Assembly: GCA_021325235.1 (NCBI GenBank)
Contig: JAJPHN010000040.1
Span: 62,001-126,000 of the forward strand
Origin: Terriglobia bacterium
Lineage (GTDB): Bacteria > Acidobacteriota > Terriglobia > Bryobacterales > Bryobacteraceae
Length of the DNA stretch: 64,000 bases
Direction: 5' to 3'
The notes below the pieces were generated by a model, which saw nothing but the letters and a program-made list of their open reading frames with translations, searched no databases and was not told the DNA's origin. This document shows, one piece after another, positions 1 to 64,000 of the stretch (positions are counted from its first letter, which is position 1; each line of letters opens with the position of its first letter). Both the position numbers and the translations under genes were made by a program.

Positions 1-92
1 TTGGCTTCCTGCAGCGCCTTCTTGCATTCCATCATTCCGGCACCGGTGCGCTCACGAAGCTGTTTGACTAACTGTGCACTAATTTCTGCCAT
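1..92 (-). CDS. tsf: Elongation factor Ts, N-terminal fragment
   Basis: The minus strand encodes the first 30 residues of EF-Ts, starting [20 protein letters not shown] and running into CKKALQEA, the typical N-terminal UBA-like helix. EF-Ts is the cytoplasmic nucleotide-exchange factor for EF-Tu. The gene is cut by the window edge, so only the 5' end is visible. It lies 92 bp downstream of rpsB on the same strand, the usual rpsB-tsf order. The ATG at 92-90 is the only sensible start. Confidence 0.95.
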
Positions 93-123
93 AGATATCC
101 TTAAAAATCCTTTGTACAAAAGT

Positions 124-156
124 AGGGCGACCTGACTCTTCGAAGCCGGTCGCCCT
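124..156 (-). terminator. rpsB-tsf intergenic hairpin, possible attenuator/terminator
   Basis: A perfect 9-bp inverted repeat (AGGGCGACC at 124-132, GGTCGCCCT at 148-156) with a 15-nt loop sits between rpsB and tsf. On the minus strand it is followed by a short T-containing stretch (ACTTTTG), so partial termination or a processing barrier between the two genes is plausible. The T-run is short, so this is not a strong intrinsic terminator. Confidence 0.5.
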
Positions 157-184
157 TTTCCTACGAACGTCGATCCTTTTGGAT

Positions 185-1093
185 TTAGTGTTCGCTAACG
201 CTCGTGCTGACCACTTCCTCGGGAGCCTCGCTGGCCGGGCCTTTGCGCGGGGGCGCTTCCTGCTGCGGTTCGGCGCTTGTGGCCAGGCTTTCCGACATGA
301 GCTGCTCGGCGTACTTCGGATCGAAGTACTGCGTGTACTCCTCGGGCGTATGCTCGGCGGCAGCTTCGTCTTCGCCGACGATCTTCTCGGCAGCGAAGTC
401 CTGTTCTGTAGCGAGCGAGCGGCCTTCGACCACCGCATCGGCGATTTTGGTGGTGAACAGGCGAATCGCGCGCAGAGCGTCGTCGTTGCCGGGGATCACG
501 TAGTCGACTTCATCGGGATCGCAGTTGGTATCGACGACCGCAACCACGGGAATGCCGAGCCGGCGTGCTTCCTTAACCGCGATGGCTTCTTTGTTTGAGT
601 CGATGACGAACAGCAGATCGGGCAGACCGTTCATGTCCTTGATGCCGGCCAGATTCTGCTGCAGGTGCTTGCGCTCGCGCTCGAGCCGGATGACTTCTTT
701 TTTCTGCCGGCCCTCGTAGGCGTTCTCCGTCGCCATGGAGTCGAGTTCTTTCAGGCGCTTGATGGAGCGCTGCACAGTCGAGATATTGGTGAGCAAGCCG
801 CCGAGCCAGCGCTGATTCACGTAGTACTGGCCGCAACGTGTTGCCTCTTCGGCAATAGCCTCCTGCGCCTGGCGCTTGGTGCCGACAAACAACACCGACT
901 TACCCTGCGCGGCCATTTCGCCCACAAAGCGCATCGCGTCTTTGAAGAGCTTTAGAGTCTTCTGCAGATCGACGATGTAGATTCCGTTTCGTTCACCAAA
1001 GATGTATTCCTTCATCTTTGGATTCCAGCGCTTGGTCTGGTGCCCGAAGTGAACGCCGGCTTCGAGCAATTCCTTCATGGAAATTGACGGCAA
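185..1093 (-). CDS. rpsB: 30S ribosomal protein S2
   Basis: 302 aa. The N-terminus [20 protein letters not shown] is the S2 signature, followed by RWNPKM and the [17 protein letters not shown] region. S2 binds the 30S subunit late in assembly. The start is TTG at 1093, chosen because a perfect AGGAGG (plus-strand cctcct, 1098-1103) lies 4 nt upstream; the ATG five codons further in is too far from it. Residues from about 226 form an acidic, low-complexity tail, making the protein about 60 residues longer than the E. coli protein. It sits between rpsI and tsf in a ribosomal block. Confidence 0.97.
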
Positions 1094-1218
1094 TTAGCCT
1101 CCTAAATTAGATACGCACCGGCGCGAGGAGCGCGGCCCAAAGCGGAATTTGCGCTTGCTCGCTGATCTGAGTCGGCTGCGGTGAAAGCCGCGGGCTGATC
1201 CAGAAACGATGCGGTTGG

Positions 1219-1249
1219 GCGCTGGAGGCCTGAAACAGGTATCCAGCGC
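1219..1249 (-). promoter_or_regulatory. Structured hairpin in the rpsB leader
   Basis: The region between rpsI and rpsB contains a two-tier stem: 8-bp arms GCGCTGGA/TCCAGCGC (1219-1226 with 1242-1249) enclosing CCTG-TTT-CAGG. There is no T-tract, so it is not a terminator. S2 is known to repress its own operon through leader structures in other bacteria; a similar role here is only inference from position. Confidence 0.35.
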
Positions 1250-1276
1250 GGGTTGCTGATGGGGACGAAAGAGGTA

Positions 1277-1675
1277 CTAGCGTTTGGAGAACTGGAAGCG
1301 CTTGCGAGCGCCCTTCTGACCGTACTTCTTCCGCTCATGAGCGCGAGCGTCGCGCGTTAAGAATCCGAGCTGCTTCAATTTCCCGCGCAGTTCGGAGTTG
1401 AACTCGATCAGGGCACGAGCGATACCGAGGCGGGCCGCTCCGGCCTGTCCCGTAATCCCGCCGCCCTGGGCGAGGATCAATACATCGAAGCGATCGGCGA
1501 GCTCGGCGGCGAGCAGAGGCTGCCGCACGTAGGCGCGCGCCGATTCCGTCACAAAATAATTTTCAAAAGGCCGATGGTTGACCGTGATCTGGCCCTTGCC
1601 CGGCCGCAGGAACACACGCGCGGTCGCCGTCTTGCGCCGCCCGGTTCCCAACTGCTGCACTAACTTCGCTGCCAT
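1277..1675 (-). CDS. rpsI: 30S ribosomal protein S9
   Basis: 132 aa, full length for S9. It carries [19 protein letters not shown] near the N-terminus, the [20 protein letters not shown] core, and the conserved C-terminal KRFQFSKR tail that reaches the ribosomal P site. It follows rplM by 13 bp on the same strand, the near-universal L13-S9 pair. Confidence 0.98.
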
Positions 1676-1688
1676 CCTTTTCCTTTAA

Positions 1689-2120
1689 CTAAACCGCTGC
1701 GATTGCCACCGGCTTCTGCGCTTCGTGCGGATGCTGCTCGCCGGCATAAACTTTCAGCTTGCGATACATTTGCTTGCCGAGTTTGGTTTTCGGGAGCATA
1801 CCCGAAATCGCCAGCTCGATCATCCGCTCGGGACGCGTTTCGCGCATGCGGCGCGCGCCGGTTTCGACCAGGCCACCCGGATATCCGGTATGCCGGCGAT
1901 AAACTTTCTGACCCTCTTTGCCGCCCGTCAGGCGAATCTTGGCGGCGTTGACAATGATCACGTGATCACCGGTGTCGATCGACGGCACCCAGGTGGTCTT
2001 GTGCTTTCCCATCAAAAGCTTGGCCGCGTGGCTGGCCACCCTGCCAAGGACGGCGCCATTCGCGTCAATCACGTGCCAGGCGCGGGTGATCCCGGGCTTG
2101 GACGGAAATTCGGTACGCAT
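1689..2120 (-). CDS. rplM: 50S ribosomal protein L13
   Basis: 143 aa. Typical L13 features are visible: RAWHVIDANGAVLGRVAS, HVIIVNAAKIRLTGGK, and the C-terminal GKQMYRKLKVYAGEQHPHEAQ. L13 is an early assembly protein of the large subunit. It is first in the rplM-rpsI-rpsB-tsf block and has a sigma70-like promoter 40-70 bp upstream. Confidence 0.98.
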   Translation of the reverse strand: MRTEFPSKPGITRAWHVIDANGAVLGRVASHAAKLLMGKHKTTWVPSIDTGDHVIIVNAAKIRLTGGKEGQKVYRRHTGYPGGLVETGARRMRETRPERMIELAISGMLPKTKLGKQMYRKLKVYAGEQHPHEAQKPVAIAAV

Positions 2121-2160
2121 GGACAGACTGATACTCTCCGCTCGAAAACTCGAACACTTC

Positions 2161-2190
2161 AGTCTAACGAATCAGAGAGATAAGTGTCAA
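2161..2190 (-). promoter_or_regulatory. Sigma70-type promoter of rplM-rpsI
   Basis: On the minus strand a perfect TTGACA (-35, 2190-2185) is separated by 18 nt from TAGACT (-10, 2166-2161, four of six matches). Transcription would start about 2154, giving a leader of roughly 35 nt before the rplM ATG at 2120. The divergent GAF gene starts on the other side. Confidence 0.6.
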
Positions 2191-2215
2191 ATCGAGGGGT
2201 TTGTGGGGCTTATTT

Positions 2216-2683
2216 GTGGTGACCGACGATGAGGTTTCGAAAGGCATAGCGGCGTGTCTCCAATCCGGCAGATCGCGCGCCGAGCAGGCAGCGGAAATCG
2301 CCGAGCGGATACGAGCCGCCGGGCCCTACCGCTGGACCGGACTCTACGATGTCGATCTGGAGGGAGGTACCGTTTCCAATATCGCCTGGAGCGGGCCGAG
2401 CGGACCGGAGTTTCCGGTGTTCCCGATCACGCAGGGACTGACCTCGCGGGCGATAGCGACGAAGCGGACGGTGAATGTTGGGCGTGTGAGCGAAGACCCC
2501 GACTATCTGACGGCTCTTGCTACCACGCAATCCGAGATGATCGTGCCTATTATGGCTGGCGAGCGGGTTGTGGGAACACTGGACATCGAAAGCGAACAGG
2601 CGAACGCATTCGACGGGGAGGCGCAGAAGCGGATCGAGCAGTACGCCGCGCTGATAACGAGTTTGTGGAAGAAGGAGCGTTAG
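2216..2683 (+). CDS. GAF domain protein
   Basis: About 155 aa, almost entirely one GAF domain: YRWTGLYDVD (strand 1), ITQGLTSRAIATKRTVNVG, a DPDYL loop, and SEMIVPIMAGERVVGTLDIES. The architecture resembles free-methionine-(R)-sulfoxide reductase (YebR/fRMsr), but the GAF fold here has no cysteines (only one Cys, near the N-terminus), so that enzyme activity is unlikely. A small-molecule or redox sensory role is inference. GTG at 2216 was chosen because GTGGGG lies 7 nt upstream; TTG 2201 and GTG 2219 are alternatives. A GC-rich 7-bp hairpin without a T-tract (2691-2709) follows the stop. Confidence 0.8.
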   Translation: MVTDDEVSKGIAACLQSGRSRAEQAAEIAERIRAAGPYRWTGLYDVDLEGGTVSNIAWSGPSGPEFPVFPITQGLTSRAIATKRTVNVGRVSEDPDYLTALATTQSEMIVPIMAGERVVGTLDIESEQANAFDGEAQKRIEQYAALITSLWKKER

Positions 2684-2750
2684 CGGCGCGCCGGGCCTGG
2701 GCGGCCCGGAAGGGAGTGAGCGACTGAGCGAGGATAGACGGGAGCGGAGA

Positions 2751-4043
2751 ATGCAGGAAAAGAGAGATGCAGTGGCAAGAAGGAAGGTTTTGCTGGCGGC
2801 GGGAGCGGCTTTTCTTCCGGGCGGATCGCCGGATATGAAGGGAGCGCCCCGAGAGACGGAAGAAAGTGCGGGCCGGCCGCCAATCCCGCCGAATCCGGAT
2901 CTGGCAAATCTGTATCCGGTAATTGACTGGATCGCCGCCGAGAATGCGCCGAATCTTTCGTTTCTGTCCAATCGGTGGCAGAAGCTGGAGGAGTGGAAAG
3001 AGGCGGCGCGGCCTGTTTTCCGCGAGTTGCTGCGCTACAGTCCGCCAGCGGCGCCGCTCAAGGCTGAAGTCGTAAGCCGCGAAAAGCGAGCCGGATTTAC
3101 CATTGAGGCGGTGCGGATCAGCGCGACCGATGCGTATCAGATTCCGGGCTGGGTGCTGGTGCCCGAGAATGCGAAGAAGCCTTGCCCTGGGATTCTGGCG
3201 CTGCACGATCATGGGGGCTGTTTCGTCTGGGGGCACGAAAAGCTGATCAGCGATCCGCACGAACCGGCGACGCTGACCGAGTTTCGAAACTACTACTACG
3301 GGCGGCCCTATGCGGAACTGCTGGCGCGCAAGGGATACGTGGTGCTGGTGATCGATGCCTTTTACTTCGGCTCGCGGCGGCTGCGGGTGGAAGAGATCGA
3401 CGTGGCAACGGCGCCGGGGCAGTATCGCGAACAGTTGAAGCAGCTCGCCGCGATCCCGAAGAGTACCGGGCCGTGGTTCGACGCCGTGAACGGGCTATGC
3501 GGGAACTACGAGCATCTGATGGCGAAGAGTATTTTTGCAACGGGCGCAACCTGGCCGGGCATTCTGAGCTGGGATGACCGGCGGAGTCTCGATTATTTGT
3601 GCAGCCGGCCGGATGTGGATCGCGAGCGCATCGGGTGCCTGGGGCTTTCGCTGGGAGGATTGCGGACGGATTTCGTCGTGGCGTCGGATCCGCGGGTAAA
3701 GGTGGCGTGCGTGACCGGCTGGATGACGGAGTTCCGGGCGCAGCTGCGGAATGATTTCCGATCGCATACGTGGATGCTTTATATTCCGGGCCTCTACTCG
3801 TCGATGGACCTGCCGGACGCGGTGGGATTGATGGCGCCCAATCCGCTGCTGGTGCAGCAGTGCAGTCTGGATCATCTGTACTCGCTCGAAGGGATGCGCG
3901 GCGCGGTTGACAAACTTCACCGCATCTATGCCAAAGCGGGCGCGGCGGAACATTTTCACAGCCGGTTTTATGATGTGCCGCATTCGTTCCGGCCGCAGAT
4001 GCAGGAGGACGCCTTCGCCTGGATCGAGAAGTGGATTGGCTGA
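2751..4043 (+). CDS. Secreted alpha/beta hydrolase (acetyl xylan esterase/dienelactone hydrolase-like)
   Basis: 430 aa. The N-terminus (ARRKVLLAAGAAFL) resembles a short twin-arginine signal. The hydrolase core has PCPGILALHDHGG, the nucleophile elbow GLSLGG with Ser300, and a likely catalytic His411 in DVPHSF near the end. The layout fits the large 'abhydrolase_7' or acetyl-xylan-esterase-like group common in Acidobacteria. Substrate cannot be read from sequence; an ester of plant or microbial polysaccharide is a guess. No operon partner; 67 bp separate it from the GAF gene. Confidence 0.85.
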   Translation: MQEKRDAVARRKVLLAAGAAFLPGGSPDMKGAPRETEESAGRPPIPPNPDLANLYPVIDWIAAENAPNLSFLSNRWQKLEEWKEAARPVFRELLRYSPPAAPLKAEVVSREKRAGFTIEAVRISATDAYQIPGWVLVPENAKKPCPGILALHDHGGCFVWGHEKLISDPHEPATLTEFRNYYYGRPYAELLARKGYVVLVIDAFYFGSRRLRVEEIDVATAPGQYREQLKQLAAIPKSTGPWFDAVNGLCGNYEHLMAKSIFATGATWPGILSWDDRRSLDYLCSRPDVDRERIGCLGLSLGGLRTDFVVASDPRVKVACVTGWMTEFRAQLRNDFRSHTWMLYIPGLYSSMDLPDAVGLMAPNPLLVQQCSLDHLYSLEGMRGAVDKLHRIYAKAGAAEHFHSRFYDVPHSFRPQMQEDAFAWIEKWIG

Positions 4044-4063
4044 AGGGGCCGGAGCAAAACGGT

Positions 4064-4225
4064 TCAGGGCTGGTGGTAGGAGCCCCAGGCTTGTTTCAGT
4101 TCATTAGCGAGTTCTTCGACGGGAGGGGTGCGCCGCGGAGGGGCTTTGCGGGCTGCACGAGTCAGGAAGCAGGCGGCCAACAAAAACAGGCCGGTGATCA
4201 GGGAGTATCTTTCGGGACGGCTCAC
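4064..4225 (-). CDS. Small single-pass membrane protein, unknown
   Basis: 53 aa from GTG at 4225: MSRPERYSLITGLFLLAACF then a basic, proline-rich linker (TRAARKAPPRRTPPVEEL) and a short amphipathic tail (ANELKQAWGSYHQP). One hydrophobic segment of about 14 residues suggests a membrane anchor or lipoprotein-like signal. It lies just downstream of a frameshifted gene on the same strand and may be its operon partner. Codon use looks natural, but the gene is short and the start is uncertain. Function unknown. Confidence 0.45.
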   Translation of the reverse strand: MSRPERYSLITGLFLLAACFLTRAARKAPPRRTPPVEELANELKQAWGSYHQP

Positions 4226-4277
4226 ACAGGTTAGACAAGCGGCGGGCTGAGTCGTGACGCAGCAACGCGCAAATGCC

Positions 4278-4699
4278 TCAACTCGCGCACGATTCTGCTC
4301 CGCGATGACGCCACACGTATTGCGACGCGCCCCGGACTCCGGAAAAGTGTGCCATCCAGCATTGAGAAATGCCGCCCGGCAATTTAAAGCGGACCTGGGG
4401 GTCTATGTTGAACTCGCGAGACGCATCGGTGTCGATCGGGCAAGAGAGTGTGGTCTTTGCTCCGGGAGCGAGGACCGGTAAATCCTCGTCTGCTGAGCTC
4501 AGCAGGATGCTTCTGAACGGCAGGTTGCTGTTCCAGCCGAGTCCGCACAGCGAGACCATCTGGTTGATCCCGTAGAGCGAGTTGTTCTGGATGACAAAGA
4601 GCTGCCAAATGGCCGGCTCGGATCCGTTGAGGCGGAGGGCTCTATTGAGATGGAGGGTCTCAAGGCGAGATAAGCGAGCAGCGAAGCACCCACGCGCAC
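4278..4699 (-). pseudogene. Frameshifted small secreted/membrane protein gene
   Basis: Two reading frames join into one convincing protein. From GTG 4699 the first frame gives a hydrophobic start (GASLLAYLAL) then RPSISIEPSASTDPSRPF. At about 4594-4603 the coherent reading moves to another frame: FVIQNNSLYGINQMVSLCGL, then LAPGAKTTLSCPID and DPQVRF to the stop at 4278. Adding one base at this site gives a single protein of about 140 aa. Either the gene is broken or the assembly has a one-base error. The family is unknown to me; the core looks like a beta-rich extracellular domain with paired cysteines. Confidence 0.55.
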
Positions 4700-4777
4700 G
4701 GGCAGAACCTTTTCTCAACGGGACTGCGAGTCCTTTTTGTCACGACACTGAAATATGGCTGTCATATGATCGGTGCC

Positions 4778-5134
4778 ATGTCGCTCGAAGCTACCGATGG
4801 GTTGCAGATCGATTTACGGCCGGGATTGAAACCGGATGTGGCTGTGTTGAAAGTGATTGGCCCGCTGACGATCCGCAATTTTTTCGGGTTCCAGGATGCG
4901 ACGCGCAGCAACAAGGAGCGGGTTCTGATTGTCGATCTTGCCGAGGTTCCGTTTATGGATTCGGCCGCGCTTGGCAGCGCTCTTGGACTGCATGTCTCCT
5001 GCGAAAAAAATGGACGAAAGTACGCGCTCGTGAATGTGAGCCCGCGCCTTCAGACGTTGTTTACCGTTTGCGGCGTGCAGGATGTGCTGGTGACGTTTCC
5101 GACAGTGCAGGAGGCCGAGGCAGCGCTCGCCTGA
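4778..5134 (+). CDS. STAS-domain anti-sigma factor antagonist
   Basis: About 118 aa from ATG 4778 (an ATG at 4766 would add four residues). It is one STAS domain: VAVLKVIGPLTIRNFFGFQD, then VLIVDLAEVPFMDSAALG, with Ser62 at the position phosphorylated in SpoIIAA/RsbV proteins. Such proteins bind and release a partner-switching anti-sigma kinase. No RsbW-like kinase, PP2C phosphatase or sigma factor is next to it, so its partners must be elsewhere. Confidence 0.85.
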   Translation: MSLEATDGLQIDLRPGLKPDVAVLKVIGPLTIRNFFGFQDATRSNKERVLIVDLAEVPFMDSAALGSALGLHVSCEKNGRKYALVNVSPRLQTLFTVCGVQDVLVTFPTVQEAEAALA

Positions 5135-5216
5135 GACGCACGGTGCTCGCCGGAAAATTTTCGCCCTCATCGCGACAGTGCGAGTTGTGACATGATCGTC
5201 GATAGGGCGCAGATAA

Positions 5217-6155
5217 GTGAGACTACTGGCCGCTTCGCTGGCGCTGCTCGCTTATGCGCAGGATGCAACGATTCGGACCAAGGTTCCGCTCGTTTCACTT
5301 TCGGTCAGCGTGACGGATGCCAAAGGGCAGCCGATCAACGGGCTCCAGCCAGAAGATTTCATTTTGCTCGACAACGGCAAGTTGCGGGCGGTACGGGTCG
5401 ATACCGTAGATGAAGGACTGGCGCCCGTAGCGCTGGTAGTGCTGGTACAGACGACGGCGATGTCGCTTTCGGCGCTCGCAAAAATTCGCAAAGTTGGGGC
5501 GATGATTCCCGAAGCCGTGCTCGGGGCGAATGGTGAAGCGGCGGTCGTTACGTACGATGACGAATTGAAAGTCGCGCAGGATTTCACGAACGATGCGGAT
5601 GCGATCGCCGCGACGTTCAAACACCTCGAACCGCAGGATAGCTCCGGAGGGCGCATGATCGACGCCGTGGACCAGGCGCTTCATATGATTGCTGCGCGTT
5701 CGGGCTCGCGGCGCGCTTACATCGTTATCATCGGCGAGAACAAGGATCGCGGCAGCAAAGAAAAGCTTGGCGATCTGCTGCCGAAGCTGCAGCGTTCCGG
5801 AGCGACCGTTTACAACGTGACGTATTCGGCGTACTTGACTCCGTTCACCACGCGGCCGGAAGATTATCAGCCGACCGGCGGCAGCCCAAGCTACATCGAA
5901 TTTGCGCGCTTATTCAAACAAAACACGGCGGCGGCGCTGACAGAGACTTCGGGCGGCAGGAAATTCGGCTTCGAGACCAAGTCGAAGCTCGAAAAAGATC
6001 TGATGGCACTCGGTGCCGATCTGCATAGCCGCTACCTGCTTTCGTTCACACCAGACGAGAACGCCGACGGCAGGTTTCATTCGCTGGAGGTACATATTCG
6101 CGGGCGCGACGATGCTCGTGTGCGCACGCGCTCGGGTTACTTCGCCATACGCTAG
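5217..6155 (+). CDS. VWFA-related acidobacterial secreted protein
   Basis: 312 aa, with a short signal peptide (LLAASLALLAYAQD) from GTG 5217. It has the N-terminal beta domain typical of this acidobacterial family (VSLSVSVTDAKGQPINGL..DFILLDNGK), then a von Willebrand A-like fold and a C-terminal YLLSFTPDENADGRFHSLEV module. The metal-binding MIDAS start, normally DxSxS, reads VQTTAMS, so metal binding is probably lost. Exported role unknown; protein-protein binding is likely from the fold. It ends 9 bp before the nucleotidase gene, so the two may be co-transcribed. Confidence 0.85.
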   Translation: MRLLAASLALLAYAQDATIRTKVPLVSLSVSVTDAKGQPINGLQPEDFILLDNGKLRAVRVDTVDEGLAPVALVVLVQTTAMSLSALAKIRKVGAMIPEAVLGANGEAAVVTYDDELKVAQDFTNDADAIAATFKHLEPQDSSGGRMIDAVDQALHMIAARSGSRRAYIVIIGENKDRGSKEKLGDLLPKLQRSGATVYNVTYSAYLTPFTTRPEDYQPTGGSPSYIEFARLFKQNTAAALTETSGGRKFGFETKSKLEKDLMALGADLHSRYLLSFTPDENADGRFHSLEVHIRGRDDARVRTRSGYFAIR

Positions 6156-6164
6156 CGTGAAAAG

Positions 6165-6701
6165 GTGAAGCGAATCGCAATCGACATGGATGAGGTTACG
6201 GCCGATACCATGGCGCATTATCTCGAGCGCTACAACGCCGAGTTCAAGCTGAATCTCACCAAGGAGCACCTGCTCGGGAAGCGTGTTTTCGAAGTCATCG
6301 ATCCGGCGCATATTGCTCGTGCGCGGGCATATTTTGAAGACAGCAGTTTTTTCGCCGATATTCCGGTGATGCCCGGCAGCCAGGAAGTCATTCGCGAGCT
6401 GATGACGCGGTACGAGATTTTCATTACCACAGCGGCGATGGATGTGCCGTGTTCGTTTACACCGAAATTCGAGTGGCTGCAGCAGCATTTCCCTTTTATC
6501 CCGTCGAGTCACGTGGTGTTTTGCGGAGACAAGAGTATTGTGGCCGCGGATTATCTGATTGACGACGACCCGCGGCACTTCGTTCGGTTTCGCGGCGAAG
6601 GGATTCTCTTCACCGCCGGACACAACATTCGCGAAACACGCTACCGCCGCATTGACAACTGGGAGCAGGCGCGCGAGCTGTTCCTTCACGCCACCGTGTA
6701 G
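6165..6701 (+). CDS. 5'(3')-deoxyribonucleotidase, HAD superfamily (NT5C type)
   Basis: 178 aa from a GTG start. The HAD motif I is RIAIDMDEVTAD, with nucleophile Asp7 and acid/base Asp9. Motif II is ITTAAMD, the lysine of motif III is in CGDKSIV, and motif IV is LIDDDPRHF. The length and the motif spacing match bacterial NT5C-like nucleotidases that dephosphorylate (deoxy)nucleoside monophosphates. It is only 9 bp downstream of the VWFA-related gene. Confidence 0.85.
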   Translation: MKRIAIDMDEVTADTMAHYLERYNAEFKLNLTKEHLLGKRVFEVIDPAHIARARAYFEDSSFFADIPVMPGSQEVIRELMTRYEIFITTAAMDVPCSFTPKFEWLQQHFPFIPSSHVVFCGDKSIVAADYLIDDDPRHFVRFRGEGILFTAGHNIRETRYRRIDNWEQARELFLHATV

Positions 6702-6706
6702 GAGCT

Positions 6707-9139
6707 TTATTCGTGCCGCAACGCGATCATTGGATCAATACGGGCGGCGCGGCGCGCAGGATAAGTCGCAGCCAGCAGCGCGACTGCGATCAGGAACAAA
6801 ATCGCCGCAATCAGGCTGACCGCGTCATGGCTGGAAACGCCGAAAAGCAGAGTTTGTAGGAGACGCGTTGCAAAGAACGAAAGGCAGAGCCCGGCTGCGA
6901 CACCCAAGGAAGTCCATCTCGCTGAATACGCCAGCATCATGGCGGCGATGTTCGCCGGAGTAGCGCCGAGCGACATGCGAATGCCGATCTCCTGGGTGCG
7001 CTGCGTAACCAGATACGAGATGGTGCCGTAGAGACCGATGGCCGCCAAGAGGAGGCCGATGAGCGCGAAGCTGAGCAGCAGGATGGTTTGGAAACGTGGC
7101 GCAGCAGCGAGTTCGCCGAGTCGCGCATGCATCGTTCGTATTTCGACCGGCAGAGACGAATCGAGTTGAGCTACTTTCTGCTTGACGATGGCGGCCAGAA
7201 CGGAATCCGGAATGTCCCCGCGCAGCACGATGCTCAAGGTGCGCTGGGCGATCGGACCGGTGCCGTTGCGGTAGGTGTGGTCGGGAGTGTAACCGCGGAG
7301 TATGTAGTATTCGGGATTGCCGCCGGAAGTGAGCGCGGTATTTTTCACGTCAGGCACGATGCCGGCGATCTCGTACGATTGGCCGACAATCGAGAGTTGC
7401 TGGCCGATTGCGTTGTGGGTGGGGAAAAGCCGCCGGGCAAGCGATTCGCTCAGAATCGCGAGATTGGCGCCGCGGCGGCGATCGTCTTCGGTGAAAGATC
7501 GGCCCGCTATCACGGGAATACGGAACGCATCGAAGTAGCCGGGCGAGACGTAGCGCCAGAGAACCAGGCCGCCGCTGCCGGTCACTCGTGTTGCCTGATG
7601 CGCGACCTGAATCACCGATAGCGGACGAGATCGCTCCCAGCCGGCCGGCGGAAGAGAATCACTCAGACCCACGGCTCGAATGCCCGGGATCGCGCGCAGC
7701 CGCTGCTCCAGCTGATTGAAGAAAGCGACGCGCTCTTCTGGTTTGGTGTAGCGGCTGGCGGGGAGGACGAGTTCCGCGGTAACGATATGGCTGGTGGCCA
7801 TACCGAGCGGCTGCGTCTCGAGCTTCCAAAGGCTTCGGACCAGTAGTCCGGCGCTCGAGAGCAGCACGATCGAGAGTGCAATTTGAGCAGAAACGAGCCC
7901 GTTCTTGAAGAGCATGGAGGAACGCGGCGCCGTGCCGCGGGAACCGGTGAGGTCCTCAAGGCGCGGCGAAAGCAGAGCAGGAGCCAAGCCAAAGAGCAGA
8001 CCAGAGCCGATGGAAATCGTAAAGCAGAAAGCGAGGACGCGCAGATCGAGAGAAGCGCTCTGCAGGTGGGGAATCGCACCGGCATTTTGCCGGATGAAAA
8101 AGCGCAGCAGGATGGCTGCAAGGCCGCAACCGAGCAGACCTCCAGTCAGGGACAGCAGCAGCGATTCGGTGAGCATCTGGCGCGCGAGGCGGGAGCGCGT
8201 GATGCCGAGCGCAGCGCGAATCGCAAATTCGGTCCGGCGACCCGCGGCCCGAGCAAGCAGGAGATTGGCGACATTGGCGCAAGAGATCAACAAAACGGCC
8301 AGTACAGCCCCAAGCAGTGTGGTAGCCGCGAGACGCGCAGAGCCCAGCTGATGCTCGCGCATGGATTGTGTTTGGAACTGAAGCTCTTTGCGAAACTGGG
8401 GCGGCGCTTCCGAACGGATGTGCTCGAAAAAGGGCTGCAGCTGGGCACGGGCAGCAGCAAGCGTGAGACCGGGTTTGAGGCGCCCGATCACGCGCAGCAC
8501 GCGCGTACCGTTATGCGACCAGCCGGCTGGCTGAATAATTTGCGGGACCAGCAGATCGGCGTGCTGCAGAGTGGGCAACTCGAATGACGGAGGTAGAACG
8601 CCGAGGATGCGGGCGGGTGCGCCATCGAGCGATAACGTTCGACCTGCGATGTGCGGGTCGCCTGCAAAGCGGCTCAGCCATAGGCCGTAACTCAACAGCA
8701 CGGAGCGCGTTGCGCCGGGTCGAGTGTCTTCCCGCGAAAAGTTGTGGCCGAGTACAGGCTGGACGCCGAGCACCGGGAGAAAGCTCGAGTCCACTTCTGC
8801 GCAGCGCTGCCGCAGTGCAGTGCCGCTGGTGATATCGCAGTCATCTACGCCGCTCCACGAAGTCATGGACTGGAACGGGTTTGAGTAATCGAAGAGGTCC
8901 TTGTAATCGGCAGCGAAGAGGAATTCGCCGCCGTCCAAGACCCAGTGGGTACTGATCCCGAATGACACCAGCTGGGTATCGGCGCGGTACGGGAGCGGGC
9001 GGAACAGGATGCGGTCGGTAGCGCTGAAGACCGCGGTGGCGGCGCCGATGCCGAGCGCGGAGGCGACGAGCGCGATGAAGACGAATGCTGGCGAGCGACG
9101 CCAGGCTCGGATGGCAAACTTCAAATCCGATAGGGCCAT
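6707..9139 (-). CDS. ADOP/MacB-type ABC transporter permease
   Basis: 810 aa. TM1 (about 17-39) is followed by a MacB-like periplasmic domain, a second TM at about 272-294 (LLGAVLAVLLISCANVANLL), further TM helices, a second periplasmic domain and a C-terminal FtsX bundle ending TYPARRAARIDPMIALRHE. This duplicated FtsX layout is the acidobacterial ADOP family. It lacks the N-terminal cytoplasmic extension many ADOP proteins have, and no ATPase gene is adjacent. Export of lipids, peptides or macromolecules is possible, but the substrate is not readable. Confidence 0.9.
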   Translation of the reverse strand: MALSDLKFAIRAWRRSPAFVFIALVASALGIGAATAVFSATDRILFRPLPYRADTQLVSFGISTHWVLDGGEFLFAADYKDLFDYSNPFQSMTSWSGVDDCDITSGTALRQRCAEVDSSFLPVLGVQPVLGHNFSREDTRPGATRSVLLSYGLWLSRFAGDPHIAGRTLSLDGAPARILGVLPPSFELPTLQHADLLVPQIIQPAGWSHNGTRVLRVIGRLKPGLTLAAARAQLQPFFEHIRSEAPPQFRKELQFQTQSMREHQLGSARLAATTLLGAVLAVLLISCANVANLLLARAAGRRTEFAIRAALGITRSRLARQMLTESLLLSLTGGLLGCGLAAILLRFFIRQNAGAIPHLQSASLDLRVLAFCFTISIGSGLLFGLAPALLSPRLEDLTGSRGTAPRSSMLFKNGLVSAQIALSIVLLSSAGLLVRSLWKLETQPLGMATSHIVTAELVLPASRYTKPEERVAFFNQLEQRLRAIPGIRAVGLSDSLPPAGWERSRPLSVIQVAHQATRVTGSGGLVLWRYVSPGYFDAFRIPVIAGRSFTEDDRRRGANLAILSESLARRLFPTHNAIGQQLSIVGQSYEIAGIVPDVKNTALTSGGNPEYYILRGYTPDHTYRNGTGPIAQRTLSIVLRGDIPDSVLAAIVKQKVAQLDSSLPVEIRTMHARLGELAAAPRFQTILLLSFALIGLLLAAIGLYGTISYLVTQRTQEIGIRMSLGATPANIAAMMLAYSARWTSLGVAAGLCLSFFATRLLQTLLFGVSSHDAVSLIAAILFLIAVALLAATYPARRAARIDPMIALRHE

Positions 9140-9183
9140 TAAGGCAGAATACTACATAGTCTACGAAGCTGAGCTGGACTGCC

Positions 9184-9852
9184 TTACTCCGGCCGGCGAA
9201 GCACATCGGCGAAAACGAAGCCGTCGCGCACCAGAACTTCGCCGGTCTCCACAGGGATGGGATGCGGGAAAACGGGCGCGTCGTAGACAAATGTATGAAA
9301 TTCGCCATTTTCACCGCACGGATCGACGTTTGTGGGCAGTTCTTCAAGAAACGTCTGATCATAATCACGGCCGGCAAAACTCTCATCCAGTCTCGATGGA
9401 TCGACACAGGTAATTTTGGCGCGCACTCCGGCGGCGAGCATGTCGCGGGCAAGCTGAGCAGTCGGGAGCTGCCAGAGCGGAAAAAGCGGCTCGAGACCGG
9501 CCGCTTGCAGCTGCTGTTCGCGATAGCGGCGGATATCTTGGAGAAAGAGATCGCCAAAGGCGACGGCGGTGATGCGCTCCGACAAGGCACGCTCCCAAAC
9601 CGGTGCGAGCAGTTTTTCGTACTGAGCATTGCTGCAGCAGGGCGGGAGTTCAACAGCCCAGAGCTGAATGCCGAGCAGCAGCGCCTGCTCTTCCACGAGC
9701 GCGCGCCGCACGGCATGCATCGCGACGCGCTGAGCCGAAGAGTTGAACGTGGTCAATAGGGCGCAGATGCGGATTCCGGGTGTTCTGGACAGAAGGTGGA
9801 GTGCCCAGGCGCTGTCCTTTCCGCTGCTCCAGCTTAAGAGGATATTCTGCAA
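9184..9852 (-). CDS. ATP-pyrophosphatase, diphthine-ammonia ligase-like
   Basis: 222 aa. The PP-loop SSGKDS lies at residues 8-13 (SWSSGKDSAWAL) and a second conserved motif VDPCGENGEFHTF is near the C-terminus; both are diagnostic of the Dph6/MJ0570-like adenine-nucleotide hydrolase family. Bacteria lack diphthamide, so the bacterial substrate is unknown; an ATP-dependent amidation is the family chemistry. The start is TTG at 9852 with no obvious Shine-Dalgarno, so the exact N-terminus is not certain. Confidence 0.85.
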   Translation of the reverse strand: MQNILLSWSSGKDSAWALHLLSRTPGIRICALLTTFNSSAQRVAMHAVRRALVEEQALLLGIQLWAVELPPCCSNAQYEKLLAPVWERALSERITAVAFGDLFLQDIRRYREQQLQAAGLEPLFPLWQLPTAQLARDMLAAGVRAKITCVDPSRLDESFAGRDYDQTFLEELPTNVDPCGENGEFHTFVYDAPVFPHPIPVETGEVLVRDGFVFADVLRRPE

Positions 9853-9876
9853 TGCAGGTTCAGTGTAGAAGACGGT

Positions 9877-10644
9877 CTACAGCCTGGCCTGCGCCACCCC
9901 CAGAACTTTGCGCGATTTCTCGTCTTCGAGGAAGGCGACAACGCGCAAACCGGGAGCCGTCAATTGCGGCACCGTGATCGTGAGGTCCTTTGAGCAGGAC
10001 GCGCCCGCGGCGATTTTTTCGACCGGTTTGAGGGACCGCACCACGGCGACATGCGTGAGCAGGCGGCCGCCGTTTTCGCCTCCGGAGACCCTGGATTCGG
10101 CGCGCTCCTGCGCAATCGCGAGGTACAAGATGGTTTTGCCGGCTGTGCCGGGAAGCGGGCCGGAGCTGATGTGCAGCTTCAGATGATTGCCGTCGCGAAC
10201 GGGCGCTGTAAGCGTGAGCGGGACCTTCGACATTTCCGCTGCGGCCTGCACGGCGGATCGAATGGCGGCAACATTGCCGCCCAAGGCCTGGCGCGCGCCA
10301 TCGACCACGATCTGCGGCGTATAGACCTCATCGATGTGGAACTGCTCGCCATAGGCGATCTGACGTTCGCTGAACAAATGCGCGGAGTAGGGGTCGTGCC
10401 AGCCGGGACCATTCCAGTAATCGACATGCTCGCTCAATACGACAAGCTCGGCCTGCGGAAACGGCTGTTCTTTATCAAGCGCTTCGAGCAGCTGGTCTGC
10501 GGGCGGGCAGCTCGAACACCCTTCGGAGGTGAACAGCTCGAGCAAGACGGGAACGCGTTTTTCAGGCGCCGGATCGTGCGTCTGGAATCCGGAGGCCACT
10601 AGTGCGCCCATCGAGAAAAGTAACGCGCTGATTCGCGCCTTCAT
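9877..10644 (-). CDS. Secreted DUF1223 thioredoxin-like protein
   Basis: 255 aa from ATG 10644, chosen because it begins a good signal peptide (KARISALLFSMGALVASGF); an open frame further upstream is compositionally implausible. LLELFTSEGCSSCPPADQLL contains the CxxC (CSSC) typical of DUF1223, followed by VVLSEHVDYWN and a C-terminal beta-domain. The fold is thioredoxin-like and probably periplasmic. It is 24 bp upstream of the ATP-pyrophosphatase on the same strand. Confidence 0.85.
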   Translation of the reverse strand: MKARISALLFSMGALVASGFQTHDPAPEKRVPVLLELFTSEGCSSCPPADQLLEALDKEQPFPQAELVVLSEHVDYWNGPGWHDPYSAHLFSERQIAYGEQFHIDEVYTPQIVVDGARQALGGNVAAIRSAVQAAAEMSKVPLTLTAPVRDGNHLKLHISSGPLPGTAGKTILYLAIAQERAESRVSGGENGGRLLTHVAVVRSLKPVEKIAAGASCSKDLTITVPQLTAPGLRVVAFLEDEKSRKVLGVAQARL

Positions 10645-10705
10645 ACTTTCGAAGCCTCGACTCTTTATACAGCAGTTTGCGGCCGGATGGGAGGACGAAC
10701 TGGCA

Positions 10706-12283
10706 TTACGGCACGAACGCGAGGAACGCTTGCCCCCGATAGCGCTCCGGGACGAAAGCGATCCAGGCTTCTGAACGAGCGGTATGGGGCGGCATGAGCT
10801 CATCGGGCAAGCCGAAAGGCAAGGCGCGGCCCAGACCGATGATCGTGCCAGCAGGATTGACCAGAAGCACGCGTGTGGCACGAACAGGGGAACGGCCGAT
10901 CACTTCCAGTCCGGATGCGACGGGCAGAGTGCGTTCTATTTCGGCTGCGCGCATGTTGCGCGATTTGGCCATCTCGCCGAGAGACGAAGGCTCAGCGTAG
11001 ATCGATAGCCGCGAGTCTTTCAGTTCGGGAAGATAATGCGCGACGAACTCAGGGCTCGGAAAGATATGCCGTATCAGCTCCGGATCGAAAACATCGTTTT
11101 CGAGACTCAGCTGTGTAATCTGCGCAGCGACAAATGGCCGCAGGTTGAAGCTCCACCACCAGTTCAGTTTGCGGCTCGAGAGCATCAGCAGCGCCATTAC
11201 GATCAGTGGGAGTAGCGGCATCCAGGCGAAGCGCCGCTGGGCAGCGGCGTACAGAACGAGAATGAGCAGCGCCCCCCAACTCAGCATGACGGGCACCAGA
11301 TAACGAGAGGCTCTTGCGGCCGTGAAGGTCGTATCGCTCGGATCCATACGGCCGGCTGCAATCAACACGGCGGAGATGAGCGTGAACGTGTACCAGCCGC
11401 AGCTCACGATTCCCAAACGATTTCTCGAACGAATCGCAGCAGGCGCAAGCAGCAGGAAAACGGACACTGCTGCCCCACCGACGTATAAACCGAAGTGCGG
11501 CGATTTCATGCCGCCGAAAGGCATGCTTAAGAATGTAGCGACGAAGCCCGCTGTGTAGAACGGATGATAGAGCAGGTTCGTGAAGCTGCTATCGCCCACG
11601 AAGCGGTAACCCACGAAATAGAGTGCTATGGCAATGCAGCCGCTGAGCAACAAGGCAACCATTTGGCGGCGATTCAGCCGGAACAGAGCGGCGGCGGTCC
11701 AGAGCACGGGCCAGAGCAACAAGCCGTTACCGCAGGAATAAGTAGCCACTACGCCGCAGGCAATGGCGCCCGCGACGTACGCGTTACTCTGCGGTCCAAG
11801 CAGAAGGAGCGAGAGCAGCGCAGCAAGCGACATCAGGCTCCACTGAAGGAGAAACGGATCGCCGAGAGAGAGAGCCGAACCTTTCCAGCCGATCGCCGCG
11901 CTCGCGACGAGCACGATCAGGACGCGATCCGCTGGCGCGAGTTTGCGATCGCGAAGGATGGGACAGGCGAGTACCAGCCAGCTTGACACGTAACAGAGAC
12001 AGCTGACCACAACCGGCAACACGCGCCGCATGCGGAAAACGAGCACGTCGAAGGCGAAGACCAGATCGGGGAATACAATTCGGTGCTCGTTGTGCTGTTG
12101 CCAGAGATAACGGAAATCGAAGCGCTGAATCTGAGGGAGATGATAGACCACGCGCCAATAATCGGCGAACGGAATCTCCAGGTATAAAGCGTGCATGGCC
12201 GAAAAGTTTTCGAGCCAGTTTTTGAAGCAGAGCGCAGCGGCCAGAACGAGCGCCAGACCAGTGAAAACACTGCGTGCGCGCAA
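10706..12283 (-). CDS. Polytopic membrane protein of sugar module
   Basis: About 525 aa from TTG 12283; the frame is open to ATG 12364 but that would overlap the divergent epimerase gene. TM1 is [16 protein letters not shown], then [11 protein letters not shown] and a [13 protein letters not shown] motif in the first extracytoplasmic loop, then about nine more TM helices, and a soluble C-terminal domain of about 120 residues. The loop followed by many TMs resembles GT-C-type glycosyltransferases or polysaccharide membrane proteins, but I cannot assign a family. Divergent from the epimerase/GT2 genes, with 40 bp between. Confidence 0.7.
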
Positions 12284-12323
12284 GCCCGCGCTCGGCTCCG
12301 CACCCTGCGCTAGACTTCTTTTA

Positions 12324-13412
12324 GTGGCGAAAAAGGCTCTTGTAACTGGCTCGTGCGGTCTCATCGGATCCGAAGTCTGTCTTCATCTTGCACGCAATGG
12401 ATTTCAGATTTATGGCGTGGACAATAACGAGCGCTCGGTCTTTTTTGGACCCGAGGGTGACACGCGCTGGTCGTTGAAACGGCTGCAGACGCAGATCTCA
12501 GGCTATCGTCATTTCGACCTTGACATACGCAATCGCGAGGGCGTGCTGCGGCTGGTGGAAGAAGTGCGCCCGGATGCGATTGTGCACACCGCGGCGCAGC
12601 CCTCACACGATCGGGCGGCCGCAATTCCATTCGACGATTTCGACACGAACGCAGTGGGCACGCTGAACTTTCTGGAAGCAGCGCGGCGGTCGAGTCCGGA
12701 AGCGCCATTCGTCCACATGTCGACTAACAAAGTCTACGGCGACCGCCCGAATACGATCGCGCTGCGCGAGTTGGAAACGCGCTGGGATTACGCGGATGCG
12801 CAGTATGAGCATGGTATTCCGGAGACGTTTTCGATCGACCAGTCGAAGCATTCGCTGTTCGGCGCCTCGAAGGTGGCGAGCGACGTGATGGTGCAGGAAT
12901 ACGGCCGCTACTTCAACATGCCGACGTGCTGCCTGCGCGGCGGATGTCTGACGGGTCCGAATCATTCCGGTGTCGAGCTGCACGGTTTTCTGAGTTATCT
13001 GGTGCGCTGCAATCTGGAAGGACGCGAATACAAAGTTTTCGGCTACAAAGGCAAGCAGGTTCGGGACAACATTCATTCGGAAGACGTGGCGAACTTCATC
13101 GTGGAGTTTTGCGCGGCTCCACGAGCGGGTGAAGTCTACAACATCGGCGGCGGCAAGGACAATTCATGCTCGATTCTGGAGGCTTTCCAGATTGCCGAGG
13201 AGTTTAGCGGAAAGCCGCAGCGCTATGTCTACGTGGATCAGAACCGGATCGGCGACCACATCTGCTACTACAGCGACCTGCGCAAGATGAAGTCGCATTA
13301 TCCGAAATGGACGATTACGCGTTCGCTGCGGGACACGATTCGCGAAATCACTGAATCGTGGAACGCGAGGCTTTCCGTGAGTCAACCGGCATCGGCCGGC
13401 GCGCGCGGATGA
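12324..13412 (+). CDS. NAD-dependent epimerase, CDP-paratose/tyvelose 2-epimerase-like
   Basis: 362 aa from GTG 12324. The Rossmann motif [12 protein letters not shown] is at the N-terminus and MSTNKVYGD follows. The substrate region [14 protein letters not shown] and [15 protein letters not shown] match the CDP-tyvelose/paratose 2-epimerase branch of extended SDRs. In the YxxxK catalytic motif the tyrosine is replaced by Phe179 (LFGASK, Lys183). The gene overlaps the next SDR gene by 4 nt (ATGA), showing translational coupling. It acts on nucleotide sugars in the cytoplasm; exact substrate unknown. Confidence 0.85.
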
Positions 13413-14476
13413 AGCTGCTCATCACCGGCATCTGCGGTTTCGTGGGAAGCCGGCTAGCGGCGTATCTGCAGGAGATCTCTCCCGGCGTAGAGATCTTCGG
13501 CATCGATAATCTGCTGCGGCCAGGGTCGGAGATGAATCGCGAGGCGCTGGCGAAGCGAGGCGTTCGCTTCACGCATGGCGATCTGCGGCTGCGAAGCGAT
13601 GTCGATGCGCTTCCCAAGTGCGACTGGGTGATCGATGCGGCGGCGAATCCGAGCGTGCTGGCGGGAGTGGACGGGCGGTCGAGTCCGCGTCAGCTTTCGG
13701 AACACAATCTGGATGGGACACTGAACATTCTCGAATACTGCCGGGAACACAAGGCGGGCTTCGTATTGCTCAGCACGAGCCGTGTTTACTCGATCAAAGC
13801 GCTTGCTCAGTTGCCGGTCGAGGTGTGCGACCGCGCTTTCGAACTCAACCCGAGAGAGCTGCGCACAGCAGGCGTGAGCGCAGCGGGTATCAACGAGCGC
13901 TTTTCAACGGAGCCGCCGGTGTCGCTTTACGGAGCAACGAAGCTGGCTTCGGAGGTGATGGCACGCGAGTACGGGTTGACGTTCCAGTTTCCGGTGTGGA
14001 TCAATCGGTGCGGCGTGCTGGCAGGCGCGGGGCAGTTCGGCACGGCTGAGCAAGGGATCTTTTCGTACTGGCTGCATGCACACGCGGAACGGCGTCCGCT
14101 GCGCTACATCGGATTTGGCGGGCACGGCTACCAGGTGCGCGATGCGTTTCATCCGGCCGATCTTGCGGAACTGGTGAGCGCGCAGCTCAAACAGGATCCG
14201 CCAGAGGATCCGGTCTTTCATGTAAGCGGTGGGGCGGAGAACGCGATGTCACTGGCGCAACTGACCGCATGGTGCGATGAGCGTTTCGGCAAACACGTGC
14301 CGCAGCCGGATACGCGCCCGCGTCCGTTTGATATCCCCTGGCTGGTAATGGATCACACGCGAGCTGCCGAGCACTTCGATTGGCGGCCCAAGCGATCGCT
14401 TTACGCCATTCTGGATGAGATTTTCGATCACGTGCGGCATAATCCGGGATGGCTCGCCAAATGCGGAGCCGTGTAG
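13409..14476 (+). CDS. NAD-dependent epimerase, CDP-tyvelose epimerase-like (second copy)
   Basis: 355 aa. [15 protein letters not shown] is the nucleotide-binding motif, LLSTSRVYS the Ser/Thr motif, and LYGATK gives intact catalytic Tyr174 and Lys178. [18 protein letters not shown] and [20 protein letters not shown] again point to the tyvelose-epimerase branch. It starts inside the stop of the preceding SDR (ATGA overlap). The pair could act in sequence or as a heterodimer; the intact motif here contrasts with the Phe-substituted partner. Confidence 0.87.
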
Positions 14477-14482
14477 CAATCG

Positions 14483-15274
14483 ATGCCTGATTCGACAACG
14501 GCCCCGAACAAAGGCGAACCGCTGCAGTTGCTGAGCGTGGTGATTCCGGCGCGCGACGAGGAAGGGTGCATCGCGTCGACTGTCGAGCATCTGCATGTGG
14601 AGCTGCGCCTGCACAACATCCCGCATGAGATCGTGGTGGTCGACGACGGGAGCACGGACCATACCTGGGAGAGGCTGCAGGAGGCGCGTACACGCGTTCC
14701 GGTGCTGCGTCCGGTGGAGAATACTGGCCTGCACGGTTTCGGACGGGCCATCATATTCGGGCTGGAGCAGATGCGCGGCGATGCGGTGGTGATCATGATG
14801 GCCGATGAATCGGACGACGCGCGGGACGTGGTGCGCTACTGGCAGCTGCTCAACGAAGGCTGGGATTGCGTGTTCGGCTCACGTTTTGTCCGCGGCGGAG
14901 GCGTGATCGATTATCCGTGGCTGAAGATGCGAGTGAACCGGCTGGCGAATTTCTTCATCCGCGTGATGTTTCGCATCCGGCTGAACGACACGACGAACGC
15001 ATTCAAAGCGTATCGGCGTACAGTGATCGAAGGATGCAAGCCGCTGCTCTCGCCGCATTTCAATCTGACGGTCGAAATTCCGCTTAAGGCGATTGTGCGC
15101 GGCTATAGCTGGACGGTGATTCCGATTACCTGGCGCAATCGCAGAACGGGCGTGCCGAAGCTCAAGATTAAGGAGATGGGTAGCCGCTACCTGTTCATCT
15201 GCTTGTACGTGTGGCTCGAGAAATACTTCAGCCGCGGCGATTACCGGCGGCTGGATGAGGAACCGGGCCGGTAA
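14483..15274 (+). CDS. Family 2 glycosyltransferase (dolichyl-phosphate mannosyltransferase-like)
   Basis: 263 aa, a single GT-A domain: SVVIPARDEEGCIAST, IVVVDDGSTDHTWE, ENTGLHGFGRAI, and MMADESDD in the nucleotide-sugar/metal site. No long TM helix is evident, although the C-terminus (YLFICLYVWLEKYF) is amphipathic and could touch the membrane. Such enzymes typically transfer a sugar to polyprenyl phosphate. It begins 6 bp after the second epimerase, so it is the third gene of that operon. Confidence 0.88.
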   Translation: MPDSTTAPNKGEPLQLLSVVIPARDEEGCIASTVEHLHVELRLHNIPHEIVVVDDGSTDHTWERLQEARTRVPVLRPVENTGLHGFGRAIIFGLEQMRGDAVVIMMADESDDARDVVRYWQLLNEGWDCVFGSRFVRGGGVIDYPWLKMRVNRLANFFIRVMFRIRLNDTTNAFKAYRRTVIEGCKPLLSPHFNLTVEIPLKAIVRGYSWTVIPITWRNRRTGVPKLKIKEMGSRYLFICLYVWLEKYFSRGDYRRLDEEPGR

Positions 15275-15293
15275 ACGTGAGCGAATGGCGCTC

Positions 15294-16802
15294 TCAGTTC
15301 GCCGCGAGCAGCTTGGTATCGCGCAGCGCGCCGATGGCCGCCTGAATCTGCGGGTCGCGCTGAGCCTGAACTTCTTCGCCTTTGGCGACACCTTCGGCCT
15401 GGGTGATGATTTCTTCTTTCAGACGCGAGCTGATCCAAGGACGCTCGGCAGTCCATTCCGCCACGCCCGGCTGAATGGACCGGGAGGCGAGAAACACCTT
15501 CAGTTCGTCGAGCAGTGCGGGCGTAACTTCAAAATTTGCCGCGAGAGGCGAGTGCTGGGCCAGGTAGCTGGTGGCGAAGGAAGTCAGGACGCCGCTGGCA
15601 TCGAGCACGGTTTCGAGGCGTGTCAGAGCGCGCGGCTCCACTCGGATATCGGGCTGGATGCCGCCCCCCCCGCGCACCGTGCGGCCTTTATCGGTTTTAT
15701 AGACGGGAGCGTTGTTGGAGGCGGGAGAAAAGGTTTCCGAAAGAGCTGAGTCGCGCAGCGGGTGTTGGATCGAGCGGCCGCTCGGGGTGTAGTAAAAGGC
15801 GGTCGTGATGGCGAGTCCAGCGCCATCCGAGAGCGGGAGCACGCTTTGCACGAGACCCTTACCGTAGCTGGTTTCGCCGACGATGGTGGCGCGGTCGTGA
15901 TCCTGCAGAGCGCCGGAGAAGATCTCGGAAGCACTGGCCGTTTTGCCATTGATGATAATCCCCAGACGGAAGGTGTAAGGCCTGGCATCCTTCGGAACGT
16001 CGGCTGTCTGCGGCGCGCTCGAACGCCCTTTGGCAGTGAGGATACGCTGGCCCGGCGAGAGAAATAGTGAGGCAGCGTCGAGGGCCGCTTTCACGACACC
16101 TCCGGGATTATTGCGCAGATCGAGAACCAGGCCTTGCAGCGAATTGCCGCCGAGTTTTTCGATAGCATCGCGCAGCAGCTTGGCGGTTTGCAGATCCCAA
16201 CTGGCGATGCGAATGTAGCCGATGCGCGGCGCGAGGAAGTACGCGCGATCGACGCTCGGAGAATCCATCAGCTCCGGTGTGAGCTGAAACTCAAGCAGTC
16301 GGGGCGCGCCCTGGCGGCGGATATACACCGTTACTTTCTGCTGGCGCGCTTCCGTGAGCAGTTCGATAATTTGCTGGGGCTCGAGCGAACGGATAGCGAT
16401 GTTGTTGATCGCGACCAGCTCGTCTCCGGCCTGAATACCGGCGCGGTTGGAAGGCGTACCAGGCAGAGTTTGCAGGAAAATTACCTGGCCAGGCAGAACG
16501 GAAACGATGCTGCCGAACCCTTTCTGCTCGGAGTCCTCCATCTCCTTTAACTGCTGGAACTGAGCAGGTGAAAAAAACTGTGTGTGCGGATCGAGCTCGC
16601 GCAGCATGGAGGGGATGGCGCCTTCGTAGACGAGCTTGTCGACGGGCGGCACGTCGGCCGAGTGCGTTTGAACCACGGAAAGCACGTCGATGAACTGGCG
16701 CAGGGCAGGATCGAGTTCTTTGGCGGTATCGGCAGGCGGCTGTTTCGACTCCTGCGCGCCGAGTAAACCGGCCACAGCGGCCAGTGCGAGAAAGCGCTTC
16801 AT
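15294..16802 (-). CDS. S41 carboxyl-terminal processing protease (CtpA/Prc)
   Basis: 502 aa from ATG 16802, which begins a signal peptide (KRFLALAAVAGLLGA). A PDZ domain (FGSIVSVLPGQ, NRAGIQAGDELVAIN) precedes the protease domain with DLRNNPGG, catalytic Ser290 in TASASE and Lys315 in SYGKG, the Ser-Lys dyad spacing of 25 residues known from Prc. It is exported and would cleave C-terminal tails of periplasmic proteins. Its ATG overlaps the ddl stop (TGATG), so it is translationally coupled to cell-wall synthesis. Confidence 0.93.
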   Translation of the reverse strand: MKRFLALAAVAGLLGAQESKQPPADTAKELDPALRQFIDVLSVVQTHSADVPPVDKLVYEGAIPSMLRELDPHTQFFSPAQFQQLKEMEDSEQKGFGSIVSVLPGQVIFLQTLPGTPSNRAGIQAGDELVAINNIAIRSLEPQQIIELLTEARQQKVTVYIRRQGAPRLLEFQLTPELMDSPSVDRAYFLAPRIGYIRIASWDLQTAKLLRDAIEKLGGNSLQGLVLDLRNNPGGVVKAALDAASLFLSPGQRILTAKGRSSAPQTADVPKDARPYTFRLGIIINGKTASASEIFSGALQDHDRATIVGETSYGKGLVQSVLPLSDGAGLAITTAFYYTPSGRSIQHPLRDSALSETFSPASNNAPVYKTDKGRTVRGGGGIQPDIRVEPRALTRLETVLDASGVLTSFATSYLAQHSPLAANFEVTPALLDELKVFLASRSIQPGVAEWTAERPWISSRLKEEIITQAEGVAKGEEVQAQRDPQIQAAIGALRDTKLLAAN

Positions 16803-17791
16803 CAGCGGGTGTACTGCAGCTGGCGGCGCTCTGCGGCGCGCTCCAGGGCAAAGCCGATCAGCGTATCGAGCAGTTGAGGATAGGGCACGCCTGAATATTC
16901 CCACATCTTGGGGTACATGCTGATCGAGGTGAAACCGGGGATGGTATTGATCTCGTTCACAAAGAACTGGCCGGTGCTCCTGTCCATGAGAAAATCGACG
17001 CGCGCCATCGCCTCGCAATCGACCGCTTTGAAGGCGGCGAGAGCGAGAACCTGCATTTCTGACGTCTGGGCGCGGTTTAGGTTAGCGGGCAGCTCGATGC
17101 GGGCCTTGTCGAGAAGATACTTGTCTTCATAGGTGTAGAACTCTTGAGAAGGAAGAATTTCGCAGGGCACCGAGGCGCGCGGATCGGCGCCCCCGAGTAC
17201 GGCGCATTCGAATTCGCGGCCATCAACGCCGCGCTCCACGAGAATTTTGCGGTCGTAGCGGGAGGCAGTGGTGAGTGCGGGCGCGAGTTCTGCCCGCGAT
17301 TTGACCTTCGTGATGCCGACGGAGGAGCCAAGATTAGCGGGCTTCACGAAAACGGGGAAATCGAAGGGAAGCTCGAGCGAGGCGGGATCGAAATGCCCCC
17401 GCGTCAGGACCAGATACGGAACAACGGGCAACCCAGCGGCCTGGCAGAGGCGTTTGGTAATGGCTTTGTCCATCGAAACGGCTGAGGCGAGCACACCCGC
17501 GCCAACGTAAGGAATTTCGGCGAGCTCGAGCAGACCTTGAACCGTACCGTCTTCGCCGAAGGTGCCATGGAGCACTGGGAATGCGACATCGATTTCAGGG
17601 TTGCGGCCGGGTTCGGGACAGATCGGCTTTTCCCATTTCCCGTCCTTACTGATGAAGTAATCAAGAACTGTGTATTTGGCAGGATCGAGCGCTTGACGAA
17701 CGGAATGCGCCGAGCGGACAGAAATTTCATGTTCGCCCGAGCGCCCGCCAAAGATGAGCGCCACGCGAATTTTCGTTGATGGAGAAGGCAA
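16802..17791 (-). CDS. ddl: D-alanine--D-alanine ligase
   Basis: 329 aa ATP-grasp enzyme. ALIFGGRSGEHEISVRSA is the N-terminal D-Ala site motif, LHGTFGEDGTVQGLLEL follows, and VFVKPANLGSSVGI is the ATP-binding loop. The C-terminal FFVNEINTIPGFTSISMYP holds the metal-binding Glu/Asn and the second D-Ala site. It makes the D-Ala-D-Ala dipeptide for peptidoglycan. The downstream S41 protease starts in its stop codon. Confidence 0.96.
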   Translation of the reverse strand: MPSPSTKIRVALIFGGRSGEHEISVRSAHSVRQALDPAKYTVLDYFISKDGKWEKPICPEPGRNPEIDVAFPVLHGTFGEDGTVQGLLELAEIPYVGAGVLASAVSMDKAITKRLCQAAGLPVVPYLVLTRGHFDPASLELPFDFPVFVKPANLGSSVGITKVKSRAELAPALTTASRYDRKILVERGVDGREFECAVLGGADPRASVPCEILPSQEFYTYEDKYLLDKARIELPANLNRAQTSEMQVLALAAFKAVDCEAMARVDFLMDRSTGQFFVNEINTIPGFTSISMYPKMWEYSGVPYPQLLDTLIGFALERAAERRQLQYTR

Positions 17792-17825
17792 CTCCCATTG
17801 TCGCGCGGCGCCCGAGCGGATTCAG

Positions 17826-18524
17826 CTACTTGCGGGAGGATTCGCGATCAAGAGCGTGGATAAAACCTTCGGCGGCCGGAGGCACTGCCACCCCGCCTTC
17901 CACGATTTCTTTATTTGTAATGTTCTTGCCGTAGAGTTCACGGTTTGAATCCGTGTCCTGCGTTACGGCTGCACCCGTCAGATCGATACCGCCGAAAATG
18001 CCGCGCTGGCGCGAATAGGTCAGGATCTCGGCGTGCATTTCGGCATCGGTGAGAGCGGAGGCGTTGCGGCCAACCGGCCCGGCTGCCGCGGAGAGTTCGC
18101 CGCCAAGCTGGGTCTTGTCATGCAGCAGGTGTTCCATCCCGCTCTTACTCATCACCAGCATGATCAGGTCGGTTTCGGCGCCGCCGATCAGCAACCCGAA
18201 CTTACCGCCCGTAATACGCAGCGAACCCGGCGCGCTCCAGCCGACTCCGCTTGCTCTCCGGCAGGTGAAGAAGCCCTTGCCGTACTCGGCGCCTACGATA
18301 AAGCCGCCTTTTTTCAGATGCGGAATCACCACGACGCAGGAAGCTTTGTTCAAAAGGTCCTGCGGAATGCCTTTGTCGGAGGCGTTCATCATGTCGTGCA
18401 GCGTCTCGGTGGCGGCATCCAGCCGCGCCGCGGCGGTCTTTTGCGCAAACGCGGGAAGCGCCGCGAGTGCTGCGATCATGAATGCCGGAATCAACCGGGA
18501 AGCCCAATGATTTTGCTTGCTCAT
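17826..18524 (-). CDS. Secreted SYLF (Ysc84) lipid-binding domain protein
   Basis: 232 aa with a clear signal peptide ending AALPAFAQ. The SYLF domain covers most of the rest: IPQDLLNKASCVVVIPHLKKGG, VGAEYGKGFF, GGKFGLLIGGAETDLIMLVM, and SRQRGIFGGIDLTG. SYLF domains bind phosphoinositides in eukaryotes; bacterial copies are exported and of unclear role. It is 34 bp upstream of ddl on the same strand. Confidence 0.9.
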   Translation of the reverse strand: MSKQNHWASRLIPAFMIAALAALPAFAQKTAAARLDAATETLHDMMNASDKGIPQDLLNKASCVVVIPHLKKGGFIVGAEYGKGFFTCRRASGVGWSAPGSLRITGGKFGLLIGGAETDLIMLVMSKSGMEHLLHDKTQLGGELSAAAGPVGRNASALTDAEMHAEILTYSRQRGIFGGIDLTGAAVTQDTDSNRELYGKNITNKEIVEGGVAVPPAAEGFIHALDRESSRK

Positions 18525-18584
18525 TTTAAATCCCGACAGTGGGACGCAAGCGGGATCGAACTTGCAACAGGTGTAGTGGGTACC

Positions 18585-19961
18585 TTACTTGCTTTTAATG
18601 TCGGAATAGATGTTTTCGGCGGCGCTTCTGGCCAGGCGGACACAATCGGGGATGCCGACCCCCTCGTAGGCGTTTCCGATCAGGTGGAAAGATGGCAAGC
18701 CGGCGCTCAACTGGCGGATGCGATCGACACGATGCGCGTGCCCGACGACGTACTGCGGCATGGAATCGGGCCAGCGGTGAACAAGGGCTGTCTGCGCGGG
18801 AGAAGAAATACCACTCAAGCGATGTAGATCGTTCTCAGCCAACCGAACGAGTTCGTTGTCGGCAGCCGCTCGGAGTCTTACGGCTTCCGCCCCGACAATG
18901 AATGCCCGAATTGCAAACAGCCCGGGGGCGATGCGGGTGGGGAACTTGCGGTTGACAAAAGTAGCGGCGGCGATCGTGCGGCGTTCCCGCTGCGGCACGA
19001 GAAAACCGAAGCCTTCAAGAGGATTTTCCAGGCGAGCGGAGTTATAGAGCAGATTGGTCAGGATGGCCGAGGAATAAGGGATGGCGGCGAGCTCAGCTGC
19101 CAGCTGCGGAGCAGACGCTTCGAGCAGGAGGGCGGCACGATGCGCGGGAAGCGCCACGATCAGGTGTTCGGCGGCGAACGTTTCTCCGCCCAACTGAATG
19201 CGCCAGCAGTTGCCGTCACGATACACCGCGCGAGCTTCCCGTCCGGTAAGCAGTGAGGCAGCCGTTCGAGTGGCCAGAGCGTCGATCAAATCCTGCATGC
19301 CGCCCGAAAAGGATCGGAACAGCGAGCCCGCCGTGGGCGACTTTTTCTCGTGCTGGACGCCTCGGATCAGGCTTCCAAACCGCCGCTCGTACTCCACGAA
19401 GCGAGGCAAAACGCTGCGAGCGCTCAGGCTGGCTGCATTGCCGCCGTAGACTCCTGCAAGCAGAGGATCGGCAACAGATTCGAGAAGCTCATCGCCGAAG
19501 TGATCGCGGACCAACTCCCCCACCGAGATATCGCTTGCGCGCTGCTGCGGCTGCCGGAAGCGTTCAGTTAGGAAACGGAGCCTGGTGGGCAGACTGAAGA
19601 GCGGCGAAACCAGCGCCGGCCGGAGTTCGCCGGGAACCATCATGCTCATGCCGGAGGGCAGTGGCACGAGTCTTCCGTTACGAACGATAAAGACGCGACG
19701 GGCGGCATCGTTGGAGGAGATGATTCGCTCCGGTAAACCTGCGATTTCCGAAGCAAGTTCGGTGACCGCAGGCTTGGCGGCGAGAAAGCTATCGGGGCCA
19801 GCTTCGAGCTGAGAATTTTCGAGCTGCTCGGTGCGAATCAGGCCGCCGGTACGCGTCTCCTTTTCGACCAGAACGCAATCGATACCGTGGCGGGCGAGAT
19901 AATACGCAGCGCTCAGACCGGAGATGCCGCCGCCTAGGATCGCGACCTGGTGAGAACTCAC
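18585..19961 (-). CDS. hemG: Protoporphyrinogen oxidase
   Basis: 458 aa flavoprotein. The N-terminal dinucleotide fold is VAILGGGISGLSAAYYLARHG with LVEKETRTGGLIRT; GPDSFLAAKP and the C-terminal GNAYEGVGIPDCVRLARSAA are typical of the HemY/HemG (PPO) family. It oxidises (copro)porphyrinogen in the heme pathway. Its ATG overlaps the hemE stop by 4 nt, so the two heme genes form an operon. Confidence 0.92.
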   Translation of the reverse strand: MSSHQVAILGGGISGLSAAYYLARHGIDCVLVEKETRTGGLIRTEQLENSQLEAGPDSFLAAKPAVTELASEIAGLPERIISSNDAARRVFIVRNGRLVPLPSGMSMMVPGELRPALVSPLFSLPTRLRFLTERFRQPQQRASDISVGELVRDHFGDELLESVADPLLAGVYGGNAASLSARSVLPRFVEYERRFGSLIRGVQHEKKSPTAGSLFRSFSGGMQDLIDALATRTAASLLTGREARAVYRDGNCWRIQLGGETFAAEHLIVALPAHRAALLLEASAPQLAAELAAIPYSSAILTNLLYNSARLENPLEGFGFLVPQRERRTIAAATFVNRKFPTRIAPGLFAIRAFIVGAEAVRLRAAADNELVRLAENDLHRLSGISSPAQTALVHRWPDSMPQYVVGHAHRVDRIRQLSAGLPSFHLIGNAYEGVGIPDCVRLARSAAENIYSDIKSK

Positions 19962-20923
19962 TTGACGGTACGAAATTCCCGGACGATGGAGACGACGGCC
20001 TTCACGTTTTCGACGGGCGTCTCGGGCAGGATGCCGTGTCCCAGATTGACGATATGGCCGGGGCGCGTGCCGGTGCGCTTCAGCAGATCGGTGACTTTGG
20101 TGCGGAGTTCGGGTAATGGGGCGAAGAGCGCTACCGGGTCCAAATTGCCCTGGATGGCTGAGCGATAACCGATTTCGGACCAGGCGTTATCGATATTGAT
20201 GCGCCAGTCGACGCCGAGAACATCGCCACCGGCGGCGTGCAGTTCGCGGAAAAAACCGCCGGCGCCCGTGCCGAAGTGGATGACCGGCACGCCGGCCGAG
20301 CGAATGCGTTCGATGAGCGCGCGGGAATACGGCTGTACGTAACGGACGTAATCTTCGGGACTGAGCGCGCCGACCCAGCTATCGAAGACCTGAATAGCGC
20401 GCGCACCGGCCCCGATCTGCATGCGCCCGAATTCGCCGAGCACGTCGACCAGTTTGCCCATCAGGCGCCGCCACATGGTCTCGTTGCCGAACATGAGGCG
20501 CTTCGTTTTCAGGAAGGTTTTCGAGGGGCCGCCTTCGATCATGTAGCTGGCCAGAGTGAAAGGAGCGCCCACGAAGCCGATGACGGGAACACGTCCGGCG
20601 AGGTGTTCGGCAACCTTGATGATGGCTTCCGAGACGTAGCCGAGGTCGTCGGTGCGGCTGGTCGAGAGCTCGTCGATATCTTCCGGTTCGGTGATTGCGT
20701 TTTCGATCAGCGGACCTTCACCGGCCACGAATTCGAGCTTGAGGCCCATAGGCTCGATGGGTAACAGGAGGTCGGCGAAGATAATCGCCGCGTCTACATC
20801 GAGAATGTCGATGGGCTGGAGCGTGACTTCGGCGGCGAGCGCCGGCTTCTTACAGATTTCGAGAATGGAATGCCGGGCACGGATTTCGCGGTACGGCTTG
20901 AGGTATCTTCCAGCCTGGCGCAT
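19958..20923 (-). CDS. hemE: Uroporphyrinogen decarboxylase
   Basis: 321 aa from ATG 20923 (MRQAGRYLKPYR). The catalytic MRQAGRY arginines, the Asp in IIFADLLLP, GFVGAPFTLASYMIEGG and NLGHGILPETP are all present. Conserved family sequence continues upstream in frame for about 18 more residues (RFLDACRRRPTDVRPVWF), but that stretch contains no ATG, GTG or TTG before an in-frame stop. So the true start is either a rare CTG at 20971 or hidden by an indel. Translationally coupled to hemG downstream. Confidence 0.93.
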   Translation of the reverse strand: MRQAGRYLKPYREIRARHSILEICKKPALAAEVTLQPIDILDVDAAIIFADLLLPIEPMGLKLEFVAGEGPLIENAITEPEDIDELSTSRTDDLGYVSEAIIKVAEHLAGRVPVIGFVGAPFTLASYMIEGGPSKTFLKTKRLMFGNETMWRRLMGKLVDVLGEFGRMQIGAGARAIQVFDSWVGALSPEDYVRYVQPYSRALIERIRSAGVPVIHFGTGAGGFFRELHAAGGDVLGVDWRINIDNAWSEIGYRSAIQGNLDPVALFAPLPELRTKVTDLLKRTGTRPGHIVNLGHGILPETPVENVKAVVSIVREFRTVK

Positions 20924-21123
20924 GAACCAGACGGGCCGGACATCCGTTGGACGGCGGCGGCAGGCGTCCAGAAAACGGCCGGCAAGCGGAGCTCGACTGC
21001 CTAAAGGCGCAGGAGGCGTACACCCTCCGCTGGAGCAATTGTGAACAGTCCGCTGATGAAAGTTCTCCCTTCGGCGCTATGAAAGAGTGTAGCGTCAGTA
21101 TGAAAAAAAGCCTAGATCTGGCG

Positions 21124-21480
21124 CTATTCGCGGGGTCGGCCGCGGCGGACGCGCTTGAGCAGATACTCCAGACGGGCATCGGCCGAGAGAGAGACGTCGG
21201 GCTCGAAATGAAGTTCCGGGATGCGGAAGAGCGTGAGCCGTTCGGCGAGTTGGCGGCGGAGAAGGTGGCGGGCCCCATCGAGCGCGGCCAGGGTGGCCTG
21301 CTGCTGCTTCGGATCAGAAGAGAGATGCAGGCGAACCTGGGCGTGCCGCATATCCGGCGAAACGAGTACTTCGGTGACGGTGGCGTCGGAAATGCGCGGG
21401 TCGGCGAGCTCGTAGGAGATCATTTCGCCGAGCTCTTCACGCAAGGCTTCGGAGACGCGCTCGGCGCGGTGGCTATCCAT
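21124..21480 (-). CDS. rbfA: Ribosome-binding factor A
   Basis: 118 aa KH-like protein. VSEALREELGEMISYELADPR is the N-terminal signature, then VTEVLVSPDMRHAQV and the C-terminal IPELHFEPDVSLSADARLEYLL. RbfA binds the immature 30S subunit in 16S rRNA 5'-end maturation and cold adaptation. It lies 39 bp downstream of the hybrid kinase gene on the same strand; no infB or truB neighbour is present here. Confidence 0.95.
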   Translation of the reverse strand: MDSHRAERVSEALREELGEMISYELADPRISDATVTEVLVSPDMRHAQVRLHLSSDPKQQQATLAALDGARHLLRRQLAERLTLFRIPELHFEPDVSLSADARLEYLLKRVRRGRPRE

Positions 21481-21519
21481 GGGTGGCCTCCAAATTTGAG
21501 TGTACGAGGAGGCTGGTTT

Positions 21520-24954
<3,435 letters not shown>

Positions 24955-25095
24955 CTTTGACTACATCGCGCAGCATCGCCTTCGGCGCCTTCAGACAAAC
25001 GATTCCTCCTGATTATGGTGGGATTGCTGCGGAACAATTCTCGCCACGCGGTGCGGCGGTTGGGATAGCTCTTGCATCGTCTTGAGGCGTTCAGA

Positions 25096-26319
25096 ATGGA
25101 AGAAGTGATCGTCGACCCACTTTCGGAGCCCGTTTCAGCACGGGTGAGAAGCCGTCCCTGGCCGGCGTGGCCGCATTTCGAAGCGGAAGACATCGCCGCC
25201 GTCGCGGACGTTTTGGCGTCTGGACGCGTGAATTACTGGACTGGAGAGCAGGGCCGGGCTTTCGAGCAGGAATTCGCAGCGTACACGCACACGCGATATG
25301 GAGTGGCTGTGGCGAACGGTACTCTCGCGCTCGAGCTAGCTCTGCGGGCGCTGGGAATCGGAACAGGAGACGAGGTTATCGTTCCGGCGCGCACGTTCTT
25401 CGGTTGCGTGACGTCCGTGGTGGCGTGCGGTGCTCGTCCGGTATTCGCCGATGTCGATCGCGATTCGCAGAACCTGACAGCCGCAACGATTGAAGCCGTT
25501 TTGACTCAAAGTACACGGGCTATTTTGGTGGTTCATTTGCAGGGCTGGCCGTGCGAGATGGATGAAATTCTCGCGCTTGCTCGCGCGCGCAAGCTGGCCG
25601 TGTTGGAAGACTGCGCGCACGCGCATGGCGCCGCGTACCGAGGCCGAACGGTTGGTTCACTCGGCGATATCGGCGCATTCTCTTTTTGTCAGGACAAGAT
25701 CATGACAACGGGCGGCGAAGGCGGCATGCTGGTGACGAACGACCCGGAGTTGTGGCGCAGGCTATGGTCCTACAAAGATCACGGGAAATCACACGAACTG
25801 GCGCATGCGGGCGAATCCAATGGGGCATTCCGCTGGGTCCACGAAAGCTTTGGCACGAACGCGCGACTTACCGAAATACAATCGGCGCTGGGGCGTAGGC
25901 TCCTTATGCGCCTGCCCGCGAACGTCCAGAAGCGGCGCGACAATGCGGCCTGCCTGCGAGAGGCCCTGGCGAACATAACCGCTTTGCGGATCCCGGAGCC
26001 TCCGGCGCATGTCGATCACGCTTACTACAAGCAGTACGCGTTTCTGAAGCCGCGGGGGCTGGCGCAGAATTGGACGCGGGATGATATCGTGAACGCGATT
26101 CGCGCGGAAGGCATCCCGTGCTCGTCGGGGATATGCAGCGAAGTGTATCGCGAGCAGGCCATTCCGGCGGAGTGGCGGCCACCGCAGCGATTGCCGGCTG
26201 CGGCGGAGTTGGGTGAGACGAGCCTTATGTTCCAGGTGCATCCAACACTCGACCGCAGCGACATGCTCGATACAGCAGCGGCGGTGCGAAAGGTCCTGGC
26301 GCGCGCATGCCGGAGTTAG
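25096..26319 (+). CDS. DegT/DnrJ/EryC1/StrS-family PLP aminotransferase
   Basis: 407 aa from ATG 25096, which has TTGAGG about 10 nt upstream. The fold-type I features are VANGTLALELALRALGIGTGDEVIVPA, VLEDCAHAHGA (PLP-binding Asp) and FCQDKIMTTGGEGGM with the Schiff-base Lys201. These enzymes aminate keto-sugar nucleotides, using glutamate. The 3' end overlaps a methyltransferase gene by 13 bp. It faces a dehydratase/epimerase pair, suggesting it works on the keto-sugar they make. Confidence 0.9.
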   Translation: MEEVIVDPLSEPVSARVRSRPWPAWPHFEAEDIAAVADVLASGRVNYWTGEQGRAFEQEFAAYTHTRYGVAVANGTLALELALRALGIGTGDEVIVPARTFFGCVTSVVACGARPVFADVDRDSQNLTAATIEAVLTQSTRAILVVHLQGWPCEMDEILALARARKLAVLEDCAHAHGAAYRGRTVGSLGDIGAFSFCQDKIMTTGGEGGMLVTNDPELWRRLWSYKDHGKSHELAHAGESNGAFRWVHESFGTNARLTEIQSALGRRLLMRLPANVQKRRDNAACLREALANITALRIPEPPAHVDHAYYKQYAFLKPRGLAQNWTRDDIVNAIRAEGIPCSSGICSEVYREQAIPAEWRPPQRLPAAAELGETSLMFQVHPTLDRSDMLDTAAAVRKVLARACRS

Positions 26320-27026
26320 ATCCGGTTGCCGCCTACGATCTGCTCGCTCCCTCGTTTTCTGCTGTTTCGAAAACGCGAGAACGCTATCTCCGAGCGATCG
26401 AAGACCTGATCGTTTCAGCCGCACCGAAGACCGCGGCATCGATGCTCGACATCGGCTCGGGCGACGGTCGCCGCGCATTGCAGATTGCGAGACAGCTTGG
26501 CATTAGGCGGGTCACGCTGCTGGAGCCGAGCGCAACCATGCGCGCACATTGGCCAGATGATGTTGAAGGCTGGTATGTGCGGGTGGAGGAACTCGGCTCG
26601 AAAGCCGGCAATTTCGATCTGATCACATGTCTATGGAATGTGCTCGGGCACGTGTTCCCGACTGAGGCGAGGCTACATGCTCTCGAACAGATGCGGCGCC
26701 TTTTAACGGCAAATGGGCGATTGTTCATGGACGTGAGCCACCGCTACAACATGCTCCATTATGGACGCGTGCGCACGTTGCTCCGCATGCTGCGGGACCG
26801 ATTTGGGCAGGACTGGCTGAGCGGCGATGTGAGTGTTCGCTGGGAAGTTGCGGGTGGAAACGTACACGCGAAAGGGCATGTCTTCACCGCGGCAGAACTT
26901 GAAGCGCTCGCAAGGGCGGCTGGACTGCAGATCGAGCACCGCTTCGTGGTCGATTATGCAACGGGTGAATTGCGGCGATCGAAGTATCAGGGTCATTTGC
27001 TTTACCAGTGTCGACGGAGTGCTTAG
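26307..27026 (+). CDS. Class I SAM-dependent methyltransferase
   Basis: 239 aa. Motif I is MLDIGSGDGRRALQIA, motif II LLEPSATM, and FDLITCLWNVLGHV the post-II acidic/hydrophobic strand. C-terminal ITAEL-like HVFTAAELEALARAAGL is typical of small-molecule methyltransferases. The target is unknown; from context a sugar or nucleotide-sugar. Its start overlaps the aminotransferase stop by 13 bp, and it converges with neuC 9 bp away. Confidence 0.85.
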   Translation: MPELDPVAAYDLLAPSFSAVSKTRERYLRAIEDLIVSAAPKTAASMLDIGSGDGRRALQIARQLGIRRVTLLEPSATMRAHWPDDVEGWYVRVEELGSKAGNFDLITCLWNVLGHVFPTEARLHALEQMRRLLTANGRLFMDVSHRYNMLHYGRVRTLLRMLRDRFGQDWLSGDVSVRWEVAGGNVHAKGHVFTAAELEALARAAGLQIEHRFVVDYATGELRRSKYQGHLLYQCRRSA

Positions 27027-27035
27027 TTTCGTGAC

Positions 27036-28178
27036 TTATGCCGTTTTGCGCAACAGTTCTTCGCCGAGCGGAACCGAGGCGAGCACTTTCACAATCCGGC
27101 GCGCCGCGTCACCATCTCCGTAGGGATTCGCCATGCCCGCCAGACTGCGGCGAAAGTCGGGATCACGCGCTTTGGCGATCGCCGCAAGAATTTGCGCTTC
27201 GTCTGCGTCGACCGTGAGTACGTTTTTGCTGCGCTCGCGCCCGCGCTGCCGGATGCCGATGTCCACGGCGGGAACACCGAACGACGCCGCTTCCATCACA
27301 CCGCTGCTCGAATTACCGGCAATGATGAATGCCTCGCGTAAGAGACTCCAATAGAGGACGGGATTCAGATTGACGAGTAAATGCGCACGCTTGTGTCTTT
27401 TCGTGAACGCACGCAGCCGCTCGATCAGATCACGGCTCCCGGCGTCGGCATTGGGATAGCAAAAAATGATTGGCTCCGGCAGTTTGGCGAGAGCGCGGAA
27501 CACAGCGTCCGCTTCGCGCGTGGTATCGCCGGCAATCGTCACCGGATGATAGGTGGCCAGGAGAAAGGGCACGCGCAGACTGAGACCTGTTTCGCGCTCA
27601 ATCTCGGCGCGAGATTTGAGCTTGGTGCGGCGGAGATGATCGAGTGAGGGAGCACCGGCGCGATGTACGCGCCACTCGGCCTCGCCCATAGAGATAACCC
27701 GCTGGCGCGCGGCTTCCGTTGAAGTGAAATGCAGATGGCTCAGCTTGGTTAAGGCATTGCGGACGGCATCATCAATCGCGCCTTCGGTGATTTCGCCACC
27801 TTCAATATGGGCAACGGGAATGCGCAAAGCAAGTGCGACCGAAGCGGGCGCCAGCATCTCGTAGCGGTCCGCAATTAACAACAGCAGATCGGGCCGGAGC
27901 GTAGCGAGGTAGTCGGCCAGGCTCAAGGTCGCGATGCCGATTGTCTTTGCCATCGCGACGTCGGTATTGGAATCGAGCAGGCACTCGATCCGCGCGGCGA
28001 TCCTGAAGCCATCCTGCTCGACCTCGCTCACGGGCATTCCGAAAGTAGGACTGAGCTGCGGACCCATGGCGATCAGGTGAAGCTCGAGTTCCGGATGCGC
28101 CTCGATCTCGCGCAGGACCCAATACAAATGCGAGTAATCGGCGCGCGAACTGGTCACGACGGCGATTTTTCTCATCAT
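27036..28178 (-). CDS. neuC: UDP-N-acetylglucosamine 2-epimerase (hydrolysing), NeuC/LegG type
   Basis: 380 aa from ATG 28178, which overlaps the stop of the upstream gene (ATGA). Features: KIAVVTSSRADYSHLYWVL at the N-terminus, LIADRYEMLAPASVAL, VAHIEGGEITEGAIDDAVR, and the nucleotide site IIAGNSSSGVMEAASFGVPAVDIGIRQ split over two strands. This GT-B-fold enzyme releases UDP and epimerises C2, giving ManNAc or a 2,4-diamino hexose for nonulosonic acids. LegG-like activity on a diacetamido sugar is as likely as plain NeuC. Confidence 0.88.
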   Translation of the reverse strand: MMRKIAVVTSSRADYSHLYWVLREIEAHPELELHLIAMGPQLSPTFGMPVSEVEQDGFRIAARIECLLDSNTDVAMAKTIGIATLSLADYLATLRPDLLLLIADRYEMLAPASVALALRIPVAHIEGGEITEGAIDDAVRNALTKLSHLHFTSTEAARQRVISMGEAEWRVHRAGAPSLDHLRRTKLKSRAEIERETGLSLRVPFLLATYHPVTIAGDTTREADAVFRALAKLPEPIIFCYPNADAGSRDLIERLRAFTKRHKRAHLLVNLNPVLYWSLLREAFIIAGNSSSGVMEAASFGVPAVDIGIRQRGRERSKNVLTVDADEAQILAAIAKARDPDFRRSLAGMANPYGDGDAARRIVKVLASVPLGEELLRKTA

Positions 28179-29194
28179 TGCGTCTCGTCCAGCACGGCTT
28201 GACTCGGAACATACTCGGGTACGAGTTCCCGGAGTCCTTCGAGCAACGCGCTGCAATCGCCCTGCTCCAGAGCGGCGCGTAAGCGAGCAACGCTTTCAGC
28301 ACTTTTCTCGGCCGAAAGGGTACGGCCGTCGACCACGGCGAGGCCACACTGTAGCTGTTTTTCAATCGCTTCATCGGAAGCTACGAACGATTCGGTCAAC
28401 TTCTCACCCGGGCGCAAGCCGATGAACGTTATTTCAGCTTGCGGGGACAGGGAACGAGCTAAATCGACAATTCGCAGCGGCGCGGAACGCGGCGGAATCA
28501 ATACGCGCCCGTTCACTTGCGCTTTAAGCGCCTCACGAATGAATGCGACTGTTTCGTCGAGCGTGAAGAACCAGCGGCTCGCGTCCGGGTGAGTCAGCGT
28601 GAGCGGTGCGCGATCGCGCAACTGCTGCTCAAAGGTCGGCAGCACGCTGCCGGTGGACCCGAGCACATTACCGAGACGAATGGCATTGACACGAAATCCG
28701 GGAGCATCGAGAGAGAGCGCCAACAGTTCGGCCGCACGTTTGGATGCGCCCAGGATGCTGTGCGGCTCAACGGCTTTATCAGTTGAAACGAGCAGAAACT
28801 GTCCGACGCCGGCCAAGCGCGCCTCATGAACCAGCTCGAACGTCGCAATCGCGTTATTGAGCAAAGTGGCCTCGATCTGGCGCTCCAGCATAACCACATT
28901 CTTATAAGCCGCGGCATGGATGATGCCGCCGGGCTGATACCGTCTGAGGAGCGAGCGCATGGCTGCGCGATCGGCAACATTGGCGAGCAGCAGACGGTAC
29001 TTCGCGGTATGTGCGACAAGCGAACGATCGAGTTCGATGAGACCCTGTTCGGATTGATCGAGTAGCAGCAGCGGGGTGTGAGGAGATGATGCGAGCGCGC
29101 GGGCGAGTCCGGCACCGATAAATCCCGCGGCACCAGTAATGAGCAGGCAGCGGCTATCATCCGGCTTACCCGCAAGGTTCCGTTCAGTGCTCAA
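28175..29194 (-). CDS. CapD/FlaA1-type nucleotide-sugar 4,6-dehydratase
   Basis: About 339 aa from TTG 29194, chosen to avoid overlap with the divergent peptidase gene. CLLITGAAGFIGAGLARAL is the NAD(P) motif, then HAAAYKNVVMLE and VSTDKAVEPHSILGASKRAAE. In this family the YxxxK tyrosine is often Met; here it is Leu (LGASK). RLGNVLGSTGSVLPTF and FIGLRPGEKLTE are typical of UDP-GlcNAc 4,6-dehydratases (PglF/PseB/LegB). It makes a 4-keto-6-deoxy sugar. Coupled to neuC by an ATGA overlap. Confidence 0.85.
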   Translation of the reverse strand: MSTERNLAGKPDDSRCLLITGAAGFIGAGLARALASSPHTPLLLLDQSEQGLIELDRSLVAHTAKYRLLLANVADRAAMRSLLRRYQPGGIIHAAAYKNVVMLERQIEATLLNNAIATFELVHEARLAGVGQFLLVSTDKAVEPHSILGASKRAAELLALSLDAPGFRVNAIRLGNVLGSTGSVLPTFEQQLRDRAPLTLTHPDASRWFFTLDETVAFIREALKAQVNGRVLIPPRSAPLRIVDLARSLSPQAEITFIGLRPGEKLTESFVASDEAIEKQLQCGLAVVDGRTLSAEKSAESVARLRAALEQGDCSALLEGLRELVPEYVPSQAVLDETQ

Positions 29195-29267
29195 AACGCT
29201 ACTATCGCATCCGCCCCAATACTGCCTGCGCAGCCGCCACCACCTTCGTGTTACAAAATAGAGCGAT

Positions 29268-30935
29268 ATGCGTACGCTAACCGCCGTTCTCCTTTCGGTC
29301 GCTCTCGGCACCGCGCCGGCCTGGCCGCAACAGCCGGATCACTCCTACGAAATCGTCGGCAAGATTAAAACGGAAGCCTTCGATCACTCGCAGGTCATGG
29401 ATACGCTCGAGGCTCTCACGGATCTTCACGGTCCGCGCCTTACCGCGTCGCCCGAGTTCAAGGACGCGGCGGACTGGGCGATGGGACGGCTGAAAGAGTA
29501 TGGCATTGAAAACGTTCATGGGGAGCCGTGGGGACCGTTCGGCCGCAGCTGGTCCATAGAAAGTTACGAGCTCGAAATGACGCAGCCGCGCTACTCGAAT
29601 CTGGTCGCGGCGCCGCTTGCCTGGAGTGCTGGCACAAACGGCGAGAAGTCCGGCCAGGCGATCTATGCGCCGATTAAGGCATCCGGAAATCGTTACGACA
29701 TCAAAGTCCAGGAGCAGGCGCTCGAGAAATACGAGGCCGAATGGAAGGGCAAGCTGAAGGGTAAGATTGTGCTGGTTACGGAACTAAGCGAGCCGAAACC
29801 CGCGACGAAGCCGCTTTTCCGGCGCTACACCGATGCCGAACTGGCTGAAATCGCCGAAGCTCCAGAGCCGCATGTCCGGCGCAATGTCTCGGTCGATGAT
29901 CTGCAGATTCCGTCGGAACAGGAAGAAGCTTACAAGTATCTGGAAAGTCTCCCGGAGACAGTAATCGATCAGCTTTTCGATCGCTTCGATGCTCTCCGCG
30001 CCAAGCAGGCAAAATTTTTCCGTGAAGAAGGGGTGGCCGGGATCATCCGCGCCGATCAGCGCGCACACAACGGCCTGATTTTTGCTGAAGCGGCCGGCCC
30101 GCACTCGGCCAAGGACCCGATGGCTCCCGCCACGTTCATCGTGACCTATGAGCAATACAGCCGTATCACTCGCCTACTCGAAAAGAAGCAGCCGGTGACG
30201 CTCGCAATGGATCTCAAGGTCAAGGCCGGCGATAAAGATGTGGACGGACTGAACCTGATTGGCGAGATCCCGGGGCAGAAGAAGCCGGATGAAGTGGTCA
30301 TGATTGGGGCGCACTTCGATTCCTGGCACACGGGCACGGGCGCGACGGATAACGGCGCCGGCAGCGCGGTCATGATCGAGGTGATGCGCATTCTGAAGAA
30401 GCTGAACCTGCCCATGGATCGGACCGTGCGTATCGGGCTCTGGAGCGGCGAAGAACAGGGATTGTACGGCTCGCGAGCATACGTGAAGCAGCATTTTGGC
30501 GATCCCGAAACGATGCAGCTCAAGTCCGAGCAGGCGAAGCTCGATGCCTATCTCAATCTGGACAACGGTAGTGGAAAGATTCGCGGCGTTTACTTGCAAG
30601 GAAACGACGCCGCACGCCCCTGGTTTCAGTCGATGCTGACACCGTTTAACGATATGGGCGCGCGTACGCTCACACTCAAGAACACCGGCGGAACGGATCA
30701 CCTTTCGTTCGATGCCGTCGGTCTGCCTGGCTTTCAGTTCATCCAGGATCCGCTTGATTACGGCACGGTCACGCACCATTCCGATATGGATACCTATTCG
30801 CACGCCATACCGGAAGACCTGATGCAGGCTTCGGCCATCATCGCGACTCTGGTTTACGATATTGCGAACAAGCCAGAAATGTTTCCGCGCAAGCCGCTGC
30901 CCGAAGCCGCTCCCGCGAAGAAGCCCGGAGCTTAA
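29268..30935 (+). CDS. Secreted M28-family zinc aminopeptidase with PA-domain insert
   Basis: 555 aa with a signal peptide ending GTAPAWPQ. All M28 zinc ligands are present: His349 (GAHFDSW), bridging Asp361 (GATDNGAGS), catalytic Glu395 with Glu396 (SGEEQG), Asp432 (LDNGSG) and His503/His504 (THHSDMDT). A protease-associated region lies before the catalytic domain (about 120-310). The C-terminus is Lys/Pro/Ala-rich. It probably hydrolyses peptides in the periplasm or outside the cell. Confidence 0.92.
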   Translation: MRTLTAVLLSVALGTAPAWPQQPDHSYEIVGKIKTEAFDHSQVMDTLEALTDLHGPRLTASPEFKDAADWAMGRLKEYGIENVHGEPWGPFGRSWSIESYELEMTQPRYSNLVAAPLAWSAGTNGEKSGQAIYAPIKASGNRYDIKVQEQALEKYEAEWKGKLKGKIVLVTELSEPKPATKPLFRRYTDAELAEIAEAPEPHVRRNVSVDDLQIPSEQEEAYKYLESLPETVIDQLFDRFDALRAKQAKFFREEGVAGIIRADQRAHNGLIFAEAAGPHSAKDPMAPATFIVTYEQYSRITRLLEKKQPVTLAMDLKVKAGDKDVDGLNLIGEIPGQKKPDEVVMIGAHFDSWHTGTGATDNGAGSAVMIEVMRILKKLNLPMDRTVRIGLWSGEEQGLYGSRAYVKQHFGDPETMQLKSEQAKLDAYLNLDNGSGKIRGVYLQGNDAARPWFQSMLTPFNDMGARTLTLKNTGGTDHLSFDAVGLPGFQFIQDPLDYGTVTHHSDMDTYSHAIPEDLMQASAIIATLVYDIANKPEMFPRKPLPEAAPAKKPGA

Positions 30936-30947
30936 ATCGAGCGGCGT

Positions 30948-31967
30948 TTAGTTATCGTTCATCGCTGAACCCGATCCCGGACCGTTGCTGGTTTTGCCGG
31001 ATGTCAGGCGTTGGTGTATCTCGCGCTGCGCCTTCGCTTCATCCGGCTTACCCAGTCGATCGTAGACGCGCGCCAGATGATAATGCGGCATCGGCTGATT
31101 TGCGTTTTCGGTGATCGCCAGCTGTAACTCGGCGGCTGCTTCGGGGTATGCGTGCCGGTTTTCGAGCAGGACGCCGAGCTCGTAATGCGCCTCCCAGTCT
31201 TTCGGATCGAGATGGATGCTCTCGCGAAGCAGCTGCTCGGCCCGCGTGCTGCGCGGATCGGATTGAAGCAGCGCTTTCGCCAGCACCAGATGAGCCTGCG
31301 CATTTTCGGGTGAGCGCTCCAGCCATCGTTCGCTGGCGGAAGTGATTTCGGAGAGATGCGGACCAGCCTGATCGAGCATGCGTCCGAGAAATACATATGG
31401 CTGCTCGATGGAAGGATCGATCGAGATCACTCGTAAAAAACAGGTAATCGCATCTTCGAAGCGGCGTTGTCCGTAGCGGGCGACTCCCAGCGTGAGATTC
31501 AGCTGCGGATCCCGTGGCGAGCGCTGCAATCCGCTTTCGGCAAGTGTGGCGGCGCGCTGAAAATCCTCCGCACGCAAAGCCAGCATGGCCGCGCTCGAAA
31601 GCGCATCCGGACTGGCCTGAGCGCTGGCCGCATATTTGGCTTCCCAGTCCGCTGCCGCTTTGAAATTACCGGCATGCGCGTAGAACATGGCAAGCGCGTG
31701 CCAGACGACGGGTTTCCCGGATGCCGTGCTCTCCGCTTTGGCTGCAGAGGCTAGGGCCTGGTTGGTATCCCCGAGCCGCAGTTCGGTTTCTGCCAGCGAG
31801 GTCCAGACGAAGGGGTTGCTCGGATCCGCATTCGCTGCGTCTTCAAATTCGGCCTGGGCGCGTTTCAGATCGCCCGATTGAAGCGCGATCAATCCCTGCT
31901 TGAGCGCGGATGAGGCGGTTGCCTGCTGTGGAACAGCAAATAACAGCAGAAAAAGAGAATGCAGCAA
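30948..31967 (-). CDS. TPR-repeat protein, exported
   Basis: 339 aa from a TTG at 31967 that begins a signal peptide (LHSLFLLLFAVPQQATA). About eight tetratricopeptide repeats follow, for example ALQSGDLKRAQAEFEDAANADPSNPF as separate helices, WTSLAETELRLGDTNQAL, and HYELGVLLENRHAYPEAAAEL. TPRs bind protein partners. It follows the TonB receptor on the same strand, but its start codon lies inside the predicted terminator of that gene, so its expression may depend on read-through. Confidence 0.8.
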   Translation of the reverse strand: MLHSLFLLLFAVPQQATASSALKQGLIALQSGDLKRAQAEFEDAANADPSNPFVWTSLAETELRLGDTNQALASAAKAESTASGKPVVWHALAMFYAHAGNFKAAADWEAKYAASAQASPDALSSAAMLALRAEDFQRAATLAESGLQRSPRDPQLNLTLGVARYGQRRFEDAITCFLRVISIDPSIEQPYVFLGRMLDQAGPHLSEITSASERWLERSPENAQAHLVLAKALLQSDPRSTRAEQLLRESIHLDPKDWEAHYELGVLLENRHAYPEAAAELQLAITENANQPMPHYHLARVYDRLGKPDEAKAQREIHQRLTSGKTSNGPGSGSAMNDN

Positions 31968-31989
31968 CTCTCAAGCTACCGCATTCTCT
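31954..31989 (-). terminator. Intrinsic terminator of the TonB-receptor gene
   Basis: On the minus strand AGAGAATGC (31989-31981) pairs perfectly with GCATTCTCT (31962-31954) across an 18-nt loop and is followed directly by TTTTT-C. It ends 15 bp after the receptor stop. The TTG start of the TPR gene (31967-31965) is in the loop-to-stem region, so the same sequence is terminator and translation start. Confidence 0.65.
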
Positions 31990-32004
31990 CGTTTGTTCTC
32001 GTTG

Positions 32005-35000
32005 TCAGAACTGCAGCCGAAGTGCGAACTGAATGTGCCGTTCGCTTCCGGTTTGAGTGCTTGTGACTTGGCCGAATTTGGCATCCTGCAAGTTGTTATC
32101 CGGCAGGCCGAACTGCGGGGTATTCGCGATATTGAAGCTCTCGGCACGGAACTGCAGAGCCCAGCGCTCGGTGAACGCGAAGCTCTTGAAGATCGAGAGA
32201 TCCATGTTGCGCGTCGGCGGACCGTAGTTGCTCTGCAGACCGACGTTGCCGCCCGTCAGCGGCGCCGGGCCAGTCACGTTGGCGATGTTGAACCACTCCT
32301 CCGGTCTGCGGCCGCCCGCTGGAGCTGCATTCGGATCGGTTCCGGGCACGAGTTCCGGCCGGCAGAGATTCCAGACGCCCTGGCAGCCGCTGGCGTTGAG
32401 CGAGAACGGCTGACCGGTATGGAAGCTGGCGATTCCATTGAGCTGCCAGTTCCCGAGTAGCGTTTGAACCACCCTATTCAGACTTGCCCCGTACTGCTTG
32501 CCGCGGCCGAACGGAATGTCGTAGTTAAAACCAAGGGTGAAATTGTGCCGGATATCCCACGACGCATTCGCGTACGAGGTATTCCAGTTCGTTGGATCGA
32601 TAACACCAAGTCCGGAGGATCCGCTCAGAGTCGTGCCGCTATTCGCGAGGGCGTGTCCATACGTGTACGAACCAACGAATTGCAGGCCGTTCGACATACG
32701 TTTTTCGAGCTTGGCCGTGAGCCCGTTGTAATTACCGAAGCCCCAGGTAGCGGTTCCCGAGATGCTGCCAATGTCGGTGTATCGGCGCAGCGAGTTGCAG
32801 GTGATACTCGAGTTGGTAGTTCCGAAGTTATAACAGTTGTTGAAATCGGGCTGCAGCAACTGGTGCGAAGAGTGGTTGCCGACATAGCCCACTTCGAGCG
32901 CCATCTGCCCCGGCAACTCGCGCTGAATCGCAAAATTCCATTTCTGGACCAGAGGATTGCGGAAGTCGGTCGCCACTTCACGGAACTGCAGCGAGGAGAC
33001 CGGGAACCCATTGAAGATGTTCAATGGATAGCCGACTGAAATTCCACCGGTCGGAGCACCGCCGGCAAAGAACGGATCGGGCGCGAAAATGCTGACATTT
33101 CCGGGGCGGTTCAACTGTGGCGACAGGTTGAACGGAGCGGATTCTCCGCGGTTTGGATTTCCGCCCTGGTTTTCCTCGCCGCCGTAGAACATCCCGAAGG
33201 CCGCGCGGATCACTGTCTTTTCCTGAATGTTATAGGCGAACCCTACACGCGGACCGAAATCCACCTTATCCCACGGAATCAGATACGGACCGACCTGCCC
33301 GCGGCTGACCGTGATCGGCGTGGTAAACAGAGCCGGGAAAGTGACGCCATTGATCGTCGCTGGGTGATTGAAGTTCGGCGGCAGCGGCGTATTCATGTTC
33401 GGACCCGCCGGAATGTACAGCGTCAGATTCTGCAGATCGAAGTTCGATTGGCGCGCGAACTGCTCGCCGATTGGCGAAAAGAGCTCGTAGCGCAACCCGA
33501 GGTTCAAAGTAAGTTTCGGAGTGACTTTCCAGTCGTCCTGTCCATAGAACGCAATGGCCTTCTTGGTTGAAGAAATGAAGTTCGTGGTCGAAATCTGACC
33601 GCCGTCAATCGCGCCCAGCAGGAACGAGGCGAACGGGTCACCCGTATTGGAATTGTTCAGAGCTCCGGCTGTGGTTGGGATTGCGGTCTCGTTCTGACTG
33701 AAATTCATTTCTCCGTGCGGATATGGGACCTGGAAGAACGGGAAGTGAATCGGGCGGAACTCCGCGCCAAACTTCATCGAATGATTTCCCTTGGTCACGG
33801 ACAGGTTTTCGATGAAGTCCCAGACATTGTTGTATTCCTTGGTGGGCAGCCAGTCGTTGGCGCCAATCTGGCTATAACGGCCGGAACCGCTCGCCGTGTT
33901 CAGGCTGATCTGAGGGATGCCGCCGTTGAGCGTTGTCGTTGGATCGTAGCCGCCAATGCCAGCTTCTTTGAACGCATCGACATTCGCGTTGGCCTGGGTA
34001 CGGGCGGTCACGAGGCGGGAAAAGCCGATGCGCGACTCCGACACGATTGTCGGCGAAACGATGTGCGTCCAACCAATCTGGGCATTGCGTCCAAGGTCCT
34101 CTTCGGAGCTGCCCTGGAAGTTGCCGCCATCGAGAATTCCCTGGAACGGCGGGACGCTGCTTTTCGAAGTGTTCGACCAGCTGATACTTCCAAACAAGCT
34201 GTCTTTGTCGCTGAGGTGGTAGTCCACGCGGCCGTCGCCCTGGTCCGTGTTCAACGCGCCCGGCGTCGCGGTGTAGTAGTCATTCTGCGGATAAGCGCCG
34301 GTCGGGATCGGCTGGTTCGGAGCGGGATACAGACTGGCAATTTTGCGCGCCGCCGGATCCATCTGCGAAATTGGAATCTGGTTATTGACGTACGGCATGC
34401 GCGTATAAACCGGACTTTGTCCAGGCGCCGCCGTCAGGCTGTTCGGCAGACAACCGCTCGTGCAGGTGGTTGTGGCGGGGTTATAAAGTTGGTTCAATCC
34501 ACCCGGGCCGAGCAGCTTGGAGAAATCGCCGTTGATCATCGCCGGTGTCGGAATGGTGTAGAATCCGCCAAAGCCCAGGTTCTGGATCGTGCCGCCAGCC
34601 GTTGCGATGCGTGTGCCCTGGTAATCGCCGAAGATAAAGAGTTTGTTCTTGATAATCGGGCCGCCCATTGCGAGCCCGAATTGATTCTGCTTGAAGGGAT
34701 CGCGCGGCTGCCCGGCCACATTATTTTCCCAGCGATTCGCGTCGAGAACCGTGTTCTGCAGAATTTCAAAGAGCACGCCGTGCACTTGGTTGGTTCCTGA
34801 TTTCAGAATCACGTCGACCACGCCGCCGGCTGCGCGTCCATACTCGGCGTTATTGCCGTTTGTCGTAACCTGCATCGAACCGATCGCCTCAACGGAAGGT
34901 CCGATTACATAAGAGGTCTGGTTGATAAAGTCGATGACGTTGACGTTGTTGTCGACACCATTCAAGAGAAAGTTGTTTTCACCCGTCGAGCGCACACCGT

Positions 35001-35541
35001 TTGCCGAAAAGCCGCCGCCCAGCGCGTCACGAGCGCCCTGCTCGGCTGGAAGCACACCCGGTGAGAGTCGCGCCAGAAACGTAAATGTGCGCTGGCCGCC
35101 CAGCGGCAGTTCACTCATCTCGCTCGAGTTGAGATTCGCTCCAATGGTGGGTGTTTCCGTCTGCAGCAGAGGCGCCGCCGCGGTCACTTCGACCGTTTGC
35201 GAAGCGTTGCCAACCTGCAGCGAGGTATTCACCGCGACAACCGCGCCCCCATTGACGATAATGCCCTTCTGCTCGGACTTTTGGAAGCCCGGCGCTTCTA
35301 CGTCGACGGTGTACGTACCGGGCGGGAGCGTCGGCAAAGTATAGGCACCGGCCTGATTACTGACGCTGTTATGCGCGACGCCGGTGGCATCTTCCGTGAC
35401 AGTGATCTTGGCGTTCGGAACGGCACTGCCGGAGGGATCGGTAACGGTGCCGGAAATGGTTCCTAAGTCGCGCTGGCCGAAGCAGACAACTGCCAGACAA
35501 AGCGCAAGGGCGCAGGCCCAAAGGAAACGCAGACGGGGCAT
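32005..35541 (-). CDS. TonB-dependent receptor with N-terminal carboxypeptidase regulatory-like domain
   Basis: 1178 aa. Signal peptide (LRFLWACALALCLAVVCFG), then a carboxypeptidase-regulatory-like domain at about 26-105 (ISGTVTDPSGSAVPNAKITV), a plug region (ETPTIGANLNSSEMSELPLGG) and a long outer-membrane beta-barrel rich in aromatic/Asn turns, ending with phenylalanine (QFALRLQF). This is the Oar-like acidobacterial receptor class, often used for oligosaccharides or peptides. A strong RBS (GAGGAG) precedes the ATG. A LacI-type palindrome lies 83 bp upstream; TPR gene downstream. Confidence 0.93.
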   Translation of the reverse strand: MPRLRFLWACALALCLAVVCFGQRDLGTISGTVTDPSGSAVPNAKITVTEDATGVAHNSVSNQAGAYTLPTLPPGTYTVDVEAPGFQKSEQKGIIVNGGAVVAVNTSLQVGNASQTVEVTAAAPLLQTETPTIGANLNSSEMSELPLGGQRTFTFLARLSPGVLPAEQGARDALGGGFSANGVRSTGENNFLLNGVDNNVNVIDFINQTSYVIGPSVEAIGSMQVTTNGNNAEYGRAAGGVVDVILKSGTNQVHGVLFEILQNTVLDANRWENNVAGQPRDPFKQNQFGLAMGGPIIKNKLFIFGDYQGTRIATAGGTIQNLGFGGFYTIPTPAMINGDFSKLLGPGGLNQLYNPATTTCTSGCLPNSLTAAPGQSPVYTRMPYVNNQIPISQMDPAARKIASLYPAPNQPIPTGAYPQNDYYTATPGALNTDQGDGRVDYHLSDKDSLFGSISWSNTSKSSVPPFQGILDGGNFQGSSEEDLGRNAQIGWTHIVSPTIVSESRIGFSRLVTARTQANANVDAFKEAGIGGYDPTTTLNGGIPQISLNTASGSGRYSQIGANDWLPTKEYNNVWDFIENLSVTKGNHSMKFGAEFRPIHFPFFQVPYPHGEMNFSQNETAIPTTAGALNNSNTGDPFASFLLGAIDGGQISTTNFISSTKKAIAFYGQDDWKVTPKLTLNLGLRYELFSPIGEQFARQSNFDLQNLTLYIPAGPNMNTPLPPNFNHPATINGVTFPALFTTPITVSRGQVGPYLIPWDKVDFGPRVGFAYNIQEKTVIRAAFGMFYGGEENQGGNPNRGESAPFNLSPQLNRPGNVSIFAPDPFFAGGAPTGGISVGYPLNIFNGFPVSSLQFREVATDFRNPLVQKWNFAIQRELPGQMALEVGYVGNHSSHQLLQPDFNNCYNFGTTNSSITCNSLRRYTDIGSISGTATWGFGNYNGLTAKLEKRMSNGLQFVGSYTYGHALANSGTTLSGSSGLGVIDPTNWNTSYANASWDIRHNFTLGFNYDIPFGRGKQYGASLNRVVQTLLGNWQLNGIASFHTGQPFSLNASGCQGVWNLCRPELVPGTDPNAAPAGGRRPEEWFNIANVTGPAPLTGGNVGLQSNYGPPTRNMDLSIFKSFAFTERWALQFRAESFNIANTPQFGLPDNNLQDAKFGQVTSTQTGSERHIQFALRLQF

Positions 35542-35623
35542 GGAAAGACTCCTCTTTTAGAGTTAGAAACCCTGAACTGCATGGAATGGTAACACAACGC
35601 GCGAAGTCTTGAAAGAGAAAAGT

Positions 35624-35635
35624 GAAAGCGCTTGC
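35624..35635. promoter_or_regulatory. LacI-family-like operator upstream of the TonB receptor
   Basis: GAAAGCGCTTGC is a near-perfect palindrome around the core AAGCGCTT, the shape of LacI/GalR-family operators. It lies in the 131-bp gap between fadE's 3' end and the receptor start, so it can only control the receptor. No LacI-type gene is in the window. Short palindromes occur by chance, so this is tentative. Confidence 0.4.
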
Positions 35636-35672
35636 GCAAACTTCAGGTGGAAATCGTTCTCCCGCTCCCGAC

Positions 35673-37475
35673 CTATTGCAATGAATAGCGCCCGGCGGCG
35701 ATTAACTGACGAGCAACCTGCCGTCCAAGGGCAATTGTGTTTGCAGGCTCATGCTTGGTGAGCCGTCGGAGAATGGCCATTTGCGTTCGCAACAGGTCAC
35801 CCTCGGCGACCGCCGCCAGCACCCGCCGGGCAGAGCGATCGATTGCGTCCAAGGCTCGCGCGGCATACAACCTGGTCAGCGCCACGGCGTTCTTCCCTGC
35901 TGCCGTTTTGCCGTTTGCGAGCAGTTTCTCAGCCCGCAACAGGCAGGATTCCAAAGCGTAGGTTTCGATGATGCAATCGGCCAGCGCTCCCATAATTTCC
36001 TGCTGTTCCTGCAGGTCCTGCATATGCTTCTGCGAAGCGGCCCCCGCGGCAAAGAGAGCGATCTTCTTCGCATTCGCAAGCAGCGCGCGTTCCCCGCTGA
36101 GCGCGTCAGCGCTGGGCAACGAGGAAAACTGCGGCTGCATGATCTCGTCCATGATCCCTTTAATCGCAGGTAGCAACGGGAGCTGACCGGCCATGGCGCG
36201 CTTCATCAGCCAGCCGGTGATGATCAGACGGTTGATCTCGTTCGTACCTTCGAAGATGCGGTTGATGCGGGCATCACGGTACGCGCGAGCAGCCGGGTAA
36301 TCTTCCACATAACCGTAACCGGCGTAGATCTGGACGACGTGGTCGACAACGCGATCGAGCATCTCGGATCCCCAGACCTTCAGAATCGAGCATTCCACCG
36401 CGTATTCTTCGATGCGTTTTTGAATTTCGCGCGATGCGCCCGGCGCGTGCTGATCCACATCAGAGAGCGCAGCGTCGATCATGCCGATGGTGCGATAAGC
36501 AAGCGATTCGCCGGCGTAGATTCCTACCGCACAGTCTGCGAGCTTCTCCTGAATTAATCCGAATTCGGCAATCGATTTGCCGAAGGCCTTACGGTCGCCC
36601 GCATATTGGATGCCGTGCTCGAGCGCGGTCCGCGCTCCGCCGAGACAGCCCGCGCCCAGTTTGAACCTGCCAATGTTCAAAATGTTGAAGGCGATGTGAT
36701 GCCCTTTGCCAGCCTCGCCGAGCAGATTCTCCAGCGGCACGCTGCAATCATTCAAAATGAGCGGACAAGTCGAGGAGCCGCGAATCCCGAGCTTGTGCTC
36801 CTCTGCTCCAATCGACAGTCCGGGAGTGGTGCGCTCCACCAGAAACGCAGAAAACTTCTCGCCGTCGATCTTCGCGAATACAGTGTAAAGATCGGCGAAA
36901 CCGCAGTTGCTGATCCACATCTTCTCGCCATTCAGCACGTACTGTTTGCCATCCGAGCTAAGCGTCGCGCGGGTGCGGATGTTCATCGCATCCGAACCCG
37001 AAGAAGCTTCCGACAGCGCATACGCCGCGACCCATTCGCCGCTCGCGAGCTTCGGCAGGTACTTTTTCTTCTGTTCTTCCGTTCCGTACCAGACGAGCGG
37101 CAGGGTGCCGATACCGGAATGCGCGCCAAAGGCCACCGAGAAGCTGGCGTTCTTGCTGAGCGACTCGGCGATCAGCGCGGATGTGACCTTGTCGAGCTCG
37201 AGACCGCCATAGGCTTCCGGTATATCGACCGCCAGGAGCCCCAGTTCGCCAGCCTTCCGAAGAAGCCTTTTCGTAACCTCGAAGTTCTTGGCCTCGATTT
37301 CGTCCGCTGCCGGCAGCACTTCGTTATTCGCGAACTCGAGCGCTGTGCGTGCGATCTGCTTCTGCTCCTCCGAAAGGTCTTCCGGGGTGAAGACCTCGTC
37401 CGGGCGAAGATCCTCGATCAGAAACGATCCGCCTTTGGCCGCCCTGGCTTGAACAGGCGCGTGTGTGGCCGCCAT
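35673..37475 (-). CDS. fadE: Acyl-CoA dehydrogenase, long form
   Basis: 600 aa, longer than the usual 380-aa enzymes and like Bacillus FadE or VLCAD with a C-terminal extension of about 180 residues. YALSEASSGSDAMNIRT and WISNCGFAD are FAD/substrate motifs, and RIFEGTNEINR holds the catalytic-type Glu409. It introduces the trans-2 double bond into acyl-CoA with an ETF as acceptor. It is last in a tetR-fadN-fadA-fadE operon, the same fadN-A-E order as in Bacillus subtilis. Confidence 0.94.
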   Translation of the reverse strand: MAATHAPVQARAAKGGSFLIEDLRPDEVFTPEDLSEEQKQIARTALEFANNEVLPAADEIEAKNFEVTKRLLRKAGELGLLAVDIPEAYGGLELDKVTSALIAESLSKNASFSVAFGAHSGIGTLPLVWYGTEEQKKKYLPKLASGEWVAAYALSEASSGSDAMNIRTRATLSSDGKQYVLNGEKMWISNCGFADLYTVFAKIDGEKFSAFLVERTTPGLSIGAEEHKLGIRGSSTCPLILNDCSVPLENLLGEAGKGHHIAFNILNIGRFKLGAGCLGGARTALEHGIQYAGDRKAFGKSIAEFGLIQEKLADCAVGIYAGESLAYRTIGMIDAALSDVDQHAPGASREIQKRIEEYAVECSILKVWGSEMLDRVVDHVVQIYAGYGYVEDYPAARAYRDARINRIFEGTNEINRLIITGWLMKRAMAGQLPLLPAIKGIMDEIMQPQFSSLPSADALSGERALLANAKKIALFAAGAASQKHMQDLQEQQEIMGALADCIIETYALESCLLRAEKLLANGKTAAGKNAVALTRLYAARALDAIDRSARRVLAAVAEGDLLRTQMAILRRLTKHEPANTIALGRQVARQLIAAGRYSLQ

Positions 37476-37491
37476 AGTTACTCCTTCAACA

Positions 37492-38673
37492 TCAGTTCAG
37501 ATTTTCAAAAATGCCTGCGGCGCCCATGCCTCCGCCCACGCACATCGTGACCATCCCGTAGCGCGCTTTGCGTCTCTTGAGCTCGCGCAGAATGGTGGCG
37601 GTCAGCTTGGCGCCGGTGCACCCGAGCGGATGCCCAAGCGCAATCGCCCCGCCGTTCACATTCACTTTCGCGCGATCCAGACCGGCCAGCTTGATCACTG
37701 CGAGAGCCTGCGCCGCGAAAGCTTCATTGAGTTCGACGACATCGATCTGGTCGAGTGTAAGACCGGCGAGCTTCAAGGCCTTCGGAACGGCGTGCACGGG
37801 TCCGACGCCCATCTCCTCCGGTTCGCAACCCGCGTACGCAAAAGATACGAAGCGTGCCATCGGTTGCAAGCCCAGCGCCTTCGCTCGCTCCTCCGAGATA
37901 ACTACTGTCGCCGCCGCGCCATCCGAGGTCTGTGAAGAATTTCCCGCCGTCACCACGCCGCGCGCATGAAACACCGGCTTCAATTTCGCCAATGCCTCGG
38001 AGGACGTATCGGCCCGGGGCCCTTCATCCACTCGAAATTCCAGCTCGGTCGTGGTGGGCTTCGATCCGCCATTTGGGGTGGTATACACGACACGCACCGG
38101 CACGATCTCATCCTCAAACCGCCCCTCGCGAATGGCCGCGAGCGCTTTCTGATGGCTCTCGAGAGCGAACGCATCCGATTCCTCGCGCGAAATGCCGTAG
38201 TGTTTCGCGACGCGCTCGGCAGTGAGTCCCATTGAGAGATACGATCCCGGATGATGTTCTTCCAGCCACGGGTTCACTGATAGTTTGTTGCCGCCGCGCG
38301 GGATCATCGACATCGATTCCGCGCCGCCCGCGACGATCACATCGGCCGAGCCGCCGCGAATGCGCTCCGCCGCCAGAGCAATTGTCTGCAAGCCCGAAGC
38401 GCAGAAGCGATTCACCGTCATGGCCGCCGACTCCACCGGCAGTCCAGCGCGCAAAGCCGAGATGCGAGCCATATTCATGCCCTGCTCCGCTTCCGGCATG
38501 GCGCAGCCCATGATGACGTCCTCAATTTCTGCTGCGTGCAATTTCGGCACGCGATCCAGCGCGCCGCGTATAGCAATCGCGCCGAGATCATCTGGTCGCG
38601 TCGAGCGCAGCGTTCCTTTCGGAGCTTTCCCGACCGCTGTACGTACGGCGCTCACGATAACTGCTTCTCTCAT
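37492..38673 (-). CDS. fadA: Acetyl-CoA acyltransferase (thiolase)
   Basis: 393 aa. The active-site residues are Cys91 ([10 protein letters not shown]), His348 ([14 protein letters not shown]) and Cys378 ([11 protein letters not shown]). [11 protein letters not shown] is also typical. It carries out the last, thiolytic step of beta-oxidation. It lies 16 bp upstream of fadE and 3 bp downstream of fadN, clearly one operon. Confidence 0.95.
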
Positions 38674-38676
38674 CTC

Positions 38677-41136
38677 TTAGTTCCTCAGTGGCTTGCCGGT
38701 CTGGAGCGTGTGCGCGATGCGTTCCGCTGTTTTTGTTTCGCCGCAAAGCGCGAGAAATCCTTCAAGTTCGAGATCGAGGAAGTATTGTTCGCTCAGCGGC
38801 GTTCCAGGCGTCACGTTGCCTCCGCACAGCACATACGCCAGCCGGTTTGCGACCGTCACATCGTGATCGCTGATGTACTCCGCCTCTCGCAGCAGCCGCA
38901 CACCCATGCGCAGAGTCGCCAGCGCATTTTCGCCCGGCGCTGGTATATCCTCTCGCGGCGCCGGCGGCGCATATCCGGCTCCTGCCAATTCCAGCGCGCG
39001 AGCTTTGGCGTCCTCGAGCAGACGTTCGCGATTGAAAGTGATTCCATCGCCCGGCTTCAAAAACCCGAACGTGTGCGCTTCAAAAGCGGAGGTCGAGACT
39101 TTGGCCATGGCAATCGTCTCGAAATAGCCGCGCAGAAAATCCATGAGCTCGACGGTATCGCTCGCGCCTCCATTGGCAGGAGTTCCGGCACGCTCGATCG
39201 CGCGCAGAACCACTTCTTTGCAGCCGCCGCCCGCCGGGATCAGCCCAACGCCTGTCTCTACCAGACCCATGTAGAGTTCGGCATAGGCCTGTCGTGCCGC
39301 GCCATGCAGCGAAACCTCGCTCCCGCCGCCTAAGCAGAGATTGAACGGCGCCACCACCACCGGCCGCGGGCAGAACTTGATCGCCTGCGTCATTTTTTGG
39401 AAGGAACGGATCACGAGTTCAATCTCGTCCCACTCCTGCTCCTGCATCGCAAGCAGCAGCTGCATGAGATTGGCGCCAGCTGAAAAATTGCCGCCTTCAT
39501 TCGCGACGACGAATGCGTCGAAGTTTGCGACGGCTTCGCCCGCAGGATCGAGCGCCTGCGTCGTCAGAGTGAGGATATCGGTGCCGATCGCGTTCATCTT
39601 GGTGTGAAACTCGATGCACGCCACGCCGTCGCCGATATCGACCAGCGATGCGCCCGGATTTTCCCGCACTACGCCGCGCGAGGCTTTCGCCCGAGCGATC
39701 GAGATTGCGCCCGCCGCATGCGGCATCGGCCGGTATTCGCCGCTTGTCACGTCGAAATACGAATCATTCCGATACCAGCTCGTCTTGCCGCTCTCGAGCA
39801 GTTTTTCCACCGCCGGCGCAAGCGCGATTCCGGCCGCTCGCATCCGCTCCACTGTTCCCGGTACGCCAGCCGCATCCCACATCTCGAATGGTCCGAGCTC
39901 CCAGTTGAAACCCGCCTTCATGGCGCGATCGATACTGACAAGATCGTCCGCGATCTCGCCAATCCGAAATGCTGAATAATTCCATAGTTCGGGCAGAATC
40001 TGCCAGTAAAAAGCAGCCGTCTGATCCTTGCGGGCATCTCCCGAGAGCAGCAGTTTCAAACGTTCGGGAAGCGTACCGGCATTCTTCGCGATCTCGAGCG
40101 CCGGAAATTTTGGCTTCTCCGGTGCGCGGTAATCGAGCGTTTTCCAGTCCAGCGCCAGCCGAACCTCTTCGCCATTTTCGCCGCGCACTTTCTTGTAAAA
40201 GCCCTGCCTGGTTTTGTCGCCCAGCCACCCGTTTGCGAGCATTTTCTGCAAAAAGTCGGGCAATTGCAGATCCGAGCGCTCATCTTTCACTCGCTCAAAG
40301 AAGTTTTTCGCGACATGCGCGAAGACGTCGATCCCAACCAGATCGCTCAGCCGAAACGTGCCGGTCTTGGGCCATCCGAGTACGGCTCCCGTCAGCGCAT
40401 CCACCTGCTCGATGGTCAGAGCCATCTGCTGCATGACACGAATCGCATTCAGCAGCACGAAAATGCCGATTCGATTGCCAATGAAGTTCGGCGTGTCCTT
40501 TGCACGCACGACCGTTTTGCCCAGCCGCTTTTCAGCGAAACTGGTAATCGCCTCCACCGCGCCCGGATCAGTCTCGCGCCCAGGAATAATTTCGAGCAAT
40601 TGCATGTAGCGAGGCGGATTGAAAAAATGCGTGCCGAACCAGTGGCGCCGAAAGTCGCTGTCCATTTCTTCTGCAATCTGTTCGATGGGCAGCCCGCTCG
40701 TATTGGTCGTCACAATGGCATAGGCCGCGCGAAAGGGTGCAACTTTGCGCAGCAGATTTCGCTTGATCTCCAGATCTTCCGCCACCGCTTCCACAATCCA
40801 GTCACAATCGCGCAGCAACTCGAGGTCGTCTTCGAAATTCCCGGTTGTGATCCGTCGCGCCAGATCAGCTTCGAAGAAAGCGGCCGGCTTCGCACTCTTC
40901 AGAGCGTTGAGCGCATTCCGGGCCACTTTACTTCGCTCCTCACCAGGTCCGGCGCTCGCCACATCCAACAGCACGACCGGCAAGCCTGCATTCGCGAAAT
41001 GGGCCGCAATACGCGAACCCATGTTCCCCGCCCCGAGCACACCCGCTTTGCGGATCAGCCACTTGCGCTTCGGCTTCGATTCGCTTTTCGCACTGGTCAG
41101 CGATTCTGTCGCTTCGCTCTGCACCACGCTGCTCAT
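38677..41136 (-). CDS. fadN: Bifunctional 3-hydroxyacyl-CoA dehydrogenase/enoyl-CoA hydratase
   Basis: 819 aa. The NAD-binding hydroxyacyl-CoA dehydrogenase is N-terminal (GAGNMGSRIA at 35-44, HWFGTHFFNPPRYMQLLEII), followed by its helical C-domain, and the enoyl-CoA hydratase/isomerase part is C-terminal (from about 500; FNLCLGGGSEVSLHGAA oxyanion region). This order is that of Bacillus FadN, the reverse of E. coli FadB. Its ATG overlaps the tetR stop (ATGA), coupling it to its likely repressor. Confidence 0.93.
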   Translation of the reverse strand: MSSVVQSEATESLTSAKSESKPKRKWLIRKAGVLGAGNMGSRIAAHFANAGLPVVLLDVASAGPGEERSKVARNALNALKSAKPAAFFEADLARRITTGNFEDDLELLRDCDWIVEAVAEDLEIKRNLLRKVAPFRAAYAIVTTNTSGLPIEQIAEEMDSDFRRHWFGTHFFNPPRYMQLLEIIPGRETDPGAVEAITSFAEKRLGKTVVRAKDTPNFIGNRIGIFVLLNAIRVMQQMALTIEQVDALTGAVLGWPKTGTFRLSDLVGIDVFAHVAKNFFERVKDERSDLQLPDFLQKMLANGWLGDKTRQGFYKKVRGENGEEVRLALDWKTLDYRAPEKPKFPALEIAKNAGTLPERLKLLLSGDARKDQTAAFYWQILPELWNYSAFRIGEIADDLVSIDRAMKAGFNWELGPFEMWDAAGVPGTVERMRAAGIALAPAVEKLLESGKTSWYRNDSYFDVTSGEYRPMPHAAGAISIARAKASRGVVRENPGASLVDIGDGVACIEFHTKMNAIGTDILTLTTQALDPAGEAVANFDAFVVANEGGNFSAGANLMQLLLAMQEQEWDEIELVIRSFQKMTQAIKFCPRPVVVAPFNLCLGGGSEVSLHGAARQAYAELYMGLVETGVGLIPAGGGCKEVVLRAIERAGTPANGGASDTVELMDFLRGYFETIAMAKVSTSAFEAHTFGFLKPGDGITFNRERLLEDAKARALELAGAGYAPPAPREDIPAPGENALATLRMGVRLLREAEYISDHDVTVANRLAYVLCGGNVTPGTPLSEQYFLDLELEGFLALCGETKTAERIAHTLQTGKPLRN

Positions 41137-41849
41137 CTTTCTCCCTCTGTTATTTCAGGCAGGCGAAATTTACGTTTCCGCCGGTCCGTGAGTCCCTGCG
41201 TCAGAGTGCGCGCCAGTTCAGCCGCCACTTCGCGACCGGTCCACCCCCGCCCAGGTTCGAACCAGACCGCCAACGCATTCACGGCCCCTGCAATCGCAAA
41301 CGCGGCCAGTTTCACGTCGCACGCGCGCACCGATCCGTCCGCAACACCTTGCTGAATGAAATCGCGCAGTGCGTGATCGATCTCGCGCTTATACGCTCTC
41401 ACTTCGGCGCGCGCCGCCGGTGAAAGTTCGCGATCATCTTGCCGAACGACGCAGCGGCCGAAATCGCTCGCAATCACAATCGCATAGATATAAATGAAAC
41501 CCGCTACTTTCTCAGCACCGCTGCTGGTCTGACTGCGCAAGCGCTCGAGATGGGTGTCGATCAGCGAGACGCCGCGCCGATAGCACTCCAGATAAATCTC
41601 TTCTTTGTTCCGAAAGTAGTGATAGAGAGCGGGTTTAGTGATCCGAAGCTGTTCGGCCACTTCGCTGAGCGAGGTACGCCAGAAGCCGCGCTCGAGAAAC
41701 AGCCGCACGGCAACGCGCAGAACTGCTTCTTTCTTACTGTCCGGGTCACGGCGGCGGTTGATGAACGCTCGCAGGTGAATGCCTGGCTCGTGCGACGGCA
41801 AGCTGTTTCTTCGTTCGCGCTGCGCCGCGGTTGACACGCCCATTCCCAC
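41133..41849 (-). CDS. TetR-family regulator of beta-oxidation genes
   Basis: Up to 238 aa. The helix-turn-helix covers about residues 40-87: VLRVAVRLFLERGFWRTSLSEVAEQLRI followed by TKPALYHYFRNKEEIYLECY (two separate pieces). The C-terminal ligand domain ends in a basic tail (RRKRKFRLPEI). By position it is the acyl-CoA-responsive repressor of fadNAE and the divergent acyl-CoA ligase. The first ATG is close to its promoter, so a start at a later codon (for example 41843) is possible. Confidence 0.9.
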   Translation of the reverse strand: MGMGVSTAAQRERRNSLPSHEPGIHLRAFINRRRDPDSKKEAVLRVAVRLFLERGFWRTSLSEVAEQLRITKPALYHYFRNKEEIYLECYRRGVSLIDTHLERLRSQTSSGAEKVAGFIYIYAIVIASDFGRCVVRQDDRELSPAARAEVRAYKREIDHALRDFIQQGVADGSVRACDVKLAAFAIAGAVNALAVWFEPGRGWTGREVAAELARTLTQGLTDRRKRKFRLPEITEGER

Positions 41850-41859
41850 CTGATATCTT
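41831..41859 (+). promoter_or_regulatory. Sigma70 promoter of the acyl-CoA ligase gene
   Basis: Perfect -35 TTGACA (41831-41836), 17-nt spacer, -10 TATCTT (41854-41859). Transcription would start near 41866, about 54 nt before the ATG at 41920. The -10 overlaps the left arm of a palindrome, which places a bound repressor directly over the promoter. Confidence 0.7.
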
Positions 41860-41872
41860 ACTCACCGGTAAG
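41857..41872. promoter_or_regulatory. Probable TetR operator between tetR-fadNAE and acyl-CoA ligase
   Basis: CTTACTCACCGGTAAG: 5-bp perfect arms (CTTAC/GTAAG) around CACCG. It overlaps the -10 of the rightward promoter and the likely leftward promoter region (TTGCGT, 16 nt, TAAGAT on the minus strand). Length, symmetry and position fit a TetR dimer site controlling both directions. Confidence 0.65.
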
Positions 41873-41919
41873 AAAAACGCAAGTGGCTCCGCAAAGCCAC
41901 TGTTCGGAGGCGTGCCGCG

Positions 41920-43686
41920 ATGCAGCAATCGTCGCAACCCAAGACGGCCGCAGATCCGTCCCACTTAGAGATGACGGAAGCGGAACTACTCACTCCGTCG
42001 CTCCAAGAGCGTACGAAAGCCGTTGAGCTTCCGCTCGATCGCGCCTATTACTGGGAGAGAAAACATCCTCACCGTTTATTTCTCACCCAGCCGTTGAACG
42101 GTCGCGCACGCCACTGGAACTGGCGCGAGACGATGCAGGAATCGCGCCGCGTAGCAGCCTATCTCAAGGCGCAGAACTGGCCGTCGGGCTCGCATATTGT
42201 CATCCTTTCGCGCAACTGTGCGTGGTGGATCATGGCCGAGTTCGCCATCTGGATGAGCGGCCATGTCACGGTTCCGATTTACACATCCTTAACACCCGAG
42301 GCCGCTCGTCGGCTCTTCGCGCACTGCGACCCGGTGGCCTGTTTTCTGGGAGCTCTCGATAATCCGGAACTGGTGGCTGCAGTTGGCCGCGGGATCGCAA
42401 CCATCCGCTTCCCCACCGCTCCTCCTTCCGCCGGCCTCGATTGGCAGACGATCCTTGAAAATACGCCTCCGCTCTCCGGCAACCCGCAGCGAGAGGCCGG
42501 CGAGCTCGCCACTATTATCTACACGTCCGGCACCACCGGCGCGCCGAAAGGCGCTATGCACTGCTTCGCCGCGTTTTCGTATTTCGCAAAAGCGGTCGAG
42601 CAGGTCACCGGATCGCGCAGCAATGAGCGCGCCATCTCATATCTTCCGCTCGCGCATATTGCCGAACGCGCACTTACAGAAACCACCAGCCTGTATCGCG
42701 GCTGGCGCATCTTTTTCGGCGAAAGCAGCTCCACTTTCTTTCGCGATCTCAAGCGCGCCCGACCCACCGTTTTCTTCTCTGTTCCGCGTCTCTATGCCAA
42801 ATTCCAGGCCGGCGTCTTCGAAAAGGTTTCACAGCCGAAGCTCGAACGCTGGCTCGGGATCCCGCTCCTCGGCTTTTTCGTCCGTCGGCGCATTTTACGC
42901 CAGCTTGGCCTTCACCGCGTGCGCATGGCCGCCTCCGGTTCAGCGCCGATACCTCTCGAGCTCGTGCTCTGGTTTCGCCGCCTCGGGCTGCCTTTGGCCG
43001 AAGGATATGGAACTACCGAATCTGGCATTACGCATACTGCGCCACGCGGGCAGTTCCGCGCGGGCACAGTCGGTAAGGATGCTCCGGGGGTGGAGACGCG
43101 TATCAGCCAGGAAGGCGAAATTCAGGTGAAAAGCCCGATGAACATGACCGGGTACTATCGCGATCCGCAGGGAACGGCGGCCGCTTTCACCGCCGATGGA
43201 TTCATCCACTCCGGCGATCTCGGCGAAATGGATCGTGACGGCTGGCTCCGGATAAAAGGCCGGATGAAGGAGCAGTTCAAGACCGCCAAAGGCAAATACG
43301 TAACACCCAGCGCGATCGAGATGATGCTCGGCACGCATCCCGCAATCGAGATGTGCCTGGTCATGGGATCTGGCTTGCCTGCGCCTGTTGCCATTGCAGT
43401 GCTCACCCCACCAGCTCGCGAAAACGCGAAAACAGCCGAAGGGCGTCTCGCTCTCGAACACTCGCTCGCCGATCTCCTGGATCGCGTAAATGCCGCTCTA
43501 GCGCCCCACGAGCGCATTGCAAGCGTCACGCTTACCGACGCGAAATGGGGCATCGACAACGGTCTGTTGACTCCAACTCTGAAGCTTCGCCGCGCGCCAC
43601 TCGAACTACGCTACTCTCCGTTTATCGAGCAATGGCGCGCACAAGCCAAACGAGTGGTGTGGCATTTTGAGACCGAGAAAACTTGA
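41920..43686 (+). CDS. Long-chain acyl-CoA ligase (AMP-binding)
   Basis: 588 aa. The ATP/AMP motif is IIYTSGTTGAPKGAMH; the AMP-binding EGYGTTESG and the hinge GFIHSGDLGEMDRDGWLRIKGRMKE follow, and a C-terminal FKTAKGKYVTPSAIE region carries the lysine region. The sequence is of the long-chain (FadD/LcfA, FAA1-like) class. It activates fatty acids for the FadNAE pathway encoded divergently. Shared promoter region with a TetR-type operator. Confidence 0.92.
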   Translation: MQQSSQPKTAADPSHLEMTEAELLTPSLQERTKAVELPLDRAYYWERKHPHRLFLTQPLNGRARHWNWRETMQESRRVAAYLKAQNWPSGSHIVILSRNCAWWIMAEFAIWMSGHVTVPIYTSLTPEAARRLFAHCDPVACFLGALDNPELVAAVGRGIATIRFPTAPPSAGLDWQTILENTPPLSGNPQREAGELATIIYTSGTTGAPKGAMHCFAAFSYFAKAVEQVTGSRSNERAISYLPLAHIAERALTETTSLYRGWRIFFGESSSTFFRDLKRARPTVFFSVPRLYAKFQAGVFEKVSQPKLERWLGIPLLGFFVRRRILRQLGLHRVRMAASGSAPIPLELVLWFRRLGLPLAEGYGTTESGITHTAPRGQFRAGTVGKDAPGVETRISQEGEIQVKSPMNMTGYYRDPQGTAAAFTADGFIHSGDLGEMDRDGWLRIKGRMKEQFKTAKGKYVTPSAIEMMLGTHPAIEMCLVMGSGLPAPVAIAVLTPPARENAKTAEGRLALEHSLADLLDRVNAALAPHERIASVTLTDAKWGIDNGLLTPTLKLRRAPLELRYSPFIEQWRAQAKRVVWHFETEKT

Positions 43687-43719
43687 GCCGCGAGCCCGCT
43701 TTCGCGTATCGTGTGATCT

Positions 43720-44415
43720 ATGACCAAGTCCGTCCGCTGCTTGCTGCTGATTGTTCTTTCAACGCCCCTCTTCGCTCAGCAGGATTACGTTGGCCGCTTC
43801 GATGTCTTCAGCGGCTTCACCTGGTTCGATAGCCCGAGCGCCAAACTTCAGGAGCGCGGGTATCATCTGCAGGCCGGTATCAACGCCCGCACCTGGCTGG
43901 CGCTCGGCTTCGACTACTCGGTTGTGAGTGGAAGCCTCAATCTGACATCGGATCTTCTCAAACCGGCGCTGGCCACGCAGATCAACGGTCAGATCGCTCA
44001 GCTTCAGGCGCTCGGCGTGCTGCCGGCCGGTTACCAACTGAGCGTACCCACCGGTTCGACCACTCAAACCTTTGCCGCCGGACCGCAACTCGAATATCGT
44101 CACTTTCAAGCCGTAACACTTTTCATCCGCCCCTCGATAGGAGCCATCTACGAGGAAGCGCGCCCGCATCCGCACGACGCTTTCACCACCGCAGTTGTCA
44201 GCCAGCTCGCCCCATCCGGGAGCAAGACGGATTGGGAAGGCTTCTACGGTTTTGGGGGAGGAGTGGACCTGAATTTTTGGCGTCACGCCAGTCTCAGGCT
44301 ACAGGCCGATTTCGTTCACAATAGCCTCTTCACCGACATCTTGAAAAGTTCGCGCAACACGGTGCGTCTTTCCGTCGGTCCGTCGTTCCACTTCGGCCGG
44401 AATATTGTGCACTGA
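43720..44415 (+). CDS. Outer-membrane beta-barrel protein, OmpA/OprF-like barrel
   Basis: 231 aa with signal peptide ending STPLFAQ. Alternating-hydrophobic strands with aromatic girdles are visible (GRFDVFSGFTWFD, ARTWLALGFDYSVVSG, FAAGPQLEYRHFQAVTLFIRPSIGAIYE, HASLRLQADFVHNSLF) and the protein ends in a short strand (GPSFHFGRNIVH). It is an 8-stranded-barrel-like protein; ligand or role unknown. It is 33 bp after the acyl-CoA ligase gene, so may be co-transcribed and could aid fatty-acid uptake (inference). Confidence 0.75.
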   Translation: MTKSVRCLLLIVLSTPLFAQQDYVGRFDVFSGFTWFDSPSAKLQERGYHLQAGINARTWLALGFDYSVVSGSLNLTSDLLKPALATQINGQIAQLQALGVLPAGYQLSVPTGSTTQTFAAGPQLEYRHFQAVTLFIRPSIGAIYEEARPHPHDAFTTAVVSQLAPSGSKTDWEGFYGFGGGVDLNFWRHASLRLQADFVHNSLFTDILKSSRNTVRLSVGPSFHFGRNIVH

Positions 44416-45188
44416 TTAGAATTCAGTCGGATTTGCGGCTGCTCGTCCGGCGTGACGCGAAACTCAGCTGCTCCTCGAGATCCGCTGCAATCTCCGGATG
44501 ATGAGCGCGCAACAGGCCGAGATATTCATCGGTGGTTTCGGGCGGGCAGCCGCCGCGTGCCATAGGCCAGCTGAATCGAGCACCGTTCGAGAACGAGCGA
44601 AACATCTCGAACGACATCTCTTCGAGCAGCTCGTGCAGGTGGTTCCCCTTAATACCGGCACGGCGCAGCGCCTGTTGAGCGCTGGTCATCAGATGAATCG
44701 GCACTCCGGTCGCAAGCAGCTGAGCAGCGAAATACAGTGGTTTGGCGCCCGGCTTCAATTCGAAGACACGCGCATCACTGCGATCGAGCAGACGCTTGAT
44801 CTGGCGCACGGCCGCGATATGCCCCTCGACAACAAACCATCGTTTTCGGGGAGTCGGGAACGCGACCACCGAAGCCGTTCCGGCGCCGCATTCAGCCAGC
44901 GGCGCGAGTACGCTACTCGGCATGCAGCTTTCGCAAAGCACGATGAGAGAATCCTTGAGAACGAGATTGGCGCTCCGCAGCTCCGAAACAATCCGCGCGA
45001 CCGACTCGTCCGGAACCCGCAACAGAATCAAACGCGCGTCCTGTAATTCATCGTAGGTGGCAACCGGGTAGCCCGCGCCGAGAAAATTCGAGAGGCGGCG
45101 TGCGACACGCTGCACTCCGGCCTTCACGGGACCGATTTCATCGAGGACGCTCGGTAATCTCAGGACGGCAGATGATGTCGCATTGCCC

Positions 45189-47204
<2,016 letters not shown>

Positions 47205-47223
47205 TGCCTAGAGTATAAAGCTC

Positions 47224-48177
47224 TCAGGAAAGGCTCGGCAGCGATTCGGCGCGCTCTCGCTCGGCGTTGAATTCGCAGCCGAGTAGTGCGATGCAGGAGA
47301 TCAGATAAAGCCAGATCAGCAGCACAATAACCGTGCCGAGACTACCGTAAAACGCGTTGTAGTGAGCATGCGAAACGTAGGCTGCAAAGCCCGCCGTCGC
47401 GAGCATCCAGAGTACGGTGGAAAGCAGAGCACCGGGCCACACGCGCCGGAAGCGCGATCCCGCGCTTTTGCGAATCCGTTCCGGTTCGGGCCGGTAATTT
47501 GGACCGAAATAATAGAGCAACCCGGTCACAAAGGTAGTCGTCGCAAAAGCCACTGCATAACGGCCGATTTTCCAGCCGAGCTCGACCGGAATGCTCAACT
47601 CAGTGGCTCCCAGCCAGTGCACGATCGCCAGTTCAATGCGATTCCCGAACAGAATCAGACTGCTTGCGCCCACGGCGGGGAACGCCACGATGAGAACAAG
47701 AAAAATCGCCATCGCCCGCTGCTTGATAAATGGCCGCCCCGCTGGAATCCGATAGGCGGCCTGAAATCCTTCCATCAACGTAACCATCGCGCCCGAGCCG
47801 GCCCACAAAGAAACGCCAATTGCAATGGCCGAGAGCGGAATCGGCTTGGGCCCGTGCACACGCAGGCGCCACAGCACCAGATCCTCTGTTCCCGGCGGCG
47901 CGATCTGCCGCACGAAACGCGCGATCACCTGCACCACCGGCTCAGCATTGATTTGAAAGAGAATCGCAGTCAGCGTCGTGAAAATCGGAAACAGCGATAA
48001 CAACGAAGAGTACGCCGCGCCTTTGGCGATGCTGAAGCAGTTATCCTCGTATGCCGCTACAAATGCCCGCCGCAGCAACCACCAGGTGTGCGCGTAAAAC
48101 CCGAGCGGGACGACCAGTACATCCGGCTGATCCGTTGTCGATGCATTTTCCCGGAGCGTCGGAACGGTTTCGGCCAA
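47224..48177 (-). CDS. YihY/BrkB-family membrane protein
   Basis: 317 aa with about six TM helices: AYSSLLSLFPIFTTLTAIL, LSAIAIGVSLWAGSGAMVTLMEGFQAAY, FLVLIVAFPAVGASSLILFG, VAFATTTFVTGLLYYFGPN, GALLSTVLWMLATAGFAAYVSH and GTVIVLLIWLYLISCIALLG. The YFGPN motif and the spacing are typical of the family once mis-called ribonuclease BN. Function unknown; membrane integrity or transport is suggested. It is in a run of closely spaced minus-strand genes from the DinB gene to uvrB. Confidence 0.9.
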   Translation of the reverse strand: MAETVPTLRENASTTDQPDVLVVPLGFYAHTWWLLRRAFVAAYEDNCFSIAKGAAYSSLLSLFPIFTTLTAILFQINAEPVVQVIARFVRQIAPPGTEDLVLWRLRVHGPKPIPLSAIAIGVSLWAGSGAMVTLMEGFQAAYRIPAGRPFIKQRAMAIFLVLIVAFPAVGASSLILFGNRIELAIVHWLGATELSIPVELGWKIGRYAVAFATTTFVTGLLYYFGPNYRPEPERIRKSAGSRFRRVWPGALLSTVLWMLATAGFAAYVSHAHYNAFYGSLGTVIVLLIWLYLISCIALLGCEFNAERERAESLPSLS

Positions 48178-48200
48178 TATTCGTTGTCTCCGCTAGTCGA

Positions 48201-49442
48201 TCATAGCGAATTTTCAGCGCTGAGTCCGGCAAGTCTCCGCTCAATGAAGCGCCGCTCCACAGGATTCTCCAGCAGCCCGAGTGCGCGCCGGTAGCTTTCC
48301 CGCGCTTCATCGTTTCTACCCATCCGCCGCAGGACATCGGCCCGGGCCGCGTGCAGCAAGTAATACTGATCGAGACCGGAGCGCAGCCGGTCCATCTCTT
48401 CAAGAGCCAGATCGAGCGCACCCGCCATCGAAATCGCGGCCGCGCGGTTCAATGCCACAACAGGGCTCGCGTGAACCGCAAGTAACTGGTCATACAAGCG
48501 CCAGATCGCTCGCCAGTCTGTCGCGTCCGCACGTGCGGCCCGCGCATGTTCGGCGGCAATGCGAGCCTGCAGCTCATACGGGCCCGGTTTTCCGCTTCGC
48601 TCAACCCGATCAAGAAGCCCGATCGCTTCCGAAATCTGGGCGCGGTCCCACAGCGAGCGGTCCTGTTCTTCGAGCGTCACGAGTTCGCCCTCCCGCAACC
48701 GAGCGGCGCGCCGGGAGTCCTGCAACAGCATAAGCGCGAGCAATCCAATCGTTCCGGAATCCCGGGGCATGAGCTTGTGCAGCACTCGCCCGAGCCGGAT
48801 GGCTTCACTCGACAGGTCGGCACGAACCAGTTCGGCCCCGCTATGCGACGCATATCCTTCGTTGAAGATCAGGTAAATCACCGCCTGCACCGCGGCCAGT
48901 CGTTCCGGCAATTTCTCTGGCGCGGGCACCTCATATGGGATTCCCGCGTCGCGAATCTTCCGCTTTGCGCGTACCAGTCGCTGAGCAAGCGCCGTCTCGT
49001 CCAAAAGAAACGCTTTCGCAATTTCCGCGGTTGTAAGCCCTCCGAGTGTGCGCAACGTGAGCCCCACCTGCGCCTGCCGGTTCAAGGCCGGATGGCAGCA
49101 GGTAAACATCAGCTTGAGCCGCTCGTCCACAAAACTCAGTTCATCGCCTTCTTCTTCGCCGCGCGCCAGGCTGGAGTAGTGCTGTTCGAGTGCCGGTTCC
49201 TTCTCGCGCATCACACGCCGGTGCCGGAGTTCGTCAATTATCTTTCTTCGTGCCGCGAGCGTGATCCAGCCGGCCGGATTGTCCGGAATGCCCTGCTCGG
49301 GCCAGGTCTTCAGAGCGGACGCGAGCGCCTCCTGCATGGCTTCCTCGGCCGTGTCCATTGAACCCGAAATCCGGATCAGACCAGCCAGAATGCGGCCGTA
49401 CTCTTCGCGAAATACGTCTTCGATTCGGCCGCGGACATCCAT
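48201..49442 (-). CDS. ECF sigma factor with C-terminal extension (ECF42 type)
   Basis: 413 aa. Region 2 ([52 protein letters not shown]) and region 4 ([35 protein letters not shown]) are clear, followed by about 230 extra residues of helical TPR-like sequence (DUF6596), which includes [19 protein letters not shown]. This long form is the ECF42 group, which works without an anti-sigma and is linked to DGPF/YCII proteins; the DGPF gene is indeed 18 bp upstream. Confidence 0.92.
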
Positions 49443-49460
49443 CTCGACTGGCGGCGAGCG

Positions 49461-49811
49461 TCAGATCCGCCGCACCGGCCGGACCTCGATCGAGCCTTCG
49501 CCTCCAAAACATCCAGTCGGCATCTTCCTGGCCCATTCGAGCGCCTCGTCCAGATCCTTGCAGTCCAGAATGTAGTATCCGGCGAGTTGCTCTTTTGTCT
49601 CGGCGAACGGTCCGTCGGTGATCATCGCTTCACCATTTGCATATCGGATCGTTGTCGCCGAAGACACCGGCTCGAGCGGCTCTCCGGCGCGCAGCACACC
49701 GCGCTGGCTGGTCTCTTCCATCAGCGCGCGGTGGCCTTCCGCCACTTTCTTCAAAGCCTCCGGGTCGGGTTCACCCTGTTCTTTCGAATACACCAGAAAC
49801 ATGTAGCGCAT
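49461..49811 (-). CDS. YCII/DGPF-domain protein linked to ECF42 sigma factor
   Basis: 116 aa from ATG 49811 (MRYMFLVYSKEQGEPDPEAL). It contains the hallmark TDGPFAETKEQLAGYYILD and a conserved His (EGHRALMEE) of the YCII fold. DGPF proteins are the usual genomic partners and targets of ECF41/42 sigma factors; their biochemical role is unsettled. It is 11 bp after the DinB-family gene and 18 bp before the sigma gene. Confidence 0.92.
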   Translation of the reverse strand: MRYMFLVYSKEQGEPDPEALKKVAEGHRALMEETSQRGVLRAGEPLEPVSSATTIRYANGEAMITDGPFAETKEQLAGYYILDCKDLDEALEWARKMPTGCFGGEGSIEVRPVRRI

Positions 49812-49822
49812 AAAGAGTTGTT

Positions 49823-50383
49823 CTAAGACTTGGGGAATTGAGAATCGCCCTTGATTTCGAGAATCTGGAGACGGTGCCTCTCCGTATGTGCACCCACCAG
49901 AAGCACCCATTGATAAATATCGATGGCCCCGACTACCGGGTGCTCGCGAAAACGCTCCCGCAGGTCAGGGGTACTTGCCAGAAAGTCCCGGGTGCGCTCA
50001 CGAGCAACGAGAAATCGCGCTACCGCGGCCTGCGGGCGCATTGTGCCGCTCGGTAAAAGCCGCTCCGGTGCACTGATTTTTATTCCGCGATTGATGCCCA
50101 TCGAGACCACGTCGCGATCGAGTAGCCGCTGGCGACCCGGCTGCCACATCGACAGCTGATCGAACAGAGCCGCCGTGTTCTGGAGGAACAACGTCTCCAC
50201 GATCCCGAGATGCTCAACATTGTCACCGACCGACCACCGCTCAGGCGATGACCTGAACGTCCATTGGGTTTCGCTTAAATCGGCGATCGCTTCCACCAGC
50301 TCATCCCTGGTCTTGGTCAGATACTCCGACGCTTCTTGAAACTCTTCTCCCGTAAGTGGCTGCACACTCGATTCTATGGTCAT
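49823..50383 (-). CDS. DinB-family putative metal-dependent protein
   Basis: 186 aa, a DinB-like four-helix bundle. Putative metal-binding histidines are in VGDNVEHLGIVE and VGAHTERHRLQI, the usual His-x3-His-like pattern in this fold. Some relatives act in bacillithiol or mycothiol chemistry; others are only DNA-damage-inducible. It is first in the DinB-DGPF-ECF42 operon; a perfect inverted repeat (50405-50421) lies just upstream. Confidence 0.85.
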   Translation of the reverse strand: MTIESSVQPLTGEEFQEASEYLTKTRDELVEAIADLSETQWTFRSSPERWSVGDNVEHLGIVETLFLQNTAALFDQLSMWQPGRQRLLDRDVVSMGINRGIKISAPERLLPSGTMRPQAAVARFLVARERTRDFLASTPDLRERFREHPVVGAIDIYQWVLLVGAHTERHRLQILEIKGDSQFPKS

Positions 50384-50404
50384 AACAAATCTTCACCTAT
50401 ACAA

Positions 50405-50421
50405 CGCGCGAGAATCGCGCG
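50405..50421. promoter_or_regulatory. Perfect inverted repeat upstream of the DinB-DGPF-ECF42 operon
   Basis: CGCGCGA-GAA-TCGCGCG, 7-bp perfect arms, 3-nt centre, 22 bp before the DinB ATG and next to a TATAGG -10-like element on the minus strand (about 50400). It could be an operator or a leader hairpin. Low-complexity CG content makes chance occurrence possible. Confidence 0.3.
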
Positions 50422-50479
50422 ATTCGACGCCCTCGGCAGGATTTTTTTTCGCTGCGGGATCAGGCTAGTTCGCCGTGAA

Positions 50480-50754
50480 CTAAGCGACGAACCCGGGAAA
50501 GGAGCATCGTGAGAATGCCAGGCTCACGATCGCCCAGGCAAGAATCGTCACTTTCCGGGTGAGGTATCTCTGCCCCAGCCTGCCAACGATCCCAATGCTG
50601 ATAAAGATGAGCCCGAATCGGAACACTCTGCGAAGCCACACGACTCCGCGCATATTGCGGAACCCGGTCAGCAGCGCGATTCAGACACCCCGCTGAACGT
50701 GAGATACGCGATGTGCGGAGTGGCGAGAAAGCTAAGCGCGCCGACGGGGGCGAA
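50480..50754 (-). pseudogene. Remnant of a polytopic membrane protein gene
   Basis: The minus strand reads FAPVGALSFLATPHIAYLTF then SGV, after which one frame hits a stop and another continues IALLTGFRNMRGVV and GLIFISIGIVGRLGQRYLTRK, VTILAWAIVSLAF to TAG at 50482-50480. The two halves join as one hydrophobic protein only across a frameshift and an in-frame TGA. There is no start codon or RBS for the first part. It appears to be a decayed gene for a small membrane protein, family unknown. A 57-aa frame from ATG 50653 might still be translated. The rest of the gap (50384-50479 and 50755-50916) shows no other gene. Confidence 0.5.
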
Positions 50755-50916
50755 TCGTTTTTCCACTTGCATTCACTTGCACGCGATTCGGTTCATCGAT
50801 ACACGCACCTCAGCTTTTTTTGGAATTCGAACTCAAATCACGCGTCATTTTTTCTTAATGTGATACCGCTAGACTGGAAATGGTCTCGAATTTACCTGAC
50901 CATTAAAGGAGGCGGC

Positions 50917-51516
50917 ATGCAGCTTCGAAGACTTCTCGGTCTTTGCAGTCTACTTGTCAGTTCCAGTTATGCGGCAAGCGTTACCGGCCAGCTTTGGACG
51001 GTATCCGACAGCGTGGCGCAAAACGCTGTTCTTGCCAACATACCCAGCACCGCTCCCAACGTGACGTTTCAGGCGAACGCGCCGTTCAACTTCACTGTTG
51101 CCGGAACGGTCGATCAATGGCTTCTCTCCGGAGGAGCAACGAACATCACCGGTTCGGCTGCTGATCTGAGTCTTCCCATCAGCCCGTCGATTCTGGAGTT
51201 CACCGGGATCGTTACGGTAACGACCGGAGAAACGTTCACGGTCACCCACGATGACGGACTCACGCTGCAGATCGGAGGAATGAGCGTGATCGACGCCCCT
51301 GGCCCGACAGGGCCTTTTACGACTACTCAGACTTATAACGGTCCTTCGGGAACGCTCCCGTTTACGCTTGTCTACGGGGAGTGCTGCGGAGGATCAGCGG
51401 TGCTACAAATCGACCTGCCATTTCAGTCCGCCACTCCGGAGCCGGCTCCGTACGCCGTAGTTGCCGGAGGACTCGGAGTAATTGCACTTCTCCGCCGTCG
51501 GAAGCTGTACCAGTAG
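50917..51516 (+). CDS. PEP-CTERM sorting-domain protein, PA14-like core
   Basis: 199 aa from ATG 50917, which has a near-ideal AGGAGG (50908-50913). Signal peptide (LLGLCSLLVSSSYA), a beta-sandwich with VTVTTGETFTVTHDDGLTLQIGG that resembles PA14/fibro-slime domains, then the C-terminal sorting signal TPEPAPYAVVAGGLGVIALLRRRK (PEP-like motif, TM, Arg cluster; written in two parts: TPEPAPYAVVAGG and LGVIALLRRRK). It would be processed by an exosortase and displayed or secreted. A strong terminator follows. Confidence 0.85.
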   Translation: MQLRRLLGLCSLLVSSSYAASVTGQLWTVSDSVAQNAVLANIPSTAPNVTFQANAPFNFTVAGTVDQWLLSGGATNITGSAADLSLPISPSILEFTGIVTVTTGETFTVTHDDGLTLQIGGMSVIDAPGPTGPFTTTQTYNGPSGTLPFTLVYGECCGGSAVLQIDLPFQSATPEPAPYAVVAGGLGVIALLRRRKLYQ

Positions 51517-51533
51517 TTCCCTTCACATTGAAC

Positions 51534-51569
51534 GAGCACGCCTCAGTTTTCGGGGCGTGCTCTTTTCTT
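51534..51569 (+). terminator. Strong intrinsic terminator after the PEP-CTERM gene
   Basis: GAGCACGCC (51534-51542) pairs perfectly with GGCGTGCTC (51554-51562) over an 11-nt loop, followed by TTTTCTT. It lies 18 bp after the PEP-CTERM stop and 9 bp before the end of convergent carB, so it may serve plus-strand transcription chiefly. Confidence 0.88.
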
Positions 51570-51577
51570 GCAAATGG

Positions 51578-54500
51578 TCAGGACTGCGCGTGCATGGCAG
51601 CTTCCGAGTGCAGCTCCTGCAAGCTCCAGACCCGCACCGGATCGCGACGCCGCGAGGCGATGGCTTCAGCTGCCGCCTTGGCGCCGCTCATCGTCGTGAT
51701 GCACGGGATGCGGTAGGTCACCGAATTGCGTCGGATCGTTTGTTCGTCGGGGAACGAGTGGCTGCCCGTTGTTGTGTAAACAATAAGATTCAGTTTGCCC
51801 GCTTTGAGCAGATCGACCGCATTCGGACGCCCCTCATTCACTTTGAAGACAGTTTTGCAGGTCAGGCCCGCCGCTTTGAGGACCGACGCAGTTCCGCGCG
51901 TCGCGAATAGTTCGAAGCCGAGCTCGTTGAATTTACGCGCGACCTCGACGGCTGCGGGCTTGTCGCGATCGTTCACACTGATGAAGAGCGAGCCGGCATC
52001 CGGAATCGGTGTACCTGCCGCGAGTTGCGCTTTAAAAAACGCTTCTCCAAAACTCTGCCCGACGCCCATCACCTCACCGGTCGAACGCATCTCAGGCCCA
52101 AGCGCCGGATCCACCCCCGGGAATTTGGCAAACGGGAACACCGGACTCTTAACGAAGTAGTTCGGCACCGTCAGCGTGCCATTCACCACCCCTTTAGTGA
52201 GATCCGCGAGTTCGGGCAGTTTTTTCCCCAGCATGAGGCCGACAGCGATTTTCGGCAACGGCACGCCAGTAGCCTTGCTGACAAACGGAACCGTGCGCGA
52301 CGCCCGCGGATTCACTTCGAGCACGTAAACGGTTCCATTCTTCAGCGCATACTGCACGTTCATCAGCCCGATCACATGCAGAGCTCGCGCGAGTTTGGCC
52401 GTGTACTCTTCGATCGTGCGCAGTGTGTTCTGCGGAATCGAGATGGCCGGCAGCACGCAGGAGCTGTCGCCGGAGTGCACCCCGGCTTCTTCGATGTGCT
52501 CCATGATGCCCGCGATCAGCACGTTTTCGCCATCCGAAAGCGCGTCCACATCCACTTCGGTTGCGTCCTCGAGAAAGCGATCAATGAGTACCGGACGTTT
52601 TACCGAGAAATGCGTCGCCTCCTGCATATAGCGCCGCACGGTCTCTTCGTTATAGGCGATGACCATAGCGCGGCCGCCCAGCACGTAACTAGGGCGAACC
52701 AGCACCGGGAAACCGAGCCGGGCCGCAACCTCGCAGGCTTCTTCCACGCTGGTCGCAGTTCCGTGTGCCGGCGAAGGAATGCCCAGATCGCCTAGCAGCT
52801 TCCCGAAAAGCTTTCGGTCTTCCGCCAGATCGATGTTGCTCGGATCGGTCCCGATGATCGGCAGGCCGGAGTTCTTGAGCGGCATCGCCAGATTCAGCGG
52901 AGTTTGTCCGCCGAACTGCACAATCAAACCGTCGGGCTGCTCGACATCGTAGACGTTCAGCACCTCCTCCTGCGTCAACGGCTCGAAGTAGAGCCGATCG
53001 CTGGTGTCGTAGTCGGTCGATACCGTCTCCGGGTTGCAGTTGACCATGATCGATTCATAGCCGAAATCCTGCAGCGCGAAAGACGCATGGCAGCAGGCGT
53101 AGTCGAACTCGAGCCCCTGGCCGATGCGATTCGGACCGCTGCCAAGTATCATCACCTTCTTGCGATTACTCGGATCCGCTTCGTCTTCCGATTCGTAACT
53201 CGAATACATATACGGCGTGAAGCTTTCAAATTCGGCCGCGCAGGTATCCACGCGATTGAAGACCGCTCTTACGCCGAGCGCCAGCCGTGCTTTACGTACT
53301 TCGAGCGGCTCGACGCCGATCGCTTCAGCAATCTGGCGGTCACCAAAACCGTCGCGCTTGAGTTTACGAAATTCCTGGGCCGTAAAGGACTCGAGCTTGC
53401 GCCCGGCAAGCGCTTTCTCCCTTCGAATCAGATCGGCAATCTGCTCGAGGAACCAGCGATCGATGCTGGTCATCTCATGTACCTGCTCGACCGTATAGCC
53501 CTGCGCGAAGGCAAAACGAATGTAATCGAGGCGCTCAGGATTCGGCGTAATCAGACGCTTCGCGATCAGCGCCGGATCAAACTGCTGCGCGCTCGACGCC
53601 TTGCCCGTTTCGAGACTGCGCAACCCTTTGCCGAGAGCCTGCTTGAACGTACGGCCGATCGCCATCACTTCGCCGACCGATTTCATCTGCGTACTGAGCA
53701 CCGGCTCGGCGCCCGGAAATTTTTCGAACTGCCAGCGCGGGATCTTGACGACCACATAGTCGATGGTCGGTTCGAAGCAGGCCGGGGTCGCGCGCGTGAT
53801 GTCGTTGCGAATTTCGTCCAGACGATAGCCGACCGCAAGTTTCGCCGCGATCTTTGCAATCGGAAATCCCGTGGCTTTCGAGGCGAGCGCCGAGCTGCGC
53901 GAAACGCGCGGATTCATCTCGACAATCACCATGCGCCCGTTCTCGGGATTAATCGCGAACTGCACATTGGAGCCGCCGGTATCCACCCCAATCTCGTTCA
54001 AGCAGCGCAACGCAGCATCACGCATCATCTGATACTCGCGATCGGTGAGCGTTTGCGCCGGCGCGACTGTGATCGAGTCGCCCGTATGCACGCCCATCGG
54101 ATCAAAGTTCTCGATGGAGCAGATAATGATGCCATTACCGGCCAGGTCGCGCATCACCTCGAGCTCAAATTCCTTCCAGCCGAGCACGCTCTCTTCCACC
54201 AGAACTTCATGCACCGGCGAAAGATCGATACCGCGCGCAAGAATTTCTTCCAGCTCTTCCCGGTTGTAGGCGATACCGCCGCCCGTTCCGCCCAGCGTGA
54301 AGCTTGGACGCAGAATGATCGGATAGCCGATACGCTCTGCAAACTCCAGCCCGTCCTCGACGTTGTTGACCAGCTGCGATTGCGTCATGTCGAGCCCGAT
54401 CTTGCGCATCGCGTCTTTGAACAGCAGCCGGTCTTCGGCTTTCTTGATCGCTTTGATATTCGCGCCAATCAGCTCCACGCCGTACTCTTCAAGAACACCC

Positions 54501-54814
54501 GCTTCGGCCAGTTCTACCGCAAGATTCAACGCCGTCTGGCCGCCGACCGTTGAAAGCAGAGCATCCGGCCGCTCTTTGCGAATCACTTCCGTGGCAAACG
54601 CAAGGCTCAGCGGCTCAACATAGGTGCAGTCTGCCAGCTCGGGATCCGTCATGATCGTCGCCGGATTCGAGTTGATCAGAATGACCTCGTAGCCTTCCTG
54701 CCGCAGCGCTTTGCAGGCCTGCACGCCGGAATAATCAAATTCACACGCCTGTCCAATTACGATCGGCCCCGAGCCGATGATCATGATGCGTTTCAGATCG
54801 GTTCGCTTGGGCAT
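51578..54814 (-). CDS. carB: Carbamoyl-phosphate synthase large subunit
   Basis: 1078 aa, with the two homologous ATP-grasp halves of Car[22 protein letters not shown] starts the first and [22 protein letters not shown] the second. [19 protein letters not shown] and [20 protein letters not shown] are the metal sites. The C-terminal MGS-like allosteric domain (from about 940, [13 protein letters not shown]) binds effectors such as UMP. It feeds both pyrimidine and arginine synthesis. Four bp separate it from carA. Confidence 0.97.
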
Positions 54815-54818
54815 CGGC

Positions 54819-55949
54819 CTAGCTCTTGTGCTCCTTCATAGCTTGCGCGAAATCGCGAAAGAGATAGTGGGAATCGTGAGGGCCGGGCGCTGCTTCCGGA
54901 TGATACTGCACACAGAAGACCGGCTCGCTCCGATGCCGGAATCCCTCGACCGTCTGATCGTTGAGATTCATGTGGGTGATTTCAACTTCAGAGTCGCGCA
55001 GAGAACCAGGATCCACACAGAAGCCGTGATTCTGTGAAGTGATCTCAACTTTGCCCGTGAGCTGATTCAGTACCGGGTGGTTCGCGCCATGATGCCCAAA
55101 TTTGAGCTTGTAAGTCTTGCCGCCAAATGCCAGCCCGAGAATCTGGTGTCCGAGGCAGATGCCGAAAACTGGTACGCGCCCGATCAGTTTGCGCACCTGA
55201 GTGGCCTGATGCTCGAGCGGCTCGGGATCGCCCGGACCGTTTGACAAAAACACCCCGTCCGGCTTCAGCGCGAGCACGTCGTCCGCCGAGGTATCCGCCG
55301 GCACGACCGTGAGCCGCGAGCCGATCTGTACCAGATGTCGCAGAATGTTTCGCTTGATCCCATAGTCATACGCCACCACGTGATAGCAAGGCTCGGAGGC
55401 CGATTCGATTTTGTCGGAGGGCGAAACCGGAGCAACTGCTTCGGTCCAGGGATACGCATTCGAAGTCGTAACGCGCGCCACCAGATTCTGACCGGTCATG
55501 GAAGGCGACCGGCGAGCAGCCTCAATCAGCTGGTCGCGATCCTGCTCTCCTACCGCGATCACACCCCGCATCGCGCCGCGATCGCGCAGCAGCCGCACCA
55601 GCTTGCGCGTATCGACATCCGCAATCACCGGTATGCCGTATTTGGCCAAAAAATGTTCCGCTTTCTCGCCCGAGCGCCAGTTGCTCGCCACGGGCGATAT
55701 CTCGCGCACCACCAGGCCCTCGATAAACGGCTTCACCGATTCGAAATCCTGGGAATTGGCGCCGTAATTACCGATCTGCGGATTGGTCAGGACAACAATC
55801 TGCCCGCAATACGAGGGATCGGTGAAAATCTCCTGGTAGCCGGTAATGGCGGTATTGAAAACGACCTCGCCTGTGCGTTGCGCAGGCGCACCAAAGCTCG
55901 TGCCCTCGAAGACTGTTCCGTCCTCCAGGGCGAGAACTGCTTGCTCCAA
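54819..55949 (-). CDS. carA: Carbamoyl-phosphate synthase small subunit
   Basis: 376 aa from TTG 55949 with GGAGGAG about 9 nt upstream. The N-terminal CarA domain has [20 protein letters not shown]; the class I glutaminase part has the nucleophile Cys265 ([11 protein letters not shown]) and His/Glu in [13 protein letters not shown]. It passes ammonia from glutamine to CarB. Divergent from the 7-TM gene, with 246 bp between holding no further gene that I can see. Confidence 0.97.
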
Positions 55950-56195
55950 CTAGTAAGCTCCTCCATCGCGCACAAAGCGCGGATGCGCGCCACATACAGC
56001 TAAGAAACTCGCAAGGGCCTCCGGTGGCGCGCTCAACACCGCAGCCGTTTTGCGCGAATTCCTCAAATGCATTGGAAGACTGCAGGAATCTGCAGCGGGA
56101 TCAGCTTTTCGGTGGGCCGATCACTTTATTAGAGCATGTTTTCCGGCAAGATTCAAATCGCCCCGCATCTCCTACGCTCAAAATAGAACTAGCGA

Positions 56196-56906
56196 ATGCT
56201 CGGCCAACTCAATCATTGGATTCTCATCGCAGGCACGGCGGCCGATGCCCTGCTTCTGCTGCGGATCCTGCAGCTCCGGCTTCAGAAAACCTACACCTTC
56301 ATCACGCTGGCTGCGCTGGTGACGCTTTTCTTCGACATTGTCGGTTTATGGCTCGGCCTCGATTCGCGCGAAAACCTTTACGTCATTCTCTATTCGCGCT
56401 TTCTTCTTCTCTTTGTCTTTCCCGCTGCCGCCTACGACGTCTGGGAAGAAGCCAGGCCTCAGATCGAGCCAATCCGCCGCTTTGCTGGAGTTCGCATGAT
56501 TGGCAGTCTGGCCATCGCGTCGCTCTTCGGCCTTATCATCGCGGCAGTCACAGGCAGCGAAGAGGGCCGTGACACCCTGCTCGGCACCTTCGCCATCATC
56601 GTCTGGGCCTCGGCCGCCACCTCCAGCCTGGCATTTCTCTGGTCCGTCCGGCGTCTCGCGCGAGCACAAAATGTCGCGCTGCCCGCCAATACTCTCGTCT
56701 GGCTGCTGTATTACAAGCTTTTGCTCGCCGGGGAAGTGGTCTGGTGCTTTCTGCTGATCACCGGCGAGATCATCAATGCGACTGCGCTCGACAGCTTGCA
56801 GCTCGTGCTGAATCTCTACGAAATCGCCGTTACGCTTTGGTGCGTCTGGCGCCTGCGCAGTATCGCTTCCGGCGTTCCAACCGCTCCCGAAAACGTCAGC
56901 TCCTGA
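56196..56906 (+). CDS. Seven-TM membrane protein, unknown family
   Basis: 236 aa with seven hydrophobic helices, for example LIAGTAADALLLLRILQL, FITLAALVTLFFDIVGLWL, VILYSRFLLLFVFPAAAYDVW, GSLAIASLFGLIIAAV, TFAIIVWASAATSSLAFLW, LVWLLYYKLLLAGEVVWCFLL and YEIAVTLWCVWRL. Charged residues are few and lie in loops. No motif of a known transporter or kinase sensor is seen. Its 3' end overlaps the convergent MscS gene by 11 bp. Function unknown. Confidence 0.75.
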   Translation: MLGQLNHWILIAGTAADALLLLRILQLRLQKTYTFITLAALVTLFFDIVGLWLGLDSRENLYVILYSRFLLLFVFPAAAYDVWEEARPQIEPIRRFAGVRMIGSLAIASLFGLIIAAVTGSEEGRDTLLGTFAIIVWASAATSSLAFLWSVRRLARAQNVALPANTLVWLLYYKLLLAGEVVWCFLLITGEIINATALDSLQLVLNLYEIAVTLWCVWRLRSIASGVPTAPENVSS

Positions 56907-58623
56907 CCGCGCTCGGCGTCTGTGGGCCCGCTCCGTCCGTTGCGCCATTCTCCTTGCTGCTGTTGCGGAATGCCAGAAAGGGATGCGGCGTCGTCGTGTC
57001 GTTCGCGTCCACCGAGACGTTGTACTCCTCCTGAATCGGTACCGACAGCCCGATACCAAGCCGGTACGAAGCTTCCAATATCTTCAGCAGCAGTTCCGTC
57101 TGCACTTCCAGAAACTTGTTCGAATCCGGCGTCAGCACGTACGCGAAGATGTCGAGGTCGAGCGACTGGTCGGAGATCTTCGTAAAGCGCAGCGGTACGC
57201 CCGACGCATCCACCATTTCGTGCTTTTGCAGAATTTCGCGAATCGCGTCCATCATCTGCTTCACCTGCTCGGGACTCGTATCGCGCCGCAAACGGATCGT
57301 CGGATGAAACCACATCTTGTCTCGCCTGGCGTAGTTCTCGAGCGTCATCGTGGAGAACTGTGAGTTCGGAACAGTCACGAGCGTACGATCGAGCGTGCGG
57401 ATGCGCGTCGAGCGCAGCCCGATGTCCTCCACCGTTCCCACCTGTCCGCCGAACTGGCAGAAATCACCCACCAGCACCGGCCGGTCGCTGATCAGCGAAA
57501 CGCCGCCGAATAGATTCTCGATCGTTTTCTGCGCCGCTAGCGCCACCGCGATGCCGCCCACACCGACGCCCGCCAGAATGGCGCTCATGTTGTAGCCCCA
57601 TTGCTGCAAGACCACGAGAACCGCGAAACAGAAAATCAGAATCTTGATGAAGCGAATGCCGAGCGGAAAAACCGAATACGTCAGCGCGCGCTCGCGATGA
57701 TCGAGCCGCGAGATTACGGTGTCCGAAATGATATCGACCAGCCGCATCAACAGCGACGCCGCGCCCAGCATGAAGAGCAGAATCAGCAGCTTCAGCAGAT
57801 CGTCTCGGAGCAGCGCGCTAGTGGGCACAAACGCCATCGAGGCGCGAAAGACGATGATGGAAAGAAGCAAACGCAGAGGCTCTGTCAGAGTTTCCAGTCG
57901 CTGTGTATGAAACGCTTTGGCGTAGCGCGCCGTGATCGGCTTCAGAATGGCGATGAATAGCTTCGAGAGCGCCCGCGAAAGCGCGGATAAAACAATCGCA
58001 ATCAGCAGCAGCGCCAGCCAGACCCAGAGCGGCGTGCCGACAAACTTGATTTTGATCAGCGGCTCCGGCAGGCGCTTTTCCAGCCAGCTCTGTTCGATTG
58101 TGCCGGCGAGCTCCGGTATCTGCGAAACGCTCAATGCGGAAACCAGCCAGACCGGCGTGCCGCTTCCACTAAGCGTTACGCGTTCCATGTGCAGCGTGAC
58201 GGGTTCGCCCTCGAGCTCGAACGTCGCCAGGTCATCCAGATTCGAGGCAAGGCCATCCCCGGTATTTCCTTCCGGCGAATCGCTCAGCTTGCCCACTTCG
58301 AAGCGCGGATTGCGATCGAGCAACTGGCTCAGTTGCTGCGCAAGCTGCGGCCCTTCCGATGTTCGCTGCTGCGAGCTCAATTTCCGCAGATCAAGATACT
58401 GGGCCGCAACCGCGTACTTACCTCGATGGCATGCCTCGAGAAACGCATAGATGCTGTCCCGCGGCGTGTTCCGGCGCAGTGGATCGGTTGCTGCGGCAGT
58501 GCTCGAGCTAGCCGGCTGTTTACTGCCGGAAAGCAGACTTCCGAGCGCCTGCGCGTCGATTGCGCCCGCCCCCGAACAGAGAAGAACAAGAAACAAAGCC
58601 AGTGTTTTCGACACTCGCGTCAT
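56896..58623 (-). CDS. MscS-family mechanosensitive ion channel
   Basis: 575 aa. A signal/first TM (LALFLVLLCSGAGA) and a periplasmic domain of about 180 residues precede five TM helices and the MscS pore helix (ILAGVGVGGIAVALAAQKTIENLFGG, glycine/alanine-rich, in two pieces), then the beta-domain with VGTVEDIGLRSTRIRTLDRTLVTVPNSQF. The large extracytoplasmic domain makes it one of the multi-domain MscS types. It protects against hypo-osmotic shock. Confidence 0.92.
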   Translation of the reverse strand: MTRVSKTLALFLVLLCSGAGAIDAQALGSLLSGSKQPASSSTAAATDPLRRNTPRDSIYAFLEACHRGKYAVAAQYLDLRKLSSQQRTSEGPQLAQQLSQLLDRNPRFEVGKLSDSPEGNTGDGLASNLDDLATFELEGEPVTLHMERVTLSGSGTPVWLVSALSVSQIPELAGTIEQSWLEKRLPEPLIKIKFVGTPLWVWLALLLIAIVLSALSRALSKLFIAILKPITARYAKAFHTQRLETLTEPLRLLLSIIVFRASMAFVPTSALLRDDLLKLLILLFMLGAASLLMRLVDIISDTVISRLDHRERALTYSVFPLGIRFIKILIFCFAVLVVLQQWGYNMSAILAGVGVGGIAVALAAQKTIENLFGGVSLISDRPVLVGDFCQFGGQVGTVEDIGLRSTRIRTLDRTLVTVPNSQFSTMTLENYARRDKMWFHPTIRLRRDTSPEQVKQMMDAIREILQKHEMVDASGVPLRFTKISDQSLDLDIFAYVLTPDSNKFLEVQTELLLKILEASYRLGIGLSVPIQEEYNVSVDANDTTTPHPFLAFRNSSKENGATDGAGPQTPSAVRS

Positions 58624-58724
58624 GCTCCCTTCAGCCTAACGAGTCTCGGAGAGGTCTGCGAAGCAGCTTCCAGTGACAACTCTTCTGGGCCTCTTGGTCT
58701 TTTCAGTAACTAGCGTATTTCCAG

Positions 58725-58744
58725 CGATTTGTAATCACAAATCG
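58725..58744. promoter_or_regulatory. Perfect palindrome upstream of the S53 peptidase
   Basis: CGATTTGT-AATC-ACAAATCG: 8-bp perfect arms and 4-nt centre in the 181-bp divergent gap between mscS and the S53 peptidase, 61 bp before the peptidase ATG. The AT-rich arms stand out against the GC-rich surroundings. Probably the site of a dimeric regulator that is not encoded nearby. Confidence 0.5.
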
Positions 58745-58804
58745 TCGGTATCGGTTCAATACACCCCGGAACCGCTTCCGCTACGTTTTGGGCGGTACAA
58801 CCTC

Positions 58805-60346
58805 ATGCCTGCTCATGTCAAACTGCTCGGGAGCGAGCGCTCGCATCCCCGCAATTCAGTTCCCGCCGGGGACATCCATCCGGACAAGAACATCGAACTC
58901 ACCCTGACCCTGCGCAGAAACCCAGCCGGCGCGCGGCATCCCCGGCACGCCGGACGCCTCTCGCGCCAGGAATTTGTCAAATCGCATGGCGCTGATTCAT
59001 CCGATATCCAGAAGGTCAAAGCTTTCGCTGCGGCGCACGAACTGGCCGTGGTCCGAGTCAACCCGCCGGCGCGAACCGTTCAGATCGCGGGTCCAGTCGG
59101 CAAACTAGCCGAGCTGTTCGGCGCGAATCTGCGGCTCTCCAAACTGGAAGGCGCAGTTTATCGTACACGAGAAGGTTCGCTCCATGTGCCAGCCGAACTG
59201 GCCGATTGCGTGATCGGTGTCTTCGGTTTCGATAACCGGCCCGTCGCGCAACCACATTTTCACTCGCGCGACCTGGCGCACGCAGCAAAGACCTACACGC
59301 CCGTCGAAGTCGCGCAGCTGTACAACTTTCCGCCGAACAAAGGGAAGGGTCAGACGATCGCCATGATCGAATTGGGCGGCGGCTACCAGGATTCAGATCT
59401 TGAGACGTATTGGAAGCGCGTCGGCGTGAATCCGGTTTCGATCGTACCGGTAAGCGTCGGCGGTGCGCAGAATGCACCCGATGGTGATCCCGACGGAGCC
59501 GATGGCGAGGTGATGCTCGATATCGAAGTCGCGGGCGCAATGGCTCCTGCTGCGACCATCGCCGTCTATTTCGCGCCGAATACCGATGAAGGGTTTCTGA
59601 ACGCGATCAACGCCGCAATTCACGACAGTGTTTGCAAACCCTCAGTGATTTCGATCAGCTGGGGATCCGCCGAGAACGAATGGACCGCTCAGAGCAAGAA
59701 TGCCTTCAATGCCGCGTTTCAGGATGCGGCCGCGCTCGGCATTACGGTATGCGCCGCGGCCGGCGACTCGGGTTCGTCAGATGGCGAGAATGACCGGCAG
59801 CCGCATGTGGATTTCCCGGCATCCAGTCCGTGGGTGCTCGCTTGCGGCGGTACAAAACTGCTCTCCGCGAATGGGAAGATCACGTCGGAAACCGTCTGGA
59901 ACGAAGGCGCCTGGGGCGGAGCAACCGGAGGCGGTGTGAGCGCCTATTTCTCGCAGCCCGATTATCAGGCCCAGGCAAATGTCCCGAAGCCGAGCGGCAC
60001 TGCGAACTCGAGTGGGCGCGGCGTTCCCGATGTCGCCGGCAATGCCGATCCGCAGACTGGCTATCGCGTGCTGGTCGATGGCCAGGAAAGCGCTGTCGGA
60101 GGCACAAGCGCGGTTGCGCCGCTCTGGGCTGCGCTCATCGCCCTCTGCAACGAACAACTCGGAAAAAATCTCGGTTGGTTTCATCCGGTTCTTTACAGCA
60201 CCCTCGCCGGAACTGATGCCTTCCGCGATATCACCGTCGGGAACAACGGCGCGTATCACGCAACCAAGGGCTGGGATTGCTGCACCGGGCTCGGAACGCC
60301 GAACGGTCTGGCGATTCTCAACGCGCTGAAGCAGCAGATGAAGTGA
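58805..60346 (+). CDS. S53-family serine-carboxyl peptidase (sedolisin/kumamolisin-like)
   Basis: 513 aa from ATG 58805; homologues usually begin near MPAHVKLLGSER, and the longer frame to 58673 looks spurious. It has a pro-domain (about 25-165) and a catalytic domain with Glu235 and Asp239 (DGEVMLDIEV), the oxyanion Asp in AAAGDSGSSDG, and the nucleophile Ser435 in GGTSAVAPLW. The Ca site is near the C-terminus (DITVGNNGAY). Such enzymes work at acid pH outside the cell; kumamolisins often lack a classical signal peptide, as here. Confidence 0.92.
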   Translation: MPAHVKLLGSERSHPRNSVPAGDIHPDKNIELTLTLRRNPAGARHPRHAGRLSRQEFVKSHGADSSDIQKVKAFAAAHELAVVRVNPPARTVQIAGPVGKLAELFGANLRLSKLEGAVYRTREGSLHVPAELADCVIGVFGFDNRPVAQPHFHSRDLAHAAKTYTPVEVAQLYNFPPNKGKGQTIAMIELGGGYQDSDLETYWKRVGVNPVSIVPVSVGGAQNAPDGDPDGADGEVMLDIEVAGAMAPAATIAVYFAPNTDEGFLNAINAAIHDSVCKPSVISISWGSAENEWTAQSKNAFNAAFQDAAALGITVCAAAGDSGSSDGENDRQPHVDFPASSPWVLACGGTKLLSANGKITSETVWNEGAWGGATGGGVSAYFSQPDYQAQANVPKPSGTANSSGRGVPDVAGNADPQTGYRVLVDGQESAVGGTSAVAPLWAALIALCNEQLGKNLGWFHPVLYSTLAGTDAFRDITVGNNGAYHATKGWDCCTGLGTPNGLAILNALKQQMK

Positions 60347-61019
60347 TTTCGCTCAGAATGGCTTCGCAGGTCTCGCGCGGATTCGCCGCGCGAGTCACCT
60401 GCCGGCCAATGACCAGATAATCCGCGCCGTTTTCGATCGCTTCGCGCGGTGTCGCGGTACGCTTCTGATCGCCTTTCGCTGCGCCCGCCGAGCGAACACC
60501 GGGCGTGACCAGCTTCAAATCGGCGCCGCCGATCTGCCGCACGCGCGCAACTTCCAGAGGAGAGCAGACGATGCCGTCGATACGCGATTCCACCGCTTTC
60601 CGCACGCGCAACTCCACCAGCTCCGAGACGGGAGTCGAATAGCCGAGATCGGCCAGGTCGTCCTGATCGAAGCTGGTGAGCACCGTCACGGCGAGCAGTT
60701 CCGTTTTGGAGTTTTCCCTGCCCTCAACCGCCGCCTCCATCACCGCCCGGCTTCCGTGCACGGTCAGAAAATCGACCAGCCCGGTGCTGCAAATCCGGCG
60801 CGTTGCGCGTTTTACCGTTTCGCTGATGTCGTACAGCTTCAGATCGAGAAAAACGCGCTTCCCGAGTTCGCGCACCCGCGACACAAACGCCATCCCCCCG
60901 GCCGCATACAACTCCATTCCGACCTTGTAGAACTCGGCCGCCGGACCGACGTCGCGAATCAGCGCGAGCGCCTGGTCGGTATCGTCGAAATCGAGCGCAA
61001 TGATCAGCGGATTTTTCAT
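60318..61019 (-). CDS. pyrF: Orotidine 5'-phosphate decarboxylase
   Basis: 233 aa (type 1). The catalytic Asp-x-Lys-x-x-Asp set is Asp59, Lys61 and Asp64 in FLDLKLYDIS, with IIALDFDDT at the N-terminus and VTPGVRSAG as phosphate loop. It makes UMP. Its start overlaps selD's stop by 4 nt (ATGA), and its 3' end overlaps the convergent S53 gene by 29 bp. Confidence 0.96.
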   Translation of the reverse strand: MKNPLIIALDFDDTDQALALIRDVGPAAEFYKVGMELYAAGGMAFVSRVRELGKRVFLDLKLYDISETVKRATRRICSTGLVDFLTVHGSRAVMEAAVEGRENSKTELLAVTVLTSFDQDDLADLGYSTPVSELVELRVRKAVESRIDGIVCSPLEVARVRQIGGADLKLVTPGVRSAGAAKGDQKRTATPREAIENGADYLVIGRQVTRAANPRETCEAILSEITSSAASAR

Positions 61020-62038
61020 TCTTTGACAATTAACGGTTTTGCAGCGCGTTCGGTTACTCGTCCAATTTTATACGCGCCGGGGAAACCGTCTGCTTCGCTC
61101 TCGGCGAGCGAGATGAGCAGTCCCCCGGACGTCTGCGGGTCGTACAGGAGCGACTGAATCTCCGAAGGAATCGTTTCCGTCATCTCGACGCAGCTTTCCA
61201 CGAACTCGCGATTGTTGTTAAGCCCGCCGGCATGAGCGCCTGCTTTGGAATATTCGAGGGCGCCCGGCAGATAACGAATAGCGCTGGCGTGAATTTCGAG
61301 CGTGACGTTGCTGGCGAGCGCCATCTCACGGGCGTGCCCGAGCAGGCCGAAACCGGTCACATCCGTGCAAGCGTGTACGTCGCGCTTCAGCATCTCATCG
61401 CAGGCTGCGCGATTTAGCGTGAGCATCTGCGCAATCGATTCTTCCACATGTCTCTCGTCGGCGATACCGCGCTTCAGTGCGGTCGAGATCACGCCGGTGC
61501 CGAGGCGCTTGGTGAAGAGCAGAACATCACCCGGCCGGGCACCCGCGTTGGTCAGAACACGGCGCGGATCGATTACGCCCGTCACCGCATAACCGAACTT
61601 GACCTCATCCTCCGAGATGCTGTGGCCGCCCAGGATCACGCAGCCGGCTTCGTGAATTTTGGCGGCGCCCCCTTTTAGAATTTCTTCGAGATCCTGCAGC
61701 TCGCCTTTCGCCGGATAAACAACCAGCGACAGCGCTGTAATCGGCTTTCCGCCCATGGCGTAGATGTCGCTCAATGCGTTCGCTGCGGCAATGCCGCCGA
61801 ATGCATAGGGATCATCCACAATTGGCGTGAAAAAATCCACCGTCTGCACAATCGCGAGCGGCTCCGATCCGGGCTGCGAGAGGTCGTATACGCCGGCATC
61901 ATCCGCCGTTTCGTAACCGACCAGGACTTTGTCATTCACTACGCGCGGAACAGACCTGAGGGCACGATCCAAAATCTTCGGGCTCAATTTCGACGCGCAG
62001 CCGCCCGCCTTCACATTCGCGGTCAGTCGTGTGGCCAT
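61016..62038 (-). CDS. selD: Selenide, water dikinase (selenophosphate synthetase)
   Basis: 340 aa from ATG 62038. The active-site loop VKAGGCASKL holds Cys14 and Lys17 (the cysteine rather than selenocysteine form). VQTVDFFTPIVDDPYAFGGIAAANALSDIYAMGG (several motifs) and TDVTGFGLLGHA complete the AIR-synthase-like fold. It makes selenophosphate from selenide and ATP for selenocysteine or selenouridine. Neither SelA/SelB nor a selenoprotein is in the window. Coupled to pyrF downstream. Confidence 0.95.
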   Translation of the reverse strand: MATRLTANVKAGGCASKLSPKILDRALRSVPRVVNDKVLVGYETADDAGVYDLSQPGSEPLAIVQTVDFFTPIVDDPYAFGGIAAANALSDIYAMGGKPITALSLVVYPAKGELQDLEEILKGGAAKIHEAGCVILGGHSISEDEVKFGYAVTGVIDPRRVLTNAGARPGDVLLFTKRLGTGVISTALKRGIADERHVEESIAQMLTLNRAACDEMLKRDVHACTDVTGFGLLGHAREMALASNVTLEIHASAIRYLPGALEYSKAGAHAGGLNNNREFVESCVEMTETIPSEIQSLLYDPQTSGGLLISLAESEADGFPGAYKIGRVTERAAKPLIVKE

Positions 62039-62061
62039 CCGAGTAATAGTGTAAGAACTGC

Positions 62062-64000
62062 CTACTTCGCCACCGCCGTGATTTCCTCGTATTGCCATTC
62101 GCGCCAGGCATCGAGCAGCGGAAAATACAGCGCGAGCCAGATCGGGCCACGCTCGATTCTCGCCAGAAGCGCCGCATAGTTTTCGAGCTGAGCCCGGTAG
62201 CGGCGCTGCTCCTCGTTCAGAAACCGTTCCAGGCGCGCGCCCTGGTGCTCGCTGGTCTTGAAATCCACGATCCAGAGCCGGTCTTTCTCGTCGCGAAAGA
62301 TGCGGTCCACTGTGCCGCTGATTACCTGGTCTCCCAGACGCCCGCCGATGGCGAATTCCGAGCGAGCCTCGCGATGAGCAGCCAGCAGCCAGCGCCCGCG
62401 TTCGCTTGTCACCGTGTTGACCACCGCGCGCCGTACTCGCTCGACAGCATCCGCGTGCTCGGCAGCGGGCACACCCAGACGCAACAACTCGGATGAGACG
62501 ACGGGCAGCAGCGCGTCGGCATTCTCAACAGTCCAGTTTGCGCCGGCGGCCTGCTTCAGCAGTTCGTGCACGACCGTGCCCACGTGGCGCGCCGTGTCGC
62601 TGACCCATTCGTAGGTAATCGGACGGGCGGAAGGTGTGGTTTGGCGAAATTCGGGCTGCCAGTCGATCCAGCGGCTGAAGCGCGGTAAGTGCCAGCCCTC
62701 CGGCAACCGCCGCAGAATCGTCTGCGGCTCGGCTTTTGCCGGAGCATTCTGCTGGGCAAAAGCGAAACCGAGCTGCTCGCCTGAACGCCGCAACGTACTC
62801 GCGAATTCGCGTTCGGCGTGCGGCCAGAGCAGTTCGAGAAAACACCCGCTTCTCGGCTTCTGGATCGAGCCATCCGATTTTTTCCCGACGTTCCCAAGCA
62901 GGTATAGCCTGTCGCGTGCGCGCGTGCAGGCCACATAGAGCAGCCGTTTGAGCTCCTGACGATCCTTCTCTTTGTTAATGCCCTGGATCGCATCATACTC
63001 TGCGCTTTTTTCGCCCTTGCGAGGCTGCGCCGCAACTTGCAAAATATTGGTGCCGTCGTCCTGAATACTCTCGTTCCACACGATCAGCTCACGCTCGGGT
63101 CCTTTTGCAGAGCCTTCGAGCTTCGGCAGAATGACCGTATCGAACTCGAGACCTTTCGCCCGGAAAATCGTCATCACCTGCACGCAGTTCGGACTCGGAG
63201 CACCCTTGGCAAAGAGAATTTCGAGGCGTGCGTTGAGCTGTGCGAAGTCGTGTATCACGCCTCCTTCATCCAGAGCATCCAGAAGATTTAAAAAGGTGCG
63301 CGCGTCTTCCGCTTCGTACGCGTTGCGCAGCACCGAAGGACCGCCAAGCAGCAGCCAGGTGTCTTCCACCAGTGAACGCAGCGATAAGCGGCCCGCGCGC
63401 TCCACAGCGGCCGACAAAATCTCAGCCGTGCGGCCCGCCGCCTCGCGCCCTTCCGGCGACAGCGCAGCCAGCCGGATCGGATCCGCCAGCAATTCGAGGA
63501 TGTTGCGCGCGCGCTCCGTCTCGGCCAGCGTGGTGAAATCGGTAATCGTAAGCCCGCACCAGGGTGCGCGCAAAACAGCCAGCCAGGCGGTTCGATCGGC
63601 TACGTTCAGGAGCGCGCGTGCAAGCGAAAGCAGGTCGAGGATATGCTGGCGCGTGCTGAGTTCGTCGATTTCAACCGCTTCGTATTCGATTCCGGCAGCC
63701 CGCAGCGCCGGCAGAACTTCCACCAAATGCCGCCGGTTGCGTACCAGGATCGCGACACTGCCCTGCGCACGCGCGCCGTTCACCAGTTCGACTACCGCGG
63801 CGGCCTCCTCGCGCCCGTCGTCGCCGACGAAGGCTCGCCATTCCGGCAATGATGCTTCTATTTCGCGGGCTGCGTGCGCGGGCCGGTAGGCTACTTCATC
63901 GCCGCCGCCGGCCGGAAGGATCGAGGCGAATTGCTGATCAATCCAGGAGAGGATCTGTGGAGTGGAGCGAAAGTTTGTCTCCAGCGCCAGCGGTTCGAGC
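62062..64000 (-). CDS. UvrD-like helicase/PD-(D/E)XK nuclease, AddA-like, 3' part
   Basis: The last ~646 aa of a large gene running off the right edge. The visible part begins in helicase domain 2 (ETNFRSTPQIL, motif IV), continues with VMTIFRAKGLEFDTVILP (motif V) and RLLYVACTRARDRLYL (motif VI), and ends with a C-terminal PD-(D/E)XK nuclease (GTVDRIFRDEKDRLWIVDFKTSE). This is the layout of AddA, the helicase-nuclease of the AddAB recombination complex. The partner AddB would lie beyond the window, so I do not assign the symbol firmly. It is 23 bp upstream of selD. Confidence 0.9.
   Translation of the reverse strand, partial: LEPLALETNFRSTPQILSWIDQQFASILPAGGGDEVAYRPAHAAREIEASLPEWRAFVGDDGREEAAAVVELVNGARAQGSVAILVRNRRHLVEVLPALRAAGIEYEAVEIDELSTRQHILDLLSLARALLNVADRTAWLAVLRAPWCGLTITDFTTLAETERARNILELLADPIRLAALSPEGREAAGRTAEILSAAVERAGRLSLRSLVEDTWLLLGGPSVLRNAYEAEDARTFLNLLDALDEGGVIHDFAQLNARLEILFAKGAPSPNCVQVMTIFRAKGLEFDTVILPKLEGSAKGPERELIVWNESIQDDGTNILQVAAQPRKGEKSAEYDAIQGINKEKDRQELKRLLYVACTRARDRLYLLGNVGKKSDGSIQKPRSGCFLELLWPHAEREFASTLRRSGEQLGFAFAQQNAPAKAEPQTILRRLPEGWHLPRFSRWIDWQPEFRQTTPSARPITYEWVSDTARHVGTVVHELLKQAAGANWTVENADALLPVVSSELLRLGVPAAEHADAVERVRRAVVNTVTSERGRWLLAAHREARSEFAIGGRLGDQVISGTVDRIFRDEKDRLWIVDFKTSEHQGARLERFLNEEQRRYRAQLENYAALLARIERGPIWLALYFPLLDAWREWQYEEITAVAK

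Follow-up and report, generated by a model that had tools for sequence, protein, structure and literature searches.

In a 64,000-nucleotide stretch of a Terriglobia bacterium contig (the window throughout), four genes form a compact block of two coupled pairs that converge on each other:

25096..26319, plus strand: aminotransferase of the DegT/DnrJ/EryC1/StrS family, Pcryo_0638 kind (DegT; open reading frame 25072-26319, ATG at 25096)
26307..27026, plus strand: SAM-dependent class I methyltransferase (Methyltransf_23), candidate amino-sugar N-methyltransferase
27036..28178, minus strand: NeuC/LegG-type hydrolysing UDP-sugar 2-epimerase of a NeuB-less subfamily (NeuC; TIGR03568, ATG at 28178)
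28175..29194, minus strand: predicted short CapD/PglF-type UDP-GlcNAc 4,6-dehydratase (CapD; PF02719)

On the plus strand, the DegT and methyltransferase reading frames overlap by 13 bp; on the minus strand, the TGA of CapD and the ATG of NeuC overlap as ATGA, and 9 bp separate the methyltransferase stop from the NeuC stop. The CapD start codon is uncertain, being either the TTG at 29194 or a GTG further up. Open reading frames, overlaps, and family profile scores agree, and the four genes and their convergent, coupled layout are real, as the initial annotation had described them. The block is flanked by a histidine kinase and an M28 peptidase, and family profiles identified no NeuB, CMP-transferase, or acetyltransferase among its four genes.

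The dehydratase, aminotransferase, and epimerase had been likened to three steps of legionaminic or diamino-sugar synthesis, and profile searches bear this out at the level of broad families. The legionaminic pathway (LegB-LegC-LegH-LegG-LegI-LegF) has a dehydratase, a C4 aminotransferase, and a hydrolysing 2-epimerase of the same families, but no LegI (NeuB) or LegF-type gene was found in the genome that carries the window. In addition, a search with one query (within 9.5 kb or the available flank) recovered no PglD-type acetyltransferase at 48 loci encoding the same NeuC subfamily (L041, a copy of L152, was dropped from this count), while a methyltransferase is added in six of them. Another genome of the phylum contains a set of genes similar to NeuB, acetyltransferase, DegT, and CapD genes.

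CapD scores 222 bits on PF02719, and its best solved structure is 5bju (175 bits), a WlaL protein that we take to be PglF. It keeps Thr-Asp-Lys; the Met that follows these residues in 5bju is Leu in the window protein and Met in the other 12 rows of a 13-row alignment of cassette CapD sequences (L107 left out). Scores are low on TIGR04180 (LegB, 21 bits) and TIGR03589 (PseB, 127 of 408). At the sequence level, CapD fits a predicted UDP-GlcNAc 4,6-dehydratase of the LegB/PglF type.

DegT scores 319 bits on PF01041 and 432 bits against its best solved structure, 7l7x. This structure is Pcryo_0638, which, according to PMC8040287, acts on UDP-4-keto-6-deoxy-GlcNAc and binds the C2 acetamido group through Gln183. 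Aligned by eye with a 4-residue offset, Thr60, Asp156, Ser180, Gln183, Lys185, and Asn239 of Pcryo_0638 are matched in the window DegT, and the SFCQDK motif containing the PLP lysine and Gln183 is likewise visible, while Tyr229 is replaced by Phe. The enzyme is probably a 4-aminotransferase for UDP-4-keto-6-deoxy-HexNAc; in line with this, four of its seven relatives in the class at 55-61% identity adjoin a PglD-type acetyltransferase. Proximity to 5bju and Pcryo_0638 also recalls UDP-diNAcBac synthesis (PglF-PglE-PglD; Pcryo_0612/0638/0637), although the window block lacks an acetyltransferase or PglC-type transferase and encodes an epimerase and a methyltransferase instead.

NeuC scores 427 bits on TIGR03568, well above the cut-off of 236. 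Its best solved structures are 5xvs/5zlr, named GDP/UDP-diNAcBac 2-epimerase (hydrolyzing), and 4zht, the GNE epimerase. In the alignment the subfamily retains Asp112, Arg113, Asp143, Arg147, His220, and Ser302 of GNE, and the window protein also matches Glu134; Asp112, Arg113, Asp143, and Ser302 are at least 97% conserved over 68 aligned rows, window included. According to PMC4793188, Arg113 and Ser302 mark hydrolysing epimerases, and Gly111 is strictly conserved both in these and in the non-hydrolysing enzymes. Alignment to human GNE locates three codons of interest:

27870..27872, minus strand: NeuC Ala104, replacing GNE Gly111 and adjoining the catalytic Asp
27801..27803, minus strand: NeuC Glu127, equivalent to GNE Glu134
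27756..27758, minus strand: NeuC Asn142, replacing GNE His148

The number Ala104 follows the translation of 27039-28181; counted from the ATG at 28178 it is residue 103. Ala at the Gly111 position occurs in 46/46 subfamily members and Gly in 20/20 other NeuCs, so that a residue expected of the NeuC/LegG family is missing throughout the subfamily; the change concerns one residue, and the family score of the window NeuC remains well over the cut-off. Likewise, Asn at the His148 position is found in 46/46 members and His in 20/20 others. The position of Glu127 holds Glu in all 46 members, as in human GNE, and 16 of the 20 other NeuCs carry His or Gln there. These counts leave out one short sequence (L080), two partial ones (L097 and L098), and two intermediates at 47-49% identity (L129 and L130) that also carry Ala, Glu, and Asn; because the 46 members were picked by similarity to the window NeuC, part of this sameness is expected.

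In the phylogenetic tree, the 46 members form one side of a branch with an SH-aLRT of 88, which rises to 99 when two further relatives are included. Tree and Ala/Asn signature together place the window NeuC in a distinct subfamily. The protein is a member of a hydrolysing-type subfamily with its own active-site signature, and is predicted to release UDP and a C2-epimerised free sugar. That the subfamily is an inactive relic is hardly credible: every member has lost the loop glycine and the histidine near the catalytic Asp, but catalytic and phosphate-binding residues are retained, and NeuCs from different families of the phylum still share 57-69% identity with that of the window.

The initial annotation left two options, a dispersed pathway or a modified amino sugar that the epimerase sets free. 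The first fared badly. In the genome of the window, which is 95.7% complete, no NeuB was found (the top TIGR03569 match reaches about 24 bits, against a cut-off of 400), and PF02348, searched for a CMP-nonulosonate synthetase (NeuA/LegF), matched KdsB and GlmU alone. These results make a dispersed legionaminic pathway unlikely. It would call for an unrecognised PEP-condensing enzyme, such as a DAHP synthase paralogue, plus an unrecognised CMP-transferase. DAHP synthase is a NeuB homologue, and the genome has four such genes, one on a 7,980-base contig, which account for all four weak PF03102 matches. However, all four exceed the NF006421 DAHP synthase cut-off (430-501 vs 335 bits), and the identical NeuB search succeeded in the genomes of all 48 NeuC-like matches from outside the subfamily described below. 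We regard such a pathway as improbable.

The NeuB-less state extends to relatives. In a sample of 396 genomes of the phylum, none of 21 subfamily NeuCs has NeuB within 5 kb, and a NeuB-family match at E<=1e-30 occurs in 4 of the 21 subfamily genomes and is lacking in 17; in three subfamily genomes a real NeuB-family gene (>200 bits) lies elsewhere in the genome. By contrast, the 48 other NeuC-like matches in this sample (41 genomes) all come from NeuB genomes, 35 of them within 5 kb of the gene, with NeuB proximity assessed for genomes with a NeuC match. G603 and G451 carry the signature and have no adjoining NeuB; counting them among these 48 works against our claim. A second set, with species partly shared, gave NeuB above 200 bits in 4/25 subfamily genomes vs all 10 genomes searched for other NeuCs. 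The suspicion that NeuC orthologues always accompany neuB in relatives does not hold.

At the 48 subfamily loci, CapD lies by NeuC in 33, DegT in 40, and NeuB in none, frequencies which indicate that the grouping in the window is not due to chance. The exact order of the four genes was found nowhere else. A related convergent arrangement is conserved in five relatives (L027, L032, L104, L105, and L106), in which CapD-NeuC-DegT, with another DegT type, converges on a methyltransferase. This second type is the usual one, present at 39/48 loci (at least 50% identical in 35 of 40 loci, lower in five); it is 36% identical to the window DegT, is closest to perosamine synthase, and by eye has Pro at the position of Pcryo_0638 Gln183. 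The substrate proposed for the window DegT may therefore not hold across the subfamily.

The low identity between the two DegT types could mean that a CapD-NeuC cassette that lost its aminotransferase sits beside an independent DegT-methyltransferase pair. Consistent with this, the seven relatives of the window DegT in the class (55-61% identity) show no subfamily NeuC within the DNA read. However, the methyltransferase that overlaps the window DegT belongs to the family found by the cassette in the five relatives (47-51% identical), and its orthologues (E<=1e-20) occur in 3/200 genomes of the class, own genome included, each time beside the NeuC cassette. Since the methyltransferase is common to these cassettes, a swap of the aminotransferase explains the layout with fewer coincidences, and two unrelated pairs have little probability.

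What the methyltransferase (52 bits on PF13489) may act on is suggested by a structural model. The amino-sugar N-methyltransferases TylM1, DesVI, CalS10, and KedS8 appear among the 50 listed nearest folds, at 17-19% identity and a TM of about 0.5, but many other methyltransferases match as well or better; nearest are CypM, NmbA, CcbJ, TylM1, DesVI, and others (TM about 0.5). The model is shallow (3 sequences, pLDDT 68), which makes fold matches weak evidence, and its fold is common to many methyltransferases, some of which are not N-methyltransferases. The enzyme is a candidate for methylation of a sugar amine, on N rather than O.

Taken together, our preferred reading, tentative at a probability of about 0.43, is a NeuB-less, LegG-like module that makes a mannosamine-type sugar with a 4-amino group, possibly N-methylated, and leaves it free instead of condensing it with PEP. 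In the order that we infer, CapD would convert UDP-GlcNAc to UDP-4-keto-6-deoxy-GlcNAc, and amination at C4 by DegT would yield UDP-QuiNAc4N. The 4-amine thus formed, a site of acetylation in the legionaminic pathway, would probably be methylated by the methyltransferase, and NeuC would then hydrolyse and C2-epimerise the nucleotide sugar to free 2-acetamido-4-(methyl)amino-2,4,6-trideoxy-mannose. This mannose-type sugar or a derivative, not a nonulosonic acid, would be the product. Of the two original options, epimerase release of a modified amino sugar is accordingly the better one, given the NeuB-less subfamily, the DegT near Pcryo_0638, and the cassette-tied methyltransferase, with the release itself a prediction. 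The truncated gene sets of many relatives also suggest that a free amino sugar is made.

Some observations fit this free 4-amino sugar less well. Neither CapD nor DegT lies near NeuC in 7/48 loci (two of the seven have one flank <3 kb), and CapD is missing in 15/48, in some for a short flank; NeuC may thus persist without these partners and could act on plain UDP-GlcNAc. GNE, for which UDP-GlcNAc is the substrate, has Glu134 as a proposed contact to the sugar 4-OH, and the matching Glu127 is also compatible with a 4-OH sugar, which counts against the preferred reading. Subfamily NeuCs may instead use a different substrate or catalyse a different reaction, such as conversion of UDP-GlcNAc to free ManNAc, with CapD and DegT making UDP-QuiNAc4N separately in a looser functional set. 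The partnerless loci (contexts of six examined), the Glu shared with GNE, and the change of a glycine called strictly conserved in PMC4793188 speak for this alternative; the frequency of CapD and DegT at the loci and the CapD/NeuC start-stop overlap in the window speak against it, and we consider it rather unlikely. Among the seven relatives of the window DegT, L102 stands beside a pseudaminic-type set of PseB, PseG, and NeuB/PseI, so that DegT enzymes of this type are not restricted to D-gluco sugars; this slightly weakens the preferred reading and slightly raises that of another NeuC substrate.

Other genes recur around the subfamily. An amidase lies within 8 kb of NeuC in 25/48 loci and a TPR/FG-GAP/ASPIC protein within 9.5 kb in 28/48. 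Each of 29 genomes has between 3 and 30 PF07593 matches, so that chance neighbours at a 9.5 kb range should be uncommon. In family f11 of the 396-genome sample, each of the 12 genomes that encode the NeuC subfamily has a close amidase (>=60%), a match inflated by shared ancestry; among f11 genomes without this NeuC, the amidase occurs at >=60% in two and at 53-57% in three. We take the association of both proteins with the NeuC subfamily as real. Neither is a neighbour at the window locus. On another contig of the same genome, such an amidase adjoins a 1044-residue TPR/FG-GAP protein, in which Pfam gives no ASPIC domain at E<=1e-4. A link to an ordinary glycan cluster was considered and rejected, given the histidine kinase and M28 peptidase that flank the window block and as no glycosyltransferase is among the neighbour families common to at least 3 of 25 loci (families judged by eye, with Pfam for nine proteins).

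These neighbours could be accommodated by a more speculative outcome, which we rate as a long shot. A 4-amine or 4-methylamine can attack C1 of an aldose to close a five-membered nitrogen ring. The absence of an acetyl group would leave the 4-amine of the NeuC-released aldose unblocked and allow such closure, giving a 2-acetamido pyrrolidine or pyrroline; the amidase might trim or build on this product, and the TPR/FG-GAP/ASPIC protein might be its extracellular partner. If so, the locus would represent a route to iminosugars, or to a new free amino-sugar metabolite, that uses a hydrolysing sugar-nucleotide epimerase independently of nonulosonic acid synthesis.

To our knowledge, the established role of hydrolysing 2-epimerases is to supply NeuB, and no title on a NeuB-less NeuC in Acidobacteria appeared in the literature searched, which lies mostly outside subscription journals. 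A conserved subfamily found mostly in NeuB-less genomes, with a change at a glycine reported to be strictly conserved, implies another use for the released free sugar, and offers a testable enzyme with a defined set of partner genes. Accordingly, the presence of neuC alone in a genome should not be taken to indicate sialic or legionaminic acid.

The block at 25096-29194 of the window holds two pairs of overlapping genes that converge on each other across a gap of 9 bp:

within 25096-29194, plus strand: DegT aminotransferase and methyltransferase, 13-bp overlap
within 25096-29194, minus strand: CapD-type dehydratase, then NeuC, ATGA overlap

In family profile searches NeuC matched TIGR03568 at 427 bits (cut-off 236), DegT and CapD gave clear family matches, and the methyltransferase gave a generic match only. 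The genes, their coupling and the convergent layout described in the initial annotation were borne out. The four-gene block is flanked by genes for a hybrid histidine kinase and for an M28 peptidase, and therefore stands alone; GC content is even along the window (0.57-0.62 in 2-kb steps). Separate from this finding, a glycosyltransferase gene was recognized by eye in a row with two genes resembling NAD-dependent sugar epimerases, at 12195-15274 of the window.

The window locus represents a variant within a NeuB-less subfamily of NeuC, for which no description was found in the literature searched at the level of titles. Among 396 genomes of the phylum, searched at E<=1e-40 for NeuC and E<=1e-30 for NeuB, 69 NeuC-like matches were recovered in 61 genomes, with split matches counted once. 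The 21 nearest the window NeuC comprise the window protein itself, 18 at 58-68% identity, and those of genomes G139 and G177, which match in two pieces each (55-68% identity). NeuB occurs within 5 kb of none of these 21 and anywhere in the genome for four, three of them above 200 bits; of the other 48 matches (41 genomes), 35 have NeuB within 5 kb and all 48 come from genomes that encode it. A second set of 36 genome entries, which overlaps the phylum sample in part and in which G030 and G060 count as a single genome because their match is identical, contains NeuB above 200 bits in 4/25 distinct subfamily genomes (G030/G060, G062, G066, and G071) and in 10/10 genomes searched for their other NeuCs. 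The subfamily extends to a locus (L046, 57%) in a bin titled Gammaproteobacteria. The two-piece matches in G139 (C1:3262821-3264119) and G177 (C1:913734-914978) each fall inside one open frame, as if some tens of residues had been inserted.

In a 68-row tree, built by a short search without bootstrap, 46 subfamily members fall on one side of a branch with SH-aLRT 88, or 99 once the proteins of loci L129 and L130 join them. All 46 carry Ala and Asn at positions where the 20 other rows uniformly carry Gly and His, and Glu127 (window numbering) is constant among the 46; L129 and L130 also carry all three residues. The Gly that the subfamily replaces by Ala corresponds to Gly111 of human GNE. PMC4793188 describes this glycine as strictly conserved among enzymes of both the hydrolysing and the non-hydrolysing type, where it keeps the catalytic Asp112 in position, proposes Glu134 as the 4-OH binder, and gives Arg113 and Ser302 as marks of hydrolysing enzymes. 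Among these residues, the subfamily differs only at Gly111.

Partner genes were counted around 48 subfamily loci, each with a different NeuC sequence and some with short flanks. DegT lies within 2.5 kb of NeuC in 40 (usual type in 39, window type in 1), CapD by NeuC in 33, the methyltransferase in 6, and an amidase within 8 kb in 25; 28 loci have an ASPIC-type protein no more than 9.5 kb away, and none has NeuB or a PglD-type acetyltransferase near NeuC. For the 33 loci whose flanks both reach 6 kb or more, the respective counts are 29, 26, 5, 21, 20, 0, and 0. A tetrahydrodipicolinate succinyltransferase-like gene, recognized by eye, lies 1-4 kb from NeuC in L036, L040, L044, L051, L146, and L150.

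Both the amidase (37 to 69% identical to that of locus L030) and the ASPIC protein are found repeatedly next to the cassette in different families, and they are likely functionally linked to it. In f11, one family of the phylum, a close amidase is present in 12/12 genomes with the NeuC subfamily, in G624 on another contig; among f11 genomes without this NeuC, two more have an amidase at >=60% and three at 53-57%. ASPIC domains are common: the 29 genomes counted contain between 3 and 30 each. The own-genome amidase is 55% identical to that of G163, which lies beside the cassette. It is divergent from a 1044-residue TPR/FG-GAP protein (L183:8735-13257; G000:C41, about 408-413 kb, away from the window), a pair resembling the one that adjoins the cassette in many relatives. 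At L030:1-7336, L152:13140-19501, and L153:13286-19500, the cassette-side ASPIC protein is followed by asparagine-synthase-like, radical SAM, and halogenase-like flavoprotein genes.

In five relatives (L027, L032, L104, L105, and L106), CapD-NeuC-DegT is convergent on the methyltransferase. Their DegT is absent from the window block (best own-genome match 43%, on another contig), where a different DegT stands in its stead, overlapping the methyltransferase. Five methyltransferase orthologues are 47-51% identical to the window protein; at E<=1e-20, orthologues occur in 3/200 genomes of the class, own included, all beside the cassette. The window DegT recurs at 55-61% in seven other genomes of these 200, and the DNA read around it (L099-L103, L109, and L110, the last a short contig) contains no NeuC of the subfamily kind. 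A PglD-type acetyltransferase adjoins it in L099, L103, L109, and L110, being Pfam-confirmed and accompanied by a PglC-type transferase in L099 and L103, and a CapD-type gene is nearby in L100, L101, and L109. In L102 (G223, 3908-9864) it is divergent from PseB, in a pseudaminic-type set with another DegT, PseG, and NeuB/PseI. Its best solved relative is 7L7X, Pcryo_0638, a 4-aminotransferase acting on UDP-4-keto-6-deoxy-GlcNAc.

The initial annotation proposed either a dispersed legionaminic-type pathway or a modified amino sugar released by the epimerase. In the own genome, an assembly of 5.03 Mb with 95.7% completeness and 4.8% contamination, a NeuB-domain search returned four weak matches and no NeuB; all four are DAHP synthases (NCBIfam 430-501 bits, cut-off 335), encoded on contigs C42, C4, C43, and C7, one of them short (7,980 bases). 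A PF02348 search gave two matches, KdsB and GlmU. Legionaminic synthesis uses LegI and LegF according to PMC6137143, and neither is recognizable here; on that account, the recognizable genes cannot complete it. The released amino sugar is the better half of the proposal.

With gene content and residue conservation as the observations, we infer every reaction of a route in which CapD would convert UDP-GlcNAc to a 4-keto sugar, DegT would aminate this to a 4-amino sugar, the methyltransferase would probably N-methylate the 4-amino group, and NeuC would free a mannosamine-type sugar. The predicted methyltransferase model is nearest in fold to CypM, NmbA, CcbJ, TylM1, and DesVI. Seven subfamily loci (L051, L142, L148, L151, L155, L156, and L157) contain neither CapD nor DegT, and it is these NeuC-alone loci that argue most strongly for NeuC acting on another substrate or on a wider range of substrates.
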